Shown: positions 1 through 57,474 of the stretch, in pieces
Position numbering within the stretch: position 1 is the first letter of the stretch
Layout of the letters: each line of letters opens with the position of its first letter
From: Granulosicoccus sp.
GTDB lineage: Bacteria > Pseudomonadota > Gammaproteobacteria > Granulosicoccales > Granulosicoccaceae
Assembly (NCBI GenBank): GCA_023300375.1
Contig: JALZWO010000090.1
Coordinates: 1 to 57,474, forward strand
Reading direction: 5' to 3'
Length of the DNA stretch: 57,474 nucleotides
The notes under the pieces: generated by a model
What the model was told of the DNA's origin: nothing
The model's input: the letters and a program-made list of their open reading frames with translations, nothing else
Database searches by the model: none
Program-made: the position numbers and the translations under genes

Positions 1-87
1 GCTCTCTCATCAAATTAATAACAAATTGGTCACAACCAGATTTTTAATCGTTGCAACATAGCCATTGCAAACATCACGTACTGAAGA

Positions 88-248
88 CCAAACACCAAAC
101 ACCAAAGGCCAAAAACCAAAAACCAAAAACCAAAAACCAAAAACCAAAGACCATGCGCCATCCGGCATCCGGCATCCGGCATCCGGCATCCGCCATCCGT
201 AATCCGTAATCCGTAATCCGTAATCCGTAATCCGTAATCCGTAATCCG
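88..248. repeat. Heteromorphic 7-bp tandem array, 23 units in one register
   Basis: Starting at 88 the sequence divides without a break into 23 heptamers: CCAAACA x2, CCAAAGG, CCAAAAA x5, CCAAAGA, CCATGCG, CCATCCG, GCATCCG x4, CCATCCG, TAATCCG x7. The unit changes gradually along the array, but the 7-bp register never breaks. It resembles the short heptanucleotide tandem repeats (STRR) described in cyanobacteria. Open frames through it encode only heptapeptide-periodic low-complexity sequence and are not believed to be genes. Confidence 0.9.
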
Positions 249-512
249 CCAATCATTAAGAACAACAGGATGCCTGTCAATATTTTGAACCTCATCATAA
301 AACTCTGGCAAGTTACTGCTTCATTTGATAGGGTCTAATGAGGGTTGGTATCTGACAACAACTTGAGGCATTGATGCAAGTCAGGCTTTACACCAGAATC
401 CTGATTCATCCTTTCCCTGCTCTACAGGTATTACCAGTTGCCGGCTATATAACAACCCGAAACTGATAACCAATAATAATTCCATGAATGTATAGGAATA
501 GAGGAGAAAGAA
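249..512. other. Non-coding leader before the propeller dehydrogenase gene
   Basis: No convincing gene lies between the heptad array and the gene starting at 513. The stretch is moderately AT-rich and should contain the promoter of that gene, but no clear -35/-10 pair stands out. A strong Shine-Dalgarno (AGGAG) sits six bases before the ATG at 513. Positions 1-87 also hold nothing recognised. Confidence 0.5.
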
Positions 513-1751
513 ATGAAATTCATCATGACAGCGGTCGCTGCCTGCACCCTACTATCGGGTACAGTATTGGCTCAAACGAACCTTGAAAAACTCGGCGCGT
601 TTAAAGTCACAGGCACTAAAGAACACATCGTTATCGACCAGAGTGAAGAGGCAGGCGCATCCATTCGTTCTGTGCTGGAGGGCATATCATTACCTGAAGG
701 ATTCAAGATAGAACTCTACGCTTTGGTACCCGATGCAAGGCACATGGCCATGGCTCCACAAGGCACGGTACTGTTTGTTGGCACCAAAAAAAATAAGGTG
801 TGGGCGGTGATGGATCGCAACCGAGACAGAGTAGCCGATGACGTTAAAGACTTTGCGCCTTCGTTAGAGTTCGATGTTCCTAACGGCGTCGCTTTTTCAA
901 AAGACGGCTTCTTGTTTATTGCAGAACGCAATCGCGTAATGATGTACCCAGCTGCAGAGTTTTTTCACGAAAGCCCCGATGTGGTCGCTGTTCCTATCGT
1001 GCCCCAAGGTGAGCTAATCCCGGTAGAGGAAGAAAGCTTTAACCATACCGCCAGAGTGGTCAAAGTGGGTCCAGACGATAAGTTGTACATATCACTCGGG
1101 CAACCCTTCAACGTAGCGCCTGCTGAAAAACTCGATTTGTATAACGAGACAGGCATTGGCGGCATCATCCGTATGAACAGAGACGGCTCTGAACGAGAGA
1201 TTTATACTTATGGGGTGCGTAATTCAGTAGGTCACGACTTTCATCCCGAAACCGGTGAGCTCTGGTGGACAGACAACCAGGTGGATGGCATGGGCGACGA
1301 CATCCCGCCTGGTGAAATTAATCGCCAAACAGAAATGGGACAGCATTTTGGGCATCCTTGGTTCGGTGGAGGAGCAGTGCGAACTGCCGATTATGATGGC
1401 CAAGACATCCCCGTTGATGTCATCATGCCTGCATCAGAAACGATTGCACACGCAGCAGATCTGGGAATGACGTTCTATTCAGGCAACATGTTTCCAGCAA
1501 AATACAAAAACGCTATTTTCTCAGCCCAACATGGGTCTTGGAACAGAACCACACCCGTTGGTGCTCGCGTTATGGTGACTTTTATCGACGGTGAAGGTAA
1601 TGCATCCACAGAGCCCTTCGCTGAAGGATGGATTGATGAGAACGGCGAATACGATGGCCGGCCTGTTGACGTTGCGCAAATGAAAGACGGCTCCATTCTG
1701 GTGTCTGATGATTTTGCCAATGCGGTTTATCGAATTTCCTACTCTGAGTAA
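513..1751 (+). CDS. Exported glucose/sorbosone dehydrogenase-like beta-propeller protein
   Basis: The 412-residue product starts with a signal peptide (about residues 1-20, ending in VLAQ). The rest resembles PQQ-dependent soluble glucose dehydrogenase / L-sorbosone dehydrogenase six-bladed propellers: a GFKIELYA entry strand, FNHTARVVKVGPDDKLYIS in the middle, then GVRNSVGHDFHP with WWTDN, and a late GRPVDVAQMKDGSILVSDD strand. Family members oxidise sugars or aldoses in the periplasm. Substrate and PQQ binding cannot be judged from motifs alone. The ATG at 513 has a strong AGGAG six bases upstream. A small exported cytochrome c follows 164 bases downstream and could accept its electrons. 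A non-enzymatic propeller is the main alternative. Confidence 0.85.
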   Translation: MKFIMTAVAACTLLSGTVLAQTNLEKLGAFKVTGTKEHIVIDQSEEAGASIRSVLEGISLPEGFKIELYALVPDARHMAMAPQGTVLFVGTKKNKVWAVMDRNRDRVADDVKDFAPSLEFDVPNGVAFSKDGFLFIAERNRVMMYPAAEFFHESPDVVAVPIVPQGELIPVEEESFNHTARVVKVGPDDKLYISLGQPFNVAPAEKLDLYNETGIGGIIRMNRDGSEREIYTYGVRNSVGHDFHPETGELWWTDNQVDGMGDDIPPGEINRQTEMGQHFGHPWFGGGAVRTADYDGQDIPVDVIMPASETIAHAADLGMTFYSGNMFPAKYKNAIFSAQHGSWNRTTPVGARVMVTFIDGEGNASTEPFAEGWIDENGEYDGRPVDVAQMKDGSILVSDDFANAVYRISYSE

Positions 1752-1771
1752 TTAGCCACCACTAACAGCTG

Positions 1772-1814
1772 GACTATTCACACCGTTCAATGAGTCGTTA
1801 AACAGTGAATAGTC
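1772..1814. terminator. Inverted repeat after the propeller dehydrogenase gene
   Basis: Ten-base perfect arms GACTATTCAC (1772-1781) and GTGAATAGTC (1805-1814) flank a 23-base loop, 20 bases past the stop codon. There is no T-run, so this may be a processing or attenuation hairpin rather than a true intrinsic terminator. Confidence 0.4.
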
Positions 1815-1921
1815 TAGCCTGATGCAAGTACATGGCATTGCCAATAACTCACATCGATTTTTAAGGGCTTGTCCATTGCATTATATGAAATGGTACTACG
1901 CTCAAGAACACGAACATGCCT

Positions 1922-2251
1922 ATGAAAGCACTCACCTTGTCCATCGCCGTTGCCGTCTTAAATCTTGGGCAACTACCCACAGCACTGGCTGCAGATCCTG
2001 TTAAGGGTCAAGAGTTGTCTCGTCAGTGCAGTGTGTGTCATGGTAAAACCGGAGTGGCTAATGACCCAGAAGTGCCTCACTTGGCTGGGCAGTCGGCTTT
2101 TTATCTTGAAAAAAGTTTAAAAGACTACCGCTCAGGTGCTCGTCAGGATCGCCGGATGACACTCATGGCGGCCAATCTGTCAGATTCTGACATCAAAGAT
2201 ATTGCCGCCTGGTATGCCTCTTTTCTGCTGGAGGTCACTGTCCCCGAGTAA
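1922..2251 (+). CDS. Small exported class I c-type cytochrome
   Basis: The product has a signal peptide (KALTLSIAVAV...ALAAD) followed by one heme site, CSVCH, and the downstream pattern of class I cytochromes (VPHLAGQ, then an MTLMAANLSD segment that likely supplies the axial Met, then an IAAWYA helix). At about 109 residues it is a single-domain periplasmic electron carrier. The ATG at 1916 is also in frame; 1922 (MKAL) gives the more usual signal-peptide start. Its position right after a sugar-dehydrogenase-like gene suggests the two work together, which is an inference from location only. Confidence 0.88.
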   Translation: MKALTLSIAVAVLNLGQLPTALAADPVKGQELSRQCSVCHGKTGVANDPEVPHLAGQSAFYLEKSLKDYRSGARQDRRMTLMAANLSDSDIKDIAAWYASFLLEVTVPE

Positions 2252-2323
2252 GTCCTATGAGCGTTGGCTTTTCGCGTGATGCGCGAATACAATAGCGAAT
2301 CACTTAAACAGGCAACAACGCTA

Positions 2324-2995
2324 ATGGCTGAAGATATGTCGGGCTGGCAACCCAGGCCACGCCCTGCTCGCGTAATCACACACGGGCGTTATGTTGACCT
2401 TGTGCCACTCAACATGCATGAACACGCACAAGCACTGTTTGAGGCGTCTAGTGTGGCAGATGCCGGCACACGATTTACTTGGTTGCCAGAAGTACCGCCT
2501 ACAACGCTAAATGAATTTCGTGTTTGGATGGCGAAAAGCGTTGCCAGTGAAGACCCCCTCTTCTTTGCAGTGATTGATAAAGCCAGTGGTAAAGTAGCCG
2601 GTCGCCAAACTTTAATGCGTATTGATGCTGACAATGGAGTGATCCAGATAGGCAACATCTATTGGGGACCTATGATTGCTCGCCAGCGTGGCGCCACAGA
2701 GGCGTTATACCTTGCCGCCCAATACGTATTTAATGAGCTGGGTTATAGGCGCTTTGAATGGAAGTGCAATAACGATAATGTACCGTCGAAGAGGGCTGCA
2801 TTACGCTTCGGGTTTGAGCATGAAGGAATTTTTCGCCAACATCGTATTGTTAAAGGGTTGAGTCGCGATACAGCCTGGTTCTCTATTCTGGACAAAGACT
2901 GGCCCGCCCTGCGCAAATCATTTGAAGCTTGGCTGCAGCCTGACAATTTTGATGCCGAAGGTGTTCAGAAAAAACGGCTGCAAGATTGTAGATAA
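2324..2995 (+). CDS. GNAT N-acetyltransferase, RimJ/RimL type
   Basis: About 223 residues. It matches the ribosomal-protein/small-molecule acetyltransferase branch: a VDLVPLNMHEHAQALF N-terminal strand-helix, GNIYWGPMIARQRGATEAL as the acetyl-CoA loop, then the YVFNELGYRRFEWKCNNDN strand and SKRAALRFGFEHEGIFRQH, the classic end of this family. Substrate unknown. Start is uncertain: ATGs at 2279, 2324 and 2336 and a TTG at 2264 are all in frame; the conserved part begins with WQPRPRP just after 2336, so a start at 2324 or 2336 is preferred. A second GNAT gene follows after 29 bases. Confidence 0.85.
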   Translation: MAEDMSGWQPRPRPARVITHGRYVDLVPLNMHEHAQALFEASSVADAGTRFTWLPEVPPTTLNEFRVWMAKSVASEDPLFFAVIDKASGKVAGRQTLMRIDADNGVIQIGNIYWGPMIARQRGATEALYLAAQYVFNELGYRRFEWKCNNDNVPSKRAALRFGFEHEGIFRQHRIVKGLSRDTAWFSILDKDWPALRKSFEAWLQPDNFDAEGVQKKRLQDCR

Positions 2996-3024
2996 CGCGC
3001 ATCAGCCACTAGAGAAGCACAGCT

Positions 3025-3483
3025 ATGACCACACAAAAGACGTACATCATCCGACCCGTCGAATCTACAGATCGCAACGCGTGGGATTTACTCTATCAGG
3101 GGTACGCGCAGCATTACAAGGTTGCGCAAACCAGCCAGATGCGCGATCAGGTTTGGTCGTGGTTACAGGACCCGGCAGCAGAGTCGGAAGGGTTGGTAGC
3201 ACAAGCCCACGACGGGGCCGTGGTTGGTTTGGCACACTTTCGTCCCTTTGCTCGTCCATTGACAGCCAGCGTGGGCGGTTTTCTAGACGATCTCTTCGTA
3301 TCGCCTGAGCAGCGTGGACTGGGCGCAGCTCAGGCGCTTATAGACGGCGTAAAAAGTGTTGCACTTGAACGGGGTTGGACGGTGGTTCGCTGGATAACCG
3401 CTAACGACAACTATCGTGCGCGTGGTGTGTACGATCAAGTGGCAACACAAACCCAGTGGGTGACCTACGATATCTCGCTTTGA
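3025..3483 (+). CDS. GNAT N-acetyltransferase, RimI-like
   Basis: The product is a 152-residue single GNAT domain. The N-terminus IIRPVESTDRNAWDLLYQGY, the strand FLDDLFVSPEQRGLGAAQAL (motif A, acetyl-CoA pyrophosphate loop) and the C-terminal TANDNYRARGVYDQV segment are diagnostic. Substrate not predictable. It lies 29 bases after another GNAT gene of a different subfamily, so the two are probably co-transcribed. Little Shine-Dalgarno signal is visible before the ATG. Confidence 0.88.
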   Translation: MTTQKTYIIRPVESTDRNAWDLLYQGYAQHYKVAQTSQMRDQVWSWLQDPAAESEGLVAQAHDGAVVGLAHFRPFARPLTASVGGFLDDLFVSPEQRGLGAAQALIDGVKSVALERGWTVVRWITANDNYRARGVYDQVATQTQWVTYDISL

Positions 3484-3535
3484 TACTCTAGCCACAAGAC
3501 TCACAAGCCGCAAGGTCAATGCAGAGCGAAAAAAA

Positions 3536-3589
3536 CAAACAAAACAAACAAAACAAACAAAACAAACAAAACAAACAAAACAAACAAAA
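3536..3589. repeat. Perfect 9-bp tandem repeat (CAAACAAAA x6) abutting a start codon
   Basis: Six identical copies of CAAACAAAA end eight bases before the ATG of the acyl-CoA synthetase gene. No Shine-Dalgarno is visible between repeat and ATG, so the array forms the immediate 5' leader. Perfect identity suggests active slippage or recent expansion. Confidence 0.95.
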
Positions 3590-3597
3590 CCACTCTG

Positions 3598-5289
3598 ATG
3601 AACCACACAAGAATCCCCGTCAATAACCAATCACAGGTGTCAGGTGATACCCACGTGGCATTGTCCACTCATACCGTATCGGGTTTACTTAGCGAAACAG
3701 CATCCAGATTTCCAGACAGGGAAGCGGCCATATTTTTCGAACACAATGAACGATGGTCGTATCGGGAATTTGATGAGCGTGTAGATCAATTAGCAGCTGG
3801 TTTATCCAAGCTGGGCCTGCAGTGTGGTGATCGACTGGGTATCTGGGCACCTAATTGCCCTGAATGGCTGCTTACGCAATTTGCCACTGCGCGTCTGGGG
3901 ATAATTCTGGTGAATATAAACCCCGCCTACCGGCTGAACGAGCTTAGCTTTGCATTAGAAAAAGTAGGTTGCCGCGCCTTAATCACAGCAGAGCAATTTA
4001 AAACATCAAACTACTTGGGCATGTTAAATGAACTGCTACCCGAGCTGCAAACATCGGTTGCCGGGCACGTAAACTCAAAGCGCTTACCCGCTCTTGAGAT
4101 GATCATAAAAATGGGTGACTCAGCCTCTGCAGGCATGCTGAATTTCAAGGATCTGTTAAAGAATCCAGCGGGCAACTATTACACCCGTGCCGACTATGTT
4201 GCGCCAGAGTTAGATTGTCACGACGCCATCAATATTCAATTCACTAGCGGTACAACAGGTATGCCCAAAGGGGCCACACTGACTCACCACAATATCGTTA
4301 ACAATGCGCGGCATGTGGTTGCCACAATGCACTTCACCGAACACGATCGCCTGTGTATCCCCGTGCCCTTCTATCATTGTTTTGGCATGGTGATGGGCAC
4401 ACTGGGCTGTGTCAGTACCGGTTCAACCATGGTGATTCCTTCAGAGGGATTTGACCCACTAAGCACATTAAAGGCGGTAAGCACCGAGCGTTGTACTGCT
4501 CTGTACGCCGTGCCCACCATGTTTGTGGCCATGCTAGAAAACACAGCATTTGACCAGTTCAATTTACGTACTTTACGCACAGGCATTATGGCAGGCGCAC
4601 CCTGCCCGGTTGAAGTTATGCGGCGTGTGCAATCGAGCATGCACATGAGTGAAGTGACTATTGCTTATGGCATGACTGAAACCAGCCCGGTGTCATTTCA
4701 AAGTGCAGTCGATGATCCCTTAGAAAAGCGCGTGTCATCGGTAGGTAGAATTCACCCGCATGTGACCGTAAAAATTATTAATGAAGCCGGTGACATTGTC
4801 CCAGTGGGTGAGCAAGGCGAGCTTTGCACGCAAGGCTACTCTGTTATGCAAGGCTATTGGGCAGAGGAGCTTCAAACGCGCGATTCAATAGACAACGATG
4901 GCTGGATGCATACAGGCGATCTTGCCACACTCGATGCGGATGGCTATTGCAAGATAACCGGCCGGCTCAAAGATGTGATCATCCGAGGTGGCGAAAATGT
5001 CTACCCCAAAGAGATTGAGGACTACCTTTATCTCATTCCGGGTGTGGCACAAGTTCAGGTGTTTGGCTTGCCCGATGAACGCTACGGTGAAGTGGTCTGT
5101 GCTTGGTTCGTACTGCAAGAAGGCGCTGTATTATCGGCATCGGATGTCACCGATTTTTGTAAAAATCAAATTGCCCATCAGAAGGTGCCCACCGTTATTG
5201 AGTTTGTCGATGTGTTGCCCATGACGGTTACAGGCAAACCACAAAAATTTATAATGCGTGACACCATGATAGAAAAACTGGGCTTATAG
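3598..5289 (+). CDS. Fatty acyl-CoA synthetase / AMP-forming acid-CoA ligase
   Basis: A 563-residue adenylate-forming enzyme, full length for the medium-chain acyl-CoA synthetase group. The ATP-binding P-loop FTSGTTGMPKGAT is near residue 214, YGMTETSP near 357, the hinge GWMHTGDLATLDADGY with GRLKDVIIRGGENVYPKEIE follows, and the C-terminal PMTVTGKPQKF carries the catalytic lysine. It would activate a carboxylic acid to its CoA thioester in the cytoplasm, probably for beta-oxidation. Chain length cannot be set from sequence. Its leader consists largely of the 9-bp repeat ending at 3589, so expression may depend on repeat number. Confidence 0.93.
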   Translation: MNHTRIPVNNQSQVSGDTHVALSTHTVSGLLSETASRFPDREAAIFFEHNERWSYREFDERVDQLAAGLSKLGLQCGDRLGIWAPNCPEWLLTQFATARLGIILVNINPAYRLNELSFALEKVGCRALITAEQFKTSNYLGMLNELLPELQTSVAGHVNSKRLPALEMIIKMGDSASAGMLNFKDLLKNPAGNYYTRADYVAPELDCHDAINIQFTSGTTGMPKGATLTHHNIVNNARHVVATMHFTEHDRLCIPVPFYHCFGMVMGTLGCVSTGSTMVIPSEGFDPLSTLKAVSTERCTALYAVPTMFVAMLENTAFDQFNLRTLRTGIMAGAPCPVEVMRRVQSSMHMSEVTIAYGMTETSPVSFQSAVDDPLEKRVSSVGRIHPHVTVKIINEAGDIVPVGEQGELCTQGYSVMQGYWAEELQTRDSIDNDGWMHTGDLATLDADGYCKITGRLKDVIIRGGENVYPKEIEDYLYLIPGVAQVQVFGLPDERYGEVVCAWFVLQEGAVLSASDVTDFCKNQIAHQKVPTVIEFVDVLPMTVTGKPQKFIMRDTMIEKLGL

Positions 5290-5630
5290 TCAGCTGTATC
5301 AATCCAGACTTGATGTAACACAGTGCAGGAATTGACATAACGCCAGTGACTGGAAAGCAATCGTTCAGATGTTGCCGAACAGGGCTCCCCTATCGGTCTC
5401 TGTTGGGCCCCAAGCAGACATACACACCCCCTAGTTGGAGAAGTGCGTAGTAAAACTAACGTTATAAAAAAATTAAGACTATCAAATGGGATTTTTACCA
5501 AAGCTATTAATCCTGTTGTTCTTATACTATCGCTGCTTATTAATCGATGCTCACAACTGGCCTGTTTCAGCTCCTAAAGTTTACGCATGTACAAATGGGT
5601 TATTGAGAGAACCGTTATAGAGAAATAGCT
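5290..5630. other. Intergenic region, no gene recognised
   Basis: About 340 bases with no credible coding sequence. The 3' half becomes AT-rich (around 5455-5530) and probably holds the promoter of the RCC1/FnIII gene. No riboswitch or tRNA fold was recognised. Confidence 0.5.
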
Positions 5631-5714
5631 ATGCTGACCAGAATTTACGAAAATATCCGATCTAAGAATTGCATTCTCGCCAAAGCATCGTTGTTAACTG
5701 GAAAATTGAGTCAT

Positions 5715-7967
5715 ATGAAATTTCACCAAACAAACAACATCAGTTCGACGCGACTGCCACTCGCTGCGGTGGTAGCGATGCTGCTGTTACCCGTAACAGT
5801 ATTTGGTCAAGAGCTAGGCGAGCCACTGTTAGGTCCAGAATTTCTTTCCGACACGGTTCAAATAGAACACAGTAGTTTTGCAAATTGCGCTTTACAAAAT
5901 ACGGGCAGAGTGTTCTGTTGGGGCATAGGATTGGGTTTGCCCAGCCCGTCTGAAAGTTTTATTTCTGATGCTGCTGGCTCTTCCACACTTAACGCTGCAT
6001 TGAACAATGATATTGCCAGCATAACGTTAGACGCCGTCCACCTTTGCGGCATAGGCAGGGAGTCCGGTATTGCTTGCGTGCCCGCCATTGGCCGGAATTT
6101 TAGCGCAAATGGTGCTGTGCAGTTTCCACCAGAGCCTGATGCGAGCTACCTTTCTATTTCAGATCTTGGGCGTTTGAATAGTGGATCAGTTTGTGCCATT
6201 CAAACTGACAACCGCGTTGTGTGCTGGGGCTCTACATTAATTGGAAATATACCGCCAGAGGCCGCTTTTCTAAAACAGGTTGATATTGTGTCCTCTCGCG
6301 CTTGTGGAATTGACTTAAACGACTCCGTGGTTTGCTGGGGCCGACCGACGTTAAACGCCGCAGGTGTTGATGCACAATTCGGCAACGTTGAAATAGCCAC
6401 GATTGGGCCAATCAAACAGATTTCGCTGAGTAGGTCGGGTGCGTGCCTTATCGACATGAACGATAGACTTGAATGTTTTGGTGAGATGAGCGGCTTTACG
6501 GATATCTTCTCAGAGGTGCCGTTATCGAGCATCGAGGTCGGTGGAACTTTCACGTTTGGCAATACAGATGGCCTATGCTATGAAACTACAAGTGGCGAAA
6601 AAGATTGCCAAGTCCTGACTTTTTCAGAAGACGGTACAAGCTCTGATTCTATTCTTTCACCCGACGCAGACGCACGATTAATTTCACCCAGAAATGGTGT
6701 GTGTTACATAACGGAAGATGAAACAATGAAATGTACTGTGCTTGGAGGTTCACCCGATCAAAATCAATTTCCAACGGCTCCGCAAAACCTGAGCTTCGAT
6801 CTTTTTTCAGATACGCAAGGAGAGCTCACGTGGGCACGTCCCAGTGTAGATCGTTCGGCAGATGACTTCGCTTTGGGTTATGAAATATTTCGAGATGGTG
6901 TACTCATCGATCGCTTACCTGTGGTTACTAGTTACTTCGATAGCAACACAAACCCCAATGCAAGCTATGAGGTTCGAGCCACTCGTGGCCTTATTGCCGG
7001 GACGTCATCGTTCGTCAACGCGGATGGCTCCGACGACTCTTTAATACCAACAGAGCCCTCTCCATCTACTCCAGTTCCCGCACCAACAACCCCAACGATA
7101 CCAAGTGATGGTTCTGGTGAAATTGGACTCACTGGGACGGTTTATTCATCCACTGCCCTTGAGCTCTTTTACAACAATGTTCAAGTCGGAAGCTCAACGC
7201 TCACATTCAACATCCTGCGCGACGGTGTTGTCATTCGCGAGAATAGCCCTGCAACAAGTCAGTTTCAAGGAGGGTTAGACGTGAACACAACTTACCTATA
7301 CGAAGTGCAAGCAGTGCTTGATGGCAACATCATTTCTACGGACAACATAACACTGACAACTTTCGATGACGGGAGTGGGCCGGTAGCTCCAGCATCAGAT
7401 GTCAATGTTATTCTGTCAGCCGCCGTGTATTCATCCTCTGCACTGGAGCTGTTTTGGAATCGTGCCCCAGTACCGAATGTGACCTACAACATCTTTCGGG
7501 ACGGTGAGTTGGTTCGACAGAATTCACCGGCGATAAGCCAATTCAACGGGCAGCTTCCGCCTAACAACACCTTTCAATATGAAGTAGTGGCGCTTCTTGA
7601 TGGCGAGGCGGTTGCATCCAGTTCGATAGTAATTGATACAAGGACCGGCACAGTCTCTGAACCTATTGCATCAGGGACGCAACCACCATCGCCAGGACCA
7701 CAACAGGGCGAAGTGGGTCCCATCGAATTAGCGGGCGTTGTCTACTCTTCCACAGCGCTTGAATTAATGTGGCAGCGCGCTGCAATACCCAGTGTGACCT
7801 ACACTATTTTTCGGGACGGTGAAATCATTAGAGAAAACAGCGCGGCGATCAGCCAATTTCAATCAGGCCTTTTACCGAACACACGTTATTTGTACACGGT
7901 AATACCTTTTGTTAACGGCATTGAGCAAGTGAGCGAAACGATAGAACTTTCTACACGCAGCTTATAA
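5715..7967 (+). CDS. Exported RCC1-like seven-bladed propeller with four FnIII domains
   Basis: From the ATG at 5715 the protein has 750 residues and a typical signal peptide (AAVVAMLLLPVTVFG, cleaved before QE); an in-frame ATG at 5631 would add 28 residues. The N-terminal half contains seven C-x9-C units, for example CALQNTGRVFC, CAIQTDNRVVC and CGIDLNDSVVC, several followed by WG as in RCC1/BNR blades. This fits a seven-bladed propeller with one Cys pair per blade. The C-terminal half has four FnIII-like modules, three of them with a YSSxALEL signature, joined by Pro/Ser linkers. No sorting signal or lipobox is seen. It is probably a secreted or surface binding protein. The modules recur in the genes at 36072-38663 and 48528-50252. 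Confidence 0.85.
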   Translation: MKFHQTNNISSTRLPLAAVVAMLLLPVTVFGQELGEPLLGPEFLSDTVQIEHSSFANCALQNTGRVFCWGIGLGLPSPSESFISDAAGSSTLNAALNNDIASITLDAVHLCGIGRESGIACVPAIGRNFSANGAVQFPPEPDASYLSISDLGRLNSGSVCAIQTDNRVVCWGSTLIGNIPPEAAFLKQVDIVSSRACGIDLNDSVVCWGRPTLNAAGVDAQFGNVEIATIGPIKQISLSRSGACLIDMNDRLECFGEMSGFTDIFSEVPLSSIEVGGTFTFGNTDGLCYETTSGEKDCQVLTFSEDGTSSDSILSPDADARLISPRNGVCYITEDETMKCTVLGGSPDQNQFPTAPQNLSFDLFSDTQGELTWARPSVDRSADDFALGYEIFRDGVLIDRLPVVTSYFDSNTNPNASYEVRATRGLIAGTSSFVNADGSDDSLIPTEPSPSTPVPAPTTPTIPSDGSGEIGLTGTVYSSTALELFYNNVQVGSSTLTFNILRDGVVIRENSPATSQFQGGLDVNTTYLYEVQAVLDGNIISTDNITLTTFDDGSGPVAPASDVNVILSAAVYSSSALELFWNRAPVPNVTYNIFRDGELVRQNSPAISQFNGQLPPNNTFQYEVVALLDGEAVASSSIVIDTRTGTVSEPIASGTQPPSPGPQQGEVGPIELAGVVYSSTALELMWQRAAIPSVTYTIFRDGEIIRENSAAISQFQSGLLPNTRYLYTVIPFVNGIEQVSETIELSTRSL

Positions 7968-7982
7968 CTGGAAAAGCTGCCC

Positions 7983-8173
7983 TATCTACGCGAAGGCAGA
8001 ATCCTCTAAAATACATCATCTGCGCGAAGACAGAGCCCACTAAGACACGTCATCTGCGCGAAGACAGAGCCCACTAAGACACGTCATCTCCGCGAAGGCA
8101 GAGCCCACTAAAACACGTCATCTCCGCGAAGGCAGTGCCCACTAAAACACGTCATCTCCGCGAAGGCGGAGAT
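7983..8173. repeat. 34-bp direct tandem repeat, five-plus degenerate copies
   Basis: Copies begin at about 7983, 8017, 8051, 8085, 8119 and 8153, exactly 34 bases apart after the first. Each contains CATCTCCGCGAAGGCAGAG or a close variant followed by CCCACTAAAACACGT. There are no unique spacers, so it is not a CRISPR array. The last copy runs into a perfect palindrome, suggesting the array grew from one arm of a REP-like element. Confidence 0.9.
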
Positions 8174-8225
8174 CCATGTGGGCCGAAGTCAATGCCAGCA
8201 TCAAGATTCCCGCCAATGCGGGAAT
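8154..8225. repeat. Pair of REP-like palindromes
   Basis: Two perfect 8-4-8 hairpins: ATCTCCGC/GCGGAGAT around GAAG at 8154-8173, and ATTCCCGC/GCGGGAAT around CAAT at 8206-8225. Half-palindromes of the second type recur at about 8236. These look like the widespread proteobacterial intergenic palindromes with a GCGGGAAT core. Either hairpin could also protect the 3' end of the upstream mRNA. Confidence 0.8.
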
Positions 8226-8382
8226 CACGGTTAAAGAGCCTACGCGGGAATGAGGCTTAAACAGCCTGTCCACGAAGCGACAGTGGAGGTTTCGATGAAG
8301 TCGTACGCTAGTTATAAAACCACTTGCTGGCCTTTTGCAACTAAAATCGTACACCTTGAAACTTCATGGCACACTATCTGAG

Positions 8383-8526
8383 CCAACACTCACGCCAACA
8401 CTCACGCCAACACTCGCGCCAACACTCACGCCAACACTCACGCCAACACTCGCGCCAACACTCGCGCCAATACTCGCGCCAATACTCGCACCAGTACACA
8501 CACCAGCGCACACGCCAGAGTACAAC
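8383..8526. repeat. 12-bp tandem repeat, twelve copies decaying rightward
   Basis: CCAACACTCACG (or ...TCGCG) repeats every 12 bases from 8383. The first copies are nearly identical, and copies after about 8467 drift (CCAATACTCGCG, CCAGTACACACA, CCAGCGCACACG). Because 12 is divisible by 3, all frames stay open and give repeats such as TLTP or SRQH; these frames have no other gene-like property. The array ends 17 bases before the start of the membrane protein gene at 8544. Confidence 0.92.
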
Positions 8527-8543
8527 CGGACACACAACCAAGC

Positions 8544-9095
8544 ATGCGATTGAACAGCCGGTTAACATTTTTTATAGTCACTTTAACAAGTGCTTGTTTA
8601 AACCTTGCGCTACATAGCAACGTTAGATCATCAATACGCATCAAGTACCCTAACGACTCCTTCTATACCTTAACTACACCCGAAGCAATAGGGCTTGCAC
8701 TTATCACCACAACACTACTGCTCTTGATATTAATAGCCAGTTGGTTTGCTACTAGTTTTTTGATCAAAAAATATGCTAGGTCCACAGCCGTGCTAAAAAT
8801 CAGTGTATTGCTGTTTAACCTGCTATTAACGGTCGCGGTCTATCAACTTTGTCTCAGCATTGCGCCTCAACTGTTTTATACCTACTACCAGTTTATATTC
8901 ACTGATTTGCCTGTTCAATGGGTTGTCAAACCAATAACCCTTGAACGGCTAATAGATCGCGTGAGCTTAACCTCAGGTGCCTCTATTGCTCAGCACCTAG
9001 CAGGTTTTACATTGTGGGTACTACTATTTAACACCACTATGCAATGGCTCATCCATTCAGTCTTTGCAAAGTTTAGAGGTTCAAAAACTAGCTAA
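8544..9095 (+). CDS. Small multi-pass membrane protein of unknown function
   Basis: The 183-residue product is hydrophobic with about four membrane spans: residues 8-24, 47-72 (IGLALITTTLLLLILIASWF), 81-105 (VLKISVLLFNLLLTVAVY) and 145-170. A polar loop with YYQFIFTDLPVQW lies between spans three and four. No family is recognised. No clear Shine-Dalgarno precedes the ATG; the upstream sequence is the 12-bp repeat array. The gene sits alone between repeats and the large surface-protein gene at 9276. It is most likely real because of its length and coherent membrane pattern, but the start is uncertain. Confidence 0.6.
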   Translation: MRLNSRLTFFIVTLTSACLNLALHSNVRSSIRIKYPNDSFYTLTTPEAIGLALITTTLLLLILIASWFATSFLIKKYARSTAVLKISVLLFNLLLTVAVYQLCLSIAPQLFYTYYQFIFTDLPVQWVVKPITLERLIDRVSLTSGASIAQHLAGFTLWVLLFNTTMQWLIHSVFAKFRGSKTS

Positions 9096-9207
9096 AATCA
9101 GATCCTCTAGTCATAGCCGTTTGGTCTGCCAAGACAACAACGCAGCCCTCTACTACTCTTACATCGCTTGCTCAGAAGCAATAAAAACTCAAAAAAACCG
9201 AACTTTC

Positions 9208-9223
9208 TCACCCTATCGGGTGA
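9208..9223 (+). promoter_or_regulatory. Small perfect hairpin in leader of surface-protein gene
   Basis: TCACCC-TATC-GGGTGA forms a 6-4-6 stem about 50 bases before the ATG at 9276. It might be an operator or a leader stem-loop. No riboswitch class is recognised. Confidence 0.3.
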
Positions 9224-9275
9224 TGTGCCATCAATTTAACCCTCATATAGTGTGGGAACCACTACGGGGGATGAT

Positions 9276-12200
9276 ATGAACACTACAAAAGCAATATACA
9301 GCAAAACCAACGCCTATTTATTACCCAATAAATACAGAAGAATGCTTGGCGTAGCCGCCTTAAGCATAGTCTTTACAACATCAACGTATGCGCAAGATAA
9401 CGCTGGATTTGCAGATGATTTCAGCACGGATTCCACGCGTCTTAACGGCGGTGCTTTCGACAATGCAGGGGGACCCGCCGTATTTGAGCAGCGGAGTGAT
9501 GGCGTAGGGCTGCAGGCGGAATCAGATAGCCTGGATGCACCAGCCAGTTTATTCTTAGAAGCCAACAATGAGCCCGGACGCTTTGGCATAGATATCACAC
9601 AGCGTCCCTCCACTATTATTGATGGCGATGGTATCTCCACTGTCTTCCTTGAAGCTCGGGTATTTTCCAACAGAACCCTGCAAGAAAATCGTTTTAACCC
9701 ACCCGGTACTATTGATGCACAAATCGCCTACAACGTGAATAGAGAAGGTAGCAGTTCAGCAAATTTCTGTGTATTCGAAACACAAGACGATGGCAATTCA
9801 CAACCCATAGGTGATGGAGATGAGCAGTTCTGTGGAACTTTAGCGTCACTTGATTCAGGTTTTGATATACGCCGCTCGATAGATATCGTTGCTGATCTCG
9901 AGGCCAGGTCAATCGTCTTTTCTATCGATGGTACATCGCGCACAGTAATTATTCCAGGCGATGAACCTCTGTTTGAACCTGCACAGAATTTTCGACGAAT
10001 GCAACTCTGGTCGTTCAATACAGTGGGCACGGTACGCGGCACATTGCACACCATGCGTATAGCTGATGAGACGATTAACTTCGCAGACACGGTACCCACA
10101 TTTACTCAATACAGAGCGCTCTTTGATGTTGATAACATTCAACGCTTTTCCAGCGTAGAAAATGGCATGCTCCGCCTAACAGCGCGGGCCACCGAAGAGA
10201 ATAATTTCCGTAACCGCCTACAGTTGGCAGAGCCCACTGATTATCTCGAGGCCACACTCACCCTTTCATCAGAGTCTACTCTTGATGTAGACGGTCGCGT
10301 CAGAGCAAGCATTGAAATGTTCCTGTACAACGATCTGGCCGATGGAGGTACCGATGGCCAAACAGGTGATGTTGTCGGCTTCATTGAAGCTGAAATACGC
10401 GTTAGGGGTCGTTCCAGTCTTGAGTACTGCCTGGCTCGACGTGACACCCCTGATGGAAATAACGACCGCGGTTTACTCGATAATGGAGAGCGTTGTGGTA
10501 ACTTGCCCGTCAGCGTGCAGTTTGATCAACCACTACGAGTCTCTATGGCGCTTGATCGCGACAACGGGACAGTCACATTCCGCGTTGACGATCAAGTGCA
10601 TGTACAGGCCGTTGACGGCCCGTTCTTCCAAGCCAGCGAGCTATTTCTAGCAGTAGCAGCCGCATCAAGTGATTTAGCCAATACAGTGATGTTGGTCGAC
10701 GATTTACGAACCTCAGAAGCCTCTCTCACCAATACAGAAACTGCCACAGGGATAGCAACCCCACCCGCTTTTCCTGAACCAGCCGGACCACCAGCACCCG
10801 CTGATAACACGCTGACCTACCCGTTACCCGATGAGGCACCTGCACTGGATTTCATTGATGATTTCTCAAACCCGTCAGTGACGCATTTTGGACTTGAAAC
10901 AAACAGCGAGGAAGGCACTTACGGAGTGGCTTCTATTCCTGGTGCCATTCGCCTTGAGTCCACACAAATAGAGGGTGAGCCTATTTGTTGTGCAGATGTC
11001 AGGCTCAAATCTTCAGGTCGCTCCGATAGCGTATCGGCACGCGTCAGCATTTCCAGTGAAAGCAACTTACCAATTGAAAGTTCAGCGCGCGCTCGTGTGA
11101 TGGTGCGATCACAGCTATGGAACAACACACAAGATTTTGGGCTCGATGACGAGGTCGGGGATGTCACTATTGAAATGTTTATTGAGCTGCGTGGCGATGG
11201 TGAGCGTAATGCGGAAGCATGTGCCCGTGTTCGTACATCCGATGACAACGACGAACAGCTTGATATGTTCAATGGTGACAACTGCATGCGTTTTGCAACA
11301 CTCCCACAGTTTGATGAGCAATATACCTTGGCAATGTCTATTGATCGCCAGACATCGATACTGAGCTTGTCCATTAATGAGGAGACGGTTGAGGTTGATA
11401 TTGGTGGCACCGCCTTTCTTCCCAATGTACAACGCATTGAAGTGGGCAATCGGCACGAGGGTAGCTCGGGGCGTGCAGTGGGCTTAGTGCATGCTATTAG
11501 CACTGACAATTTCACGGATGATTTCGCAGGCACCATACCGTTGTTCGCACCCTATCGACCCTTGTTTGCCACGCAACAAAATGGCGCAACGGTCACCGTT
11601 GATGATGAAAGATTGCGTTTAACTCATGATTCAGCCATTAATGCAGATAACCGACCGCGGTTTGTGTCACGTAGTCCCTCTGAATTTGTCGCTGCAACGC
11701 TTGAGATCTCGAGCGAATCCAGAGTAGTCACCGGCTCAGTGGACGTCTCTGTAGGTGGTCATTTATACAATGACATTGCAGATGGCGGCATCAATGATGA
11801 TGAAGGCGCTGTTTTTGCCATTGCGGGTCTAGTGGCTAATGGAGACGGAGAATTGTTCATCGAATACTGCGGAATACGCTCAAACACAGATAATTTCAGC
11901 GATACCACGCAAATTGTCAGCAGTGATACAGAAAACTGCCCACGCTTTGACACACCACTATTGCTGGACACTCCCTACAGAATGTCTATTGCATTAGATC
12001 GTGAAAGAGGCGTCATAGTGTTTGGCCTGAACGATCAAACACGAGAGCATCCAATTAGCACAGGCATATTCACGCCATCGTCTTACTTTCAGGGCATACG
12101 CGCTAATTCGAGAGACGGTTCGGCTATCGTGGCCTTTGCCGACGATTTAGCGTTTACTGCCAATGCCGTACCACTCGCAGATTCACAAGCGCTGGTCGGT

Positions 12201-12446
12201 ACAGTAGTAGTGAGCAATGATACTGCTGAGCCAGTCGTGGATCCCACTGAGGCTGATCCAGTGGTCACGCCTCCTGTTGTCACACCGCCTGCAGTCAATC
12301 CAATAGATGATGCAACGGGCGGTTCAAGCAGCAGCAGTAGTGATGGCTTGTTTGGTTGCAGCATAGCCGGCGGCTCAGGGGGGCTGCAGGCACCTCTGTT
12401 CTTAGTATTTGCTTTGCTGGCAATCCGCCGACTACGCAAGAGGTAG
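9276..12446 (+). CDS. Large exported four-repeat surface protein with C-terminal sorting signal
   Basis: 1056 residues from the ATG at 9276, which has GGGGG five bases upstream. A long signal peptide ends near residue 40 (TSTYAQ). Four beta-rich repeats of about 215 residues follow. Each has a Cys pair (FCV...QFCG, YCLA...RCGN, ACAR...NCMR, YCGI...NCPR) followed by a strand pair such as RVSMALDRDNGTVTFRV, and most carry an (A)xLxISSES strand. This resembles LamG/concanavalin-type jelly rolls, but no family is certain. Repeats 1 and 3 open with FxDDFS; repeats 2 and 4 open with a YRxLF motif. A proline-rich linker follows each pair, so the layout is two copies of an A-B-linker block. The tail is poly-Ser, GGSGG, a hydrophobic stretch and RRLRKR, like GlyGly-CTERM sorting signals. 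Confidence 0.85.
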   Translation: MNTTKAIYSKTNAYLLPNKYRRMLGVAALSIVFTTSTYAQDNAGFADDFSTDSTRLNGGAFDNAGGPAVFEQRSDGVGLQAESDSLDAPASLFLEANNEPGRFGIDITQRPSTIIDGDGISTVFLEARVFSNRTLQENRFNPPGTIDAQIAYNVNREGSSSANFCVFETQDDGNSQPIGDGDEQFCGTLASLDSGFDIRRSIDIVADLEARSIVFSIDGTSRTVIIPGDEPLFEPAQNFRRMQLWSFNTVGTVRGTLHTMRIADETINFADTVPTFTQYRALFDVDNIQRFSSVENGMLRLTARATEENNFRNRLQLAEPTDYLEATLTLSSESTLDVDGRVRASIEMFLYNDLADGGTDGQTGDVVGFIEAEIRVRGRSSLEYCLARRDTPDGNNDRGLLDNGERCGNLPVSVQFDQPLRVSMALDRDNGTVTFRVDDQVHVQAVDGPFFQASELFLAVAAASSDLANTVMLVDDLRTSEASLTNTETATGIATPPAFPEPAGPPAPADNTLTYPLPDEAPALDFIDDFSNPSVTHFGLETNSEEGTYGVASIPGAIRLESTQIEGEPICCADVRLKSSGRSDSVSARVSISSESNLPIESSARARVMVRSQLWNNTQDFGLDDEVGDVTIEMFIELRGDGERNAEACARVRTSDDNDEQLDMFNGDNCMRFATLPQFDEQYTLAMSIDRQTSILSLSINEETVEVDIGGTAFLPNVQRIEVGNRHEGSSGRAVGLVHAISTDNFTDDFAGTIPLFAPYRPLFATQQNGATVTVDDERLRLTHDSAINADNRPRFVSRSPSEFVAATLEISSESRVVTGSVDVSVGGHLYNDIADGGINDDEGAVFAIAGLVANGDGELFIEYCGIRSNTDNFSDTTQIVSSDTENCPRFDTPLLLDTPYRMSIALDRERGVIVFGLNDQTREHPISTGIFTPSSYFQGIRANSRDGSAIVAFADDLAFTANAVPLADSQALVGTVVVSNDTAEPVVDPTEADPVVTPPVVTPPAVNPIDDATGGSSSSSSDGLFGCSIAGGSGGLQAPLFLVFALLAIRRLRKR

Positions 12447-12462
12447 AGTCAACCTCAAGGGT

Positions 12463-13563
12463 TCACGCTGGCAGCTCAAGTGTTTTTCTGACCACGTGCA
12501 ACCCTTGATCAGTGGATTTATCTCGCCAGGCTTGTGATTTTGGTGCAAACGCGTTCAACAACGCAAGCTTGGTTTTCCGGTACACCGCAGAATCACCATC
12601 AGCCCAGTGATGGGCTTGATTTTCACGTCGCAGTGCAGAGAACAATTTGATCGGATTAACCGTGCCTATCTCAATACACAGGTACATAAATTCTTTATCG
12701 CTCAACGTACGTGAGCACCACTGACTAAACGTACCATTGGCGTTGTACGCATTCGTTGTCGTCGAGTCGATGTAGAAAGGCTGCGCATAGTGATCGCTTA
12801 TCCACTCCAGCTGCCCCTCTTGCAAACCGATGTTGCTGTTGCCTATGAGCGATGCCGTAGCTTTCGGGCCCAAGCCGCTATGGACATCCAAAATCGATAC
12901 GCGCTTTGCCTTGCTTGAATACTCCAGCACTAGATCTTTTAGCAAAGTACACGATTCACTCACCTGCTTTCCTCCAAAGAAAACACCTTGAGGAAAATCA
13001 TATTGCCCTTCAGCAATGGGCTTGAAAAGTTTGGCCACACCACGATTTTGTGCAATCAATTTAGCCGCATTCATCCAATACTTAAAATCGCCACGGGGGT
13101 CAGGTGCTTTGGGTGGATTGATAACAGAATCTAAACCTGCATATCCGGGGTGTGATTGAGGCACAGCGCTGTAGAAGTTACGGTTCACATCCACATTGTG
13201 TTCATTGACTCGTCGAAGGTGTGCAAAGCCCCAAGGATTAGCTGCATGAATCATCACGATACCCGTTTTTTCTGGTAAACCGCCAGTGTTCGCTAGCATC
13301 TGCAATGTCTGGATTTGCACGCTTGCGCCTATAAAACCCTCTATGCCATGAACACCACTGCACAGTATGATGGTGTGTTCATCGGCCGCTGACGTGATTG
13401 AAGCCACATCGACGCTCAGTGCCTCACCGGCAGGACCTAACGCTGAGACTTGATGCGACTCCATCTGTGCAGCGCAAGTCTTGCCTGTGTGTATAAAGTG
13501 ATCTCGACTAGCAAAATAGTCGCTTGGCCACCAGTCGGGTTCGCTCGAATTTAAACGCGTCAA
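12463..13563 (-). CDS. DUF2817 family protein, M14 zinc carboxypeptidase-like
   Basis: 366 residues. The fold of M14 metallopeptidases is indicated by SGVHGIEG (His72, Glu75 as zinc ligands), NPWGFAHLRRVNEHNVDVNRNF, a third His in DVHSGLGPKA and a late acidic CIEIGT that would supply the general base Glu. DUF2817 proteins are close to deacylases and carboxypeptidases; the substrate is unknown. No signal peptide, so it is likely cytoplasmic. Translation probably starts at TTG 13563, which has GAGGT six bases upstream. The gene converges with the surface-protein gene, with 16 bases between stop codons. Confidence 0.85.
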   Translation of the reverse strand: MTRLNSSEPDWWPSDYFASRDHFIHTGKTCAAQMESHQVSALGPAGEALSVDVASITSAADEHTIILCSGVHGIEGFIGASVQIQTLQMLANTGGLPEKTGIVMIHAANPWGFAHLRRVNEHNVDVNRNFYSAVPQSHPGYAGLDSVINPPKAPDPRGDFKYWMNAAKLIAQNRGVAKLFKPIAEGQYDFPQGVFFGGKQVSESCTLLKDLVLEYSSKAKRVSILDVHSGLGPKATASLIGNSNIGLQEGQLEWISDHYAQPFYIDSTTTNAYNANGTFSQWCSRTLSDKEFMYLCIEIGTVNPIKLFSALRRENQAHHWADGDSAVYRKTKLALLNAFAPKSQAWRDKSTDQGLHVVRKTLELPA

Positions 13564-13630
13564 TCTATAACCTCATCATGGCGGATTTGCCATCCAGAAC
13601 CGAAACACGGACAACGAAGCAATGGTTAAT

Positions 13631-14214
13631 TCACAACCATTTGAGTCGCCTAAACCACCAGATAATTCCTGCAGAAAATACAACGATTCCTACACATAGA
13701 AACGCAAATGCGTAGCGACTTTCAATACCTGGCGTACCGCTAATATTAACGCCAAACACACCCGTGATAAAACCCAGTAGCAAAAACACGGCGGAAATCA
13801 CCCAGAGTCAAACAGGCGGGTATGCATGGCTTCAGCCCGCTGCTCCACCATTGGTTCTTGCAACAGCAACGCATGATCACGAATCATATCCAGATCGTCT
13901 AGCAGCCGTGCCAGTGTGTTCTGCATCTCTCTCAGTGAATTTTGTTCTTTGCGTTATAGCAATCCATCGCTTTCACGCTGCAAGCTGGTAATCGCTTCAC
14001 GCTGAAGAGCAAGGTAGCGGCGCAACGCTAATACCGTGCGCCGAAAACGATTCACACTAGGATTTGCAGACAGCGAGCCTGCGCCCAAAAGCTTATCCTC
14101 TAGCTCATCCACCTCGTCATCAAGATCAGAGATGACAGACCCCATACGAACCACCAAACGCTTGGCTAGCAAGAGTAAGAAAATGAGCGTGCCGACATTC
14201 AGGCATCTGCGAGG
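13631..14214 (-). pseudogene. Decayed CorA/ZntB-type metal transporter, C-terminal half only
   Basis: Read leftward, the DNA encodes a CorA/ZntB C-terminal half in three frames. The first piece (LAKRLVVRMGSV...DDEVDELEDKLLG, NRFRRTVLALRRYLALQRE) ends at an out-of-frame stop at 13954-13956. The second (QNTLARLLDDLDMIRDHA, EQRAEAMHTRLF) ends at 13798-13800. The third (VISAVFLLLGFITGVFGVN, ISGTPG) carries the family's GxN pore motif and the last membrane span and ends at 13631. Two frameshifts, near 13955-13965 and 13798-13808, plus loss of the N-terminal cytoplasmic half, mean no functional protein. A small membrane-peptide gene occupies the place of the missing 5' end. Confidence 0.88.
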
Positions 14215-14223
14215 CTACGCTCT

Positions 14224-14370
14224 CTATCGGTCGACGTCTTCCTTTTTTTCAGGTGATGTTACCTTTTCCTTTTTATACTTTTTTAACTGCCTCAGCTCGT
14301 TGAAGCCCCAACCAAAAGCCACACCAAAAACCAATAGTAACTCAAGGAGTATCAGAAGGTTACCGCTCAT
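14224..14370 (-). CDS. 48-residue single-span membrane peptide
   Basis: A short frame starting MSGNLLILLELLLVFGVAFG is preceded by GAGGTGA about five bases upstream of the ATG. It has one hydrophobic helix (residues 4-23), then WGFNELRQLKKYKKEK and a charged tail, giving an N-out/C-in single-span peptide. The layout LLxLLELxLVFG-helix-WEL-basic resembles tiny conserved membrane proteins seen in other gammaproteobacteria, as far as memory allows. Function unknown. It ends just before the corA remnant, so a shared history is possible. Confidence 0.7.
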   Translation of the reverse strand: MSGNLLILLELLLVFGVAFGWGFNELRQLKKYKKEKVTSPEKKEDVDR

Positions 14371-14681
14371 CTATTTCACCTCAGTAATGCCAGTGCTATT
14401 CGGCTGATTAAGGGCGGGTTAAGAGTCGACATTGATGGCACAAGCAGGGGGTGAACGTGGAGTATAGCTTCCTCCGGTGAAGTGCTACTGATGGAGAGAG
14501 CGTATGAACACAAATTAATTCGACTTGCGTCTTTTCTACAAAACCACAAAAGCCACCCCTCGCCTAGTGGGCAGGGAGCGGCTGTATAAACAGTCATTAC
14601 GAGTTAGTGGATTAGGCCAATTTTTAAGACACTAACAGAAAATTTGGAGGAAGCTCTTGGACCTAACTCTGGACTCTGCCT
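14371..14681. other. Intergenic region, nothing recognised
   Basis: About 310 bases. A 73-codon leftward frame exists but has no ribosome site, no family and a Cys/Pro-rich random composition, so it is not called. The promoter of the 48-residue peptide gene must lie in the left part. Confidence 0.45.
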
Positions 14682-15149
14682 CTAGTACCGACGATAGCTA
14701 CGCCCAAAGTTGCGGCTGCGCCCATAGTTGCGGCCAAAGTTTGAGCCGGCCTTACGACGATGCTCTTTATAAATTGGACGGCCGTACCTGTCGTAGGAGC
14801 TATAACCGCTGAAACGTTTATTGTGCGGGTATCGGTTGCCGAATGACCTTCTAGGTGAGTTGGAATAGCCCCTTTGTATCCTGCGGCTGTTACCTTTCCT
14901 GTTGTTATTTCTGTAGCCGAATGGATTCAAATTGATGCGTATGGACAAATCTGTGAGTTCTGCGCCTGCCTCTAGATTTTTATCTATAGAACTCAGTGCG
15001 CCTCCACTGTGCCCGCTGCTGAGCGCTCCAGTGGGTGCAGCTTGCAAAACCTGAGAGCTTAATGCCAGAAAGCCCACTGACGCCGTTAAGGCAAGCCGCC
15101 TAAGCAAAGTCGCTGCAAAAGATCCTTTTCTTAGAAATACAATTTTCAT
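14682..15149 (-). CDS. Exported Arg/Tyr/Gly/Asn-rich basic protein
   Basis: 155 residues from the ATG at 15149, which has AGGAG eight bases upstream; a TTG three bases earlier is in frame. A signal peptide (ALTASVGFLALSSQVLQAA) leads into a short Ser/Gly/Ala segment. From about residue 78 to the end the protein is dominated by R, N, Y, G and S, with motifs such as FGRNYGRSRNFGRSYRRY and YDRYGRPIYKEHRR. Such tails are intrinsically disordered, strongly positive and could bind nucleic acid, polysaccharide or the outer membrane. No known family. Codon use is ordinary. It lies alone between the corA remnant and the MscS gene. Confidence 0.75.
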   Translation of the reverse strand: MKIVFLRKGSFAATLLRRLALTASVGFLALSSQVLQAAPTGALSSGHSGGALSSIDKNLEAGAELTDLSIRINLNPFGYRNNNRKGNSRRIQRGYSNSPRRSFGNRYPHNKRFSGYSSYDRYGRPIYKEHRRKAGSNFGRNYGRSRNFGRSYRRY

Positions 15150-15310
15150 CAAAATGCTCCTGTAGTGCGCAAATGGACCGGCACTGTGCGTTGGTACGTT
15201 GTTTCAGGCTATTAGTTCAACCATTAAGCGACGTGAGGTACTGAAAAACCCTTCGGTACACAAACCTGCTTAACGAACACCAATTTAACGTACACCAGCT
15301 GAACCAACAC

Positions 15311-16414
15311 TTAACCAAGAGGCAATTTTGATGACTCAGTAGACGAAATAGCAACAACATGCGTCGTGGGCGTTGACAAGGAGATCCCGTGCCTACGCGA
15401 TGCCTCCAAAACCTCTTCAGCGAGTCGTTGCCTTGTGGCAATAATTTCGCCCACATCTTTGATGTAATAAAACACACCCCATTCCACCGCATGATCCCCT
15501 GTCTCAAGCACACGAATCTCAAGAGGATGTGCATTATCAATGCTGCTTTCTGAGGCTTGGGCGACGTTGTCGAAAGCTTCCAGCAGCATCACTTTTATGC
15601 TACTGGTTTTAGTTTCGTAGCCGATTTTAAATGTGATTTTCTCTCGTAATCCTCTAGCTGATGCAAACTTTGAAAGACTATGAATAGTCTGCTCACGCAG
15701 CTTGGAATTACTCACCATGATGCGATGGTTATTCACCACATCGATCAAAACCGTATGAAATATTTTAGTTTTGAATACTCTAGCTAAGATAGGTTGTGAA
15801 TCACCTAATTCTATGAGGTCGCCTTCACTTAACATTTCGCTGTTTAACAAAACCAAGCCGCTGATAATGTCGGGCGCCCATGCTTGCTGTGTTAGTGCTA
15901 GAAACACACCGACAAATCCAATAGCCCCCCCAGCCTCCAACAGACTACTGAACCCTGCGATTCGTATCACAACAATAATAACGATAATCGTTATCACTGT
16001 ACTAGCGACCAGTGTGAGCATTCGTGATCGGTAAGTATCCGATATCTGCAGACCATCGCCGCTATTGCTAGTCTTGCCGTATTTACTACGCATGACATAA
16101 CTGGCGATGTTGGATGCTAAATACGCAAGATACAAGGCGACCAAAATGAAGACGATTTTAACAGCGAAGCCCTGATCTTCAACGCCGTTTTGCGCATCGC
16201 TTGCGTAGTCTCTGTTATAACAAATGGCGGCAAGAATCGCCAAGTTTAAGACTCGCAGCACACTGACTCTAAAGTCTATCTGTCGTGGGGACAGACTACC
16301 TGCTGTTTTGAGAATAATGGGCCTGGCTAGCACCAACAACAGCAAGTTCATCGCAATAATCGCGTATTGCATTGCGGTGAACGATGAAAAATACTCTAGT
16401 ATTGCTTGGATCAT
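15311..16414 (-). CDS. MscS-family mechanosensitive ion channel
   Basis: 367 residues from the ATG at 16414 (a TTG at 16441 would add nine). Four or five N-terminal membrane spans are followed by the pore-lining helix GAIGFVGVFLALTQQAWAPD, which keeps the Gly/Ala spacing and the following ISGLVLL of MscS but is diverged from the E. coli sequence. The beta domain contains EGDLIELGDSQ and the alpha/beta vestibule VNNHRIMVSNSKLREQTI. The likely role is release of solutes under hypo-osmotic shock. A terminator-like hairpin separates it from the upstream sugar-transferase gene, so it probably has its own promoter. Confidence 0.85.
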   Translation of the reverse strand: MIQAILEYFSSFTAMQYAIIAMNLLLLVLARPIILKTAGSLSPRQIDFRVSVLRVLNLAILAAICYNRDYASDAQNGVEDQGFAVKIVFILVALYLAYLASNIASYVMRSKYGKTSNSGDGLQISDTYRSRMLTLVASTVITIIVIIVVIRIAGFSSLLEAGGAIGFVGVFLALTQQAWAPDIISGLVLLNSEMLSEGDLIELGDSQPILARVFKTKIFHTVLIDVVNNHRIMVSNSKLREQTIHSLSKFASARGLREKITFKIGYETKTSSIKVMLLEAFDNVAQASESSIDNAHPLEIRVLETGDHAVEWGVFYYIKDVGEIIATRQRLAEEVLEASRRHGISLSTPTTHVVAISSTESSKLPLG

Positions 16415-16469
16415 GGGTGCTAGGATAATCCATCGACCCAACTTTTACCGTGGCATTAAGTGTCCAAGT

Positions 16470-16497
16470 GAAAACAACTAGGGTAATAACACCCTAG
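16470..16497 (-). terminator. Intrinsic terminator of the sugar-transferase gene
   Basis: Read leftward: CTAGGGT, loop GTTATT, ACCCTAG, then TTGTTTTC. A seven-base perfect stem with a T-rich tail lies 27 bases past the stop codon of the sugar-transferase gene. Confidence 0.7.
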
Positions 16498-16523
16498 GTG
16501 GAAAAATCCTCAGTTTAAATCGC

Positions 16524-17243
16524 TTATTGCCCCGCCCTATCGCCAAAGATCACCATTGGCGTTTTTAGCAGTATCCGTAAATCAGTTGACAGAGATACCG
16601 TGCGTACATATTCAATATCCCACTCGCCGTTTTCATGCATAGGCCCATCGCCCCGAGCAGATATCTGCCACAGACCAGTAAGCCCGGGCCTGACGTAATG
16701 GCGTTGATGCAGCTCAGCGGTGTAATGACGCTCGACCACCGATTCTAACTCTGGCCGTGGCCCCACAATGCTCATATCTCCACGCGCTACATTAATCAGC
16801 TGTGGAAGCTCGTCGAGGCTATAGCGGCGAATAAAACGACCCACTGTGGTGTGTCGAGGGTCTTTATCACTTTTGTGTGTGACTCTAGCGTCGTCATCAA
16901 CATCTTCGCTGTTATGGCGTCTATCAGCGTTCATCGAGCGAAATTTTAAGACATCAAAAACACGGCCATCCAAGCCAATACGACGCTGGCGAAACAGGAC
17001 AGGGCTTCCCATAGATTGCCTAACTAACCCGGCAACTGCCAACATTGGAATGGCTAACACCACCAGCCCTAGAGAGGCAGCGACTCGATCACAGCCAGGT
17101 TTGAAGGTACGAGTGTAAAAGCTCGGTTCAAATTCAATCAATGGCAGCTTCTGAGACTCAGTTGAGTCCGCCTGCACCTCCTCCGGATCCTCCAATTCAT
17201 CATCACCTGTATCAAGAGAATATGCTACCGCATGCGATCCCAT
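16524..17243 (-). CDS. Undecaprenyl-phosphate sugar-1-phosphate transferase (initiating glycosyltransferase)
   Basis: 239 residues from the ATG at 17243, chosen because AAGGAG lies six bases upstream; an in-frame start at 17336 has no such signal. The bacterial sugar-transferase domain is complete: a membrane-dipping helix (CDRVAASLGLVVLAIPML), FRQRRIGLDGRVFDVLKFRSM, RYSLDELPQL, GDMSIVGPRPELE, and RPGLTGLWQISARGD. It transfers a sugar phosphate to undecaprenyl phosphate to begin a polysaccharide repeat. It lacks the four-span N-terminal module of WbaP, as in short monotopic PglC-like enzymes, and has an acidic leader of about 40 residues. No other polysaccharide gene is adjacent, which is unusual. 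Confidence 0.88.
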   Translation of the reverse strand: MGSHAVAYSLDTGDDELEDPEEVQADSTESQKLPLIEFEPSFYTRTFKPGCDRVAASLGLVVLAIPMLAVAGLVRQSMGSPVLFRQRRIGLDGRVFDVLKFRSMNADRRHNSEDVDDDARVTHKSDKDPRHTTVGRFIRRYSLDELPQLINVARGDMSIVGPRPELESVVERHYTAELHQRHYVRPGLTGLWQISARGDGPMHENGEWDIEYVRTVSLSTDLRILLKTPMVIFGDRAGQ

Positions 17244-17473
17244 CCAAAACTCCTTCGGGTAAACCCCGTGCTTCCGTGTTAGTGCCAAGAAAAACTGTGA
17301 ATACCGACCAGTCCAGCAGCGTGCTCTCACGCGCATAGTGCGCTGTTTGCAAAGAAGGTTTCGGCGGTATCTCTACACACTAAACCTCCACATCGCCAAA
17401 ATGAGAATGCCGAGAGCCTAGAAGAGCGACCAATACAACCTCGATCACACTTTGCAGAAATTCAGCGTTTTGC

Positions 17474-18181
17474 TTACGATTTGAGCTCACTGGTGACAAA
17501 TTCGCCAGTGCGTGTGTAATGCGACAGCAAGAGCTTTACGGCAAGTTCAACATCCCTAGCCAGCACAGCGTCACAAATCATGCTGTGCTCATTGTTGATG
17601 TCGCGCTCTGGGTAGGCGGTGCGCGTAGATAACTGGCGATAGCGCACATTTTGATCATATAACTGAGAACAAAATTTAATCAGAATTGATGAGTCGCATT
17701 CACTTAACAGGGTTTCATGAAACACCTTGTGTAGTGCTTCCCAATCGGCCGGCGTAGCGCAATCTTCCTTATCGTGTAAACGCGACAGCCGCGATAAGCG
17801 ATGATTTGTCAACACAAGTTCTTCTTCCCACTTCGCACTTCGATTAGCCATCGACTCACGTAATGCTTTTTCCTCTAACCAGCAACGTGTTCTCAATAAC
17901 TCCGAGTATTCACGCTCACTGACCTGACACACACGAAAGCCTTTCTGATCTATGCGATCAACCAGTGAATCAGACGTTAATAAACTTAATGCTTCGCGTA
18001 GCGGGCTTGAACCTACGCCGTAAATCGACCTTAGTTCTTCGATCTTCAAGCGTAAACCGGGGGCAAGTTTGGCGCACATGATGTCACGGCGCAAGGAGAG
18101 GTACACGCGCTGGGTTATCGACTCGCCCGAGCCACTGTCGGGCAACAGGCGAAGTTCCAGCGCTGATTCATGTAGAGCCAA
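17474..18181 (-). CDS. GntR-family transcriptional regulator with FCD domain
   Basis: 235 residues. The winged helix spans about residues 20-90 (RVYLSLRRDIMCAKLAPG, VGSSPLREALSLL), with the FCD ligand domain after it. Likely metal/ligand His residues are visible in HKVFHETLL, NNEHSMI and LLSHYTR. Start is probably TTG 18181, two bases after the TAA of the hydrolase gene, so translation is coupled. FCD regulators usually repress catabolic operons and respond to an organic acid. Here the obvious targets are the divergent genes of the adjacent catabolic locus, through the inverted repeat at 19754-19771. Confidence 0.88.
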   Translation of the reverse strand: MALHESALELRLLPDSGSGESITQRVYLSLRRDIMCAKLAPGLRLKIEELRSIYGVGSSPLREALSLLTSDSLVDRIDQKGFRVCQVSEREYSELLRTRCWLEEKALRESMANRSAKWEEELVLTNHRLSRLSRLHDKEDCATPADWEALHKVFHETLLSECDSSILIKFCSQLYDQNVRYRQLSTRTAYPERDINNEHSMICDAVLARDVELAVKLLLSHYTRTGEFVTSELKS

Positions 18182-18183
18182 GA

Positions 18184-19251
18184 TTATTCTGCAGGTAGCC
18201 TAAGCGAAATCAAATCAGTACCTACAATGGTCTTACCCTCGTATCCGCTTTCAGCTACGGCATCTTCGTAATCACTCTCCGACAAACCACCACCAGGAAT
18301 AGGAAATGGCCCTTGTCTTTTGGCATTCAGCGATGGAATTAGATGTGTCAGCATTAAGTGACTGGCACCAGCGCGTTTCGCCATAGCGCCTAGATCAGTA
18401 GCCGTGCTTTGACGAAAATACACGGGCGGTGGAAACCCACTGTCGTTATCAGGCCCCATCACCGGATGTATTGTAGAGTGAACAATAATATCAACCCCCA
18501 TAGACAGCTCCTCCACCTGCGCAGACGTTGACGAATCGCGCGGCGGGACGTTTTTGTCATTACCTGCATCGCCGCCAATAACAACACTGCCAGCGGGTGT
18601 ATTGACGCGGTAGGATGCGTGTCCGGGAATATGCCGGCTGTTAATAGCCTGTACGGTAACATCACCCGATGACCAGACAACTTCAGGTTCTTTAAGATCA
18701 CCAAACGCCACCACGTTGATCAAACCTGTTGGACCTTCAGCTAGTCGTTGCGGATTCTCTAGCAGCCTTTGAGCAATCTCTCCTGATTCAACCAGCGCAT
18801 CGCCGATGTGTTTTGCAAATGAGCGGCCACTCAAGGTATGACCAGCGGGAGATTGTTTATCATCGCTGACCACTAAGTCTACTTTTGGCCCTTGTGAGTT
18901 GAAATGCCAGCGAAGTTGCATTAGCTCGGTAAGTCCCTCGGTATGATCTGAATGCATGTGAGTGATGAATACAGCATCCAACTTGCCTACCTGAACATTG
19001 ACTTGGGACAAACGTTGCGTTGTGCCACGGCCAACATCAAACTGTAAAGCAAGGTCGGTACAACCTGTCTCTGAATCTCCATATTGAACTAGCGTACCTG
19101 CACCCGCCAAACCTTGGAATACAGGTGGCCCCCCTTGCGTGCCTGTGAGAGTGACCACCAGGCAAGGCTCTGCAATAGCCGCTGGGCTAGCAAATGACAG
19201 CGCCGCTGCGATCAACGTTGCAAGAGGGGCTAGGTAAATTCTATTGCTCAT
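18184..19251 (-). CDS. Exported metallo-beta-lactamase-fold hydrolase
   Basis: 355 residues. A signal peptide (TLIAAALSFASPAAIA, cleaved near residue 27) is followed by the MBL fold with the zinc motif THMHSDHTEG (His98, His100, Asp102, His103), a later His in SRHIPGHAS, GGDAGND and LMLTHLIP. The pattern is of the RNase Z/arylsulfatase-like branch rather than true beta-lactamases. A periplasmic hydrolase in a catabolic cluster could release the transported acid from an ester, sulfate ester or lactone; that is inference. GGAG lies 11 bases before the ATG. The GntR gene follows two bases after its stop. Confidence 0.85.
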   Translation of the reverse strand: MSNRIYLAPLATLIAAALSFASPAAIAEPCLVVTLTGTQGGPPVFQGLAGAGTLVQYGDSETGCTDLALQFDVGRGTTQRLSQVNVQVGKLDAVFITHMHSDHTEGLTELMQLRWHFNSQGPKVDLVVSDDKQSPAGHTLSGRSFAKHIGDALVESGEIAQRLLENPQRLAEGPTGLINVVAFGDLKEPEVVWSSGDVTVQAINSRHIPGHASYRVNTPAGSVVIGGDAGNDKNVPPRDSSTSAQVEELSMGVDIIVHSTIHPVMGPDNDSGFPPPVYFRQSTATDLGAMAKRAGASHLMLTHLIPSLNAKRQGPFPIPGGGLSESDYEDAVAESGYEGKTIVGTDLISLRLPAE

Positions 19252-19338
19252 GATGTTTAATGCTCCATTGCTCTGTGGGTTCGGGATTAAGACTGTAGTT
19301 GCAACACGACAGTTTACAAACTGCGTTTAAACACTCGG

Positions 19339-19725
19339 TTAAGACACGGACACACTTTGGGTTGAAAGCGCAGCAGAGAATTGCAAAGAACCCTCATTGA
19401 CGAGCCAGCGCCGAAGTCGGTAACTGCGCACGTTTTCAACATGCATGGGATCTTCATTTGCCAGTGCAACAGCTTCGTCCCAACTCTCACATCGGTAAAT
19501 GACCAGACCCGAGGCTTGCATAAGAGTGCCGGTGTCATCTGATAAAGGACCCGCTAGAAAAAGTTTACCGGCAGCCTCAAGTGCTTTTTGATAGGCAAGG
19601 TGACGCGGCAACACAGCCTTGAGTGTCTCTTCATCAGCTATGGGCGTGCTCTCAACCGCAAACAGTTCAAGCGCAAGAGCGCCGCGTTCTTTAGCGTGAG
19701 ACTTATAAGCATTCCAATCTGGCAT
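19339..19725 (-). CDS. YciI-like dimeric alpha/beta-barrel protein
   Basis: 128 residues. It matches the YCII-related family: LPRHLAYQKALEAAGKLFLA, then GPLSDDTGTLMQASGLVIYR and the SWDEAVALANEDPMH segment with an invariant-type His. Relatives share the fold of muconolactone isomerase and related small ring-opening or isomerase enzymes. In this locus it could act on a lactone or ring-fission product, but no catalytic role is proven for YciI proteins. AGGA precedes the ATG. The gene is divergent from the reductase gene and separated from the downstream hydrolase gene by about 87 bases. Confidence 0.82.
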   Translation of the reverse strand: MPDWNAYKSHAKERGALALELFAVESTPIADEETLKAVLPRHLAYQKALEAAGKLFLAGPLSDDTGTLMQASGLVIYRCESWDEAVALANEDPMHVENVRSYRLRRWLVNEGSLQFSAALSTQSVSVS

Positions 19726-19753
19726 TGACGACTATCCTATTTGACTTTTTGGC

Positions 19754-19771
19754 AATCAATAGTAATTGATT
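19754..19771. promoter_or_regulatory. Perfect 7-4-7 inverted repeat, candidate GntR operator
   Basis: AATCAAT-AGTA-ATTGATT lies in the 120-base divergent region between the YciI-like gene and the reductase gene. A second half-site-like TTGATC occurs at about 19795. FCD-type GntR regulators bind short AT-rich inverted repeats of this size. The regulator gene is the last gene of the leftward arm, making it the natural ligand for the site. Confidence 0.6.
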
Positions 19772-19849
19772 AATAATAAAAGTGGATTTTTATTGATCTA
19801 AGACAAAAATGTGGGTATTTTGAGTAATCCAATACGAGAGAGCAAGTTT

Positions 19850-20518
19850 GTGAGCGCAAGTGACACTGAACAAAACCTAGAGCAACAACGCTCAGCAGCG
19901 CAACAAGATATTCGAGATTTAAGACAACGCATCACTCATCTCGACAATGCCTCCATCGAGCTCATTCTTTCAAAAGCGCGGTCGCACTACGCGTGGACAG
20001 ACGCGCCGATATCCGAGCAGCAAATACGCACTCTCTACGACATCATCAAAATGGGCTCTACCAGTATGAACGGTTGCCCTGCCCGTTTTGTGTTTGTCAC
20101 TAGTGACGAAGGCAAAGCAAAAATAGCTAAATCACTAAAGCCTGCCAATCTTGCAAAAGTTGTTGGTGCACCACTCACTGTCATTGTTGCGTACGACCGC
20201 GAATTCTGGAAAGAACTGCCGTATCTCTTCCCGCATGAAGACAGGCGTCCTATGTTTGCGAACAACGAAGAATACAGCGTAGATACCGCGTATCGCAATT
20301 CAACCTTGCAGGGCGCGTACCTTATGATTGCTGCCAGAGCCATGGGATTTGATATTGGTGCCATGAGTGGCTTTTCCAATCAGGTTATCGACGATGAATT
20401 CTTCGCCGGCACCACCGTTCGTTCCAATTTTTTATGCAACATAGGCGTCGCTGATGAAACAGCACTGTTTCAGCGCCTACCTCGATTTGAATTCGATCAA
20501 GCTTGCACCATTGTCTAA
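19850..20518 (+). CDS. RutE/HadB-like flavin reductase (malonic semialdehyde reductase family)
   Basis: About 222 residues from GTG 19850, with GAGAG upstream; GTG 19811 would add 13. The nitroreductase-fold RutE subgroup is recognised from ARSHYAWTDAPISEQQIRTL, KMGSTSMNGCPARFVFV, VGAPLTVIVAYDREFWK, LFPHEDRRPMF, TAYRNSTLQGAYLMIAARA and GAMSGFSNQVIDDEFF. RutE reduces malonic semialdehyde to 3-hydroxypropionate in pyrimidine degradation, but no other rut gene is present here. It may instead reduce a semialdehyde or nitro compound formed in this pathway. The first gene of the rightward arm, it is followed by the TRAP transporter. Confidence 0.85.
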   Translation: MSASDTEQNLEQQRSAAQQDIRDLRQRITHLDNASIELILSKARSHYAWTDAPISEQQIRTLYDIIKMGSTSMNGCPARFVFVTSDEGKAKIAKSLKPANLAKVVGAPLTVIVAYDREFWKELPYLFPHEDRRPMFANNEEYSVDTAYRNSTLQGAYLMIAARAMGFDIGAMSGFSNQVIDDEFFAGTTVRSNFLCNIGVADETALFQRLPRFEFDQACTIV

Positions 20519-20695
20519 CCTGTTTGCACAAATCAGACTGTTGCCCAAAAGTGCAGTCAAGTGGCCTAATTTCTTAGTATTTATTGTTGAGGTTGTATCA
20601 GTAAAAAAATAGAGAAACACAAAAATCGGCAAAACAAACCCGGCCTGACCTCAGCCGTTTTGATAGCCGATACATCAAATGTCCAGAGGAATTGT

Positions 20696-21793
20696 ATGAC
20701 GATCACGCACAAGAGAAACACACTAGGAATTCTAGCTTTTGCGACGGCAACACTGTTCGCAGGTGTACTACCTTCAACGGTTAGTGCTACTGAATCGCTC
20801 AGCATGATTGCTATTGACGGCTACCCAGAACGATCTATGTGGGTAAGAGAATTTTCCGATTTCTTTATTCCACGAGTTAATGAAGAGCTGGCCAAATCGG
20901 GTAACTATTCTGTAAATTGGCAAGAAGCTTACGGTGGTCAAATTGTTAAGCCTCGTGGTGTATTAGAAGGTATAAAACTCGGACTCGGCGACATTGGTAT
21001 CGTCACTACAATTTTTCATAACTCAGCACTACCTAGTCAAGGTATCTCAGCGGTCACGCCATTCATTGCTGCAGATGCGCGAGTGGTAGCAACGGCTGTT
21101 GATGAAATTGCACGCGAATTTCCTCAAATGAACAAAGAGCTGGATGCAGAAAATCAAGTGTATCTGGCCACAGGCGTTGTCCTGGACACCTATCAAGTGT
21201 TCTCGAAAACCCCCATTAGTTCTTTAGCTGATCTGGAAGGCCAAAAAGTAGCAGGTGCTGGATACAATCTTCGCTATCTGGAAGGCATCGAAGGGGCTGC
21301 GGGTGTGCGTGGTGGTTTACCCAATTTTTATAACATGCTGCAAACAGGCTTGGTTGATGCAGCGATGCTTTGGCCTGAATCAGCAATGACTTTCAAGATC
21401 GGAGAAGTAGCACCCTATATGCTCAAGGTTGACCTTGGTGCAGTCAATTCAAAGACTGTCACCGTCAATAAAGACGTATGGGAACAACTCCCTGATGAAG
21501 TAAAACAGGTGTTGCAATCGGTGGCCGTGGAATACCGCGACCATATTGCTTCTATTGCTATGGACGCCGCAGCCGTGTCTTTAGAGGCTTACATCGCCGC
21601 TGGCGGTGAAGTGACTGAACTCTCAGCCGAGGCACGCGCCGACTGGGCAAACTCAATGCCTAACATTGCGAAAGACTGGGCAGAGACGCTGGATCAATCT
21701 GGTGCGCAAGGCTCGGATATGCTCCGTGCCTACATGGATAAGTTAAAAGCTGCCGGATTTACACCGGTAAGAGATTGGGCCGCAGAGCTATAG
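20696..21793 (+). CDS. dctP: TRAP transporter solute-binding protein (DctP family)
   Basis: 365 residues from the ATG at 20696, selected for AGAGGA upstream; an ATT-type upstream extension is not supported. A signal peptide (LAFATATLFAGVLPSTVSA) precedes a DctP-fold binding protein with NWQEAYGGQIVKPRGVLEGI, the hinge region KVAGAGYNLRYLEG and NMLQTGLVDAAMLWPESAM. It captures a carboxylate in the periplasm and hands it to the membrane subunits encoded next. The ligand is unknown; linkage to the dioxygenase suggests an aromatic or other organic acid. Confidence 0.92.
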   Translation: MTITHKRNTLGILAFATATLFAGVLPSTVSATESLSMIAIDGYPERSMWVREFSDFFIPRVNEELAKSGNYSVNWQEAYGGQIVKPRGVLEGIKLGLGDIGIVTTIFHNSALPSQGISAVTPFIAADARVVATAVDEIAREFPQMNKELDAENQVYLATGVVLDTYQVFSKTPISSLADLEGQKVAGAGYNLRYLEGIEGAAGVRGGLPNFYNMLQTGLVDAAMLWPESAMTFKIGEVAPYMLKVDLGAVNSKTVTVNKDVWEQLPDEVKQVLQSVAVEYRDHIASIAMDAAAVSLEAYIAAGGEVTELSAEARADWANSMPNIAKDWAETLDQSGAQGSDMLRAYMDKLKAAGFTPVRDWAAEL

Positions 21794-21845
21794 ATCAAAT
21801 AAGAAGTAATAGATACTTAATTCTTCGCGCAAATCGAGGCGAGTA

Positions 21846-22487
21846 ATGAAAGTGGCAAAAGCGGTAGGCGCAACGTTTTATAGGCTTGCTATGGCTTCAA
21901 ATGCGCTTGGCACCTTGGTTATTTTTGGCCTTATAGTCGTGATGAACGCCGACGTTTTTTCCCGAAACTTTCTCGACGCACCTATCCGCGGTGTTGTCGA
22001 GATGGTTATCTTCTCGCTGGTGCTTATTGTTTTTCTACAGCTACCTGATGTAGTACGAAAAAACCGCTTAACGCGCTCTGATGGTTTTCTAGTAATAGGC
22101 CGATCTCGATTCCCCGCAGTGGCCAACATACTCGATCGAGCCATCGACATAAGCGCAGGCATTTTCATGGCATTAATCACGTGGATTATGTGGCCCGAAT
22201 TGGTTGAAACATTTGAATCCTGCCACTTCCTCACTGCCCCAGAATTCGGGCCAGCACAAACCGGCGAGCTGCTGGTTGATCTAAAAACCGCTTTAGCACG
22301 CTGCGATTACTTTGGTACCCCTGGAATTTTCACAGCCCCCTGGTGGCCTGCAAACCTTGCCATCACTTTCAGCACAGCTCTGTGTTCTATCCTGTTCTTC
22401 TTAAAGGCCATACTCGGTGAACATGCTGTAGTGGCTGAAGGCCCAGCTGATGTAATACCGGCTGCTGTAAGAGATAAAAAGGTATGA
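21846..22487 (+). CDS. dctQ: TRAP transporter small permease (DctQ family)
   Basis: 213 residues, four membrane helices; the DctQ core is visible as VVMNADVFSRNFLDAPIRGV, EMVIFSLVLIVFLQLP. It is longer than the usual 160-180 residues because of an insert around residues 125-160 (CHFLTAPEFGPAQTGELL). GAGGCGAG precedes the ATG. Its 3' end overlaps the DctM gene by four bases (ATGA), a coupled pair. Confidence 0.9.
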   Translation: MKVAKAVGATFYRLAMASNALGTLVIFGLIVVMNADVFSRNFLDAPIRGVVEMVIFSLVLIVFLQLPDVVRKNRLTRSDGFLVIGRSRFPAVANILDRAIDISAGIFMALITWIMWPELVETFESCHFLTAPEFGPAQTGELLVDLKTALARCDYFGTPGIFTAPWWPANLAITFSTALCSILFFLKAILGEHAVVAEGPADVIPAAVRDKKV

Positions 22488-23794
22488 CGCCAGTAGAAGT
22501 CGGATCACTGTCTGTTGTGGCCATCATTGTTTTAATCTACCTTGGCTTTTATATCCCGGTCGCGTTAGGGCTCGTCTCGTTTGCCTCTATCTGGATAATC
22601 AGCGACAAACCCATTCTAGCGTTCAACTTCTTGAAAGTTGCTGTGGGTGATGGCGTCACCGAATACCCTTTTGCCACTATTCCTCTATTTACTGTGATGG
22701 GGCTACTGGTGTCGAAGGCGGGTCTTGGAACAGACATCTATACCGTGCTTAATCGCATGTTCATTAAGCTCACTGGCGGTATAGGCATGGCCACGGTAGG
22801 CGCAAACGCCATATTTGCAGCGGTTACAGGCTCGTCCATAGCCTCCGCCTCTGTGTTTACTCGTATAGCTGTGCCTGAGATGCGTAAGCTAAACTACAAC
22901 AAGCGTTTTGCTGTAGGCGTGGTTGCAGGCTCCTCAGTGCTAGGTATGATTATCCCTCCCAGTGCCATGCTCATCATTTACTCTTTCGTTTCAGAGCAAT
23001 CGGTGGGCGATATGTTTTTGGCGGGTATCGTGCCCGGCTTAATATTAGCCTCAGCCTATATTGCCTGGATATTTATTGCCTCAAGAATACGCCCCTCCTA
23101 CCTTGGTACGAATCTTCATTCGCACCAAAGCCAAGCGTTGTCTTGGTTTGAAATCATTGACAAAACGGTACCCACCATTGGCTTGATCACTGTTGTGCTC
23201 GGCGGCATTTATACCGGCTGGCTCACCCCCGTTGAAGCCGGTGCAACGGGCGCCTTAGCAGCGTTTGTTATCGCTTTAATGCGGCGCTCAATAACGGTAA
23301 AAGGGCTTTGGGAGACAGCGCTAGAGACAGGCCACATAACCGCAGCTATTTTATTCCTCATTGCTATGGCATCACTGTACAGCCGCATGTTGGGATATGC
23401 AGGGTTACCCAATGCATTAGAATCGATACTGCAAACCTACGAACTTGGCTTTGTCGAGGTCATGACAATTTATGTGTTGCTGATGTTGTTCCTCGGTACC
23501 ATTTTGGACACCGCATCCATCATTCTTATTGTGGTACCTCTATTCATCACCTTGGTTGAATCCATGGGTATGAGCCTTGTCTGGTTTGGTATCGTCACGG
23601 TTATAGGGGCAGAAATAGGCCTACTGACTCCTCCTTTGGGAATCTCTTGCTTTGTCATTAAAACGAGCCTGAATGATCCAGAGATCTCTTTGAAGGATGT
23701 CTTTCTGGGCGCACTACCCTTTGCGTTCATCATGCTGCTGGTGCTGATTGTTCTAATACGCTTTCCGGTGTTGTCCATCGGCATTCTGGGCTAG
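22484..23794 (+). CDS. dctM: TRAP transporter large permease (DctM family)
   Basis: 436 residues, about 12 membrane spans. Typical DctM segments are AVTGSSIASASVFTRIAVPE, SVLGMIIPPSAMLIIYSFVS, GWLTPVEAGATGA and LLTPPLGISCFVIK. It forms the sodium-driven transport channel with DctQ and receives substrate from the binding protein encoded upstream. It overlaps the DctQ gene by four bases. Confidence 0.94.
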   Translation: MTPVEVGSLSVVAIIVLIYLGFYIPVALGLVSFASIWIISDKPILAFNFLKVAVGDGVTEYPFATIPLFTVMGLLVSKAGLGTDIYTVLNRMFIKLTGGIGMATVGANAIFAAVTGSSIASASVFTRIAVPEMRKLNYNKRFAVGVVAGSSVLGMIIPPSAMLIIYSFVSEQSVGDMFLAGIVPGLILASAYIAWIFIASRIRPSYLGTNLHSHQSQALSWFEIIDKTVPTIGLITVVLGGIYTGWLTPVEAGATGALAAFVIALMRRSITVKGLWETALETGHITAAILFLIAMASLYSRMLGYAGLPNALESILQTYELGFVEVMTIYVLLMLFLGTILDTASIILIVVPLFITLVESMGMSLVWFGIVTVIGAEIGLLTPPLGISCFVIKTSLNDPEISLKDVFLGALPFAFIMLLVLIVLIRFPVLSIGILG

Positions 23795-23866
23795 TCCTAT
23801 GCACAAATATATCGCACTTAAAAAGATGCCCTTGCCTCATAACCTCATTAATAACGAGTTGCCCAC

Positions 23867-24745
23867 ATGCGCACAGTAAGCACTGACACAATCACTCAGT
23901 CGTTCATTGACTATATGGGCGAAGACACCGACGAACGCACACGCGTGGTGCTCTGTTCACTGGTTAAGCACTTGCATAACTTCGCCCGAGAAACTGAACT
24001 TACCCACGATGAATGGCGAAAGGGACTTGAGTTGTTGTTCGCAGCGGGGTCTATTTCCTCACCTGAACGCAATGAATTTGTTCTGTTCTCAGACGTGCTT
24101 GGAATGTCCTCCTTGGTTGACATGATGCATTCCTCCGCAGAGGCAACGCCGTCAAGCGTGCTAGGCCCATTTCATGTGCTGGGTGCACCAGAGCTGGCTG
24201 TGGGCGGTGATATGCGTGGAGACAACGACGGTGAAGCTGTTGTCGTGTCAGGCAAAGTGCTGAGCACTGATGGCAGTATGATTAAAGGTGCCACTCTAGA
24301 AATTTGGCAAACCGCAGAAAACGGCCTGTACTCAGGCCAAGATGCAGCTCAGCCAGAATACAATTTACGCGCTCGCATGAAATCGGCAACTGATGGTCGC
24401 TATTTATTTTCAACCGTTCGGCCAGCGCCTTACACTGTGCCCGAAGACGGGCCTGTGGGCGAGCTGCTGCGTGCAACAGGAAGACAGCCTTGGCGTCCGT
24501 CTCACCTTCACTTTATTGTATCGGCGCCGGGGCACAAAACACTAGTCACAGAGGTGTTCCCGAGTGACGATCCTTATCTGGACAAGGATGCTGTTTTTGG
24601 TGTTAGAGAACGATTGATTATGGAATACAAACCTGACACGAACCATGAAAATTTACCTGATGAGCTAGCCATTAAATCAAAGCTGGCAGATGAATCGTTT
24701 TTCACGGTAAATTTCGATTTTATTTTGAAAACCACATCCAACTGA
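23867..24745 (+). CDS. Intradiol ring-cleavage dioxygenase, hydroxyquinol 1,2-dioxygenase-like
   Basis: 292 residues. An N-terminal Dioxygenase_N domain (about 20-95) precedes the catalytic sandwich. The iron ligands are all visible: Tyr155 (NGLYSGQD), Tyr189 (PAPYTVPEDGPVG), His213 and His215 (WRPSHLHF). The PxPEDGPVGELL...GRQPWRPSHLHF pattern is that of hydroxyquinol 1,2-dioxygenases rather than plain catechol enzymes. These insert O2 between adjacent hydroxyls; hydroxyquinol would give maleylacetate. No maleylacetate reductase gene is seen nearby, so the real substrate may differ. It follows the TRAP genes after 72 bases. Confidence 0.92.
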   Translation: MRTVSTDTITQSFIDYMGEDTDERTRVVLCSLVKHLHNFARETELTHDEWRKGLELLFAAGSISSPERNEFVLFSDVLGMSSLVDMMHSSAEATPSSVLGPFHVLGAPELAVGGDMRGDNDGEAVVVSGKVLSTDGSMIKGATLEIWQTAENGLYSGQDAAQPEYNLRARMKSATDGRYLFSTVRPAPYTVPEDGPVGELLRATGRQPWRPSHLHFIVSAPGHKTLVTEVFPSDDPYLDKDAVFGVRERLIMEYKPDTNHENLPDELAIKSKLADESFFTVNFDFILKTTSN

Positions 24746-24811
24746 CAATCTGTTGTCCATATACTGGATAACCAATATCACTGTTTGTACATGGATAAAG
24801 GAGTAATTTGA

Positions 24812-25792
24812 ATGCATGTCGGTTTTATAGGATTAGGCAATGTTGGATCTAAACTCGCTGGAAGCGTTATTCGCAATAGCCTACGGCTGAGTGTTCTGGA
24901 TCTGGATTTACGTGCTGCAGATCCGCTTGTACAACAAGGTGCAACGCTCGGTCGTAATCCCAGACAAATGGCTGAAGATTGCGATGTACTGATCACTTGC
25001 CTACCCTCACCCGCCGCTAGTGCCGCAGTAATAGAAAACCCAGATGAAGGTGTACTGGCGGGGATAACATCAGGAACTGTCTGGGCCGAGATGAGTACCA
25101 CCGATGAAGCGGAGGTACTCCGATTGGGCGCCAAGATTATCAACGCTGGTGGCCTAGCGGTAGATTGTCCTGTGAGTGGTGGATGCCATCGGGCAGCCAC
25201 AGGAAACATTGCTATCTTGGCAGGCTGTGATCGTTCCACCTTTGACAAGGTATTGCCCGTGTTAACCACCATGGGGCGTCGAATTCTACACACAGGCGAG
25301 CTGGGTACCGCATCAAAACTAAAGGTGATGACTAACTATTTGGCCACGGCTAATCTTCTGACGTTGTGCGAGGCATTAGTCACCAGCAAAGCCTCTGGTC
25401 TGGATCTGGCCGTAACCTACGAAGCCATAAAAATCTCCAGCGGCAATTCATTTGTCCATGAAACTGAAAGCCAGGTCATTCTCAATGGTTCTCGCGACAT
25501 TAACTTCACTATGGATTTAGTGCTTAAAGATATCGGCTTGTTTCAACAAATGGCCGAGCGAGCTGGAGTCCCCCTGGAAATCAGCCCTCTAATGATTGAT
25601 ATTATGAAAGACGGAGCTGCCCGCTACGGTGAACGCGAAGGATCACCTAATATTATTCGTCGCTTGGAGGAGGCTTGCAATGTGCAAGTGTTAGCCGATG
25701 GATTTCCTGCACAAATGATCGATGATGAACCCGAAGCACCCGGCTACGAAATAAAACCAAACACCGCGTCTTCACGAGCTATTTACGCTTAA
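24812..25792 (+). CDS. Beta-hydroxyacid dehydrogenase (3-hydroxyisobutyrate dehydrogenase family)
   Basis: 326 residues. The NAD(P) motif GFIGLGNVG is at 4-12, the substrate loop CPVSGGCHRAATG at 119-131, and the catalytic KVMTNYL with Lys171 and Asn175 is intact. Family members oxidise or reduce short beta-hydroxyacids/semialdehydes such as 3-hydroxyisobutyrate or tartronate semialdehyde. AAGGAG lies nine bases before the ATG. A weak palindrome (TCCA-N5-TGGA, 24756-24768) in the leader may be regulatory. In this locus it probably handles a ring-fission-derived hydroxyacid. The C-terminal 40 residues extend beyond the usual length. Confidence 0.88.
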   Translation: MHVGFIGLGNVGSKLAGSVIRNSLRLSVLDLDLRAADPLVQQGATLGRNPRQMAEDCDVLITCLPSPAASAAVIENPDEGVLAGITSGTVWAEMSTTDEAEVLRLGAKIINAGGLAVDCPVSGGCHRAATGNIAILAGCDRSTFDKVLPVLTTMGRRILHTGELGTASKLKVMTNYLATANLLTLCEALVTSKASGLDLAVTYEAIKISSGNSFVHETESQVILNGSRDINFTMDLVLKDIGLFQQMAERAGVPLEISPLMIDIMKDGAARYGEREGSPNIIRRLEEACNVQVLADGFPAQMIDDEPEAPGYEIKPNTASSRAIYA

Positions 25793-25835
25793 ACATGACC
25801 TCCGCACAAAGATGTTTGAAGAATGTCACTCTACT

Positions 25836-25847
25836 CACACCGGTGTG
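25836..25847. promoter_or_regulatory. Perfect 12-bp palindrome upstream of the FAH-family gene
   Basis: CACACCGGTGTG lies about 70 bases before the ATG at 25915, in the 122-base gap that separates this gene from the dehydrogenase gene. It may be an operator or a chance palindrome. It is unlike the AT-rich repeat at 19754. Confidence 0.3.
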
Positions 25848-25914
25848 TCCAACACCATTGATACACCAGTAAGCTGTTCAATTAACCGTCACTTACCACA
25901 TTAGGATATTTTCT

Positions 25915-26850
25915 ATGCATTTGGGTACCGTTCTTATTAATGCCAAGTCCACCACAGCCGTACTGCTGGATGACGGCACTGTTTTGGACATCGCAGCCGC
26001 CGCAGTGACTCACACAGGCGATGTAGCTGATGCGCTGAAGTTGGGAAGCATGCTACACATTGTGGACCTTGGAGACGAAGCTGTATCTGCTATTAAAACT
26101 CTGGTTAGCGAGGCAAAAAGTGGTCAGCACAAAGACGCTCTGCATGCACTTACCGACATTTCATTACTAGCGCCCATACCCGTGCCACGCAAAAATGTTT
26201 TTTGTGTTGGCCGCAACTACTTAGAACATGTAGCTGAGGGCGACAAAGCCCAAAACAATAAGGTAGGTGTTAGCGAATACCCCGTCTACTTCACCAAAAC
26301 ACCAACTGCAGTAATTGGGCCTCACGCTAAGGTTCCTATCTTCCCTTCAGTGTCAGAAAACATTGATTACGAAGTGGAGCTTGCGGCCGTTATTGGCAAG
26401 TCCGGGCGCAATATCAGCAAAGAGAACGCCTTCAAGCATATCTTTGGTTACACCATCATCAACGACATTACCGCCCGTGATGTGCAACGTCGGCACGGTG
26501 GACAATTTTTTAAAGGCAAGACATTTGATGGCTCATGCCCAACCGGCCCTTGGATAGTCACGGCAGATGCAATTGGCGATCCGCAAAACCTTGATATCAG
26601 CTTAACCGTCAATGGCGAACAGCGCCAAACCGGCAATACCCGTTCAATGATATTTGATATCCCTACCATCATCGCCTCTCTGTCAGAGGGCTTAACACTA
26701 GAATCAGGTGATTTAATCGCCACAGGTACGCCATCAGGTGTGGGGTACGCCATGGACCCACCTAGGTACTTGAAACACGGCGATACTGTTGTGTGCAAAG
26801 TAGAAATCATTGGCGAGCTTGAGAACACGCTAGAGACTACAGCTAGTTAA
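25915..26850 (+). CDS. Fumarylacetoacetate hydrolase family enzyme
   Basis: 311 residues. The FAH domain starts after a variable N-terminus: NVFCVGRNYLEHVAEGD, TKTPTAVIGPHA, IDYEVELAAVIGKSGRNI (metal Glu residues), INDITARDVQRRH (metal Asp), GKTFDGSCPTGPW and DLIATGTPSGVG. Related enzymes cleave acylpyruvates or hydrate/decarboxylate ring-fission products of aromatic catabolism. This is the last gene of the rightward arm and probably does the final C-C cleavage of the pathway. AGGA lies before the ATG. Confidence 0.9.
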   Translation: MHLGTVLINAKSTTAVLLDDGTVLDIAAAAVTHTGDVADALKLGSMLHIVDLGDEAVSAIKTLVSEAKSGQHKDALHALTDISLLAPIPVPRKNVFCVGRNYLEHVAEGDKAQNNKVGVSEYPVYFTKTPTAVIGPHAKVPIFPSVSENIDYEVELAAVIGKSGRNISKENAFKHIFGYTIINDITARDVQRRHGGQFFKGKTFDGSCPTGPWIVTADAIGDPQNLDISLTVNGEQRQTGNTRSMIFDIPTIIASLSEGLTLESGDLIATGTPSGVGYAMDPPRYLKHGDTVVCKVEIIGELENTLETTAS

Positions 26851-27048
26851 CTTTACGGTTTGCAGGATGATGTGCACAACATTGAGTTTACAGAATGCCG
26901 ATTGAAGGTGGCGGCGCATAAAACCGCTGCCTTAATGTTGGTAACAGTCGCTCCAATACAGCCGTTGAGCGGCCAGTATAGTGTCCGGTTTGACAAATTA
27001 ATTGTCGCCGAACAACAGCCTGCAAACTTATCACCCAACAACATTAAA

Positions 27049-27570
27049 TCAACCAACAGGAAAGGCTAAGACCCCTTCGGGGTAAATTCCAGATAGACGT
27101 TCTGGAACCATCGAGTAGAAGATTTTATTATCGTCGATGGAGTCAACGCCACAGTATTCGCATAGCCGCGTTACAGAGCCAGTATTGTCAGCAGAACGCA
27201 AGGTGGATGAGTGAATATCTAGGTTTTTTTCTTTGAGGAAAATGATTACGCTAGTAGCCTTACCTTTAACCAAAAATACATATCCAAGTAATGCCAAGCC
27301 GCCTAGCTGCAGATTGCTTAGAATACAAACATAGTCACGACACGAATAATCAATAGCCTTATTCACAGCATAGTAAGTACGAGTCGTTGTCGTAGCCATG
27401 GGTATGAATAGGTTTTCTTCTACCCAACTTGTTGGAACATCACCAATATCGCTTAATTCTGATAAATCATGGCATTCGCACCAAATAGGCGACACATCAA
27501 AATGCTTTTGGGTCAACTCTCCAAGCAACACAGTCAGGGCACCATAGTTTTTCAATTCACGGTTTTCCAT
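27049..27570 (-). CDS. Orphan protein with paired cysteines, unknown function
   Basis: 173 residues, no family recognised. It has a WCECHDL motif near residue 30, a CRDYVC motif near 77, a hydrophobic stretch (LGGLALLGYVFLV) near 90-103, and a late CEYCGVD. The three Cys pairs could hold a metal, but no standard zinc motif fits. Base composition is more AT-rich than its neighbours and the gene lies in a zone of decayed genes, so recent acquisition or a remnant of a larger locus is possible. No partner gene is evident. Confidence 0.55.
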   Translation of the reverse strand: MENRELKNYGALTVLLGELTQKHFDVSPIWCECHDLSELSDIGDVPTSWVEENLFIPMATTTTRTYYAVNKAIDYSCRDYVCILSNLQLGGLALLGYVFLVKGKATSVIIFLKEKNLDIHSSTLRSADNTGSVTRLCEYCGVDSIDDNKIFYSMVPERLSGIYPEGVLAFPVG

Positions 27571-27939
27571 ACATCTCTATTATTTGTGTAGTTGTCGTTG
27601 CCAATTTCTGACTTGTTCTTTGCCTATCAAGCCCGTTTCATTTGTTCTGACTTAGTTGAACTGAACCCTTATGTAAATCTCAGTTATTGTTAATTGTATA
27701 TTTTCAATATAGCCACGACACAAACTAATAAGCAGTATTTTGCGAAATTCAAAAAGCAATCGCTTGCTCTGAGTTTAAACGTTTTTTCGGGGACGCCACT
27801 ACGGCTAGGCTGCTATAGAAGAACATAATCACTTTGTTATTTCGAACAAAATGTACATCTATAAACATTTTCGGCACAGTGCATCCAAAGTAGTGCTGAT
27901 AGGCTGATTGCTTTTATCATCAATAGAGAGCAAAAGACT
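27571..27939. other. AT-rich intergenic region between divergent genes
   Basis: About 370 bases with no gene seen. It is clearly more AT-rich than the flanking operons, notably around 27660-27740, and must contain the promoters of the orphan gene and of the former cupin gene. No repeat or tRNA was found. Confidence 0.5.
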
Positions 27940-28408
27940 ATGAGTGTGAAGAATCTAGTAGTTTGTGCTACCACCATGGTATTGGCATCCTGCGCTCAGG
28001 TGGCAACTGTTCAAGATACGATTACGGACGAGGTAGCGGGGAAAACTGCAGATAATATAGATTCCACAACATTGCGGGTACAAGACAAAGCATTCACCCC
28101 GCAATTCGGACCGGTTGAATTCGCTGATGCGTTCGGCAGTCGGGAAACAGGCCACACGGCACCTTTGGCCAATTTCCAGCAAACTTTGAAACACCAGCGA
28201 ATATTCATTCTCACGGCTACCGCGCAGTGGTGCTTAGCGGCGACATGACTAATCCATTCGATGGTGAAGCTAATCGCCAGTGATGTCTCCAGGATCTTAC
28301 TGGTCTGTTGCTGCTGGCGACAACCATGTCACTGCCTGTGTTTCAGAGACTCCTTGTGAATTCATGATGTGGGGTGACCAAAATGTCGACTTAAACGCTA
28401 CAGAGTAA
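27940..28408 (+). pseudogene. Frameshifted exported cupin (DUF4437-like) gene
   Basis: The reading frame begins with a lipoprotein-type signal (VVCATTMVLASCAQ) and stays open to RETG near 28146. There it shifts: the family sequence continues in another frame as PHGTFGQFPANFETPANIHS, HGYRAVVLSGDM, TNPFDGEAN. A second shift near 28281 leads to SPGSYWSVAAGDNHVTACVS and ends at 28408. Joined together these pieces form a single cupin with the His-rich metal site (IHSHGY, DNHVTAC). Two indels inactivate it. Whether they are real or sequencing errors needs read-level data. It converges with an AraC pseudogene. Confidence 0.85.
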
Positions 28409-28426
28409 TTAGTGGGTCGATACAGA

Positions 28427-29065
28427 CTACGGGGAGCTATGTTTCACTTTACGCCGACACTGAGTCGGCGTTTCTCCAAACGTTGTATTAAAGGCCCGCG
28501 AGAACGCAGCTGCCGACACATAACCATTGGTAAAGGCGATTTTATCAATCAGATCATCATTGGTTCTCAACGCTAATTGAGCGTTGAGCAACTTCCAGCG
28601 CGTTGCATATGAACCGGCGGACTGACCAACAAAATCCTTAAAGCGTTGTGAGAATGAAGAGCGGGACATCCCCGCATGGGCCGCCATGCCATCGATGGTA
28701 AGTTGGCTATGGACATCACTATGAATTGCACTTATAGCCAGTGCAATCCGTTTGTCAGATAGGCCACGAAAGAATCCTGTGCGTTCTTTGTTGTGTTTGA
28801 AGAAGGTGCCTAGAGTCGGGTAGCTGTCTGGTGTGTCTCCAATAAAATGTGATGCCCCTTTGGAAACAACACGATATCACCCGTAGATAAACTGCATAAC
28901 TTGCCCAGCGTGCGTCACACACGCAGAACCACAAACCAGAATATAAAATTACGCGAACCCTGTATTAGAGATATCCATACACCACGAGCCACGAAAGTCC
29001 TTCTGAAAATAAACAGAACTTTCCACTCCGATCAGGTTTAATACATCACTTAATGGGTTTGGCAT
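28427..29065 (-). pseudogene. Frameshifted AraC-family regulator (cupin_6 type)
   Basis: Reading leftward from the ATG at 29065, the product begins like AraC regulators with a cupin_6 ligand domain (PNPLSDVLNLIGVESSVYFQ). It meets a stop at 28949-28951, and shows the next conserved piece (LSTGDIVLFPKGHH) in another frame near 28870. It then returns to the first frame for GFFRGLSDKRIALAISAIHS and an intact C-terminal helix-turn-helix (LTIDGMAAHAGMSRSSFSQR, YVSAAAFSRAFNTTFGETP). The start frame and the end frame agree, so at least two compensating indels plus a nonsense codon are present. It lies tail-to-tail with the cupin pseudogene, 18 bases apart. Confidence 0.85.
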
Positions 29066-29242
29066 GTTTATAGTGAAGACACGATCTTGTTCATATTTTC
29101 AGCCTGACAATGCTTGTAGGCTCCACTAATGTTTTATATCTCAACCGTAATTATTAATGCCTGAGCCACTATAGCACCGCTTTTTTCAACACAGACTCTC
29201 GTATTTCGGTTACTCGACATACTCAAGTTCATTTACCTGCAC

Positions 29243-30112
29243 TCACTGTTTTAACGCATTTAAAGGCACCTTAAGAGAGGGTCTGCCCTGTTCATCAGAC
29301 GGTATAACACCTGCTCTCATATTGACCTGTATAGAGGGAATAATTAACTTCGGCACAGCGAGCTGGGCATCACGCTCGGTACGAAACATGACAAAATCTT
29401 CTCGGCTCTGCCCATTGCCCACATGAATATTGCGCGCGCGTTCCTCAGCAACCGTTGTCTCCCATTGTATCTCACGGCCGTTAGCACCGTAGTCGTGGCA
29501 CATGAACAAACGCATCTCGTCGGGGAGCAATAATATTTTCTGTATTGAATCGTACAGCTCGCCTGCGTCACCGCCCGGAAAATCTGCTCTGGCAGAACCG
29601 CTATCTGGCATGAATAGCGTGTCGCCTATGAACGCTGCATTACCAATGACATGCACCATACAAGCTGGCGTATGCCCGGGAGTAGCAATGACTCGGGCTT
29701 GCATTGAGCCAATGCGGTAGGTGTCCCCATCACTAAACAAGGCATCGAACTGACTACCATCTCGTTGAAATTCTGTGCCCTCATTGAAAATCTTGCCAAA
29801 CGTCTCCTGAACAACCGTTATTTTTTCGCCGATACCAAGCTTGCCGCCTAGTTTCTCTTGGATATACGGTGCAGCTGATAAATGATCGGCATGCACATGG
29901 GTTTCGATCAACCACTCAAGTGTCAACTCATTGTCTTTGATGAACGCGATTATTTCATCGGCTTTGTCGTGTGTAATCTGACCCGCTGCATAGTCAATAT
30001 CCATCACTGAGTCGATAACAGCACAGGAGCTGGAATTGGGATCTTTTACCACATAGCTAATGGTGTTGGTGGCTTGATCAAAAAAGCCTGTGACTTCGGA
30101 GATGATATTCAT
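29243..30112 (-). CDS. blh: Blh-type persulfide (sulfur) dioxygenase, MBL fold
   Basis: 289 residues from ATG 30112; ATG 30175 is in frame, but orthologues begin with NIxxEVTGFFD, matching 30112. The iron site is ETHVHADHLSA (His72, His74, Asp76, His77), with GHTPACMVHV and the family signature GDTLFMPDSGSARADFPGGD. It oxidises glutathione persulfide to sulfite, detoxifying sulfide-derived sulfane sulfur in the cytoplasm. Blh is usually controlled by the ArsR-type BigR. Here it is the last gene of an apparent operon with a two-component system and a Gate-domain membrane protein, which is unusual. Confidence 0.9.
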   Translation of the reverse strand: MNIISEVTGFFDQATNTISYVVKDPNSSSCAVIDSVMDIDYAAGQITHDKADEIIAFIKDNELTLEWLIETHVHADHLSAAPYIQEKLGGKLGIGEKITVVQETFGKIFNEGTEFQRDGSQFDALFSDGDTYRIGSMQARVIATPGHTPACMVHVIGNAAFIGDTLFMPDSGSARADFPGGDAGELYDSIQKILLLPDEMRLFMCHDYGANGREIQWETTVAEERARNIHVGNGQSREDFVMFRTERDAQLAVPKLIIPSIQVNMRAGVIPSDEQGRPSLKVPLNALKQ

Positions 30113-30190
30113 AGACGAACACGTGGCCTTAGTTACGACGCTAATTAGTACACCGGAAACAATATCAGGTGCCATGCTAGTGGGACTTTT

Positions 30191-31135
30191 TCACTCAACA
30201 ACAGGTTTGTCGACAGTCTTAAGTATTTTGGCCAGCATAGCAACAATTGCACAGGCGAAAATGATTCTTGCCCAGAGTATGCCGGACAGATCGGCACCCA
30301 GTGCCATTATCAGTAGCGTATCCTCAATCACACTGTGCAACAAGCCTAAAAAGCACAGGGCAAGGTAGGCATCTCGCCGCCCCATAACACCCTTGTCAAG
30401 CTCCCGAATGAGTATTCCCGCCCCATAGCTCAGGCCAAGTGCTACGCCCACCACAGTGACATTAGCTGCCGAGCGACCGATACCCAGTAGTCGGAGTACT
30501 GGAACAAGGCCGATATGAATGATGCGCTCCAAACCGAGTACACGAAGTGTATTCAGCAGCACAATCAAGGCTAAAATCACAAAATAGATAACGACCAGCG
30601 TCTCAAGTTGCGCAAGGATCCAAGACCACAGAGAGTTATCAGTGTTTGCCATACTCCAAACGATGGCTGCCGGCTCTTGAAGTAAGTTAAACCTAGAATA
30701 AACAATGTGCAAAAAGCCGCCTAGTACCAGTGCACCACCCACTCTCAAAACAATGGTTACCCACCAAGGAACACCTGCCCTTCGCGCAACCGAACCTTCA
30801 ATCGGTATTGAGTGACCGATTAACATCATAGAACCCAGCACCGTAACTTGCTCAACGCTCAACGACAGATCACCTGCCATACCAGCAAACACCACAATGC
30901 CCGAAAACACGTTGGTCAGAAGCGTGGTAGCCCACACAATCCCAAGCTCTGGAGGTAATCCTGCGAGGGACATAATTGGTGCCAAAACCGCCCCTATCAC
31001 CTCCATAGCCCCAAGCTCTTGCAGCACTTTCACCACAATCAGAGCTGGAATCATTATTTTGAGCAGCACGCCGTACACTGCAAAAGATTCAAATAAAACG
31101 GCGCGCAACGCAAATACGACCTGAGACAGTTTCAC
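30191..31135 (-). CDS. Gate (nucleoside-recognition) domain membrane protein
   Basis: 314 residues with about eight membrane helices and two Gate-like halves. One holds IVWATTLLTNVFSGIVVFAG with IGHSIPIEGSVARRAG; the other holds NVTVVGVALGLSYGAGILI with LHSVIEDTLL. The internal similarity resembles SpmA/SpmB and related transporters. The cargo of such proteins is poorly known. It is sandwiched between the response regulator (43 bases) and the Blh gene (about 80 bases, or 15 if the upstream start is used), which suggests a role in moving a sulfur compound or in sensing. Confidence 0.82.
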   Translation of the reverse strand: MKLSQVVFALRAVLFESFAVYGVLLKIMIPALIVVKVLQELGAMEVIGAVLAPIMSLAGLPPELGIVWATTLLTNVFSGIVVFAGMAGDLSLSVEQVTVLGSMMLIGHSIPIEGSVARRAGVPWWVTIVLRVGGALVLGGFLHIVYSRFNLLQEPAAIVWSMANTDNSLWSWILAQLETLVVIYFVILALIVLLNTLRVLGLERIIHIGLVPVLRLLGIGRSAANVTVVGVALGLSYGAGILIRELDKGVMGRRDAYLALCFLGLLHSVIEDTLLIMALGADLSGILWARIIFACAIVAMLAKILKTVDKPVVE

Positions 31136-31178
31136 TGGTTAGCTGTTTGTTAATATCGAGATGCGTACGATACGGCAA

Positions 31179-31850
31179 TTACACAGGCACTTCATATTTA
31201 TAACCGATGCCGTAAACAGAATGAATAAATTCATCAGTAGCACACACAGCGCTTAGCTTTTGCCGTAGTTTTTTGATGTGACTATCAATGGTTCTTTCGC
31301 TGACAATACGATCATCGGTGTAGATTCGACGCATGAGTTGAGAACGGTTAAATATCTGCCCAGGCCTTTCCATCATCGCTTTGAGTAAACGCAGCTCCAC
31401 GGCGGTCAAAATACACACGTTACCGTCCACTAATACACGCGCAACGGATTCATCAAGCACAAGCCGTTGATTACCAGAATCTTCTGAGCTTACCGATGTT
31501 CTGCGTAACACAGCCTTAACTCGAGCAACCACTTCACGTGGGCTGTAAGGTTTGCAAATGTAATCATCTGCACCAATCTCAAGCCCCAATAATCTGTCAA
31601 TTTCCTCAACCCTTGCCGTTAACATAATGACAGGCACGGTGGAATGCTTACGAAACTCCTTGCAGATACTTAAGCCATCTAGTCCGGGCAACATAAGATC
31701 TAGCAGCACAAGATCAGGCGGTGCATTGATCAGCCCTTCAAGTGCCGCGTTACCCTCGTTGTAAAGTGTTGTATCAAAATCGTCTTTAGACAGATAGCTT
31801 TCTAATGCAGCTGAAAGCTTCAGCTCATCTTCTACAATTGCTATTAGCAT
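31179..31850 (-). CDS. OmpR-family DNA-binding response regulator
   Basis: 223 residues. The receiver domain keeps the acidic pair VEDE (7-9), phospho-acceptor Asp51 (LLDLMLPGLDG), Thr78 (MLTAR) and Lys100 (CKPYS). The winged-helix DNA-binding domain follows (TAVELRLLKAMMERPGQIFN, SERTIDSHIKKLRQKL, VYGIGYKYE). It resembles BaeR. The partner kinase gene is immediately upstream with 20 bases between, and Gate and Blh genes follow, making them the likely regulon. Confidence 0.93.
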   Translation of the reverse strand: MLIAIVEDELKLSAALESYLSKDDFDTTLYNEGNAALEGLINAPPDLVLLDLMLPGLDGLSICKEFRKHSTVPVIMLTARVEEIDRLLGLEIGADDYICKPYSPREVVARVKAVLRRTSVSSEDSGNQRLVLDESVARVLVDGNVCILTAVELRLLKAMMERPGQIFNRSQLMRRIYTDDRIVSERTIDSHIKKLRQKLSAVCATDEFIHSVYGIGYKYEVPV

Positions 31851-31870
31851 TGAATAATCCTGACCAGATG

Positions 31871-33283
31871 TTATCTAGGAAGCTGTACATTTATGCTCAA
31901 ACCACCTGACGGTGAATGAGATGCTTCAATGGTGCCATGGTGCGCAAGCACTATTTTTTTAACTATCGCTAAACCTAACCCTGAACCACCAAACTCTCTA
32001 TTACGCGACTCTTCTGTGCGATAAAGTAGATTAAACAAATGCGGCAATTGTTCTTCATTGACACCAGGGGTAGAGTCGCTCCACGTTAACGTGAGTGCGT
32101 TATCAGAGCACAATAAACCGATTTCTATAGTCCCACCTTCATCGGTGTATCTCACTGAATTTTGCAATAGGTTGTCAATGAGTTGAGAGAGCCGTTGAGC
32201 ATCTCCATTGATTTTTGTGCAAGTGTCACTAACATCTAGCGACACTGAGAGCTGCGCTTGCGCCAACATAGCCTTTGCCAGAAATAGCCGTCGATTGAGT
32301 ACTTCTGAAAAATCAACAGGGGCCATCTGGTAGTTAAGTGCCCCCACATCCGACAGCGTCAACTCGTGTAAGTCATCAATGAGTAGTCCCAAACAAACCG
32401 ACTCGGTATGCAGTGAATCAACCGCCGCAGCATCAAGCGTATAAACACCATCTTGCATTGCCTCCAATTCACTTTGAAGCACAGCAACGGGAGTTCGCAA
32501 CTCGTGGGAAATTTCGGCCATCCACTGTTGCCGGGCATTCTGATTACTCTCCAGCGTGTAGGCCATTTTATTGATATCGCGTGCCACATCACCCAGCTCA
32601 TCTTTGCTGTTGGAATCAATGCGATGAGTATATTCGCCGTTTGTGAGGTTTCTTACAGCCAAGTTCACTTTAAGTATGGGTTTGACAATCCGTGACGCCA
32701 ATGCGGCGGCAAGCAATGCAGACAAGAGAATGGTGGCAATTGCAGCATATCCATATTTCTTGAGTTGAGAGGCAATAAACACCTCTTCTAGCTCACCTGG
32801 CAAACCACGAGGCTCTCTAATTCCAAAATAACCTATCGGGGTGTCACCCAACACAATGGGTTCCCATTGCACGTTATTTTGTGGAATCTCCCGACCCACT
32901 AGTAAACTCTTATTGCTATCTACCAGAAGAACTCTGTTGCGTGGCCGTCCCAACGGCACATCCTTGCTCGCTCCAAGGGATCTGCCCTCTGCCCGGCCAG
33001 GTGTGTGTCGTTCCGCCCCGCCAGATAGATGTTTTTCTGGCCGCTCTGGTGACAGGATAGAACGTACAATTTCTGGCTTACTGTCTATCCAATCCCAACC
33101 CTGATTTTGTTCATATTGTGCGGCAAACTGCTCTCCTAGAGGACGCAAGCGTTGCTTTTGGATGTCCACTACATAGTTAGTAAACCCTCGATTAAAACTC
33201 AAGCTGTTTAGAATAGCCAGCAACGCAATCAGTACCACACTGAAGAAAAGAAGCGTTACTAGCAGTTGATATTTAAGGCGCAT
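31871..33283 (-). CDS. Membrane sensor histidine kinase (BaeS-like)
   Basis: 470 residues. A first span (about 8-28), a periplasmic region of roughly 140 residues, a second span (about 178-198), HAMP (RIVKPILKVNLAVRNLTNGE), HisKA with His260 in EISHELRTP, and the ATPase motifs NSVRY, DSTPGV and GGSGLGLAIVKKI are all in order. The periplasmic part contains no Cys but an Arg/Gly-rich insert (about 85-115), so thiol chemistry is not an obvious sensing mode. The signal is unknown. It heads the operon with its regulator, the Gate protein and Blh. Confidence 0.92.
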   Translation of the reverse strand: MRLKYQLLVTLLFFSVVLIALLAILNSLSFNRGFTNYVVDIQKQRLRPLGEQFAAQYEQNQGWDWIDSKPEIVRSILSPERPEKHLSGGAERHTPGRAEGRSLGASKDVPLGRPRNRVLLVDSNKSLLVGREIPQNNVQWEPIVLGDTPIGYFGIREPRGLPGELEEVFIASQLKKYGYAAIATILLSALLAAALASRIVKPILKVNLAVRNLTNGEYTHRIDSNSKDELGDVARDINKMAYTLESNQNARQQWMAEISHELRTPVAVLQSELEAMQDGVYTLDAAAVDSLHTESVCLGLLIDDLHELTLSDVGALNYQMAPVDFSEVLNRRLFLAKAMLAQAQLSVSLDVSDTCTKINGDAQRLSQLIDNLLQNSVRYTDEGGTIEIGLLCSDNALTLTWSDSTPGVNEEQLPHLFNLLYRTEESRNREFGGSGLGLAIVKKIVLAHHGTIEASHSPSGGLSINVQLPR

Positions 33284-33460
33284 GAGATGTCATAGCGGCT
33301 GTAGATCGTAAATTGTAACGCGTGCAAGTTACCTAAATTGCCGCAAAACACGACTTTCTTGTTATTTGCACAATCTACGATAATCACCACACTTGAACGA
33401 ACTCCCTAGCCTGCTATCTGAGTGATATCGAAGCGCACTCGCTTGCCACATCAAACGAAT

Positions 33461-33697
33461 TCAATCTTCGGGTAACGCGTCAAACTCAGCACGCTTAGCG
33501 TCAAACCACTCCTGCATGCCTCCCTCTTTTGCCATGATTGACTTCATGGCCTCCATGGCGTCAAGGTGAGCTTGATCACTCTGCGCAAACATATCCATAG
33601 CGTGAGCTTTGCTCTGCTGCGCCATGTCTTCAAAGCTTAACGCCGTGAATGCTTGGTCGCACACGCCACCCAGTTGTTTGCATGTCATGGTTTTCAT
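33461..33697 (-). CDS. Small conserved DUF1059-like protein
   Basis: 78 residues. The start MKTMTCKQLGGVCDQAF and the body SFEDMAQQSKAHAMDMF with a final WFDAKRAEFDALP match a small conserved family in which two N-terminal cysteines and a HxMxMF element recur. Function unknown. GAGGAGAG lies about ten bases before the ATG, a strong ribosome site. It is upstream of the kinase gene by 177 bases and is probably a separate unit. Confidence 0.8.
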   Translation of the reverse strand: MKTMTCKQLGGVCDQAFTALSFEDMAQQSKAHAMDMFAQSDQAHLDAMEAMKSIMAKEGGMQEWFDAKRAEFDALPED

Positions 33698-33735
33698 AGT
33701 CGGTACTCTCCTCGTACAGTAAGAGCCACATTAGG

Positions 33736-34254
33736 CTATTCAGCTTGCACACCTGTTGCAAAAAGGTTCAGTTCACCCTGATCATTAAAACGCGTTGCCG
33801 CAGATAAACCTGTGCCTCCCAATTTGCCTTTCAGTGAATACGCTAGTGGCTTTTCGAAAAGCTCGCTATTGCCATCCTGCGCATCGCCAACCCTTGCCAG
33901 AATCTGCCTGACTGCACTGAAAGCAGAAATACTCACAGGGATACTGAGAACGGTTTCGCCAAATCTTGGAATTACACCCGATACATCACTGACACCACTG
34001 GCTAATCCTCGTCCATCTAAATCAAGGCTAACGGACATTCCGTCGTAGGGCAATGCAGAGTCGTTGGGATTCTGTAGGCGCAGCTGCAATGAAAAACGCA
34101 ACTCCAGACCCTCGCTTTGAATGGGTTCCAGACCAACCACACGAGCACTCGGAGGTGTTCGGCCCGACAGGGTCGCACAACCAAGTAGTGTCGCCATCAG
34201 CAACACCATCAAAGAAGCATTTCGCAGTAGTTGTAGCATTGTTAGTCGCAGCAT
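33736..34254 (-). CDS. LEA type 2 (WHy-domain) lipoprotein
   Basis: 172 residues. The N-terminus carries a lipoprotein signal with the lipobox LLGC near residue 25. The rest is a single LEA_2 / water-stress-hypersensitive domain: SARVVGLEPI, LELRFSLQLRLQNPNDSALP, SGVSDVSGVIPRFGETVLSI and a final AYSLKGKLGG. Such proteins are linked to desiccation and osmotic tolerance and sit in the periplasm or outer-membrane inner leaflet. It may be co-transcribed with the small gene downstream (38 bases). Confidence 0.82.
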   Translation of the reverse strand: MLRLTMLQLLRNASLMVLLMATLLGCATLSGRTPPSARVVGLEPIQSEGLELRFSLQLRLQNPNDSALPYDGMSVSLDLDGRGLASGVSDVSGVIPRFGETVLSIPVSISAFSAVRQILARVGDAQDGNSELFEKPLAYSLKGKLGGTGLSAATRFNDQGELNLFATGVQAE

Positions 34255-34578
34255 TTAGGGGCGAGAAGCCTATTTGTTTGAGGCAACGGGATGAGCGTAG
34301 CTCGGATTAGTGAACTCTGCACGTGTAAATGATCTTTAGAGCGCCTGTGGTCTGGTAATTTCTACTGCAAAAAATCCCCTACCGCCATCGATTAGTCAAC
34401 GCCACAATTAATAATTGTGCAATGAATTTCACGACACACTACCCATGTTGTGAAGCTGTTCACAATTATTATTGAGCCATCATTAATTGCCAGAAAGCAT
34501 TCCAGTCTGTAATCCATTATCACCACATAACAGCTCTACATTGCGCTTTCCCGTTTATTCAATGCAGTGGCGCCGAGC
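34255..34578. other. Intergenic region with a CACAATT palindrome
   Basis: About 320 bases without a gene. At 34403-34419 there is a perfect inverted repeat CACAATT-AAT-AATTGTG, about 160 bases before the metallophosphoesterase start; a CACAATT half-site recurs near 34460. It could be a regulator site for either divergent gene. Confidence 0.4.
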
Positions 34579-36033
34579 ATGACAATACGCAATAAAAACA
34601 ACCCTATTCACGCAAAATACGCTGTCGCAGCCATGGTGCTCTTTGCATCTACAGCCAGCATCGCCGATTCCATTAAAGTTGCGTTCATCGGCGATCAAGG
34701 GGTACGAGGTCAATCACAAGAAGTGCTGTCGTTGATTGCAAACGAAGGCACTGATCTGCTGCTTATTCAAGGTGACCTTGGCTACGACGACAACACCGCT
34801 AACACGTGGAATCAACGGCTGGATGAAGCGCTCGGAGCAGATTTTCCTGTGATTGTTGCGATAGGAAACCATGAGAACTTTGAGTGGCCTCAGTACCAGC
34901 ACCTCATCAACAATAGAATTAACAGAATCGATGATTTAACGTGCTCTGGAAACACTGGCGTGAAAGCGAAGTGCAGCTTTGGCAATATCGATGTTGTTCA
35001 CATAGCCCCGGGCATCTACGAAGTACCAGGCGTGAACGCAGACGATAATTACGCAGAGTTTATTAGCTCCTCATTTTCGAACAATGATAACCAATGGAAA
35101 ATTTGCAGCTGGCACAAACCACACCGAGCACTTCAAACCAGCGACAGACAAGGTCCTGACGATTGGGACATCTATGATTCGTGCCTCGATGCCGGAGCCA
35201 TGGTGGCGCTCGCGCACAGCCACGCGTATTCACGTACCTTTCTTTTAAGCGACTACCCTACGCAAAGAATTGTGCATAGAGGGCAAGATATGGTGCTTCA
35301 ACCAGGGCAATCATTTGCCTTCGTTTCCGGCTTAGGTGGCCGAGATGCGGTTGCCCAAGAACTATCAGCAGATCATTTCGCGGCAGTTTATACGGCGACT
35401 CAGGGTGCCAAGGCTGGCGCGTTATTTTGTACCTTTGAAAGCACTACGGCCGATTGTTACTTCAAAGCTGTTGACGGCGCGGTGCCTGATCAATTTACTT
35501 TGTCACGATCAAACAACAACACCTCACCACCGCCAGCCCGCGCCGAGACAGTGGTGTCGAACAACAACCGCATCAACGCTAATGTTCCAGCAGCACCCAG
35601 CGGCGGCTACGTGTTCTCACGCTCTGACAAAGACGAATACCGATGGATTACTCAACATATTGACGGTGTATTGGGCAGCACATGGATTAGTCAGAGCTGC
35701 GCTGATTCACTCGGTGGGCCAAGTGCATCAGGGGATTGGAACGAGCTACTTAATCAGGCACCAGGATTCGATACGGTTCAGAATCCTTGTATCGACGCAG
35801 TTCCATCGGTGTCGCCATCACCCAACTCTGAGCAAAGTGAAGGATTTGCATTTTCACGCACCGATACAAACGAATTTCGCTGGATAGAAACCAATTCCGC
35901 CGGAGTGTTGGGCAGCACCTGGATTGATGAGGACTGCGCGCAACGCATGGGTGGGGTTCAACGTTCTGGTGACTGGATTTCTCTCATGGCATTGGCCCCA
36001 GGATTCGACACTATAGCTAACCCTTGCCTCTGA
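34579..36033 (+). CDS. Exported metallophosphoesterase with duplicated C-terminal domain
   Basis: 484 residues from ATG 34579. A signal peptide (VAAMVLFASTASIA) is followed by a calcineurin-type phosphoesterase with all metal motifs: FIGDQG, LLIQGDLGYDD, VIVAIGNHE, SWHKPHR and LAHSHAYSR. The usual length ends near residue 310. A Ser/Asn linker leads into two ~65-residue repeats (nt about 35599-35805 and 35839-36030) with FSRxDxxEYRWI, GVLGSTWI, and APGFDT..NPC. The repeats carry a Cys pair each and are not a domain I can name; they may bind a surface polymer. The gene converges with the CotH gene. Confidence 0.88.
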   Translation: MTIRNKNNPIHAKYAVAAMVLFASTASIADSIKVAFIGDQGVRGQSQEVLSLIANEGTDLLLIQGDLGYDDNTANTWNQRLDEALGADFPVIVAIGNHENFEWPQYQHLINNRINRIDDLTCSGNTGVKAKCSFGNIDVVHIAPGIYEVPGVNADDNYAEFISSSFSNNDNQWKICSWHKPHRALQTSDRQGPDDWDIYDSCLDAGAMVALAHSHAYSRTFLLSDYPTQRIVHRGQDMVLQPGQSFAFVSGLGGRDAVAQELSADHFAAVYTATQGAKAGALFCTFESTTADCYFKAVDGAVPDQFTLSRSNNNTSPPPARAETVVSNNNRINANVPAAPSGGYVFSRSDKDEYRWITQHIDGVLGSTWISQSCADSLGGPSASGDWNELLNQAPGFDTVQNPCIDAVPSVSPSPNSEQSEGFAFSRTDTNEFRWIETNSAGVLGSTWIDEDCAQRMGGVQRSGDWISLMALAPGFDTIANPCL

Positions 36034-36071
36034 TAGTTCTGACTAGCGTCAGTCAAGGGTAGGCAAGAACA

Positions 36072-38663
36072 TCATTCAGTCACATCGAAACGCATAACGC
36101 CCCGGTAAGTCTGGCCACCTTGCGTCAGGCGGTTCAGGGACACTTGCCAAAATCTGTCAGGGTCAGTCGATACCCTGGCAGTGAGTCGGGCATAGTAGTC
36201 ACGTGTGCCCAATCTATCGGCGTCAATGGCGTGTATCACGATATTCTCTGTATCTCGAATGCCCGTGTTGCTAACCACGATATCCGCAGCACTGAAACCC
36301 GGTGTTTCTGAAATTTCTAAATCGTAGCTCACGGAATTTCCAGTAACATCGAATGCTGGCTTCCAACTAAATACAAAAGCATCACCTACTAGCTGAGGTG
36401 CATTGAACGTAGGCGGTAAAGGAATACTAAATTCCGAACGCATTATTTCAGCGTTCTCTCCGAGGCCGGTAGCATACGCCCTAGCAGAATAAGCATTGAA
36501 GTTCGGGTTGTGCTCAAGGTCAGGCTGACGAAGTTGAAATAGCTCAGCAATCTCAATGTGTTCCTGCGCATTCGTGGCCATAAATTCATCACTAACGTGA
36601 TTCTCTCGAATATAGTCAACCGCATTGAGTATTTGTTGATGAATACCTGGCAGACGATAAAATTTCGAGATAAACACATTGGACTCGCCCGACGCATAAC
36701 CATAGGCCAGTCGCTCCCGCAGTGCTTCACTCTCGTACGAGTCCTCAAGCTCATTCCAAGCTCCCAGAGCCTGATCATAGTCCCACGGTATAAAATAAAA
36801 TTTTTCACTATCTGATGGATTAAACAGAAAGTAGTTGTGTTTGACAGAGTCGTTTTGCCGCAGCAGCATGTTCACTGCCATCCAGGCCATGACGTTGTTC
36901 TTATCAAAGTACTGGTCTAAAACTGACTCAAAGCTACGATCTGGATCGTGCAGCGCGCGCAACATAGCGCTTAAAGCACGGTGATCCTTGCCTTCTGAAA
37001 TGCCCAGTGCGCTCTCAAAGAAATCTTCGTTTAGCGGTTCACCCTCATCATCAACAGACACGTCGCTCAGATCACTGAGACTGAAAGTGAAGTCCTCTGC
37101 GTCGTACAAATTGCCATCGTCATCAAGACCTCGATTATCAAGGTAGGTTTCGTTGATACGTTCTACATGATGATAGAGCCCTTGATCAACTGGCCCATCT
37201 CCATCGTCAATCCACAGATTAACAAACTGTGTGCGCACGCTGGGCAGGTGCGGAATTTCACTCATCACTTTAAATGACAGTGGATTACGTATTCGGCTCG
37301 AACTAAATGGCGTCTTGTTCAATTGCCAAAATCGCTCGTTTCGCCACAGATCCTGCTTGCTATCCAATTTTATGCGGAACGACTTCTGTGCGCCTAACCT
37401 AGAACCCCCTCCGCGAATACGCATTGTGGCATTGCTGATAGATCCATCGTCAGCAAAATCGTCGGCAGTAACGTGGACGTCAATCTCAACCTTTAATTCA
37501 TCAGTCTTGTCGATGTCCGCGAGTACATCGTCCAGAGTACAACCTGACAAATCGTCAGCGGTGCACACACCAGGCGTTGTCACAGTGCGCACATCAACAC
37601 GAATGACATCGGTATCAGAGTAACCATCACGCTGGTAGTAATCTAAAGGCTCGGCGATATCTACTACAGGAGCTTCTGACAAATCAAAGGTCAGAGGAAC
37701 AGGATTTATCTCAGGATCTGCTTCTGGAATGCTATCTGGGTTAGAAGGTTGCGCCGAACTCAGTTGTACCTCAGCACCACTAGAGCGTGCACCCAAAACA
37801 TTTATAGCAACTACTTCGTAAATATAGGAGTCACTCGCATTCAGGCTGCTGTCAAAATGACTGGAGCCGTCAGTGATTTCCAAAAGCACTCCGTTGCGCC
37901 TGATTTCATAGGTTAGTGACTGCCCACTAACGCGATCCCAAAATAATTCGATAGCGGTTTGCGAATAGACTTCCAGCCTAATATTAGCTGGAGGCGAAAC
38001 GGTAGGGGCGTTGTCTGGGGGGGACGCCTCTTGGTCTACCAACCGCACAAAACTTGGCGCCGATCGATCGCCATTAAGGCTTACGGCCACGATCTCATAC
38101 ACGTGAGTGCGTGCATCACGCAGTTGATCATCAAAAAAACTGATGCCTTCCGTGATGCCCAGAAGATCACCATCTCTTCTCACTTCATAGCGTAAACCTA
38201 CCTCGTCAGATCTATCCCAAAAAAGCTCAGCAGCGCTGCGCGAATATAAGGTTGATCTAAGATTGCTCGGTGCACTCAGGCTCGGTTGTTGTTCATCTGC
38301 GCCATCACCAGTACTGATGATGGCCGGCGTGGAACGTTCATTGTTCACATCAACAGCCACCACCTGATACTGATAGAACACAGACGCTTGCAACTCATCA
38401 TCGTAGAAGCTGACACCATCAGTGCTTCCGATGAGGCTCGAATTGCGCCAAATTTCGTAGTTCAATGTAGGCTCATCAGAACGTTCCCAGAAAATTTCTG
38501 CGTTCTTGTTTGAGTAGCGAACAATGCTGAGATCTTGAGGAGCCTGTGGAGCAGATAACGCACTAGTCAATCCACAGAAGAACAAGACAAGACTGGCTAT
38601 TGCATGAAGGCCCATCTTTTTACGGGTAAAGAATTTCATTGTGTACATGGAACTCATTTCCAT
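36072..38663 (-). CDS. Exported CotH-family kinase-like protein with three FnIII modules
   Basis: 863 residues; ATGs at 38663, 38657 and 38639 are in frame, the last giving a standard signal peptide (LHAIASLVLFFCGLTSALSA). Three FnIII-like modules follow, each with a YSxxAxELFWDR or related signature. Then comes a CotH domain (about residues 340-720): MRIRGGGSRLGAQKSFRIKL, the GLYHHVERINETYL strand, and NDSVKHNYFLFN with FYFIPWDYDQALG, the protein-kinase-like active-site region. CotH proteins of Bacillus phosphorylate spore coat proteins; this organism is not a spore former, so an extracytoplasmic kinase or structural role is inferred. A last FnIII-like module lies at the C-terminus. Confidence 0.88.
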   Translation of the reverse strand: MEMSSMYTMKFFTRKKMGLHAIASLVLFFCGLTSALSAPQAPQDLSIVRYSNKNAEIFWERSDEPTLNYEIWRNSSLIGSTDGVSFYDDELQASVFYQYQVVAVDVNNERSTPAIISTGDGADEQQPSLSAPSNLRSTLYSRSAAELFWDRSDEVGLRYEVRRDGDLLGITEGISFFDDQLRDARTHVYEIVAVSLNGDRSAPSFVRLVDQEASPPDNAPTVSPPANIRLEVYSQTAIELFWDRVSGQSLTYEIRRNGVLLEITDGSSHFDSSLNASDSYIYEVVAINVLGARSSGAEVQLSSAQPSNPDSIPEADPEINPVPLTFDLSEAPVVDIAEPLDYYQRDGYSDTDVIRVDVRTVTTPGVCTADDLSGCTLDDVLADIDKTDELKVEIDVHVTADDFADDGSISNATMRIRGGGSRLGAQKSFRIKLDSKQDLWRNERFWQLNKTPFSSSRIRNPLSFKVMSEIPHLPSVRTQFVNLWIDDGDGPVDQGLYHHVERINETYLDNRGLDDDGNLYDAEDFTFSLSDLSDVSVDDEGEPLNEDFFESALGISEGKDHRALSAMLRALHDPDRSFESVLDQYFDKNNVMAWMAVNMLLRQNDSVKHNYFLFNPSDSEKFYFIPWDYDQALGAWNELEDSYESEALRERLAYGYASGESNVFISKFYRLPGIHQQILNAVDYIRENHVSDEFMATNAQEHIEIAELFQLRQPDLEHNPNFNAYSARAYATGLGENAEIMRSEFSIPLPPTFNAPQLVGDAFVFSWKPAFDVTGNSVSYDLEISETPGFSAADIVVSNTGIRDTENIVIHAIDADRLGTRDYYARLTARVSTDPDRFWQVSLNRLTQGGQTYRGVMRFDVTE

Positions 38664-39174
38664 CCTATTTTTATATTAGGTACTGATTATTGGTTCAGTC
38701 TTCCATGAATTACATCGATTAGTGCAAAGTACAAAGAATAGCCCAAAGTACCGAGGATGCTTCATAAGCAACCCTCAGACTAGTGATAGCACGAGCCTCC
38801 ACAGTTATCAAACACATCGGTAATTTCTGACAACATAGCTGCCAGTGCATTGTTAAATCGCGCGATCACTCGACAACGCGTATAAATAGCCATAAGTCTG
38901 ACGCTCATCCAATACCCTTCAGTTTAGAGGCTGTCATCAGCGCCAAGGTCACATAGCGCACCATCAACAGCACTAATATGACTCAACTTTCTTTAATCGG
39001 CAAATTGATGCTATCGCTGATAGACTTTAATACGGAGACAAGTTGGCGCGATCAAAAAACATCAGTCATATGCGACTTAGGATCACAGCTAATTCCAACT
39101 CGTTTTCAACAACATCATGACGTGCTGATTGCATAATGCTAATCGGTTTTATTCACTGGTTTGGAGAACGAAAC
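38664..39174. other. Intergenic region, about 510 bases
   Basis: No confident gene. A rightward frame of 52 codons (38978-39136) starts MTQLSLIGKLMLSLIDFN but has no ribosome site and no recognised relatives. The region must hold the promoters of the divergent CotH and DUF3015 genes. No repeat or RNA fold is seen. Confidence 0.45.
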
Positions 39175-39657
39175 ATGAGAAATATATTACTGGCTACTGT
39201 GTTGCTCGGTGCCTCGTCAACAACATTCGCAGTTGCACCTGGTGGACCTGGTTGTGGTTGGGGTAATGCATTAATGGAAGGAAGTTCGGGATTAGGTGCC
39301 CACCTAGTGGCCTCAAGCGTCAATGGTACTTACGGAAATGCCACAATCGGCATGACGTTTGGTACCAATGGTTGTAGCGTTGATGGCGCGATTACCTATG
39401 GCGGCGAGAGCTTAGTGTGGTTCGACAACGTTCTCGAAGAATACTCAACAGACGTTGCTGTCGGTGAAGGGGAAACTCTCAACGCTGTAGCCGTGATGGT
39501 GGGAATCGAGCAGCAAGATCGTGAGCATTTCGGCAAAATAATGCATTCTAATTTCTCCCAGCTTTTCCCTGATACTGAAGTCACAAGCCAGGAAGTCATG
39601 GATTCCATGATTGCTCTGATGTCTTTAGATAGCACTCTGAACAAATACGTAGGCTAG
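39175..39657 (+). CDS. DUF3015 family exported protein
   Basis: 160 residues from ATG 39175, which has GGAGA upstream (an earlier in-frame ATG at 39136 lacks one). A signal peptide (LLATVLLGASSTTFA) is followed by GPGCGWGNALMEGSSGL and a TFGTNGCSV element, the hallmarks of DUF3015. The C-terminal half is helical with VMVGIEQQDREHFGKIMHSN. Function is unknown. The DUF4105 gene follows after 75 bases; these two families often occur next to each other, as far as I recall. Confidence 0.88.
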   Translation: MRNILLATVLLGASSTTFAVAPGGPGCGWGNALMEGSSGLGAHLVASSVNGTYGNATIGMTFGTNGCSVDGAITYGGESLVWFDNVLEEYSTDVAVGEGETLNAVAVMVGIEQQDREHFGKIMHSNFSQLFPDTEVTSQEVMDSMIALMSLDSTLNKYVG

Positions 39658-39732
39658 TCATTTTATCAAACGCCTTCATGAACCAATAGTCGCCTCTCAA
39701 AACTGAGATTACTGACCATAAAAAAGCAAGAC

Positions 39733-41658
39733 ATGCTGCTGTATCAAAAAATACTTCAATTTTTACGTGCACCAGCTGTTCTATTGGTTCTGTCGGTTAC
39801 CAGTTTATTGTTTGCTAACGCCAACGCTAATACCAGTCACACCGAACTCAAACAAAAAGCACTACACGCCAATTTACATCAGTCAGACTACTGGCATGCC
39901 TTAGTGCATTATTACCCCACGCGGCTCTATCCTCTTCGCAACAGCAAAGGTGAATTTGAAAGCCACGTCGATGATGCACGATTTTTTCTAGCTGAAAATG
40001 GCAAATACGACCCACAAGCCGAACTTCTGGCTACCATCGATGCTTTGTTTGACGAGCAAGCGCCTAATCTGCCCGATGCAGTGCTATGCAAGTTTGTAGC
40101 GCGTAATAAGTGGCTTCGCAAAGAGCTGTCGCTGCCAACGCTGCAGGTGCCTGACGAGTGTGTTGACTACCACACCTATCGTGGAAATATAGGCGCGGGC
40201 AGTATGACGCTTGTTTTTCCTGCCTCCTACCTGAACAGCCCGTCATCCATGTTCGGCCATACCCTACTCAGGTTTGACCCTGAAGACATGACCAATAACT
40301 CCCCGTTACTATCGTGGGCACTTAATTTTGCCGCTGACGTAGGTGATGAGGCCATGTCTGCCGGCTTCGCTTTCAAAGGTATTAGTGGAGGGTATCCGGG
40401 TAAATTCAGCTCAGTGCCCTACTTCGAGAAACTCAAAGAGTATGGTGCCATTGAAAACCGCGACATCTGGGAATACAAGCTTGATCTAACTCCGGAGGAA
40501 ATTGACCGAGTACTTGATCATTCCTTCGAACTTCAAGACATGTTGTTTGATTATTTCTTTTTTCGCCAAAATTGCTCGTTTCGACTACTCGAACTTATTG
40601 ATGTTGGCAGACCCGGTTTGAATCTGGCAGATCAATTCCCGTACACTGCTATTCCAGCAGATACCGTTAAAGCGGTTTCCAATGCAGGTATCATCGCCGA
40701 AGTAAATTATCGGGCCTCACAAGGTACTCAGCTCAACCACTCGATTAGCACCATTCCACGAAAAAACAGACACTGGATAGAGAAGGTACAAGCTAAGCCA
40801 TCGGTGACACAAGCTGAGGCGTTCAAAAAGCTCACCCCAGATGTGCAAGCGCGAATTATAAAAACGGCCAATGAACTATTGACCTTCAGATCGAGAAAGA
40901 GTCAACAAGCGCAAGAGACGGCAAAGAGACGACTTGAGTTGCTCAGGTTGATCAGTCAACTTGACAACGACAATGATGCGTTAGACGTCCCATTACCCGA
41001 TTCGCCTGCTGAAGGACACGACACAACTACGGTGGCTTTGACTCGCGGTAGAACATCATCAACAAATTACACTGAGGCCGCCCTGCGCGTAAGCTACCAC
41101 GACGTGCTAGACCGTGAAAAAGGCCACGCTCGTGGTGCTGGCATTGAACTGGGCACGTTGCGCATTCGTCGAATCGATGACGGAAGTACAAGATTTGAAG
41201 GTTTCGATCTAGTGCATTTGCAATCATTTAATGGCAGCTTTAGCCAGATCAATGGCTTGTCGTGGGAAATTATTGGCGGCCTGAATCGTAACCCTTTTAT
41301 TGAAGATGATCGCCTTTCGGCGCGCTTTGATGGCAGCGTGGGCAAGAGTTTACGAGTCGGTAAAAATGATATCGCCTATGGACTAATAGGCGCATCTGCA
41401 AATCTGTTTTTGGGACCAGGTAAAACCTTTGCCAACGCACATATCAGACTAGGTATCATCGGCTACCGGCAATATGGTGGGAGCCAAATTGAACTGAGAT
41501 TCGACTCAATACAAAGACAATCTTTGCTCACCTCGCTGTCATTCACTCAAAATATTCCGCTGGCTAAAAATCATGCTCTGCGTCTGAACATTAAGACTCA
41601 TCGATTTAACAGTGAGTCCAGTGAAGACTACTCACTCTCTTACCGTTATCATTTTTAG
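39733..41658 (+). CDS. DUF4105 family outer-membrane/periplasmic protein
   Basis: 641 residues. A signal peptide (VLLVLSVTSLLFANANA) is followed by the DUF4105 core: TLVFPASYLNSPSSMFGHTL, NFAADVGDEAMSAGFAFKGI, GGYPGKFSSVPYFEKLKEYG and FRQNCSFRLLELID, where a conserved Cys/His/Asn set resembles papain-like NlpC/P60-type catalytic regions. The C-terminal 200 residues are rich in alternating strands and end in SYRYHF, with a terminal Phe typical of outer-membrane barrels. The protein probably sits at the outer membrane. Its role is unknown. Confidence 0.88.
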   Translation: MLLYQKILQFLRAPAVLLVLSVTSLLFANANANTSHTELKQKALHANLHQSDYWHALVHYYPTRLYPLRNSKGEFESHVDDARFFLAENGKYDPQAELLATIDALFDEQAPNLPDAVLCKFVARNKWLRKELSLPTLQVPDECVDYHTYRGNIGAGSMTLVFPASYLNSPSSMFGHTLLRFDPEDMTNNSPLLSWALNFAADVGDEAMSAGFAFKGISGGYPGKFSSVPYFEKLKEYGAIENRDIWEYKLDLTPEEIDRVLDHSFELQDMLFDYFFFRQNCSFRLLELIDVGRPGLNLADQFPYTAIPADTVKAVSNAGIIAEVNYRASQGTQLNHSISTIPRKNRHWIEKVQAKPSVTQAEAFKKLTPDVQARIIKTANELLTFRSRKSQQAQETAKRRLELLRLISQLDNDNDALDVPLPDSPAEGHDTTTVALTRGRTSSTNYTEAALRVSYHDVLDREKGHARGAGIELGTLRIRRIDDGSTRFEGFDLVHLQSFNGSFSQINGLSWEIIGGLNRNPFIEDDRLSARFDGSVGKSLRVGKNDIAYGLIGASANLFLGPGKTFANAHIRLGIIGYRQYGGSQIELRFDSIQRQSLLTSLSFTQNIPLAKNHALRLNIKTHRFNSESSEDYSLSYRYHF

Positions 41659-41689
41659 AGACTCCACTAACGAGTAACGCTTTAGCAAA

Positions 41690-42574
41690 ATGCACCGTCG
41701 TCACTACAAAAAATTCATAGCTTCTCTGTTTGTAGGCTCGTGGCTTTTATTGAATACTACAGCGTGCACAGCGCTGTTTTTTCACCCCTCTAAAACACTG
41801 TTGAGAACGCCCGGCGATTTGCAGCTTGACTATGACGATGTATTCATTGAAACCCGCGATGGGGTATCACTGCATGGCTGGTGGATACAACCACCGGTGC
41901 AATCAGACGAAGACATTCTGGGTCAAGTGCTTTTTTTGCACGGAAATGCTGAAAACATCAGTACGCATATTGGCTCGGTACTCTGGTTGTTGCAGAGCGG
42001 CTATCAAGTCTTTGCTTTGGATTACCGTGGCTATGGTCTATCCGGAGGTACACCTGATATTCCAAACGTCTTTGAAGACATTCGCAGTAGCGCCCAATGG
42101 TTAGCTACCCAGCCCTCTTCTGGTCCAAGCATTCTATTTGCGCAAAGCCTAGGGGCTAGTTTAGCTATGGGAGCTCTCCACCGTTTCCCCCAGATAGGTG
42201 ATTCATTTGATGGCTTGATCAGTGAAGCCGCCTTTAGCGAATATGACGTGATTGCTCGGGAAGTCGCCGGTAGCCATTGGCTAAGCTGGCCATTGAGTTA
42301 TCCGGCAAGCTGGTTAATCGCTAGCACCTATGACCCAATCCTTCTGGTCAACAAGATCGATATTCCGATCGCGTTTGTGCATAGCGTAGATGATCGTATC
42401 ATCGGCATTGACCATGCACACAAACTCTATGCAGCAGCTAACGAACCCAAACAATTGATTGAGACTACTGGTGGTCACATTCAGGCGGTAAGACATGCAA
42501 ATGTTAGAAAGCAACTGTTGTTATTTATGGCCAATACTGAAACACCCACTACCTTGAACAAAGATACAAACTAG
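41690..42574 (+). CDS. Alpha/beta-hydrolase lipoprotein (BEM46-like)
   Basis: 294 residues. A lipobox-like TTAC at 23-26 follows a hydrophobic signal. The hydrolase fold is clear: VLFLHGNAENIS (oxyanion loop), FALDYRGYGLSGG, the nucleophile Ser153 in FAQSLGAS, Asp in SVDDRIIG and His in TTGGHIQA. Substrate unknown; relatives include peptidases and thioesterases. The third gene of the DUF3015-DUF4105 group, 31 bases after the DUF4105 stop. Confidence 0.9.
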   Translation: MHRRHYKKFIASLFVGSWLLLNTTACTALFFHPSKTLLRTPGDLQLDYDDVFIETRDGVSLHGWWIQPPVQSDEDILGQVLFLHGNAENISTHIGSVLWLLQSGYQVFALDYRGYGLSGGTPDIPNVFEDIRSSAQWLATQPSSGPSILFAQSLGASLAMGALHRFPQIGDSFDGLISEAAFSEYDVIAREVAGSHWLSWPLSYPASWLIASTYDPILLVNKIDIPIAFVHSVDDRIIGIDHAHKLYAAANEPKQLIETTGGHIQAVRHANVRKQLLLFMANTETPTTLNKDTN

Positions 42575-42813
42575 ATCTCGACGGTATAAGTGGCTTCACA
42601 CTGACAAGATTCGCTTATTCGATCCAATGATAGGACGTGGGGCACTGCACGTTATTTTCACTATCGGTGTTACTTAAAAACGCTATATAAAACCTCTACT
42701 AACACGTTAGCACCAACAAATCGAATCATATCGGCAGCTTTGGCATTTAAGATAAGTTTTGTGGCGGGCATGCCTGCAGTCAGCTTATGACGTCTGGAAT
42801 CAATTGATAATAT

Positions 42814-43242
42814 ATGGCCGGTGAGATGCCTACACACTCTTCGCAACATAAACACACGAAGCCTAAAACCGTGTTGCTTGTTGAAGATAACGAATTGGAT
42901 GCAGAACTATTCGAACTCCATCACCGACGCTCTGGCACGCAACTGCCAATAGTTAGAGCTGAGCATGGAGAAGCTGCACTAGATTTTTTGTCAAACGCAT
43001 TCTCAAATGGCAATAATGACGCGCTGGTCATTGTGTTTCTGGATCTAAACATGCCTCGAATGAATGGCTTCGAGCTGCTTGAATCCATCAAAAATGCACC
43101 GTGGAGATCCAAGTTGTCGGTTCATATACTCACAACATCTGGTCATGCGAGTGATCGCACACTGGCAGAACAGTACCAAGTACAAAGCTATCAAATAAAA
43201 CCGATAACTGCTGAGCTCCTGCAGCACATCATTGGCTCGTAA
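42814..43242 (+). CDS. Single-domain response regulator (Rcp1-like receiver)
   Basis: 142 residues, a lone CheY-like domain with VLLVEDNELDAELFELHHRR, the phospho-acceptor Asp77 (FLDLNMPRMNG), HILTTSGHASDR and the Lys in SYQIKPI. The ...NELDAELFE start is typical of Rcp1-type receivers that partner bacteriophytochromes or hybrid kinases. No kinase gene is nearby. An in-frame ATG at 42826 is an alternative start. It converges with the oxidoreductase gene, leaving three bases between stops. Confidence 0.88.
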   Translation: MAGEMPTHSSQHKHTKPKTVLLVEDNELDAELFELHHRRSGTQLPIVRAEHGEAALDFLSNAFSNGNNDALVIVFLDLNMPRMNGFELLESIKNAPWRSKLSVHILTTSGHASDRTLAEQYQVQSYQIKPITAELLQHIIGS

Positions 43243-43245
43243 CGC

Positions 43246-44313
43246 TTATTCAAACACCATCGACTCTGGGCTTGATAGTTCCACTTGATTGCCTGATGCA
43301 GCCGCTATTTTTATCGCTTCAATAACTTGCTGATTCAACAGACCATCGCGCGCACTGGCCAGTGGCGATTCAACGCCGTCGATCACTTTTATAAATTGTT
43401 CGATTTGTCGCAGCAATGGATCTGCCGATTCAAATGGCAGGCTTTCAGCACTAATGGGTTCCCACCAACTTCGCAGAGCTTGATGCTTCCACACCGTAAG
43501 ATTGGGCAATGCCAGTGAGCCATGGGTACCACCAATCTGATAGCACTGCTCTTGCGTGACAGCGTAAGCCGGGTTTTCCCTGGCGGTGAGCTCCCAGCTC
43601 CAAGGTGATACTGTGCAGTCGCTGACACTGAGTGTCGCCAGTGCGCCATTGAGGAACCGAAACATAATCACCGCCGTGTCTTCAACCTCATGGCCTCGTA
43701 CCTTATTTGACTCCATAGCCTGCACGTGGCTGACCTCGCCACACAAATACCGCAGCATGTCTACATCATGTATCAGATTCAAGTAAACAGGCCCTGCTCC
43801 TTGTTGAGTTCGCCATTCCACATCGTAGTAATCTTCAGGCTTATAGAACCAGGTGTTTGCATGCACTGCGCTCAGCTCACCTAACTGCCCATCAACGATG
43901 AGCTTTCGGGCCCTTGCGATGATCGGATTATGTCGACGATGATGGCCCACCAGTACGGGCACCCCACTGGATTCGCTGGCACTGACCACCTCCATTGCCC
44001 CCTTAAGATCAATCGCCAGAGGTTTTTCCACAAGAACAGGCAGATGGCAGGCTATACAGTCCATAGCCTGCTGCACATGCAGTTGATTTGGGGTGGACAG
44101 TACGATGCCATCGGCTATATCAGCATCCAACAACTGCTCCAAACGCTCAAATCGCGGCACGCCCGGCGCTGATGCCAACACATTTGATTGATCATCAGGG
44201 TCGACTACAGCCGCCAGTGAGGCGCTGCCACATGCTTGTACAGCATCAATATGACGTCGTCCAATAAGACCTGCACCAACAACCGCAATCCGCTTTTTCG
44301 TGCCATCATTCAC
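43246..44313 (-). CDS. Gfo/Idh/MocA family oxidoreductase
   Basis: 355 residues. The Rossmann motif VVGAGLIGRRH is at 10-20 and the family motif VEKPLAIDLKGAMEV with the catalytic Lys near residue 97. Further support: HHRRHNPIIARAR and LIHDVDMLRYLCGEVSHV, where the His is a catalytic candidate. These enzymes oxidise inositols, sugars or related alcohols with NAD(P). The substrate is not evident from neighbours. Translation starts at GTG 44313 with GGAGGA eight bases upstream. Only 25 bases separate it from the divergent lipoprotein gene. Confidence 0.9.
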   Translation of the reverse strand: MNDGTKKRIAVVGAGLIGRRHIDAVQACGSASLAAVVDPDDQSNVLASAPGVPRFERLEQLLDADIADGIVLSTPNQLHVQQAMDCIACHLPVLVEKPLAIDLKGAMEVVSASESSGVPVLVGHHRRHNPIIARARKLIVDGQLGELSAVHANTWFYKPEDYYDVEWRTQQGAGPVYLNLIHDVDMLRYLCGEVSHVQAMESNKVRGHEVEDTAVIMFRFLNGALATLSVSDCTVSPWSWELTARENPAYAVTQEQCYQIGGTHGSLALPNLTVWKHQALRSWWEPISAESLPFESADPLLRQIEQFIKVIDGVESPLASARDGLLNQQVIEAIKIAAASGNQVELSSPESMVFE

Positions 44314-44338
44314 CTATTTGTTCCTCCGGTGCCCCATC

Positions 44339-45151
44339 GTGAAAAAAACCGTATGTCTGCTACCCATCGTAGCGCTGATATTGACAGCGTGCGACAACGT
44401 TTCCGAAAGAGAATGTGGTGTTTTTGATCACCCTGATCTTAGCGCATGGGAATCGATACTGGGAGCCACAACTGTCCAGTTTATGAATGATGAAGGCATC
44501 AGCATCGACTTTACGCGCAGTGCTGTAACGTTTAACGAACCCTTTTTAGGCAGTGACGGTTCTAGTAACGATGAAGATGTTATCTGCCAGCTGAACGCTA
44601 CCATTCGCTACGAATCCAATGCCAACAATCTGGCTATCAGCAGCGTCTATATTCAAAACGAACGCTCACTGCTTGAGTCGGCAGACGAAATCCTTGCGGT
44701 AGACCATGTTGTTGAGGCTCCTGCAAGCAACATACTAGAGGGCAGCTTCCTGGCAGATATCAGCATTGATAGCGATGCTGTGAGCAGTGCGGACAGCACT
44801 GAAGAAGAAGACGACATTATAAGCACTCGTATTACGTTCAGCGCTTCGCGGATTCTGTATCTGGATTCCCAAGCGGACACTGAAGTGGTGGGCGGCATTG
44901 CTTATCAGGACGTTGTTCGCGTTAATGCCCCTGATATCCTCTTTGTTGAGCAAACCAATGACGATGGAGACACAGAAACCGTGATTCTCGATACTAGAGA
45001 ACCCAGTACGGATTCAGATACGCAGCCCAGTGTAGAGCCTGAAATCGTTCTGGCTAGTGAAGCAGTGCGTCAAGTTGTTATTGGTCGACAAGCGGGACTC
45101 ATCGCATTTACCGATGGTGAAGGTCGAGAATTTGTTCGCATTGCTCAGTAA
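44339..45151 (+). CDS. Acidic lipoprotein of unknown function
   Basis: About 270 residues from GTG 44339, giving MKKTVCLLPIVALILTAC with a good lipobox (LTAC); an in-frame ATG at 44300 would overlap the divergent gene. The mature protein is strongly acidic and beta-rich, with two more Cys early (SERECGVFD, EDVICQL) and an Asp/Glu/Ser/Thr-rich segment (STEEEDD, TNDDGDTET). No family recognised. A Ca-binding or surface role would fit the composition, but that is speculation. Confidence 0.75.
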   Translation: MKKTVCLLPIVALILTACDNVSERECGVFDHPDLSAWESILGATTVQFMNDEGISIDFTRSAVTFNEPFLGSDGSSNDEDVICQLNATIRYESNANNLAISSVYIQNERSLLESADEILAVDHVVEAPASNILEGSFLADISIDSDAVSSADSTEEEDDIISTRITFSASRILYLDSQADTEVVGGIAYQDVVRVNAPDILFVEQTNDDGDTETVILDTREPSTDSDTQPSVEPEIVLASEAVRQVVIGRQAGLIAFTDGEGREFVRIAQ

Positions 45152-45298
45152 TTCTAATCATTCGGCTGGGCACTCTGGTGCCACTCGTCATAAGCTGCTG
45201 TACCAATAAACGGGCTTCCACATCTCGCTGTGGGTGCCTATTATGTTGCACCGTACGAGTAATTCAACCAATCAACGATCCGTCAGGAGTACCTCACC

Positions 45299-47080
45299 GT
45301 GAAAATGACCACTGAAGAGGCCTTTATCAAGGTCTTACAAATGCATGGTATCGAACATGCCTTTGGAATAATCGGATCGGCGATGATGCCTATCTCAGAT
45401 TTATTCCCACAAGCCGGTATGAAATTCTGGGATTGCGCTCACGAATGTAACGCTGGTATGAGTGCCGATGGTTACACCCGTGCCACTGGCAAAATGTCCA
45501 TGGCGATAGCCCAAAACGGACCAGGCATCACCAACTTTGTCACACCGATCAAGACGGCCTACTGGAACCACACACCTCTTTTGCTGGTAACGCCACAAGC
45601 GGCTAACAAAAGCATCGGTCAGGGTGGATTTCAGGAAATCAAGCAAATGGCTTTGTTTGAAGACATGGTTGCCTATCAGGAAGAAGTGCGTGACCCTTCA
45701 CGGATCGCTGAGGTTCTTAATCGCGTTATCGAGCAGGCATGGCGTCTGTCAGGCCCGGCGCAAATCAATGTCCCTAGAGACTACTGGACTCAGGTTATTG
45801 ATATCGAACTCCCTCAAGTAGTGCGTTTAGAGCGTCCTCGTGGTGGAGAAGCTGCGATTAACGAAGCGGCCAAACTACTATCAGAAGCCAAATTCCCTGT
45901 CATGCTTAACGGCGCAGGCGTGGTCATCGGTGGAGCAATTGAAGCATCAGCTGCATTGGCTGAGAAGCTTGATTCTCCCGTTTGCTGCAACTACCAACAC
46001 AACGATGCCTTCCCTGGTTCTCACGAGTTATCGGTTGGCCCTCTAGGCTACAACGGCTCAAAAGCTGCCATGCAGCTGATCGCTAAAGCAGATGTGATTT
46101 TGGCTTTGGGCACACGCCTAAACCCATTCTCCACGTTACCGGGTTACGGGATTGACTACTGGCCAAAAGATGCCAAATTAATCCAAGTTGACATCAATTC
46201 AGACAGAATCGGACTGACCAAACGCGTCGACGTTGCTATTCAAGGCGATGCCAAAATGGTAGCTCAAGAAATCCTGTCAAAGCTCAGCGCAACTGCGGGT
46301 AACGTTGGACGTGAAGAACGCCGCAGCGAAATCAAGCACACTAAAGATCGCTGGGCGCAAGAACTCGTGTCTATGGAACACGAAGAAGACAACGATCCGG
46401 GCATCGACTGGAACGAGCGTGCACGAAAGCGTGAGCCAGATCGTATGTCACCACGACACGCATGGTTAGCCATCCGCGATTCACTGCCAGACGAGGTCAT
46501 TATTTCCAGCGACATCGGTAATAACTGCGCTATCGGTAACGCCTATCCTACGTTTGAGAAAGGCCGAAAGTATCTGGCACCTGGCCTGTTCGGCCCTTGT
46601 GGCTACGGTCTGCCTGCCATTCTTGGTGCCAAGATTGGTTGCCCAGATGTGCCAGTAGTAGGCTTTGCGGGTGATGGTGCATTCGGTATCTCAATGAATG
46701 AAATGACAGCTTGTGGCCGAAACGATTGGCCACCAATCACCATGGTTATTTTCCGTAACTACCAATGGGGTGCTGAGAAGCGCAACACCACATTGTGGTA
46801 CGGCGATAACTTTGTCGGCACAGAGCTGAATCAAGGTGTTGAGTACGCAAAAATTGCCGAAGCTTGTGGCACTAAGGGCGTGAAAGTATTCACCACCGAA
46901 GAGCTCACTGAAGCTCTCAATACCGCTGTTAAAGAGCAGATGAACGATAACGTCACAACGTTTATCGAAGTGGTTCTGAACCAAGAACTGGGTGAGCCTT
47001 TCCGCAGAGATGCTATGAAGGCACCGAATCAAGTTGCTGGAATCAATAAAGACGACATGCAACCACAGCAGGTCTATTAG
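45299..47080 (+). CDS. xsc: Sulfoacetaldehyde acetyltransferase (Xsc)
   Basis: 593 residues. It converts sulfoacetaldehyde and phosphate to acetyl phosphate and sulfite (EC 2.3.3.15), the desulfonation step of taurine and related C2-sulfonate degradation. Thiamine-diphosphate enzyme features: MTTEEAFIKVLQMHGIEHAF, the activating Glu49 in CAHECNAG, and the cofactor motif GDGAFGISMNEMTACGRNDW. The Xsc-specific GTRLNPFSTLPGYGIDYWP and NYQWGAEKRNTTLWYGDNF are present. Start is GTG 45299 with AGGAGT eight bases upstream. The usual partner pta and taurine genes are not adjacent. Confidence 0.94.
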   Translation: MKMTTEEAFIKVLQMHGIEHAFGIIGSAMMPISDLFPQAGMKFWDCAHECNAGMSADGYTRATGKMSMAIAQNGPGITNFVTPIKTAYWNHTPLLLVTPQAANKSIGQGGFQEIKQMALFEDMVAYQEEVRDPSRIAEVLNRVIEQAWRLSGPAQINVPRDYWTQVIDIELPQVVRLERPRGGEAAINEAAKLLSEAKFPVMLNGAGVVIGGAIEASAALAEKLDSPVCCNYQHNDAFPGSHELSVGPLGYNGSKAAMQLIAKADVILALGTRLNPFSTLPGYGIDYWPKDAKLIQVDINSDRIGLTKRVDVAIQGDAKMVAQEILSKLSATAGNVGREERRSEIKHTKDRWAQELVSMEHEEDNDPGIDWNERARKREPDRMSPRHAWLAIRDSLPDEVIISSDIGNNCAIGNAYPTFEKGRKYLAPGLFGPCGYGLPAILGAKIGCPDVPVVGFAGDGAFGISMNEMTACGRNDWPPITMVIFRNYQWGAEKRNTTLWYGDNFVGTELNQGVEYAKIAEACGTKGVKVFTTEELTEALNTAVKEQMNDNVTTFIEVVLNQELGEPFRRDAMKAPNQVAGINKDDMQPQQVY

Positions 47081-47140
47081 ACAGTTGCGACCGAAGTGCA
47101 TGACAGTTGGCAGTTCGGTCTTGATCGCTAGGGGACCAAG

Positions 47141-48490
47141 GTGAGTTCATCGGTGGTGAATCAACCATCGCAAATTTCTCTCACTGAAGGTCCTATATTC
47201 GGGCATCTTGTGCGGTTATCCATACCTGCCTCTATAGGTATGGTGTTCAACACTCTGTATAACCTGACCGATTTCTGGTTTGCTGGAAAAGTGTCCAACG
47301 ATGCGCTGGCAGGTGTATCCATCGCAGGCAGCGTGTTCTTCGTGCTCTTGGCCATCGGCCTTGGCATCCAAACAGGTGCGTCAGCCGTTATGGCCCCGGA
47401 GATCGGCGCGGGCAAAAAAGATAAAGCCGCTGATTGGGCCGATCATATATTCGGCCTATCACTTGTGCTTAGCCTCGTTGTTGGCCTGTTAAGCTGGTTC
47501 CTCGCACAGCCCCTGGTCTTGCTGCTTGGTGCAGAGCCCCACGTTGTGCCTTTGGCTCTTGAATACACCACCATTACTTTTTCGGGTGCAGTCACATTCA
47601 TACTCGGCTTTGCAGCAGCCGGTGCACTTATGGCATTCGGCAATACCAAAGCTAATCGCAATGCCTTGGTCGTCGGCTTTTTCGCCAACATACTATTAAA
47701 CCCGTTTCTTACGTTCACTCTAGACTTGGGCGTGTCCGGTTTGGCATGGGCAACCGTACTGATCAAAGCCGCCTCAGCGATCTATCTCTATCGAATTTTA
47801 ATCAGAGAAACCGGCAGAATCTGTAGGCCTCGATTTGCACTCAAACCATGGTTGAATCTGCTGCGACAAGTGCTCCCAGCTAGTTTCAACATGCTCACCA
47901 TTGTGTTGGGTGGCTTTATAACTGTGATGCTAATTGGACGCTTTGGCAGCGCCCACGTTGCGGGCTACTCAGTCGGTTTGCGTATTGAACAGGTTCTATT
48001 GCTTCCAGCTCTTGGTTTGAACGCAGCAGTGATGGCCATAGCAGGACAGAACTATGGAGCCGAGCAACCACAAAGAGTAATGGATACCTATACCACTGGT
48101 TTAAATGTGGGGCTCGCCATGAGCATTGTGTCGGTACCCGTGATGCTGTTTCTCTCACCTACCCTAATGTCGTTTTTTAGCGACGACTCATCAATCCAGT
48201 CAACCGGATCACACTATCTACGGCTCGATGCCATAGCGTTTTACGCCTATGTAGTGCTTTTCTTGAGCACAGCCATTCTGCAATCGATGAAAAGGCCATT
48301 ATTTCCGATGGCCTTGGCTATTGCTCGGCAATTGGTCTTGCCCATATCCATCAACGTTGTGCTGATTATCTATTTGAATTACCCGATGATAACCGTGTTT
48401 TACACCATTGTAAGCGTTGTAGTGCTCGCCTCCATCGTGGCTCACTGGTACACCATGCGTACACTCAAACGCACTATTGAATGTACTTAA
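47141..48490 (+). CDS. MATE family efflux transporter
   Basis: 449 residues with about 12 spans in two halves. Typical MATE elements are PIFGHLVRLSIPASIGMVFN, NLTDFWFAGKVSNDALAGVS, LPASFNMLTIVLGGFITVML, the GYSVGLRIEQVLLLPALGLN strand and AIAGQNYGAEQPQRVMD. It exports a drug, toxin or metabolite with sodium or proton. Start at GTG 47141 with AGGGGA upstream. It follows xsc by 60 bases, so co-transcription and a link to sulfonate catabolism are possible but unproven. Confidence 0.92.
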   Translation: MSSSVVNQPSQISLTEGPIFGHLVRLSIPASIGMVFNTLYNLTDFWFAGKVSNDALAGVSIAGSVFFVLLAIGLGIQTGASAVMAPEIGAGKKDKAADWADHIFGLSLVLSLVVGLLSWFLAQPLVLLLGAEPHVVPLALEYTTITFSGAVTFILGFAAAGALMAFGNTKANRNALVVGFFANILLNPFLTFTLDLGVSGLAWATVLIKAASAIYLYRILIRETGRICRPRFALKPWLNLLRQVLPASFNMLTIVLGGFITVMLIGRFGSAHVAGYSVGLRIEQVLLLPALGLNAAVMAIAGQNYGAEQPQRVMDTYTTGLNVGLAMSIVSVPVMLFLSPTLMSFFSDDSSIQSTGSHYLRLDAIAFYAYVVLFLSTAILQSMKRPLFPMALAIARQLVLPISINVVLIIYLNYPMITVFYTIVSVVVLASIVAHWYTMRTLKRTIECT

Positions 48491-48527
48491 TCAGCGCTAG
48501 CTGAACACCACAAACGGGCAATACTGT

Positions 48528-50252
48528 TTAGCGCTGCCAGGCTCTGATGTAATCAATCTCTACGGCTGCTGGTAGAGAACTCGGATCTACACCACTAATC
48601 CATTCGTTACCAATGACCAACTGCGTAATGATATTCATGGGCTCATCGGAGACACGCACACCCTCTATTCGCCGTACCTCTGCACCGTCGATAAACCAGA
48701 TTACCCGCTGAGGCTCCCAAAGCACGCTGTAGGTATGAAAATCATCACTCAGATTAATACCGCTGGAAGATTCCATAGTGGGTGAGGAATGTCTCTCACC
48801 AGTACTACGTCGATTTTGGTTACTGTCGAAGTAGTGGTAAGTTTGAAATGCTGTATCGACGCGCGCACCGTCACGCTCCATTATGTCTATCTCTGGCTTG
48901 TTTTTATAAAAATCTTGGTTGAACAGATAGAACGTTGAAAACATTCCAGAACCCGAAGCCAGCTTGGCACGCATTTCAATATACCCGTAGGTCAATTCAA
49001 AATGATCTGCAGTGGTTAATACACCCGAGAGATAAGGTTGATTGTTGGCTGCTTGACGTAGATTTTCAGGGGTTTGAATACCTGTAATCAGCATAGTCTC
49101 GCCCGTGAAAACGAAAGGGTCATAAGTCACCACATTATTGGTACCGAATGTATCAACAAAGTACTGGGTTTCCCCATTAATGATTAGATCAGGGCCCCAT
49201 GGAAGTGATGTTTTCCAGCGGCTTCGATCGACTGTTGTACCGTTGAAGTCTTCGTTAAATACTTGGCGAAAAGAGGCTAAATCAACCGACTCCTGACCCG
49301 CAATAGTGGTGCTCATAACCACCGCAGCAGATCGATCGGAACGCTGCCCTTCCCCGTCAACAGCCGCCACACTGTACGAGTAACTTGTACCAGGCAAGGG
49401 CTGCCGATTAGGCGCTGAACAATCAAAGCGAGTGAAGTTGCAATCCATGTAGGACGTGGTTTGCCAGTTGACGATGTCGAATTCGTAGGAAGCATCGAAC
49501 ACTACGGTGCTGATAAGTTGGCCATCGCGATAAATTTCATAGGCTTCAACAGACTGGTCATCAGTTGAGGGAATCCAACTGAACTGGATCCAGTTCTCGC
49601 CTGCTAGAAGCTTGGTGAGTCCAGTAGGCGCAGAGGGTGCACCAACGCCGCGAGTAGCATCTCTAACAAATGGCCCTGCCAGTGACAAGCTCTCTGTCAG
49701 CGTTGGACTCTCGTCGTCATCTGTTCGCTGACCTTCGTCTGCGCCACCAGCAAAAGCTGCCTGCACTTGAACGTCATCCCCATTAGAGGTCTGGTTATCG
49801 CCATTAAAACTGCTTGTATCACCGTTACCATTGATTGAATCATCGGGGATGTCGCCCACCACAGCTTCATCGGTAGGTGCATCGGTAGGTGCATTGCCAG
49901 CAACAGCATTCTCACCAACGATAGGCCCAGCCACACCAGCCTCGTCATTAGTCCCTGTGACATCGGGTGTTGGTTCAGCAACAGGCGCACTCCCTGTAGT
50001 GAATTCGTCTGTGCCAGTAACCGTTGTTGATTCGCCAGATCCAGCAACTACTGCAGGTGTATCGTTTTCAGAACTGATATTGCCTAGTGGGTTGTTATCT
50101 TCTTGAGAGATATCGTTGCTACCACCAACCAGGACGCTAGCCACAGAGACACCACTGTCAGACCCACTACATCCGCTGATGATTAACGAGGTGGCGATCA
50201 GCAGACCTGTCAGACAGGATTTGTCGCTTCCTTGCAGCTTAAATACGCGCAT
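48528..50252 (-). CDS. GH16 glycoside hydrolase lipoprotein with FnIII domain
   Basis: 574 residues from ATG 50252. The lipobox ISGC follows ATSLI. About 150 residues of acidic Gly/Asn/Thr-rich linker come next, then one FnIII-like module (TKLLAGENWIQFSWIPSTDD, EIYRDGQLIS) and a GH16 domain: the motif EIDIME with nucleophile Glu454, Asp456 and acid/base Glu459, plus SGVLTTADHFELTYGYIEMR and VLWEPQRVIWFIDG. GH16 enzymes cut beta-1,3/1,4-glucans, laminarin, agar or carrageenan; the substrate cannot be assigned. Anchored at the outer membrane or cell surface. Confidence 0.9.
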   Translation of the reverse strand: MRVFKLQGSDKSCLTGLLIATSLIISGCSGSDSGVSVASVLVGGSNDISQEDNNPLGNISSENDTPAVVAGSGESTTVTGTDEFTTGSAPVAEPTPDVTGTNDEAGVAGPIVGENAVAGNAPTDAPTDEAVVGDIPDDSINGNGDTSSFNGDNQTSNGDDVQVQAAFAGGADEGQRTDDDESPTLTESLSLAGPFVRDATRGVGAPSAPTGLTKLLAGENWIQFSWIPSTDDQSVEAYEIYRDGQLISTVVFDASYEFDIVNWQTTSYMDCNFTRFDCSAPNRQPLPGTSYSYSVAAVDGEGQRSDRSAAVVMSTTIAGQESVDLASFRQVFNEDFNGTTVDRSRWKTSLPWGPDLIINGETQYFVDTFGTNNVVTYDPFVFTGETMLITGIQTPENLRQAANNQPYLSGVLTTADHFELTYGYIEMRAKLASGSGMFSTFYLFNQDFYKNKPEIDIMERDGARVDTAFQTYHYFDSNQNRRSTGERHSSPTMESSSGINLSDDFHTYSVLWEPQRVIWFIDGAEVRRIEGVRVSDEPMNIITQLVIGNEWISGVDPSSLPAAVEIDYIRAWQR

Positions 50253-50434
50253 TAATAAAAGATCACATGTTAGACAGTGCGAGAGTGTGATTCCAACACT
50301 CCGTGCTGTCAATCTTCAGACTGTTGCGAGTTTGAAAACAAATATAACACTCTCACTAATGGGCCACTTTTAGCTCTTAAACAGCATGATATAAATATCG
50401 TAAATACTTGTTATATATAGCTTTTAAAACACAA

Positions 50435-51195
50435 CTAGCCGTGCAATGGTACTTCAAGATTAGCCACCATTTGAGCATCCAGATTTTGCGCTTCGGCCAG
50501 CTTGTTGAGGTACTGACGATCAACTGGGCAATCTATGTCGACCACTAGCGCTGAAGCCACATACAACTCAGCGGCGGTCTCAGGTGTATCAGCGAGTGCG
50601 GCGATGCTGTTCACATCTACAGGCTTATTCAGCTCAGCCATTAAAAACTGCGACACATCTTTTTCTACACCCAGGTTATCTATTTGCTGCTGAATCAACT
50701 GCATTTCTTCGTCATCAATGTGACCGTCAGAACGCGCGGCACTCATCATGGCCTGAACAATAGATTCACTACGAACATTGGCTGCAAGCTCATCAAGGTC
50801 AGCGATTGGTTTGCCCGGCTCAAACTGGCTGAGATCAAGTTGCAAACCAGAGGTTGAACCAAGCATGGTCACGTTGGCTAACTTGCCTGCATCGTGAGCA
50901 ACGGCGCTTTGTGCTTGCCGCTGCGAAGCCTGCCGTTGTGTAAATGCTGTGTAGGCGATACCACCTATGGCAACTGTACCGCCAAATTTTGCAGCCTTCT
51001 TAATAAATTTACACGTACTTTTACTGCCGAACAACAGAGCCACAGCGCCGGCACCCAGTGCCTAAGCCCTTGAGCATCGCGTTGCGCTCATCTCTCACAG
51101 GAGGAATCAGTTTTTTCCTCAGCAAGCCGCATTTCGGTTTGAGTTGCTTGCTGTGAACCTGCAAGTAAGTTGTCCAATATTGCACGTGTTTCCAT
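50435..51195 (-). pseudogene. DUF533 (YebE-like, TerB-fold) gene with N-terminal frameshifts
   Basis: The last 202 residues form an intact frame: GSKSTCKFIKKAAKFGGTVA, QAMMSAARSDGHIDDEEMQL and the rest of a TerB-like helical domain. The expected start lies at ATG 51195 (METRAILDNLLAGSQQ). To join the two, the frame must shift near an A-run (about 51118) into PPVRDERNAMLKGLG, and again near 51060 into ALGAGAVALLFGSK. Both junction peptides are what a DUF533 protein should contain. Either the gene is inactive at its N-terminus, or two indel errors lie in the sequence; a shortened product from an internal start is also possible. Confidence 0.75.
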
Positions 51196-51281
51196 GATGA
51201 TATCTCTTAACATTTCGTTGTTGTTGTCGATCAGCTTACGTTAAGCTCTTGGTACGTTTCATTTTTTCAACAGCCCACCGT

Positions 51282-53264
51282 ATGAGCGACAACATGAAAA
51301 GCACAGATGCCAACTTGGATGGCTCAACTCGAAAGCATAGCGTGGCCTCCTACGGCAGCTGGGACTCACCTATTGGCACGCACATGTTGGTTAGCGGAGC
51401 GGTTGGCATTAATGAGGTGGTACCTGACGGTCAAGGTGTTTTTTGGGCAGAGTCACGTCCTCTAGAAGCAGGACGCGTCGCCATCATGCATCATGAGAAT
51501 GGCAACACACACGAGGTGACTCCGCCTGAGGCCAATGTGCGGACTTTGATGCACGAGTACGGAGGTGGTGCTTGGTGGGCTGATAACAACACGCTCTGGT
51601 ACTGCGACTATCACGACCAACGCTTACGTGAATTGCCTATTGAACGTCAAACCGCGAAGCCCTATGCAGCCATTAAAAAAACAGAGCCTCGTCTGCTCAG
51701 TAAAGAACCTGATTCGCCTCGTGCGCAGCGCTTTGCCGACATGCGGCCAACGCGCGATCAATACTGGATCATCGCGGTATGTGAGCAGCACAAAGAGCAG
51801 CTGAGCGAACCACTAAACTTTATCGCAGCCATTGCTCGAGACGGCTCGTTCAATCAAGTTGATTTGGTAACTGGTGCAGATTTCTATGGCTCAATTTGTT
51901 TATCGCCCGATGGCAAACGTATCGCTTGGGTGGAATGGGACCACCCGAACATGCCATGGGATACCACCACATTAATGTGTGCAGATCTGATTTGCAGCAA
52001 GAGTACCATCGAACTAAAAAACATCAAAATTGTAGCTGGCGGTTATGAAGAATCCGTAGTTCAACCACTATTTTGCCCGGCAGGAAAACTGCATTTTCTA
52101 TCAGATCGAGATGACAGCTGGCAACTCTACAAAGAAGCTAGCAGAGTACCCGTGCTTAGTGTGGACGGTGAAATAGGCTACCCACCTTGGGTACACGGTC
52201 TTGCCAGATATGCCTTTAAAGAGAACGGTGATGTCGTGGCGGCGAGTTTTAAAAATGGAGTTGAGCACCTTGACATCAAGCCAGAACACACGGCTTTTAA
52301 TAGCGTGCGCTCTAGTGGGTCACGGATAGCATTTGCCAGCGCTTCCTGGCGTTCTGAAAACTCAGTTTTCTATGATGGAAAGAGGGTTCGTGCAGCGCGA
52401 GATCTTGGCATATCAGATGCCTTCCTTGCTGAACCTGAAGTGCTTAAATTTCCAACGGGCACCATCGATGCGCCGGATACGGCGCACGCCTTGTACTTCG
52501 CCCCGGCCAATCCAGACTTCACAGCCCCTGAAGGCGAGAAGCCCCCGTTAATCGTACTAGCTCATGGCGGGCCTACATCTGCAGCACGCTCACAGCTCTC
52601 GTTAGCACAGCGTTTCTGGACTAGTCGCGGCTTCGCAGTCGTAGATGTCAATTATCGGGGTAGTAGCGGCTATGGCCGCGCGTATCGCAAGAAACTCAAC
52701 GGACAGTGGGGCGTGTCTGATGTCCAAGATTGCGTGGCTGTTGCTCAGTATTTAGCCCATCGTGGCGATGTCGATGAAAAGCGATTGATTATTCGCGGCG
52801 GTAGTGCCGGAGGATTTACCGTGCTATCGGCCTTGGCCTTGCACAACACCTTCACGGCAGGCGCCAGCCTGTACGGTGTTGCGGACCTCGAGGCTTTGGC
52901 CACAGATACACACAAATTTGAATCGCGTTACCTAGATAGCCTTATCGGTCGCTGGCCAGAAGATGCAGCAATCTACTCAGAACGCTCACCCATCAATCAC
53001 CTTGAGGGGTTCAGCGCGCCAATGATTGTATTGCAAGGCGCGGAAGATGCTATTGTGCCGCCGAACCAATCACGCATGATTGTCGATGCTCTGGACAAGC
53101 GCGGTTTACCGGTGTCTTATCTTGAGTTCGAGGGTGAACAACATGGCTTCAGAAAATCAGACACCATCGTTACCGCTGTGCTGTCAGAGCTTGCATTTTA
53201 CGGAAGAGTATTTGGCTTCAAACCAGCGGGCCCGGCTATTGATCTTGAAATACGTAACCAATAA
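51282..53264 (+). CDS. S9-family prolyl oligopeptidase-like peptidase
   Basis: 660 residues from ATG 51282 (51294 is also in frame). No signal peptide. A seven-bladed propeller N-terminal half is followed by the hydrolase domain: LIVLAHGGPTSAARSQLSLA, VDVNYRGSSGYGRAYRK, the nucleophile Ser in IRGGSAGGFT, Asp in LQGAEDAIVPPNQS and His in EGEQHGFR. It resembles acylaminoacyl/dipeptidyl aminopeptidases that trim short peptides in the cytoplasm. No clear ribosome site before either ATG. Confidence 0.92.
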   Translation: MSDNMKSTDANLDGSTRKHSVASYGSWDSPIGTHMLVSGAVGINEVVPDGQGVFWAESRPLEAGRVAIMHHENGNTHEVTPPEANVRTLMHEYGGGAWWADNNTLWYCDYHDQRLRELPIERQTAKPYAAIKKTEPRLLSKEPDSPRAQRFADMRPTRDQYWIIAVCEQHKEQLSEPLNFIAAIARDGSFNQVDLVTGADFYGSICLSPDGKRIAWVEWDHPNMPWDTTTLMCADLICSKSTIELKNIKIVAGGYEESVVQPLFCPAGKLHFLSDRDDSWQLYKEASRVPVLSVDGEIGYPPWVHGLARYAFKENGDVVAASFKNGVEHLDIKPEHTAFNSVRSSGSRIAFASASWRSENSVFYDGKRVRAARDLGISDAFLAEPEVLKFPTGTIDAPDTAHALYFAPANPDFTAPEGEKPPLIVLAHGGPTSAARSQLSLAQRFWTSRGFAVVDVNYRGSSGYGRAYRKKLNGQWGVSDVQDCVAVAQYLAHRGDVDEKRLIIRGGSAGGFTVLSALALHNTFTAGASLYGVADLEALATDTHKFESRYLDSLIGRWPEDAAIYSERSPINHLEGFSAPMIVLQGAEDAIVPPNQSRMIVDALDKRGLPVSYLEFEGEQHGFRKSDTIVTAVLSELAFYGRVFGFKPAGPAIDLEIRNQ

Positions 53265-53276
53265 CCAAGGCGGTGG

Positions 53277-53507
53277 CTATTCACAGAACACGCGCATTTC
53301 AAGATCGTCTAGGGTAATGATATCGCCATCGACAATCTTGCGTCGCCGCCGAGTCTCAGGCTCACCGTTAACTCTCACCTGCCCTTCATCTATGAGCATC
53401 TTGGCTTCTGCGCCACTCGCAGCAAGCCCTTCAAACTTGAGAATTTTGTATAACTCAACAGGCTGATGATCAATCTCCACCCTCATAGTGCTAGTGTCTT
53501 CTGGCAT
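53277..53507 (-). CDS. S4-domain RNA-binding protein (YbcJ-like)
   Basis: 76 residues. The S4 domain is complete: ELYKILKFEGLAASGAEAKM, LIDEGQVRVNGEPETRRRRK, IVDGDIITLDD. Such proteins bind RNA or ribosomes. An in-frame ATG at 53486 (MRVEIDHQP) is a likely alternative start. The gene converges with the peptidase gene, 12 bases apart, and is followed by none of its own. Confidence 0.9.
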   Translation of the reverse strand: MPEDTSTMRVEIDHQPVELYKILKFEGLAASGAEAKMLIDEGQVRVNGEPETRRRRKIVDGDIITLDDLEMRVFCE

Positions 53508-53554
53508 GGCGAGGTGTTCTTAGCGGATGGAGTCCAAGTATAGATGTATTGAAT

Positions 53555-54508
53555 CTAACTCGCCTTAGCAAGCTCCACTTCGTCGCCATTAATCGATGCA
53601 ATTAGCTGCTGCAAAGAGGCATCAGCCTTATCGTTGTCAATTTGACAAGTCCCTGCAGCCTCATGTCCACCCCCGTCATACTTGAGCATTAGCTCCCCAA
53701 CATGCGTGCGACTTGAACGATCAAAGATTGACTTACCTGTGGCGAATACGGTGTTTTGCTTCTTGAATCCCCACATCTGGTGTATTGAAATATTGCACTG
53801 TGGGAACAGCGCGTAAATGGCAAAACGACTGCCCGGATGGATGATTTCTTCGTTGCGCAAATCAAGCACCACCAGATTATCGTGAACCGTGCTGCATCGC
53901 AGAATCTGCTTTTTGAAGGCATCAGCATGATCGCTATACAATTTAACGCGTTCTGCCACATCAGGGAGTTGCAGGATTTCTTCGATGCTGGATTCTTTAC
54001 AATGCTCAATCAGATCCATCATGAGCGCGTAATTGGATATACGGAAATCTCTGAATCTGCCAAGCCCCGTTCGCGAATCCATCAACATATTCAGCAGCTC
54101 CCAACCCTGGGGCTCAAGTACCTCTTCTAACGAGAACTGCGCAGAATCAGCTTTGTCCACAGCTTCCATCATGCCATCCCAGCTCGCAGGAAAAGCAACG
54201 TGACCGCCAAAATGCTTCCAAACAACTCGCGCAGCTGAAGGTGCATCGGCATCCATCAGGTAACCGTCATCCGACTTATCGCTGTTTCGCATCACTTCAG
54301 ATTCATGATGATCAAAAACCAAATGCGCGCCGGCTACATATGGCAGGTTAGTGGTGATATCGCGCGATGTGATCTCAACTTTTCCATCCTGCATGTCCTT
54401 GGGATGGACAAAAGCGATATCGTCAATCATGTCCAGATGTTTGAGCAAAACGGCGCAAACAAGGCCATCAAAATCACTGCGAGTAACCAGGCGGTACTTA
54501 TCGTTCAT
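53555..54508 (-). CDS. DHH-family phosphoesterase
   Basis: 317 residues. N-terminal DHH motifs: TRSDFDGLVCAVLLKH (a variant of DxDG), FDHHES and APSAARVVWKHFGG. The C-terminal DHHA1 motif is YDGGGHEAAGTCQ. The middle section (about 110-230) is longer than in short nanoRNases. Family members hydrolyse polyphosphate, nanoRNA or cyclic dinucleotides; the exact substrate is open. It lies downstream of tex on the same strand, 136 bases away. Confidence 0.88.
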   Translation of the reverse strand: MNDKYRLVTRSDFDGLVCAVLLKHLDMIDDIAFVHPKDMQDGKVEITSRDITTNLPYVAGAHLVFDHHESEVMRNSDKSDDGYLMDADAPSAARVVWKHFGGHVAFPASWDGMMEAVDKADSAQFSLEEVLEPQGWELLNMLMDSRTGLGRFRDFRISNYALMMDLIEHCKESSIEEILQLPDVAERVKLYSDHADAFKKQILRCSTVHDNLVVLDLRNEEIIHPGSRFAIYALFPQCNISIHQMWGFKKQNTVFATGKSIFDRSSRTHVGELMLKYDGGGHEAAGTCQIDNDKADASLQQLIASINGDEVELAKAS

Positions 54509-54644
54509 TGGTTTTTTACCACGGTTTGTTCTAGATACTAATAGATTCGGCCAATAGAACTCGCACTTTGACGGTTAAAACGCAAAGCGTGGTACATATC
54601 ACAGCCTATAAAGCTAACTCGATAAAAAACCATTCCTGTAGCTA

Positions 54645-57089
54645 TTATTTTCCCTCCAAAGCCGCTTTCAGTTGTAACGCCAATGCCGAAGGTTGATCCA
54701 CACCGGTACTCTGATTACCTTGTCCTCGGTTAGGTTGTTTTCCTGATTTTTTGGCAGAGCCTGTGCCCACATTGCGATCTCGTGACGTGTGATTTCGTGG
54801 CGACTTTTGTGAGCCAGATTGTGAACGTGAGCGGGCATCCGAACCACCACCTTGCTCGTTAGCATCATCGCTCAGACGCATGCTCAGCGCGATACGTTGG
54901 CGAGCCACATCAACATCCATCACCTTGACCTTGACGATATCGCCCGCCTTAACCACCGTGCGAGGATCCTTAACAAAGGTGTCGCTCAACGCCGATATAT
55001 GCACCAAACCATCCTGATGCACGCCTACATCAACAAATGCTCCAAAGGCGGTGACGTTAGTGACCTTACCTTCCAGCACCTGATTAGGTGTGAGGTCAGT
55101 TATTTTCTCAACGCCGTCGGCAAAACGCACCGCCCTGAATTCCGGCCGTGGATCGCGACCAGGTTTCTCAAGCTCACTGATAATATCTTGGACCGTGGGC
55201 AAGCCGAATTGCTCATCAACAAAATCCTCAGCATTCAACGCATTCAGGCGCGCGCTATCACCAATAAGTGCAGCGACATCGCAGCCTGTTTTGGCCACAA
55301 TTCGTTTGACCACAGGGTAACTCTCTGGATGTACGCCTGAACAGTCCAGTGGATCGGTGCCGTTGCGTACCCGTAAAAATCCAGCGGCTTGCTCAAAAGC
55401 TTTTGGTCCAAGTCTGGGTACGTCCTTGAGTTCTTTACGCGTCTTGAAAGCACCATGGGAATCACGATACTCAACAATATTTGCGGCTAGAGTGGGTGTT
55501 AAACCGGCAACACGAGACAACAATGGAGCGGAGGCCGTCTCCAGATCGACACCTACTGAGTTTACGCAATCTTCTACTGTGGCATCCAGACTACGCGCTA
55601 GCGAGGCTTGCGAGACATCATGCTGGTATTGTCCAACACCGATAGCCTTTGGCTCAATTTTTACCAGCTCCGCCAGTGGATCTTGAAGTCTTCGAGCGAT
55701 AGACACAGCGCCTCTGATAGTGACATCAAGCTCGGGAAACTCGTCTTCGGCAGCTTTTGATGCCGAGTACACCGAAGCACCCGCTTCAGAGACCACCACT
55801 TGTGTCATGTGCCGTCGCTTATCTACGGGTAATTCTGCCATCTGGCGAATAAGCTCACCCGCTAATTTTTCTGTTTCGCGGCTAGCAGTTCCGTTACCAA
55901 TGGCAATGAGTTCGATAGCATGCTTAGAGCATAGTGACACCAGAGCCGCTAGGGATTTATCCCATTGCTGCTGTGGCTTATGAGGGTAGATGGTGGCAAA
56001 GTCTTTAACTTGTCCGGTGGCATCAACCGCGGTAACTTTCACGCCCGAGCGATAACCTGGATCAAGGCCCAAAGTAGCGCGAGCACCCGCTGGTGCCGCT
56101 AGCAACAGGTCAGCAAGATTATTCGCAAAAACGCTTATGGCTTCAGCATCTGCACGGCTACGTAGCTGCGCAAACAACTCACTCTCTAGGTGTAGGGACA
56201 GCTTTATTTTCCATGTCCAGGATACCACCTGAGCGCGCCATGCATCGGCAGGCTTACCATTGTCTTTAAAATCAAGCCACGCACTAACCGTATCTATACA
56301 CGGCTGATCATTGAATTCATCGGCGCTTTTCATGAGCAACCTCAAACCCAGAAAACCTTCACTACGCCCTCTGAACATGGCCAGAGCTCGATGCCCAGGT
56401 ACGGATTTAAACGACTCATTATGTTCAAAATAATCGCTGAACTTAGCCCCTTCAGCAGCCTTACCTTTAACCATAGTTGAACACAAATACGCTTGGTCAT
56501 TCAGGCGCTCTCGCAAACGAGCAATAAGCCCAGCGTCTTCTGCAAAACGTTCCATTAAGATATATCGAGCGCCTTCAAGAGCTGCCTTGGCATCCGCCAC
56601 ACTGAGTGTTGAGTCGTCGGTATCTGTTTTCACGTACTCACTGGCCAGAGTTTCAGGCACATTTGCAGGGTTATCCCACAGTGCTTCAGCGAGGGGTAAT
56701 AATCCGGCTTCTATGGCAATTTGGCCTTTCGTACGCCGCTTTTTCTTGTACGGTAAGTACAAGTCCTCAAGCTCAGCTTTGGTTGTGGCTTGAGCCAATT
56801 GCGATTTAAGGCTATCAGTTAGCTTGCCCTGCTCGTTGATAGATTCCATGATCGATAAGCGACGTTGATCAAGATCACGTAGGTAGGTTAGTTTTTCTTC
56901 CAAATCTCGCAATTGGGAGTCAGTTAAGGAACCTGTAACCTCTTTTCGATACCGTGAAATGAAAGGCACGGTAGCACCGCCATCGAGAAGCTCAATCGCT
57001 GAATCAACCTGCCGGCTGGTAGCGTTGATGTGTTGTGCAATTCGCTCACTGATACTCAATTGCACATCGTGCTTGGCAACCTGATTCAT
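54645..57089 (-). CDS. tex: Tex family RNA-binding transcriptional accessory protein
   Basis: 814 residues, close to the usual ~780. All Tex parts are in order: an N-terminal helical domain ([34 protein letters not shown]), YqgF-like [19 protein letters not shown], helix-hairpin-helix [20 protein letters not shown], and an S1 domain [20 protein letters not shown]. The C-terminal tail (about 730-800) is basic and Ser/Gly/Gln-rich. Tex acts in transcription and nucleic-acid handling. The start ATG at 57089 overlaps the upstream pseudouridine-synthase stop by four bases, so the two are coupled. Confidence 0.96.
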
Positions 57090-57474
57090 CGTCGGGATAT
57101 TCTCAATTTATTAGATTCTATAAAGTCAGTATCAAGTGAAGCGCTGACTTTTTTTTGCGTAAACGGACAATCAAACGAAAGCTGCATAGCCACCAGTTGC
57201 AAATCTATCGGTTGTTCATTGCTCTGGCTAGGCAGCCCATGTAGCCTATCACCCACTATCGGGTGTCCAATGCTGGCAAGGTGTTTTCTAATCTGATGCT
57301 TTCGCCCAGTTTCTATGGATACTTGCACGGTGGTGTACTGCTCATTAATGTTGGCAGCACCTTCGGTGCGGGTTGCAGACACGATGGTAGTGGAGGCGTG
57401 CTTATTATCTATCGGACTATCGATCAGCAGAGGTAAAGGTTTGTCAACATTGCCAAGCACAACAGCTTGATAGT
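57086..57474 (-). CDS. RluA-family pseudouridine synthase, 3' end only (runs off window)
   Basis: Only the C-terminal part is present; the frame is open to the right edge ([12 protein letters not shown] precedes the first in-window GTG at 57460). Recognisable elements are [20 protein letters not shown] and [10 protein letters not shown], the C-terminal signature of RluA/RsuA-type synthases acting on rRNA or tRNA uridines. The specific target cannot be said. Its stop overlaps the tex start (ATGA). Confidence 0.88.

Follow-up and report, generated by a model that had tools for sequence, protein, structure and literature searches.

How does a hydroxyquinol-type intradiol dioxygenase serve a catabolic pathway if no maleylacetate reductase (MAR) is encoded with it? 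This question is raised by a gene cluster of Granulosicoccus, a kelp-dwelling genus of marine bacteria; aromatics are not mentioned in the kelp MAG paper PMC9238374. The cluster lies on a stretch of 57,474 nucleotides (contig JALZWO010000090.1), which as a whole is called the window here. At positions 17474-26850 there are ten intact ORFs, all of which match their expected families in Pfam/NCBIfam profiles, so that the families named in an earlier sequence-only reading are all present, only that they make up ten genes and not nine:

17474..18181, minus strand: GntR/FCD regulator (PF00392, PF07729), terminal gene of the leftward YciI-MBL-GntR strand
18184..19251, minus strand: exported MBL-fold hydrolase, accessory (PF00753, Lactamase_B), with hydrophobic N-terminus MSNRIYLAPLATLIAAALSFASPAAIA
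19339..19725, minus strand: YciI-family protein (PF03795, YCII)
19726..19810, no strand: divergent promoter region between the YciI gene and the RutE-like gene, with promoter-like site and palindrome
19811..20518, plus strand: RutE-like FMN nitroreductase (Nitroreductase family; PRK05365 259 bits, cutoff 152)
20660..21793, plus strand: DctP, TRAP substrate-binding protein (PF03480)
21846..22487, plus strand: DctQ, TRAP small permease (PF04290)
22484..23794, plus strand: DctM, TRAP large permease (PF06808; TIGR00786 above cutoff)
23867..24745, plus strand: intradiol dioxygenase (PF04444 and PF00775, Dioxygenase_N and Dioxygenase_C)
24812..25792, plus strand: beta-hydroxyacid dehydrogenase, probably accessory (PF03446 and PF14833, NAD_binding_2/11)
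25915..26850, plus strand: FAH-family C-C hydrolase, proposed acylpyruvate hydrolase (PF01557, FAA_hydrolase)
26910..26931, plus strand: weak terminator-like hairpin 3' of the FAH gene, similar sites being about equally frequent in shuffles

Conservation of the unit and search for the reductase

Eight of the ten genes (YciI, RutE-like, DctP, DctQ, DctM, dioxygenase, FAH, and GntR) form a conserved unit that is found in Granulosicoccus, its relatives, and Alphaproteobacteria, and the core gene order is repeated in about 22 loci from several genera and Alphaproteobacteria, far above chance. Among 35 other loci of the dioxygenase clade described below, the GntR gene is present in most and the YciI gene in 22. 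Syntenic copies thus exist for this core but not for the full gene set, as the MBL gene occurs in only three of these loci (L031, L042, L043) and the dehydrogenase gene in none, being confined to the copy of the window genome. In the operon of G008, the dioxygenase of which is 91% identical to that of the window, the FAH gene directly follows the dioxygenase gene and the dehydrogenase gene is absent. As the latter is missing in every syntenic copy, the dehydrogenase was ruled out as a pathway step. Many of the clade loci also encode an OsmC-like protein. Among the culturable bacteria with the unit is Pacificitalea manganoxidans DY25 (plasmid pDY25-C). A periplasmic function of the accessory MBL hydrolase, which had been proposed before, is possible in view of its signal-peptide-like N-terminus; its best PDB match is the arylsulfatase 8gyg (E=9e-11), weak and mostly around the metal motif, and judged from its sequence the protein is possibly arylsulfatase-like. 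An AlphaFold model of it, based on a 3-sequence alignment, had a pLDDT of 36 and was set aside.

A MAR gene is found in none of the 35 other clade loci, whereas it is present in 10 of the 12 reference-clade loci. Genome-wide searches detected no true MAR in nearly all cluster-bearing genomes, and in the window genome (G000) a MAR elsewhere was rejected, as only weak Fe-ADHs were obtained, namely a match at C57:39214-39942 that covers part of the query with 32% identity. If such a diverged Fe-ADH served as MAR, the pathway could still be the classical hydroxyquinol pathway, but Fe-ADHs of this type occur at 29-36% identity in relatives both with and without the cluster, true MARs, where a genome has one, match over nearly their full length with 50-52% identity, and not one clade dioxygenase has a MAR nearby, which makes this explanation improbable. 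It is very likely that the conserved genes constitute one catabolic unit around a hydroxyquinol-type dioxygenase without MAR; the lack of MAR, which the sequence-only reading had noted locally, holds genome-wide. The suspicion that the pathway is undescribed also stands, since a description of this gene set was not found in the literature searched and the unit fits no pathway described there. An upstream hydroxylase was looked for as well, and none was found.

The dioxygenase clade and the associated reductase

In the tree, the window dioxygenase falls outside the clade of characterised hydroxyquinol 1,2-dioxygenases (PnpC, TcpC, 1TMX); it belongs to a clade that is sister to these reference enzymes, and this split is supported by 100/100. 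The iron ligands Y155, Y189, H213, and H215 (2 Tyr 2 His) are retained, and so are L73, D76, and R210 of the hydroxyquinol pocket. Their equivalents in 1TMX, the hydroxyquinol pocket residues L80, D83, and R218, are conserved in the clade (37 of 37, with one gap at R218). Two pocket positions carry smaller residues, L99 for Phe and V191 for Ile. With these residues, the active site may be compatible with hydroxyquinol itself as substrate. The clade is thus delimited, while annotation lumps its members with hydroxyquinol or catechol dioxygenases, from which their lower pathway must differ.

The conserved pocket would also agree with an ordinary conversion of hydroxyquinol to maleylacetate, with the FAH or an HMGL-like enzyme acting on maleylacetate or its hydrated form, for example by a split to maleate and acetate or by decarboxylation. 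The YciI protein points in the same direction, as its sole PDB sequence relative, TftG (4lbh; weak, E=0.066), works shortly before hydroxyquinol. But then the malonyl-CoA decarboxylase (MCD) and synthetase genes that neighbour some of the dioxygenase genes are left unexplained, and maleylacetate is no acylpyruvate, which is the usual substrate type of the FAH family, so that this alternative is rather unlikely.

The RutE-like protein forms its own clade (24 rows, support 100/99), apart from E. coli RutE and the RutE of rut operons, it does not group with TcpB in the tree, and its high-identity copies are restricted to cluster genomes. Its gene is in the operon of, or adjoins, a hydroxyquinol-type dioxygenase gene, as expected for a TcpB-type quinone reductase, and nitroreductases of the same family adjoin hydroxyquinol dioxygenase and MAR in tcp-type clusters (L092, L093, L104). 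Because of this separate clade and these neighbours, quinone reduction is the likelier reaction by analogy, and a TcpB-like role as hydroxybenzoquinone reductase is proposed. The sequence-only reading had suggested semialdehyde and hydroxyacid intermediates on account of the RutE-like and dehydrogenase genes; these two enzymes would then act on malonic semialdehyde and a hydroxyacid, and the RutE-like protein indeed exceeds the cutoff of the malonic semialdehyde reductase profile PRK05365. However, its separation from E. coli RutE, the association of the family with dioxygenase and MAR in chlorophenol-type clusters, and the restriction of the dehydrogenase to the window genome's copy all speak against such intermediates, which are hardly to be expected.

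A proposed route with C-C hydrolysis

A C-C-splitting enzyme seems to replace the reductase of the known pathway version as the final step. FAH, HMGL-like, or MCD genes are present in 28 of the 35 clade loci versus none of the 12 reference-clade loci. FAH alone is found in 18 clade loci, the HMGL-like gene alone in 9, neither in 8, and both in none (Fisher p=3e-4, which is optimistic because related genomes share ancestry), and the two were exchanged in at least four switches on the tree. The HMGL-like DRE-TIM gene is limited to 7 relatives, each of which bears the cluster, and the nearest characterised relatives of this enzyme are synthases, not lyases. The window FAH is below every equivalog cutoff in the NCBIfam profile search; it retains the lid motif GRNYxxHxxE and the metal-site motif DYEVE, and the catalytic His/Glu motif and the metal ligands of acylpyruvate hydrolases are present. 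Malonyl-CoA decarboxylase and/or synthase genes adjoin the dioxygenase gene in 6 of the 35 loci (L021, L046, L047, L048, L079, L082), and in the window genome an MCD gene lies elsewhere, outside the cluster. Genome-wide co-occurrence of MCD was discarded as evidence, as nearly all relatives without the cluster carry MCD, too.

With DctP, DctQ, and DctM, the TRAP set is complete. The closest solved structures of DctP, 4nap and 4pgn, are weak matches that give no firm ligand, and related TRAP systems adjoin ring-cleavage, YciI, and FAH genes. Because MatB and MCD adjoin the TRAP genes in L082, malonate was considered as TRAP substrate; against it count the dioxygenase and the fact that related TRAPs have neighbours of aromatic type. 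The conserved gene set probably imports and opens oxygen-rich phenolic rings. It might also mainly detoxify reactive algal quinones with little carbon entering metabolism, in line with the OsmC-like proteins and the quinone-reductase-type enzyme, but malonyl-CoA enzymes and a TRAP importer of its own point to use as carbon source, and detoxification is the least probable of the alternatives.

We favour, with a probability of roughly 0.4 for specific substrate and products, a hydroxyquinol-type polyhydroxybenzene catabolic operon in which C-C hydrolysis replaces maleylacetate reduction. The TRAP transporter would import an anionic substrate, plausibly a hydroxy-p-benzoquinone or else a related phenolic acid; quinones of this kind may arise in sea water by oxidation of polyhydroxybenzenes. 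By parallels to tcp and tft, the RutE-like FMN reductase, possibly aided by YciI, would generate a tri- or tetrahydroxybenzene, the ring of which would be opened by the dioxygenase, with family and active site being established and the substrate being presumed, and FAH, or in other lineages the HMGL-like enzyme, would cleave the product. Should 1,2,3,5-tetrahydroxybenzene be the substrate of ring cleavage, as proposed because of the chemistry and the MCD/MatB neighbours, the product would be the acylpyruvate 2,4-dioxoadipate and FAH would yield pyruvate and malonate, the latter being converted by malonyl-CoA synthetase and malonyl-CoA decarboxylase, both encoded adjacent to the cluster in some genomes. 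That this amounts to an undescribed aerobic marine polyhydroxybenzene route, with intradiol cleavage and C-C hydrolysis to malonate and pyruvate and with unrelated FAH and DRE-TIM enzymes interchangeable at one step, is less likely than not; 1,2,3,5-tetrahydroxybenzene or its quinone could then derive from brown-algal phlorotannins. The route is a candidate for the recycling of highly oxidised phenolics by alga-associated marine bacteria.

The GntR protein would govern the divergent promoters. In the window, this region holds a promoter-like TTGGCA-17-AATAAT (19749-19777, plus strand) and the palindrome AATCAATAGTAATTGATT (19754-19771), the core of which is retained in L042. In most relatives, the same region holds the palindrome AATATCGATATT. 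The window version has diverged, and neither the window nor its two nearest relatives contain the exact form. With 0-1 mismatch, AATATCGATATT is found at YciI-FAH, YciI-RutE, GntR-HMGL, MCD-HMGL, and MCD-IDO promoters and just upstream of the orphan GntR gene of G023, and it also lies 210 nt upstream of the FAH ortholog in that genome. The YciI, RutE, FAH, HMGL, MCD, and GntR genes are thus likely one regulon, and AATATCGATATT is a candidate operator with a defined gene set that is open to testing. As a guide to an upstream hydroxylase it was of no use, as exact off-cluster sites are mostly within ORFs and no catabolic enzyme stood out.

Comparison with known systems

The unit shares the dioxygenase family and pocket with the hydroxyquinol pathway (tcpRXABCYD, pnp, tft), which comprises hydroxyquinol 1,2-dioxygenase and MAR; a nitroreductase is found beside the dioxygenase as in tcpBC, and TftG of the tft cluster is a distant relative of the window YciI. 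It differs from these clusters in that the dioxygenase belongs to the sister clade, MAR and monooxygenase are absent, and an FAH or HMGL-like enzyme, a TRAP importer, and a GntR regulator are found instead. With acylpyruvate hydrolases of the FAH superfamily (FAHD1, maleylpyruvate hydrolase, L-2,4-diketo-3-deoxyrhamnonate hydrolase) the window FAH has the fold family, the lid His-x-x-Glu, and the metal-site motifs in common, but it is the partner of an intradiol route and not of an extradiol or sugar-acid route. The RutE-like protein is about 46% identical to the malonic semialdehyde reductase RutE and shares its NCBIfam family, but it has an N-terminal extension, is linked to the dioxygenase, and is not accompanied by rutABCD in any cluster locus. 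Related TRAP and YciI components also occur in ring-cleavage clusters from Leisingera (L095) and Martelella (L094), together with FAH in the case of Leisingera, but VOC or extradiol enzymes replace the intradiol dioxygenase there, and the lower parts are CoA-dependent.

Gene set and ring-cleavage enzyme

The cluster consists of ten intact ORFs, which match the gene families named in the sequence-only reading and are arranged in two divergent arms, with only 2 nt between the MBL-fold hydrolase and GntR genes:

Within 17474-26850, leftward strand, in this order: YciI-like protein, MBL-fold hydrolase, GntR regulator
Within 17474-26850, rightward strand, in this order: RutE-like FMN nitroreductase, TRAP importer DctP, DctQ and DctM, intradiol dioxygenase, beta-hydroxyacid dehydrogenase, FAH-family hydrolase

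Beyond the conserved cluster, a second MBL-fold protein without obvious signal peptide is encoded at 29243-30175, and an ORF of 1064 aa at 9252-12446 gave no match in a Pfam search.

A maximum-likelihood tree built from 57 dioxygenases groups the window enzyme with 36 others (the new clade), split with 100/100 support from the reference clade, to which PnpC, TcpC-type enzymes and the hydroxyquinol dioxygenase of 1TMX belong. The new clade retains the iron ligands and the hydroxyquinol-type pocket residues. Two pocket positions differ, where Leu replaces Phe108 and Val replaces Ile199, and further along the sequence Glu replaces His237. Judged from these residues, a slightly roomier pocket would accommodate an extra substituent. 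In the trees, the window lineage is nested within alphaproteobacterial sequences, which suggests its horizontal transfer.

A maleylacetate reductase gene adjoins the dioxygenase in 10 of 12 reference-clade loci versus 0 of 35 new-clade loci. Its absence had been claimed from the sequence and holds near the cluster as well as throughout the host genome (4.58 Mb, completeness 97.5%). No true reductase was found in the cluster-bearing relatives either, except in G022, where it is encoded on a contig other than that of the cluster. Another dioxygenase cluster lacking this enzyme is found on a Burkholderia glumae plasmid (L056:7983-15512), with a different, CoA-based lower half of citryl-CoA lyase, CoA-transferase, LeuCD-like hydratase and hydroxylase. 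Four further loci (L055, L057, L060, L089) combine hydroxyquinol dioxygenase, maleylacetate reductase, YciI, NAD(P)-dependent oxidoreductase and sugar-type ABC transporters, and perhaps convert a cyclitol-like substrate to hydroxyquinol.

A conserved unit and its candidate operator

Gene content was compared in about 20 kb flanking the dioxygenase, from relatives and other Pseudomonadota. YciI, the RutE-like protein, DctPQM and the dioxygenase form a set that is found at about 22 loci, most of which also have GntR, and in many of them an OsmC-like gene lies between the RutE-like gene and dctP. Synteny holds for this core, but not for the dehydrogenase (0 of 35 other new-clade loci) and the MBL-fold hydrolase (3 of 35). 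In the relative G008, whose dioxygenase is 91% identical to that of the window, the FAH gene directly follows the dioxygenase, and plasmid pDY25-C of Pacificitalea manganoxidans carries the same core plus FAH, adjoined by annotated malonyl-CoA synthase and malonyl-CoA decarboxylase genes. Among the relatives, RutE-like copies of at least 57% identity are found in cluster-bearing genomes only.

At 13 loci, the promoter region adjoining yciI contains the perfect palindrome AATATCGATATT. Copies with 0-1 mismatch also lie at the promoters between GntR and HMGL-like, malonyl-CoA decarboxylase and HMGL-like, and malonyl-CoA decarboxylase and dioxygenase genes, and in the relative G023 upstream of the window-type FAH and of an orphan GntR gene. 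In 20 genomes the palindrome occurs 40 times, versus once for the reversed control pattern, and off-cluster copies lie mostly within ORFs. The palindrome is a candidate operator of the cluster's GntR. In the window the site has diverged, and a different palindrome, the core of which is common to G008, occupies the same place.

Upper and lower halves of the proposed pathway

The RutE-like protein scores above the PRK05365 cutoff, yet forms a clade of its own. Members of its family are encoded directly before the hydroxyquinol dioxygenase on two Cupriavidus plasmids, where the gene order is that of tcpRXABCYD (HpaB-type monooxygenase, nitroreductase, dioxygenase, maleylacetate reductase), and near a dioxygenase and maleylacetate reductase in Paraburkholderia sp. 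D15. TcpB reduces the quinone. The only PDB relative of YciI, by a weak match, is TftG. According to a review (PMC3975901), the step of TftG comes just before the reduction of hydroxybenzoquinone, and tcpB is nitroreductase-like. By analogy to these systems, quinone-level chemistry fits the RutE-like protein and YciI better than the semialdehyde chemistry first considered for the former.

FAH, HMGL-like or malonyl-CoA decarboxylase genes are near the dioxygenase in 28 of 35 new-clade versus 0 of 12 reference-clade loci; malonyl-CoA decarboxylase and/or synthase genes adjoin it in six loci (L021, L046, L047, L048, L079, L082). Two FAH subfamilies of 32-37% mutual identity occupy the cluster, and each has the lid motif His-x-x-Glu as well as the motif of the metal site. 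At nine loci, the FAH is replaced by an HMGL-like DRE-TIM protein of 405 aa, which is nearest to the isopropylmalate/homocitrate synthase group, yet under every cutoff. FAH and HMGL-like genes occur together in none of the loci (p = 3e-4, an optimistic value as related genomes are not independent), at least four switches between them are needed on the dioxygenase tree, and among the relatives the HMGL-like gene is restricted to cluster genomes, which suggests a single metabolic slot that is filled by either enzyme.

Proposed chemistry and relation to known pathways

From general chemical knowledge, intradiol cleavage of 1,2,3,5-tetrahydroxybenzene would give 2,4-dioxoadipate, an acylpyruvate that an FAH-type hydrolase could split into pyruvate and malonate, with malonyl-CoA synthetase and decarboxylase as the final steps for malonate. 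The main rival is that hydroxyquinol is the ring substrate and that the FAH acts on maleylacetate. As to uptake, hydroxybenzoquinones are anions at sea-water pH, and a TRAP carrier would suit them.

Bacteria of the genus Granulosicoccus are known from kelp microbiomes (PMC9238374). Some genomes have sulfatase and TAXI-TRAP genes or an MBL protein near the cluster, and sulfated algal phenolics would, speculatively, fit such neighbours. TAXI-type TRAP genes adjoin the dioxygenase cluster at L027:16049-20000 and in three other loci (L035, L040, L044), in some with a sulfatase, and may point to sulfated phenolic substrates.

A Leisingera plasmid (L095:1-15080) carries a parallel cluster of TRAP, YciI, FAH, VOC dioxygenase, two quinone oxidoreductases and acetoacetate-CoA ligase, the TRAP of which is related to that of the window unit. 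The hydroxyquinol-type catabolic unit without maleylacetate reductase is real and conserved; the substrate and products put forward here for the window unit are a proposal.
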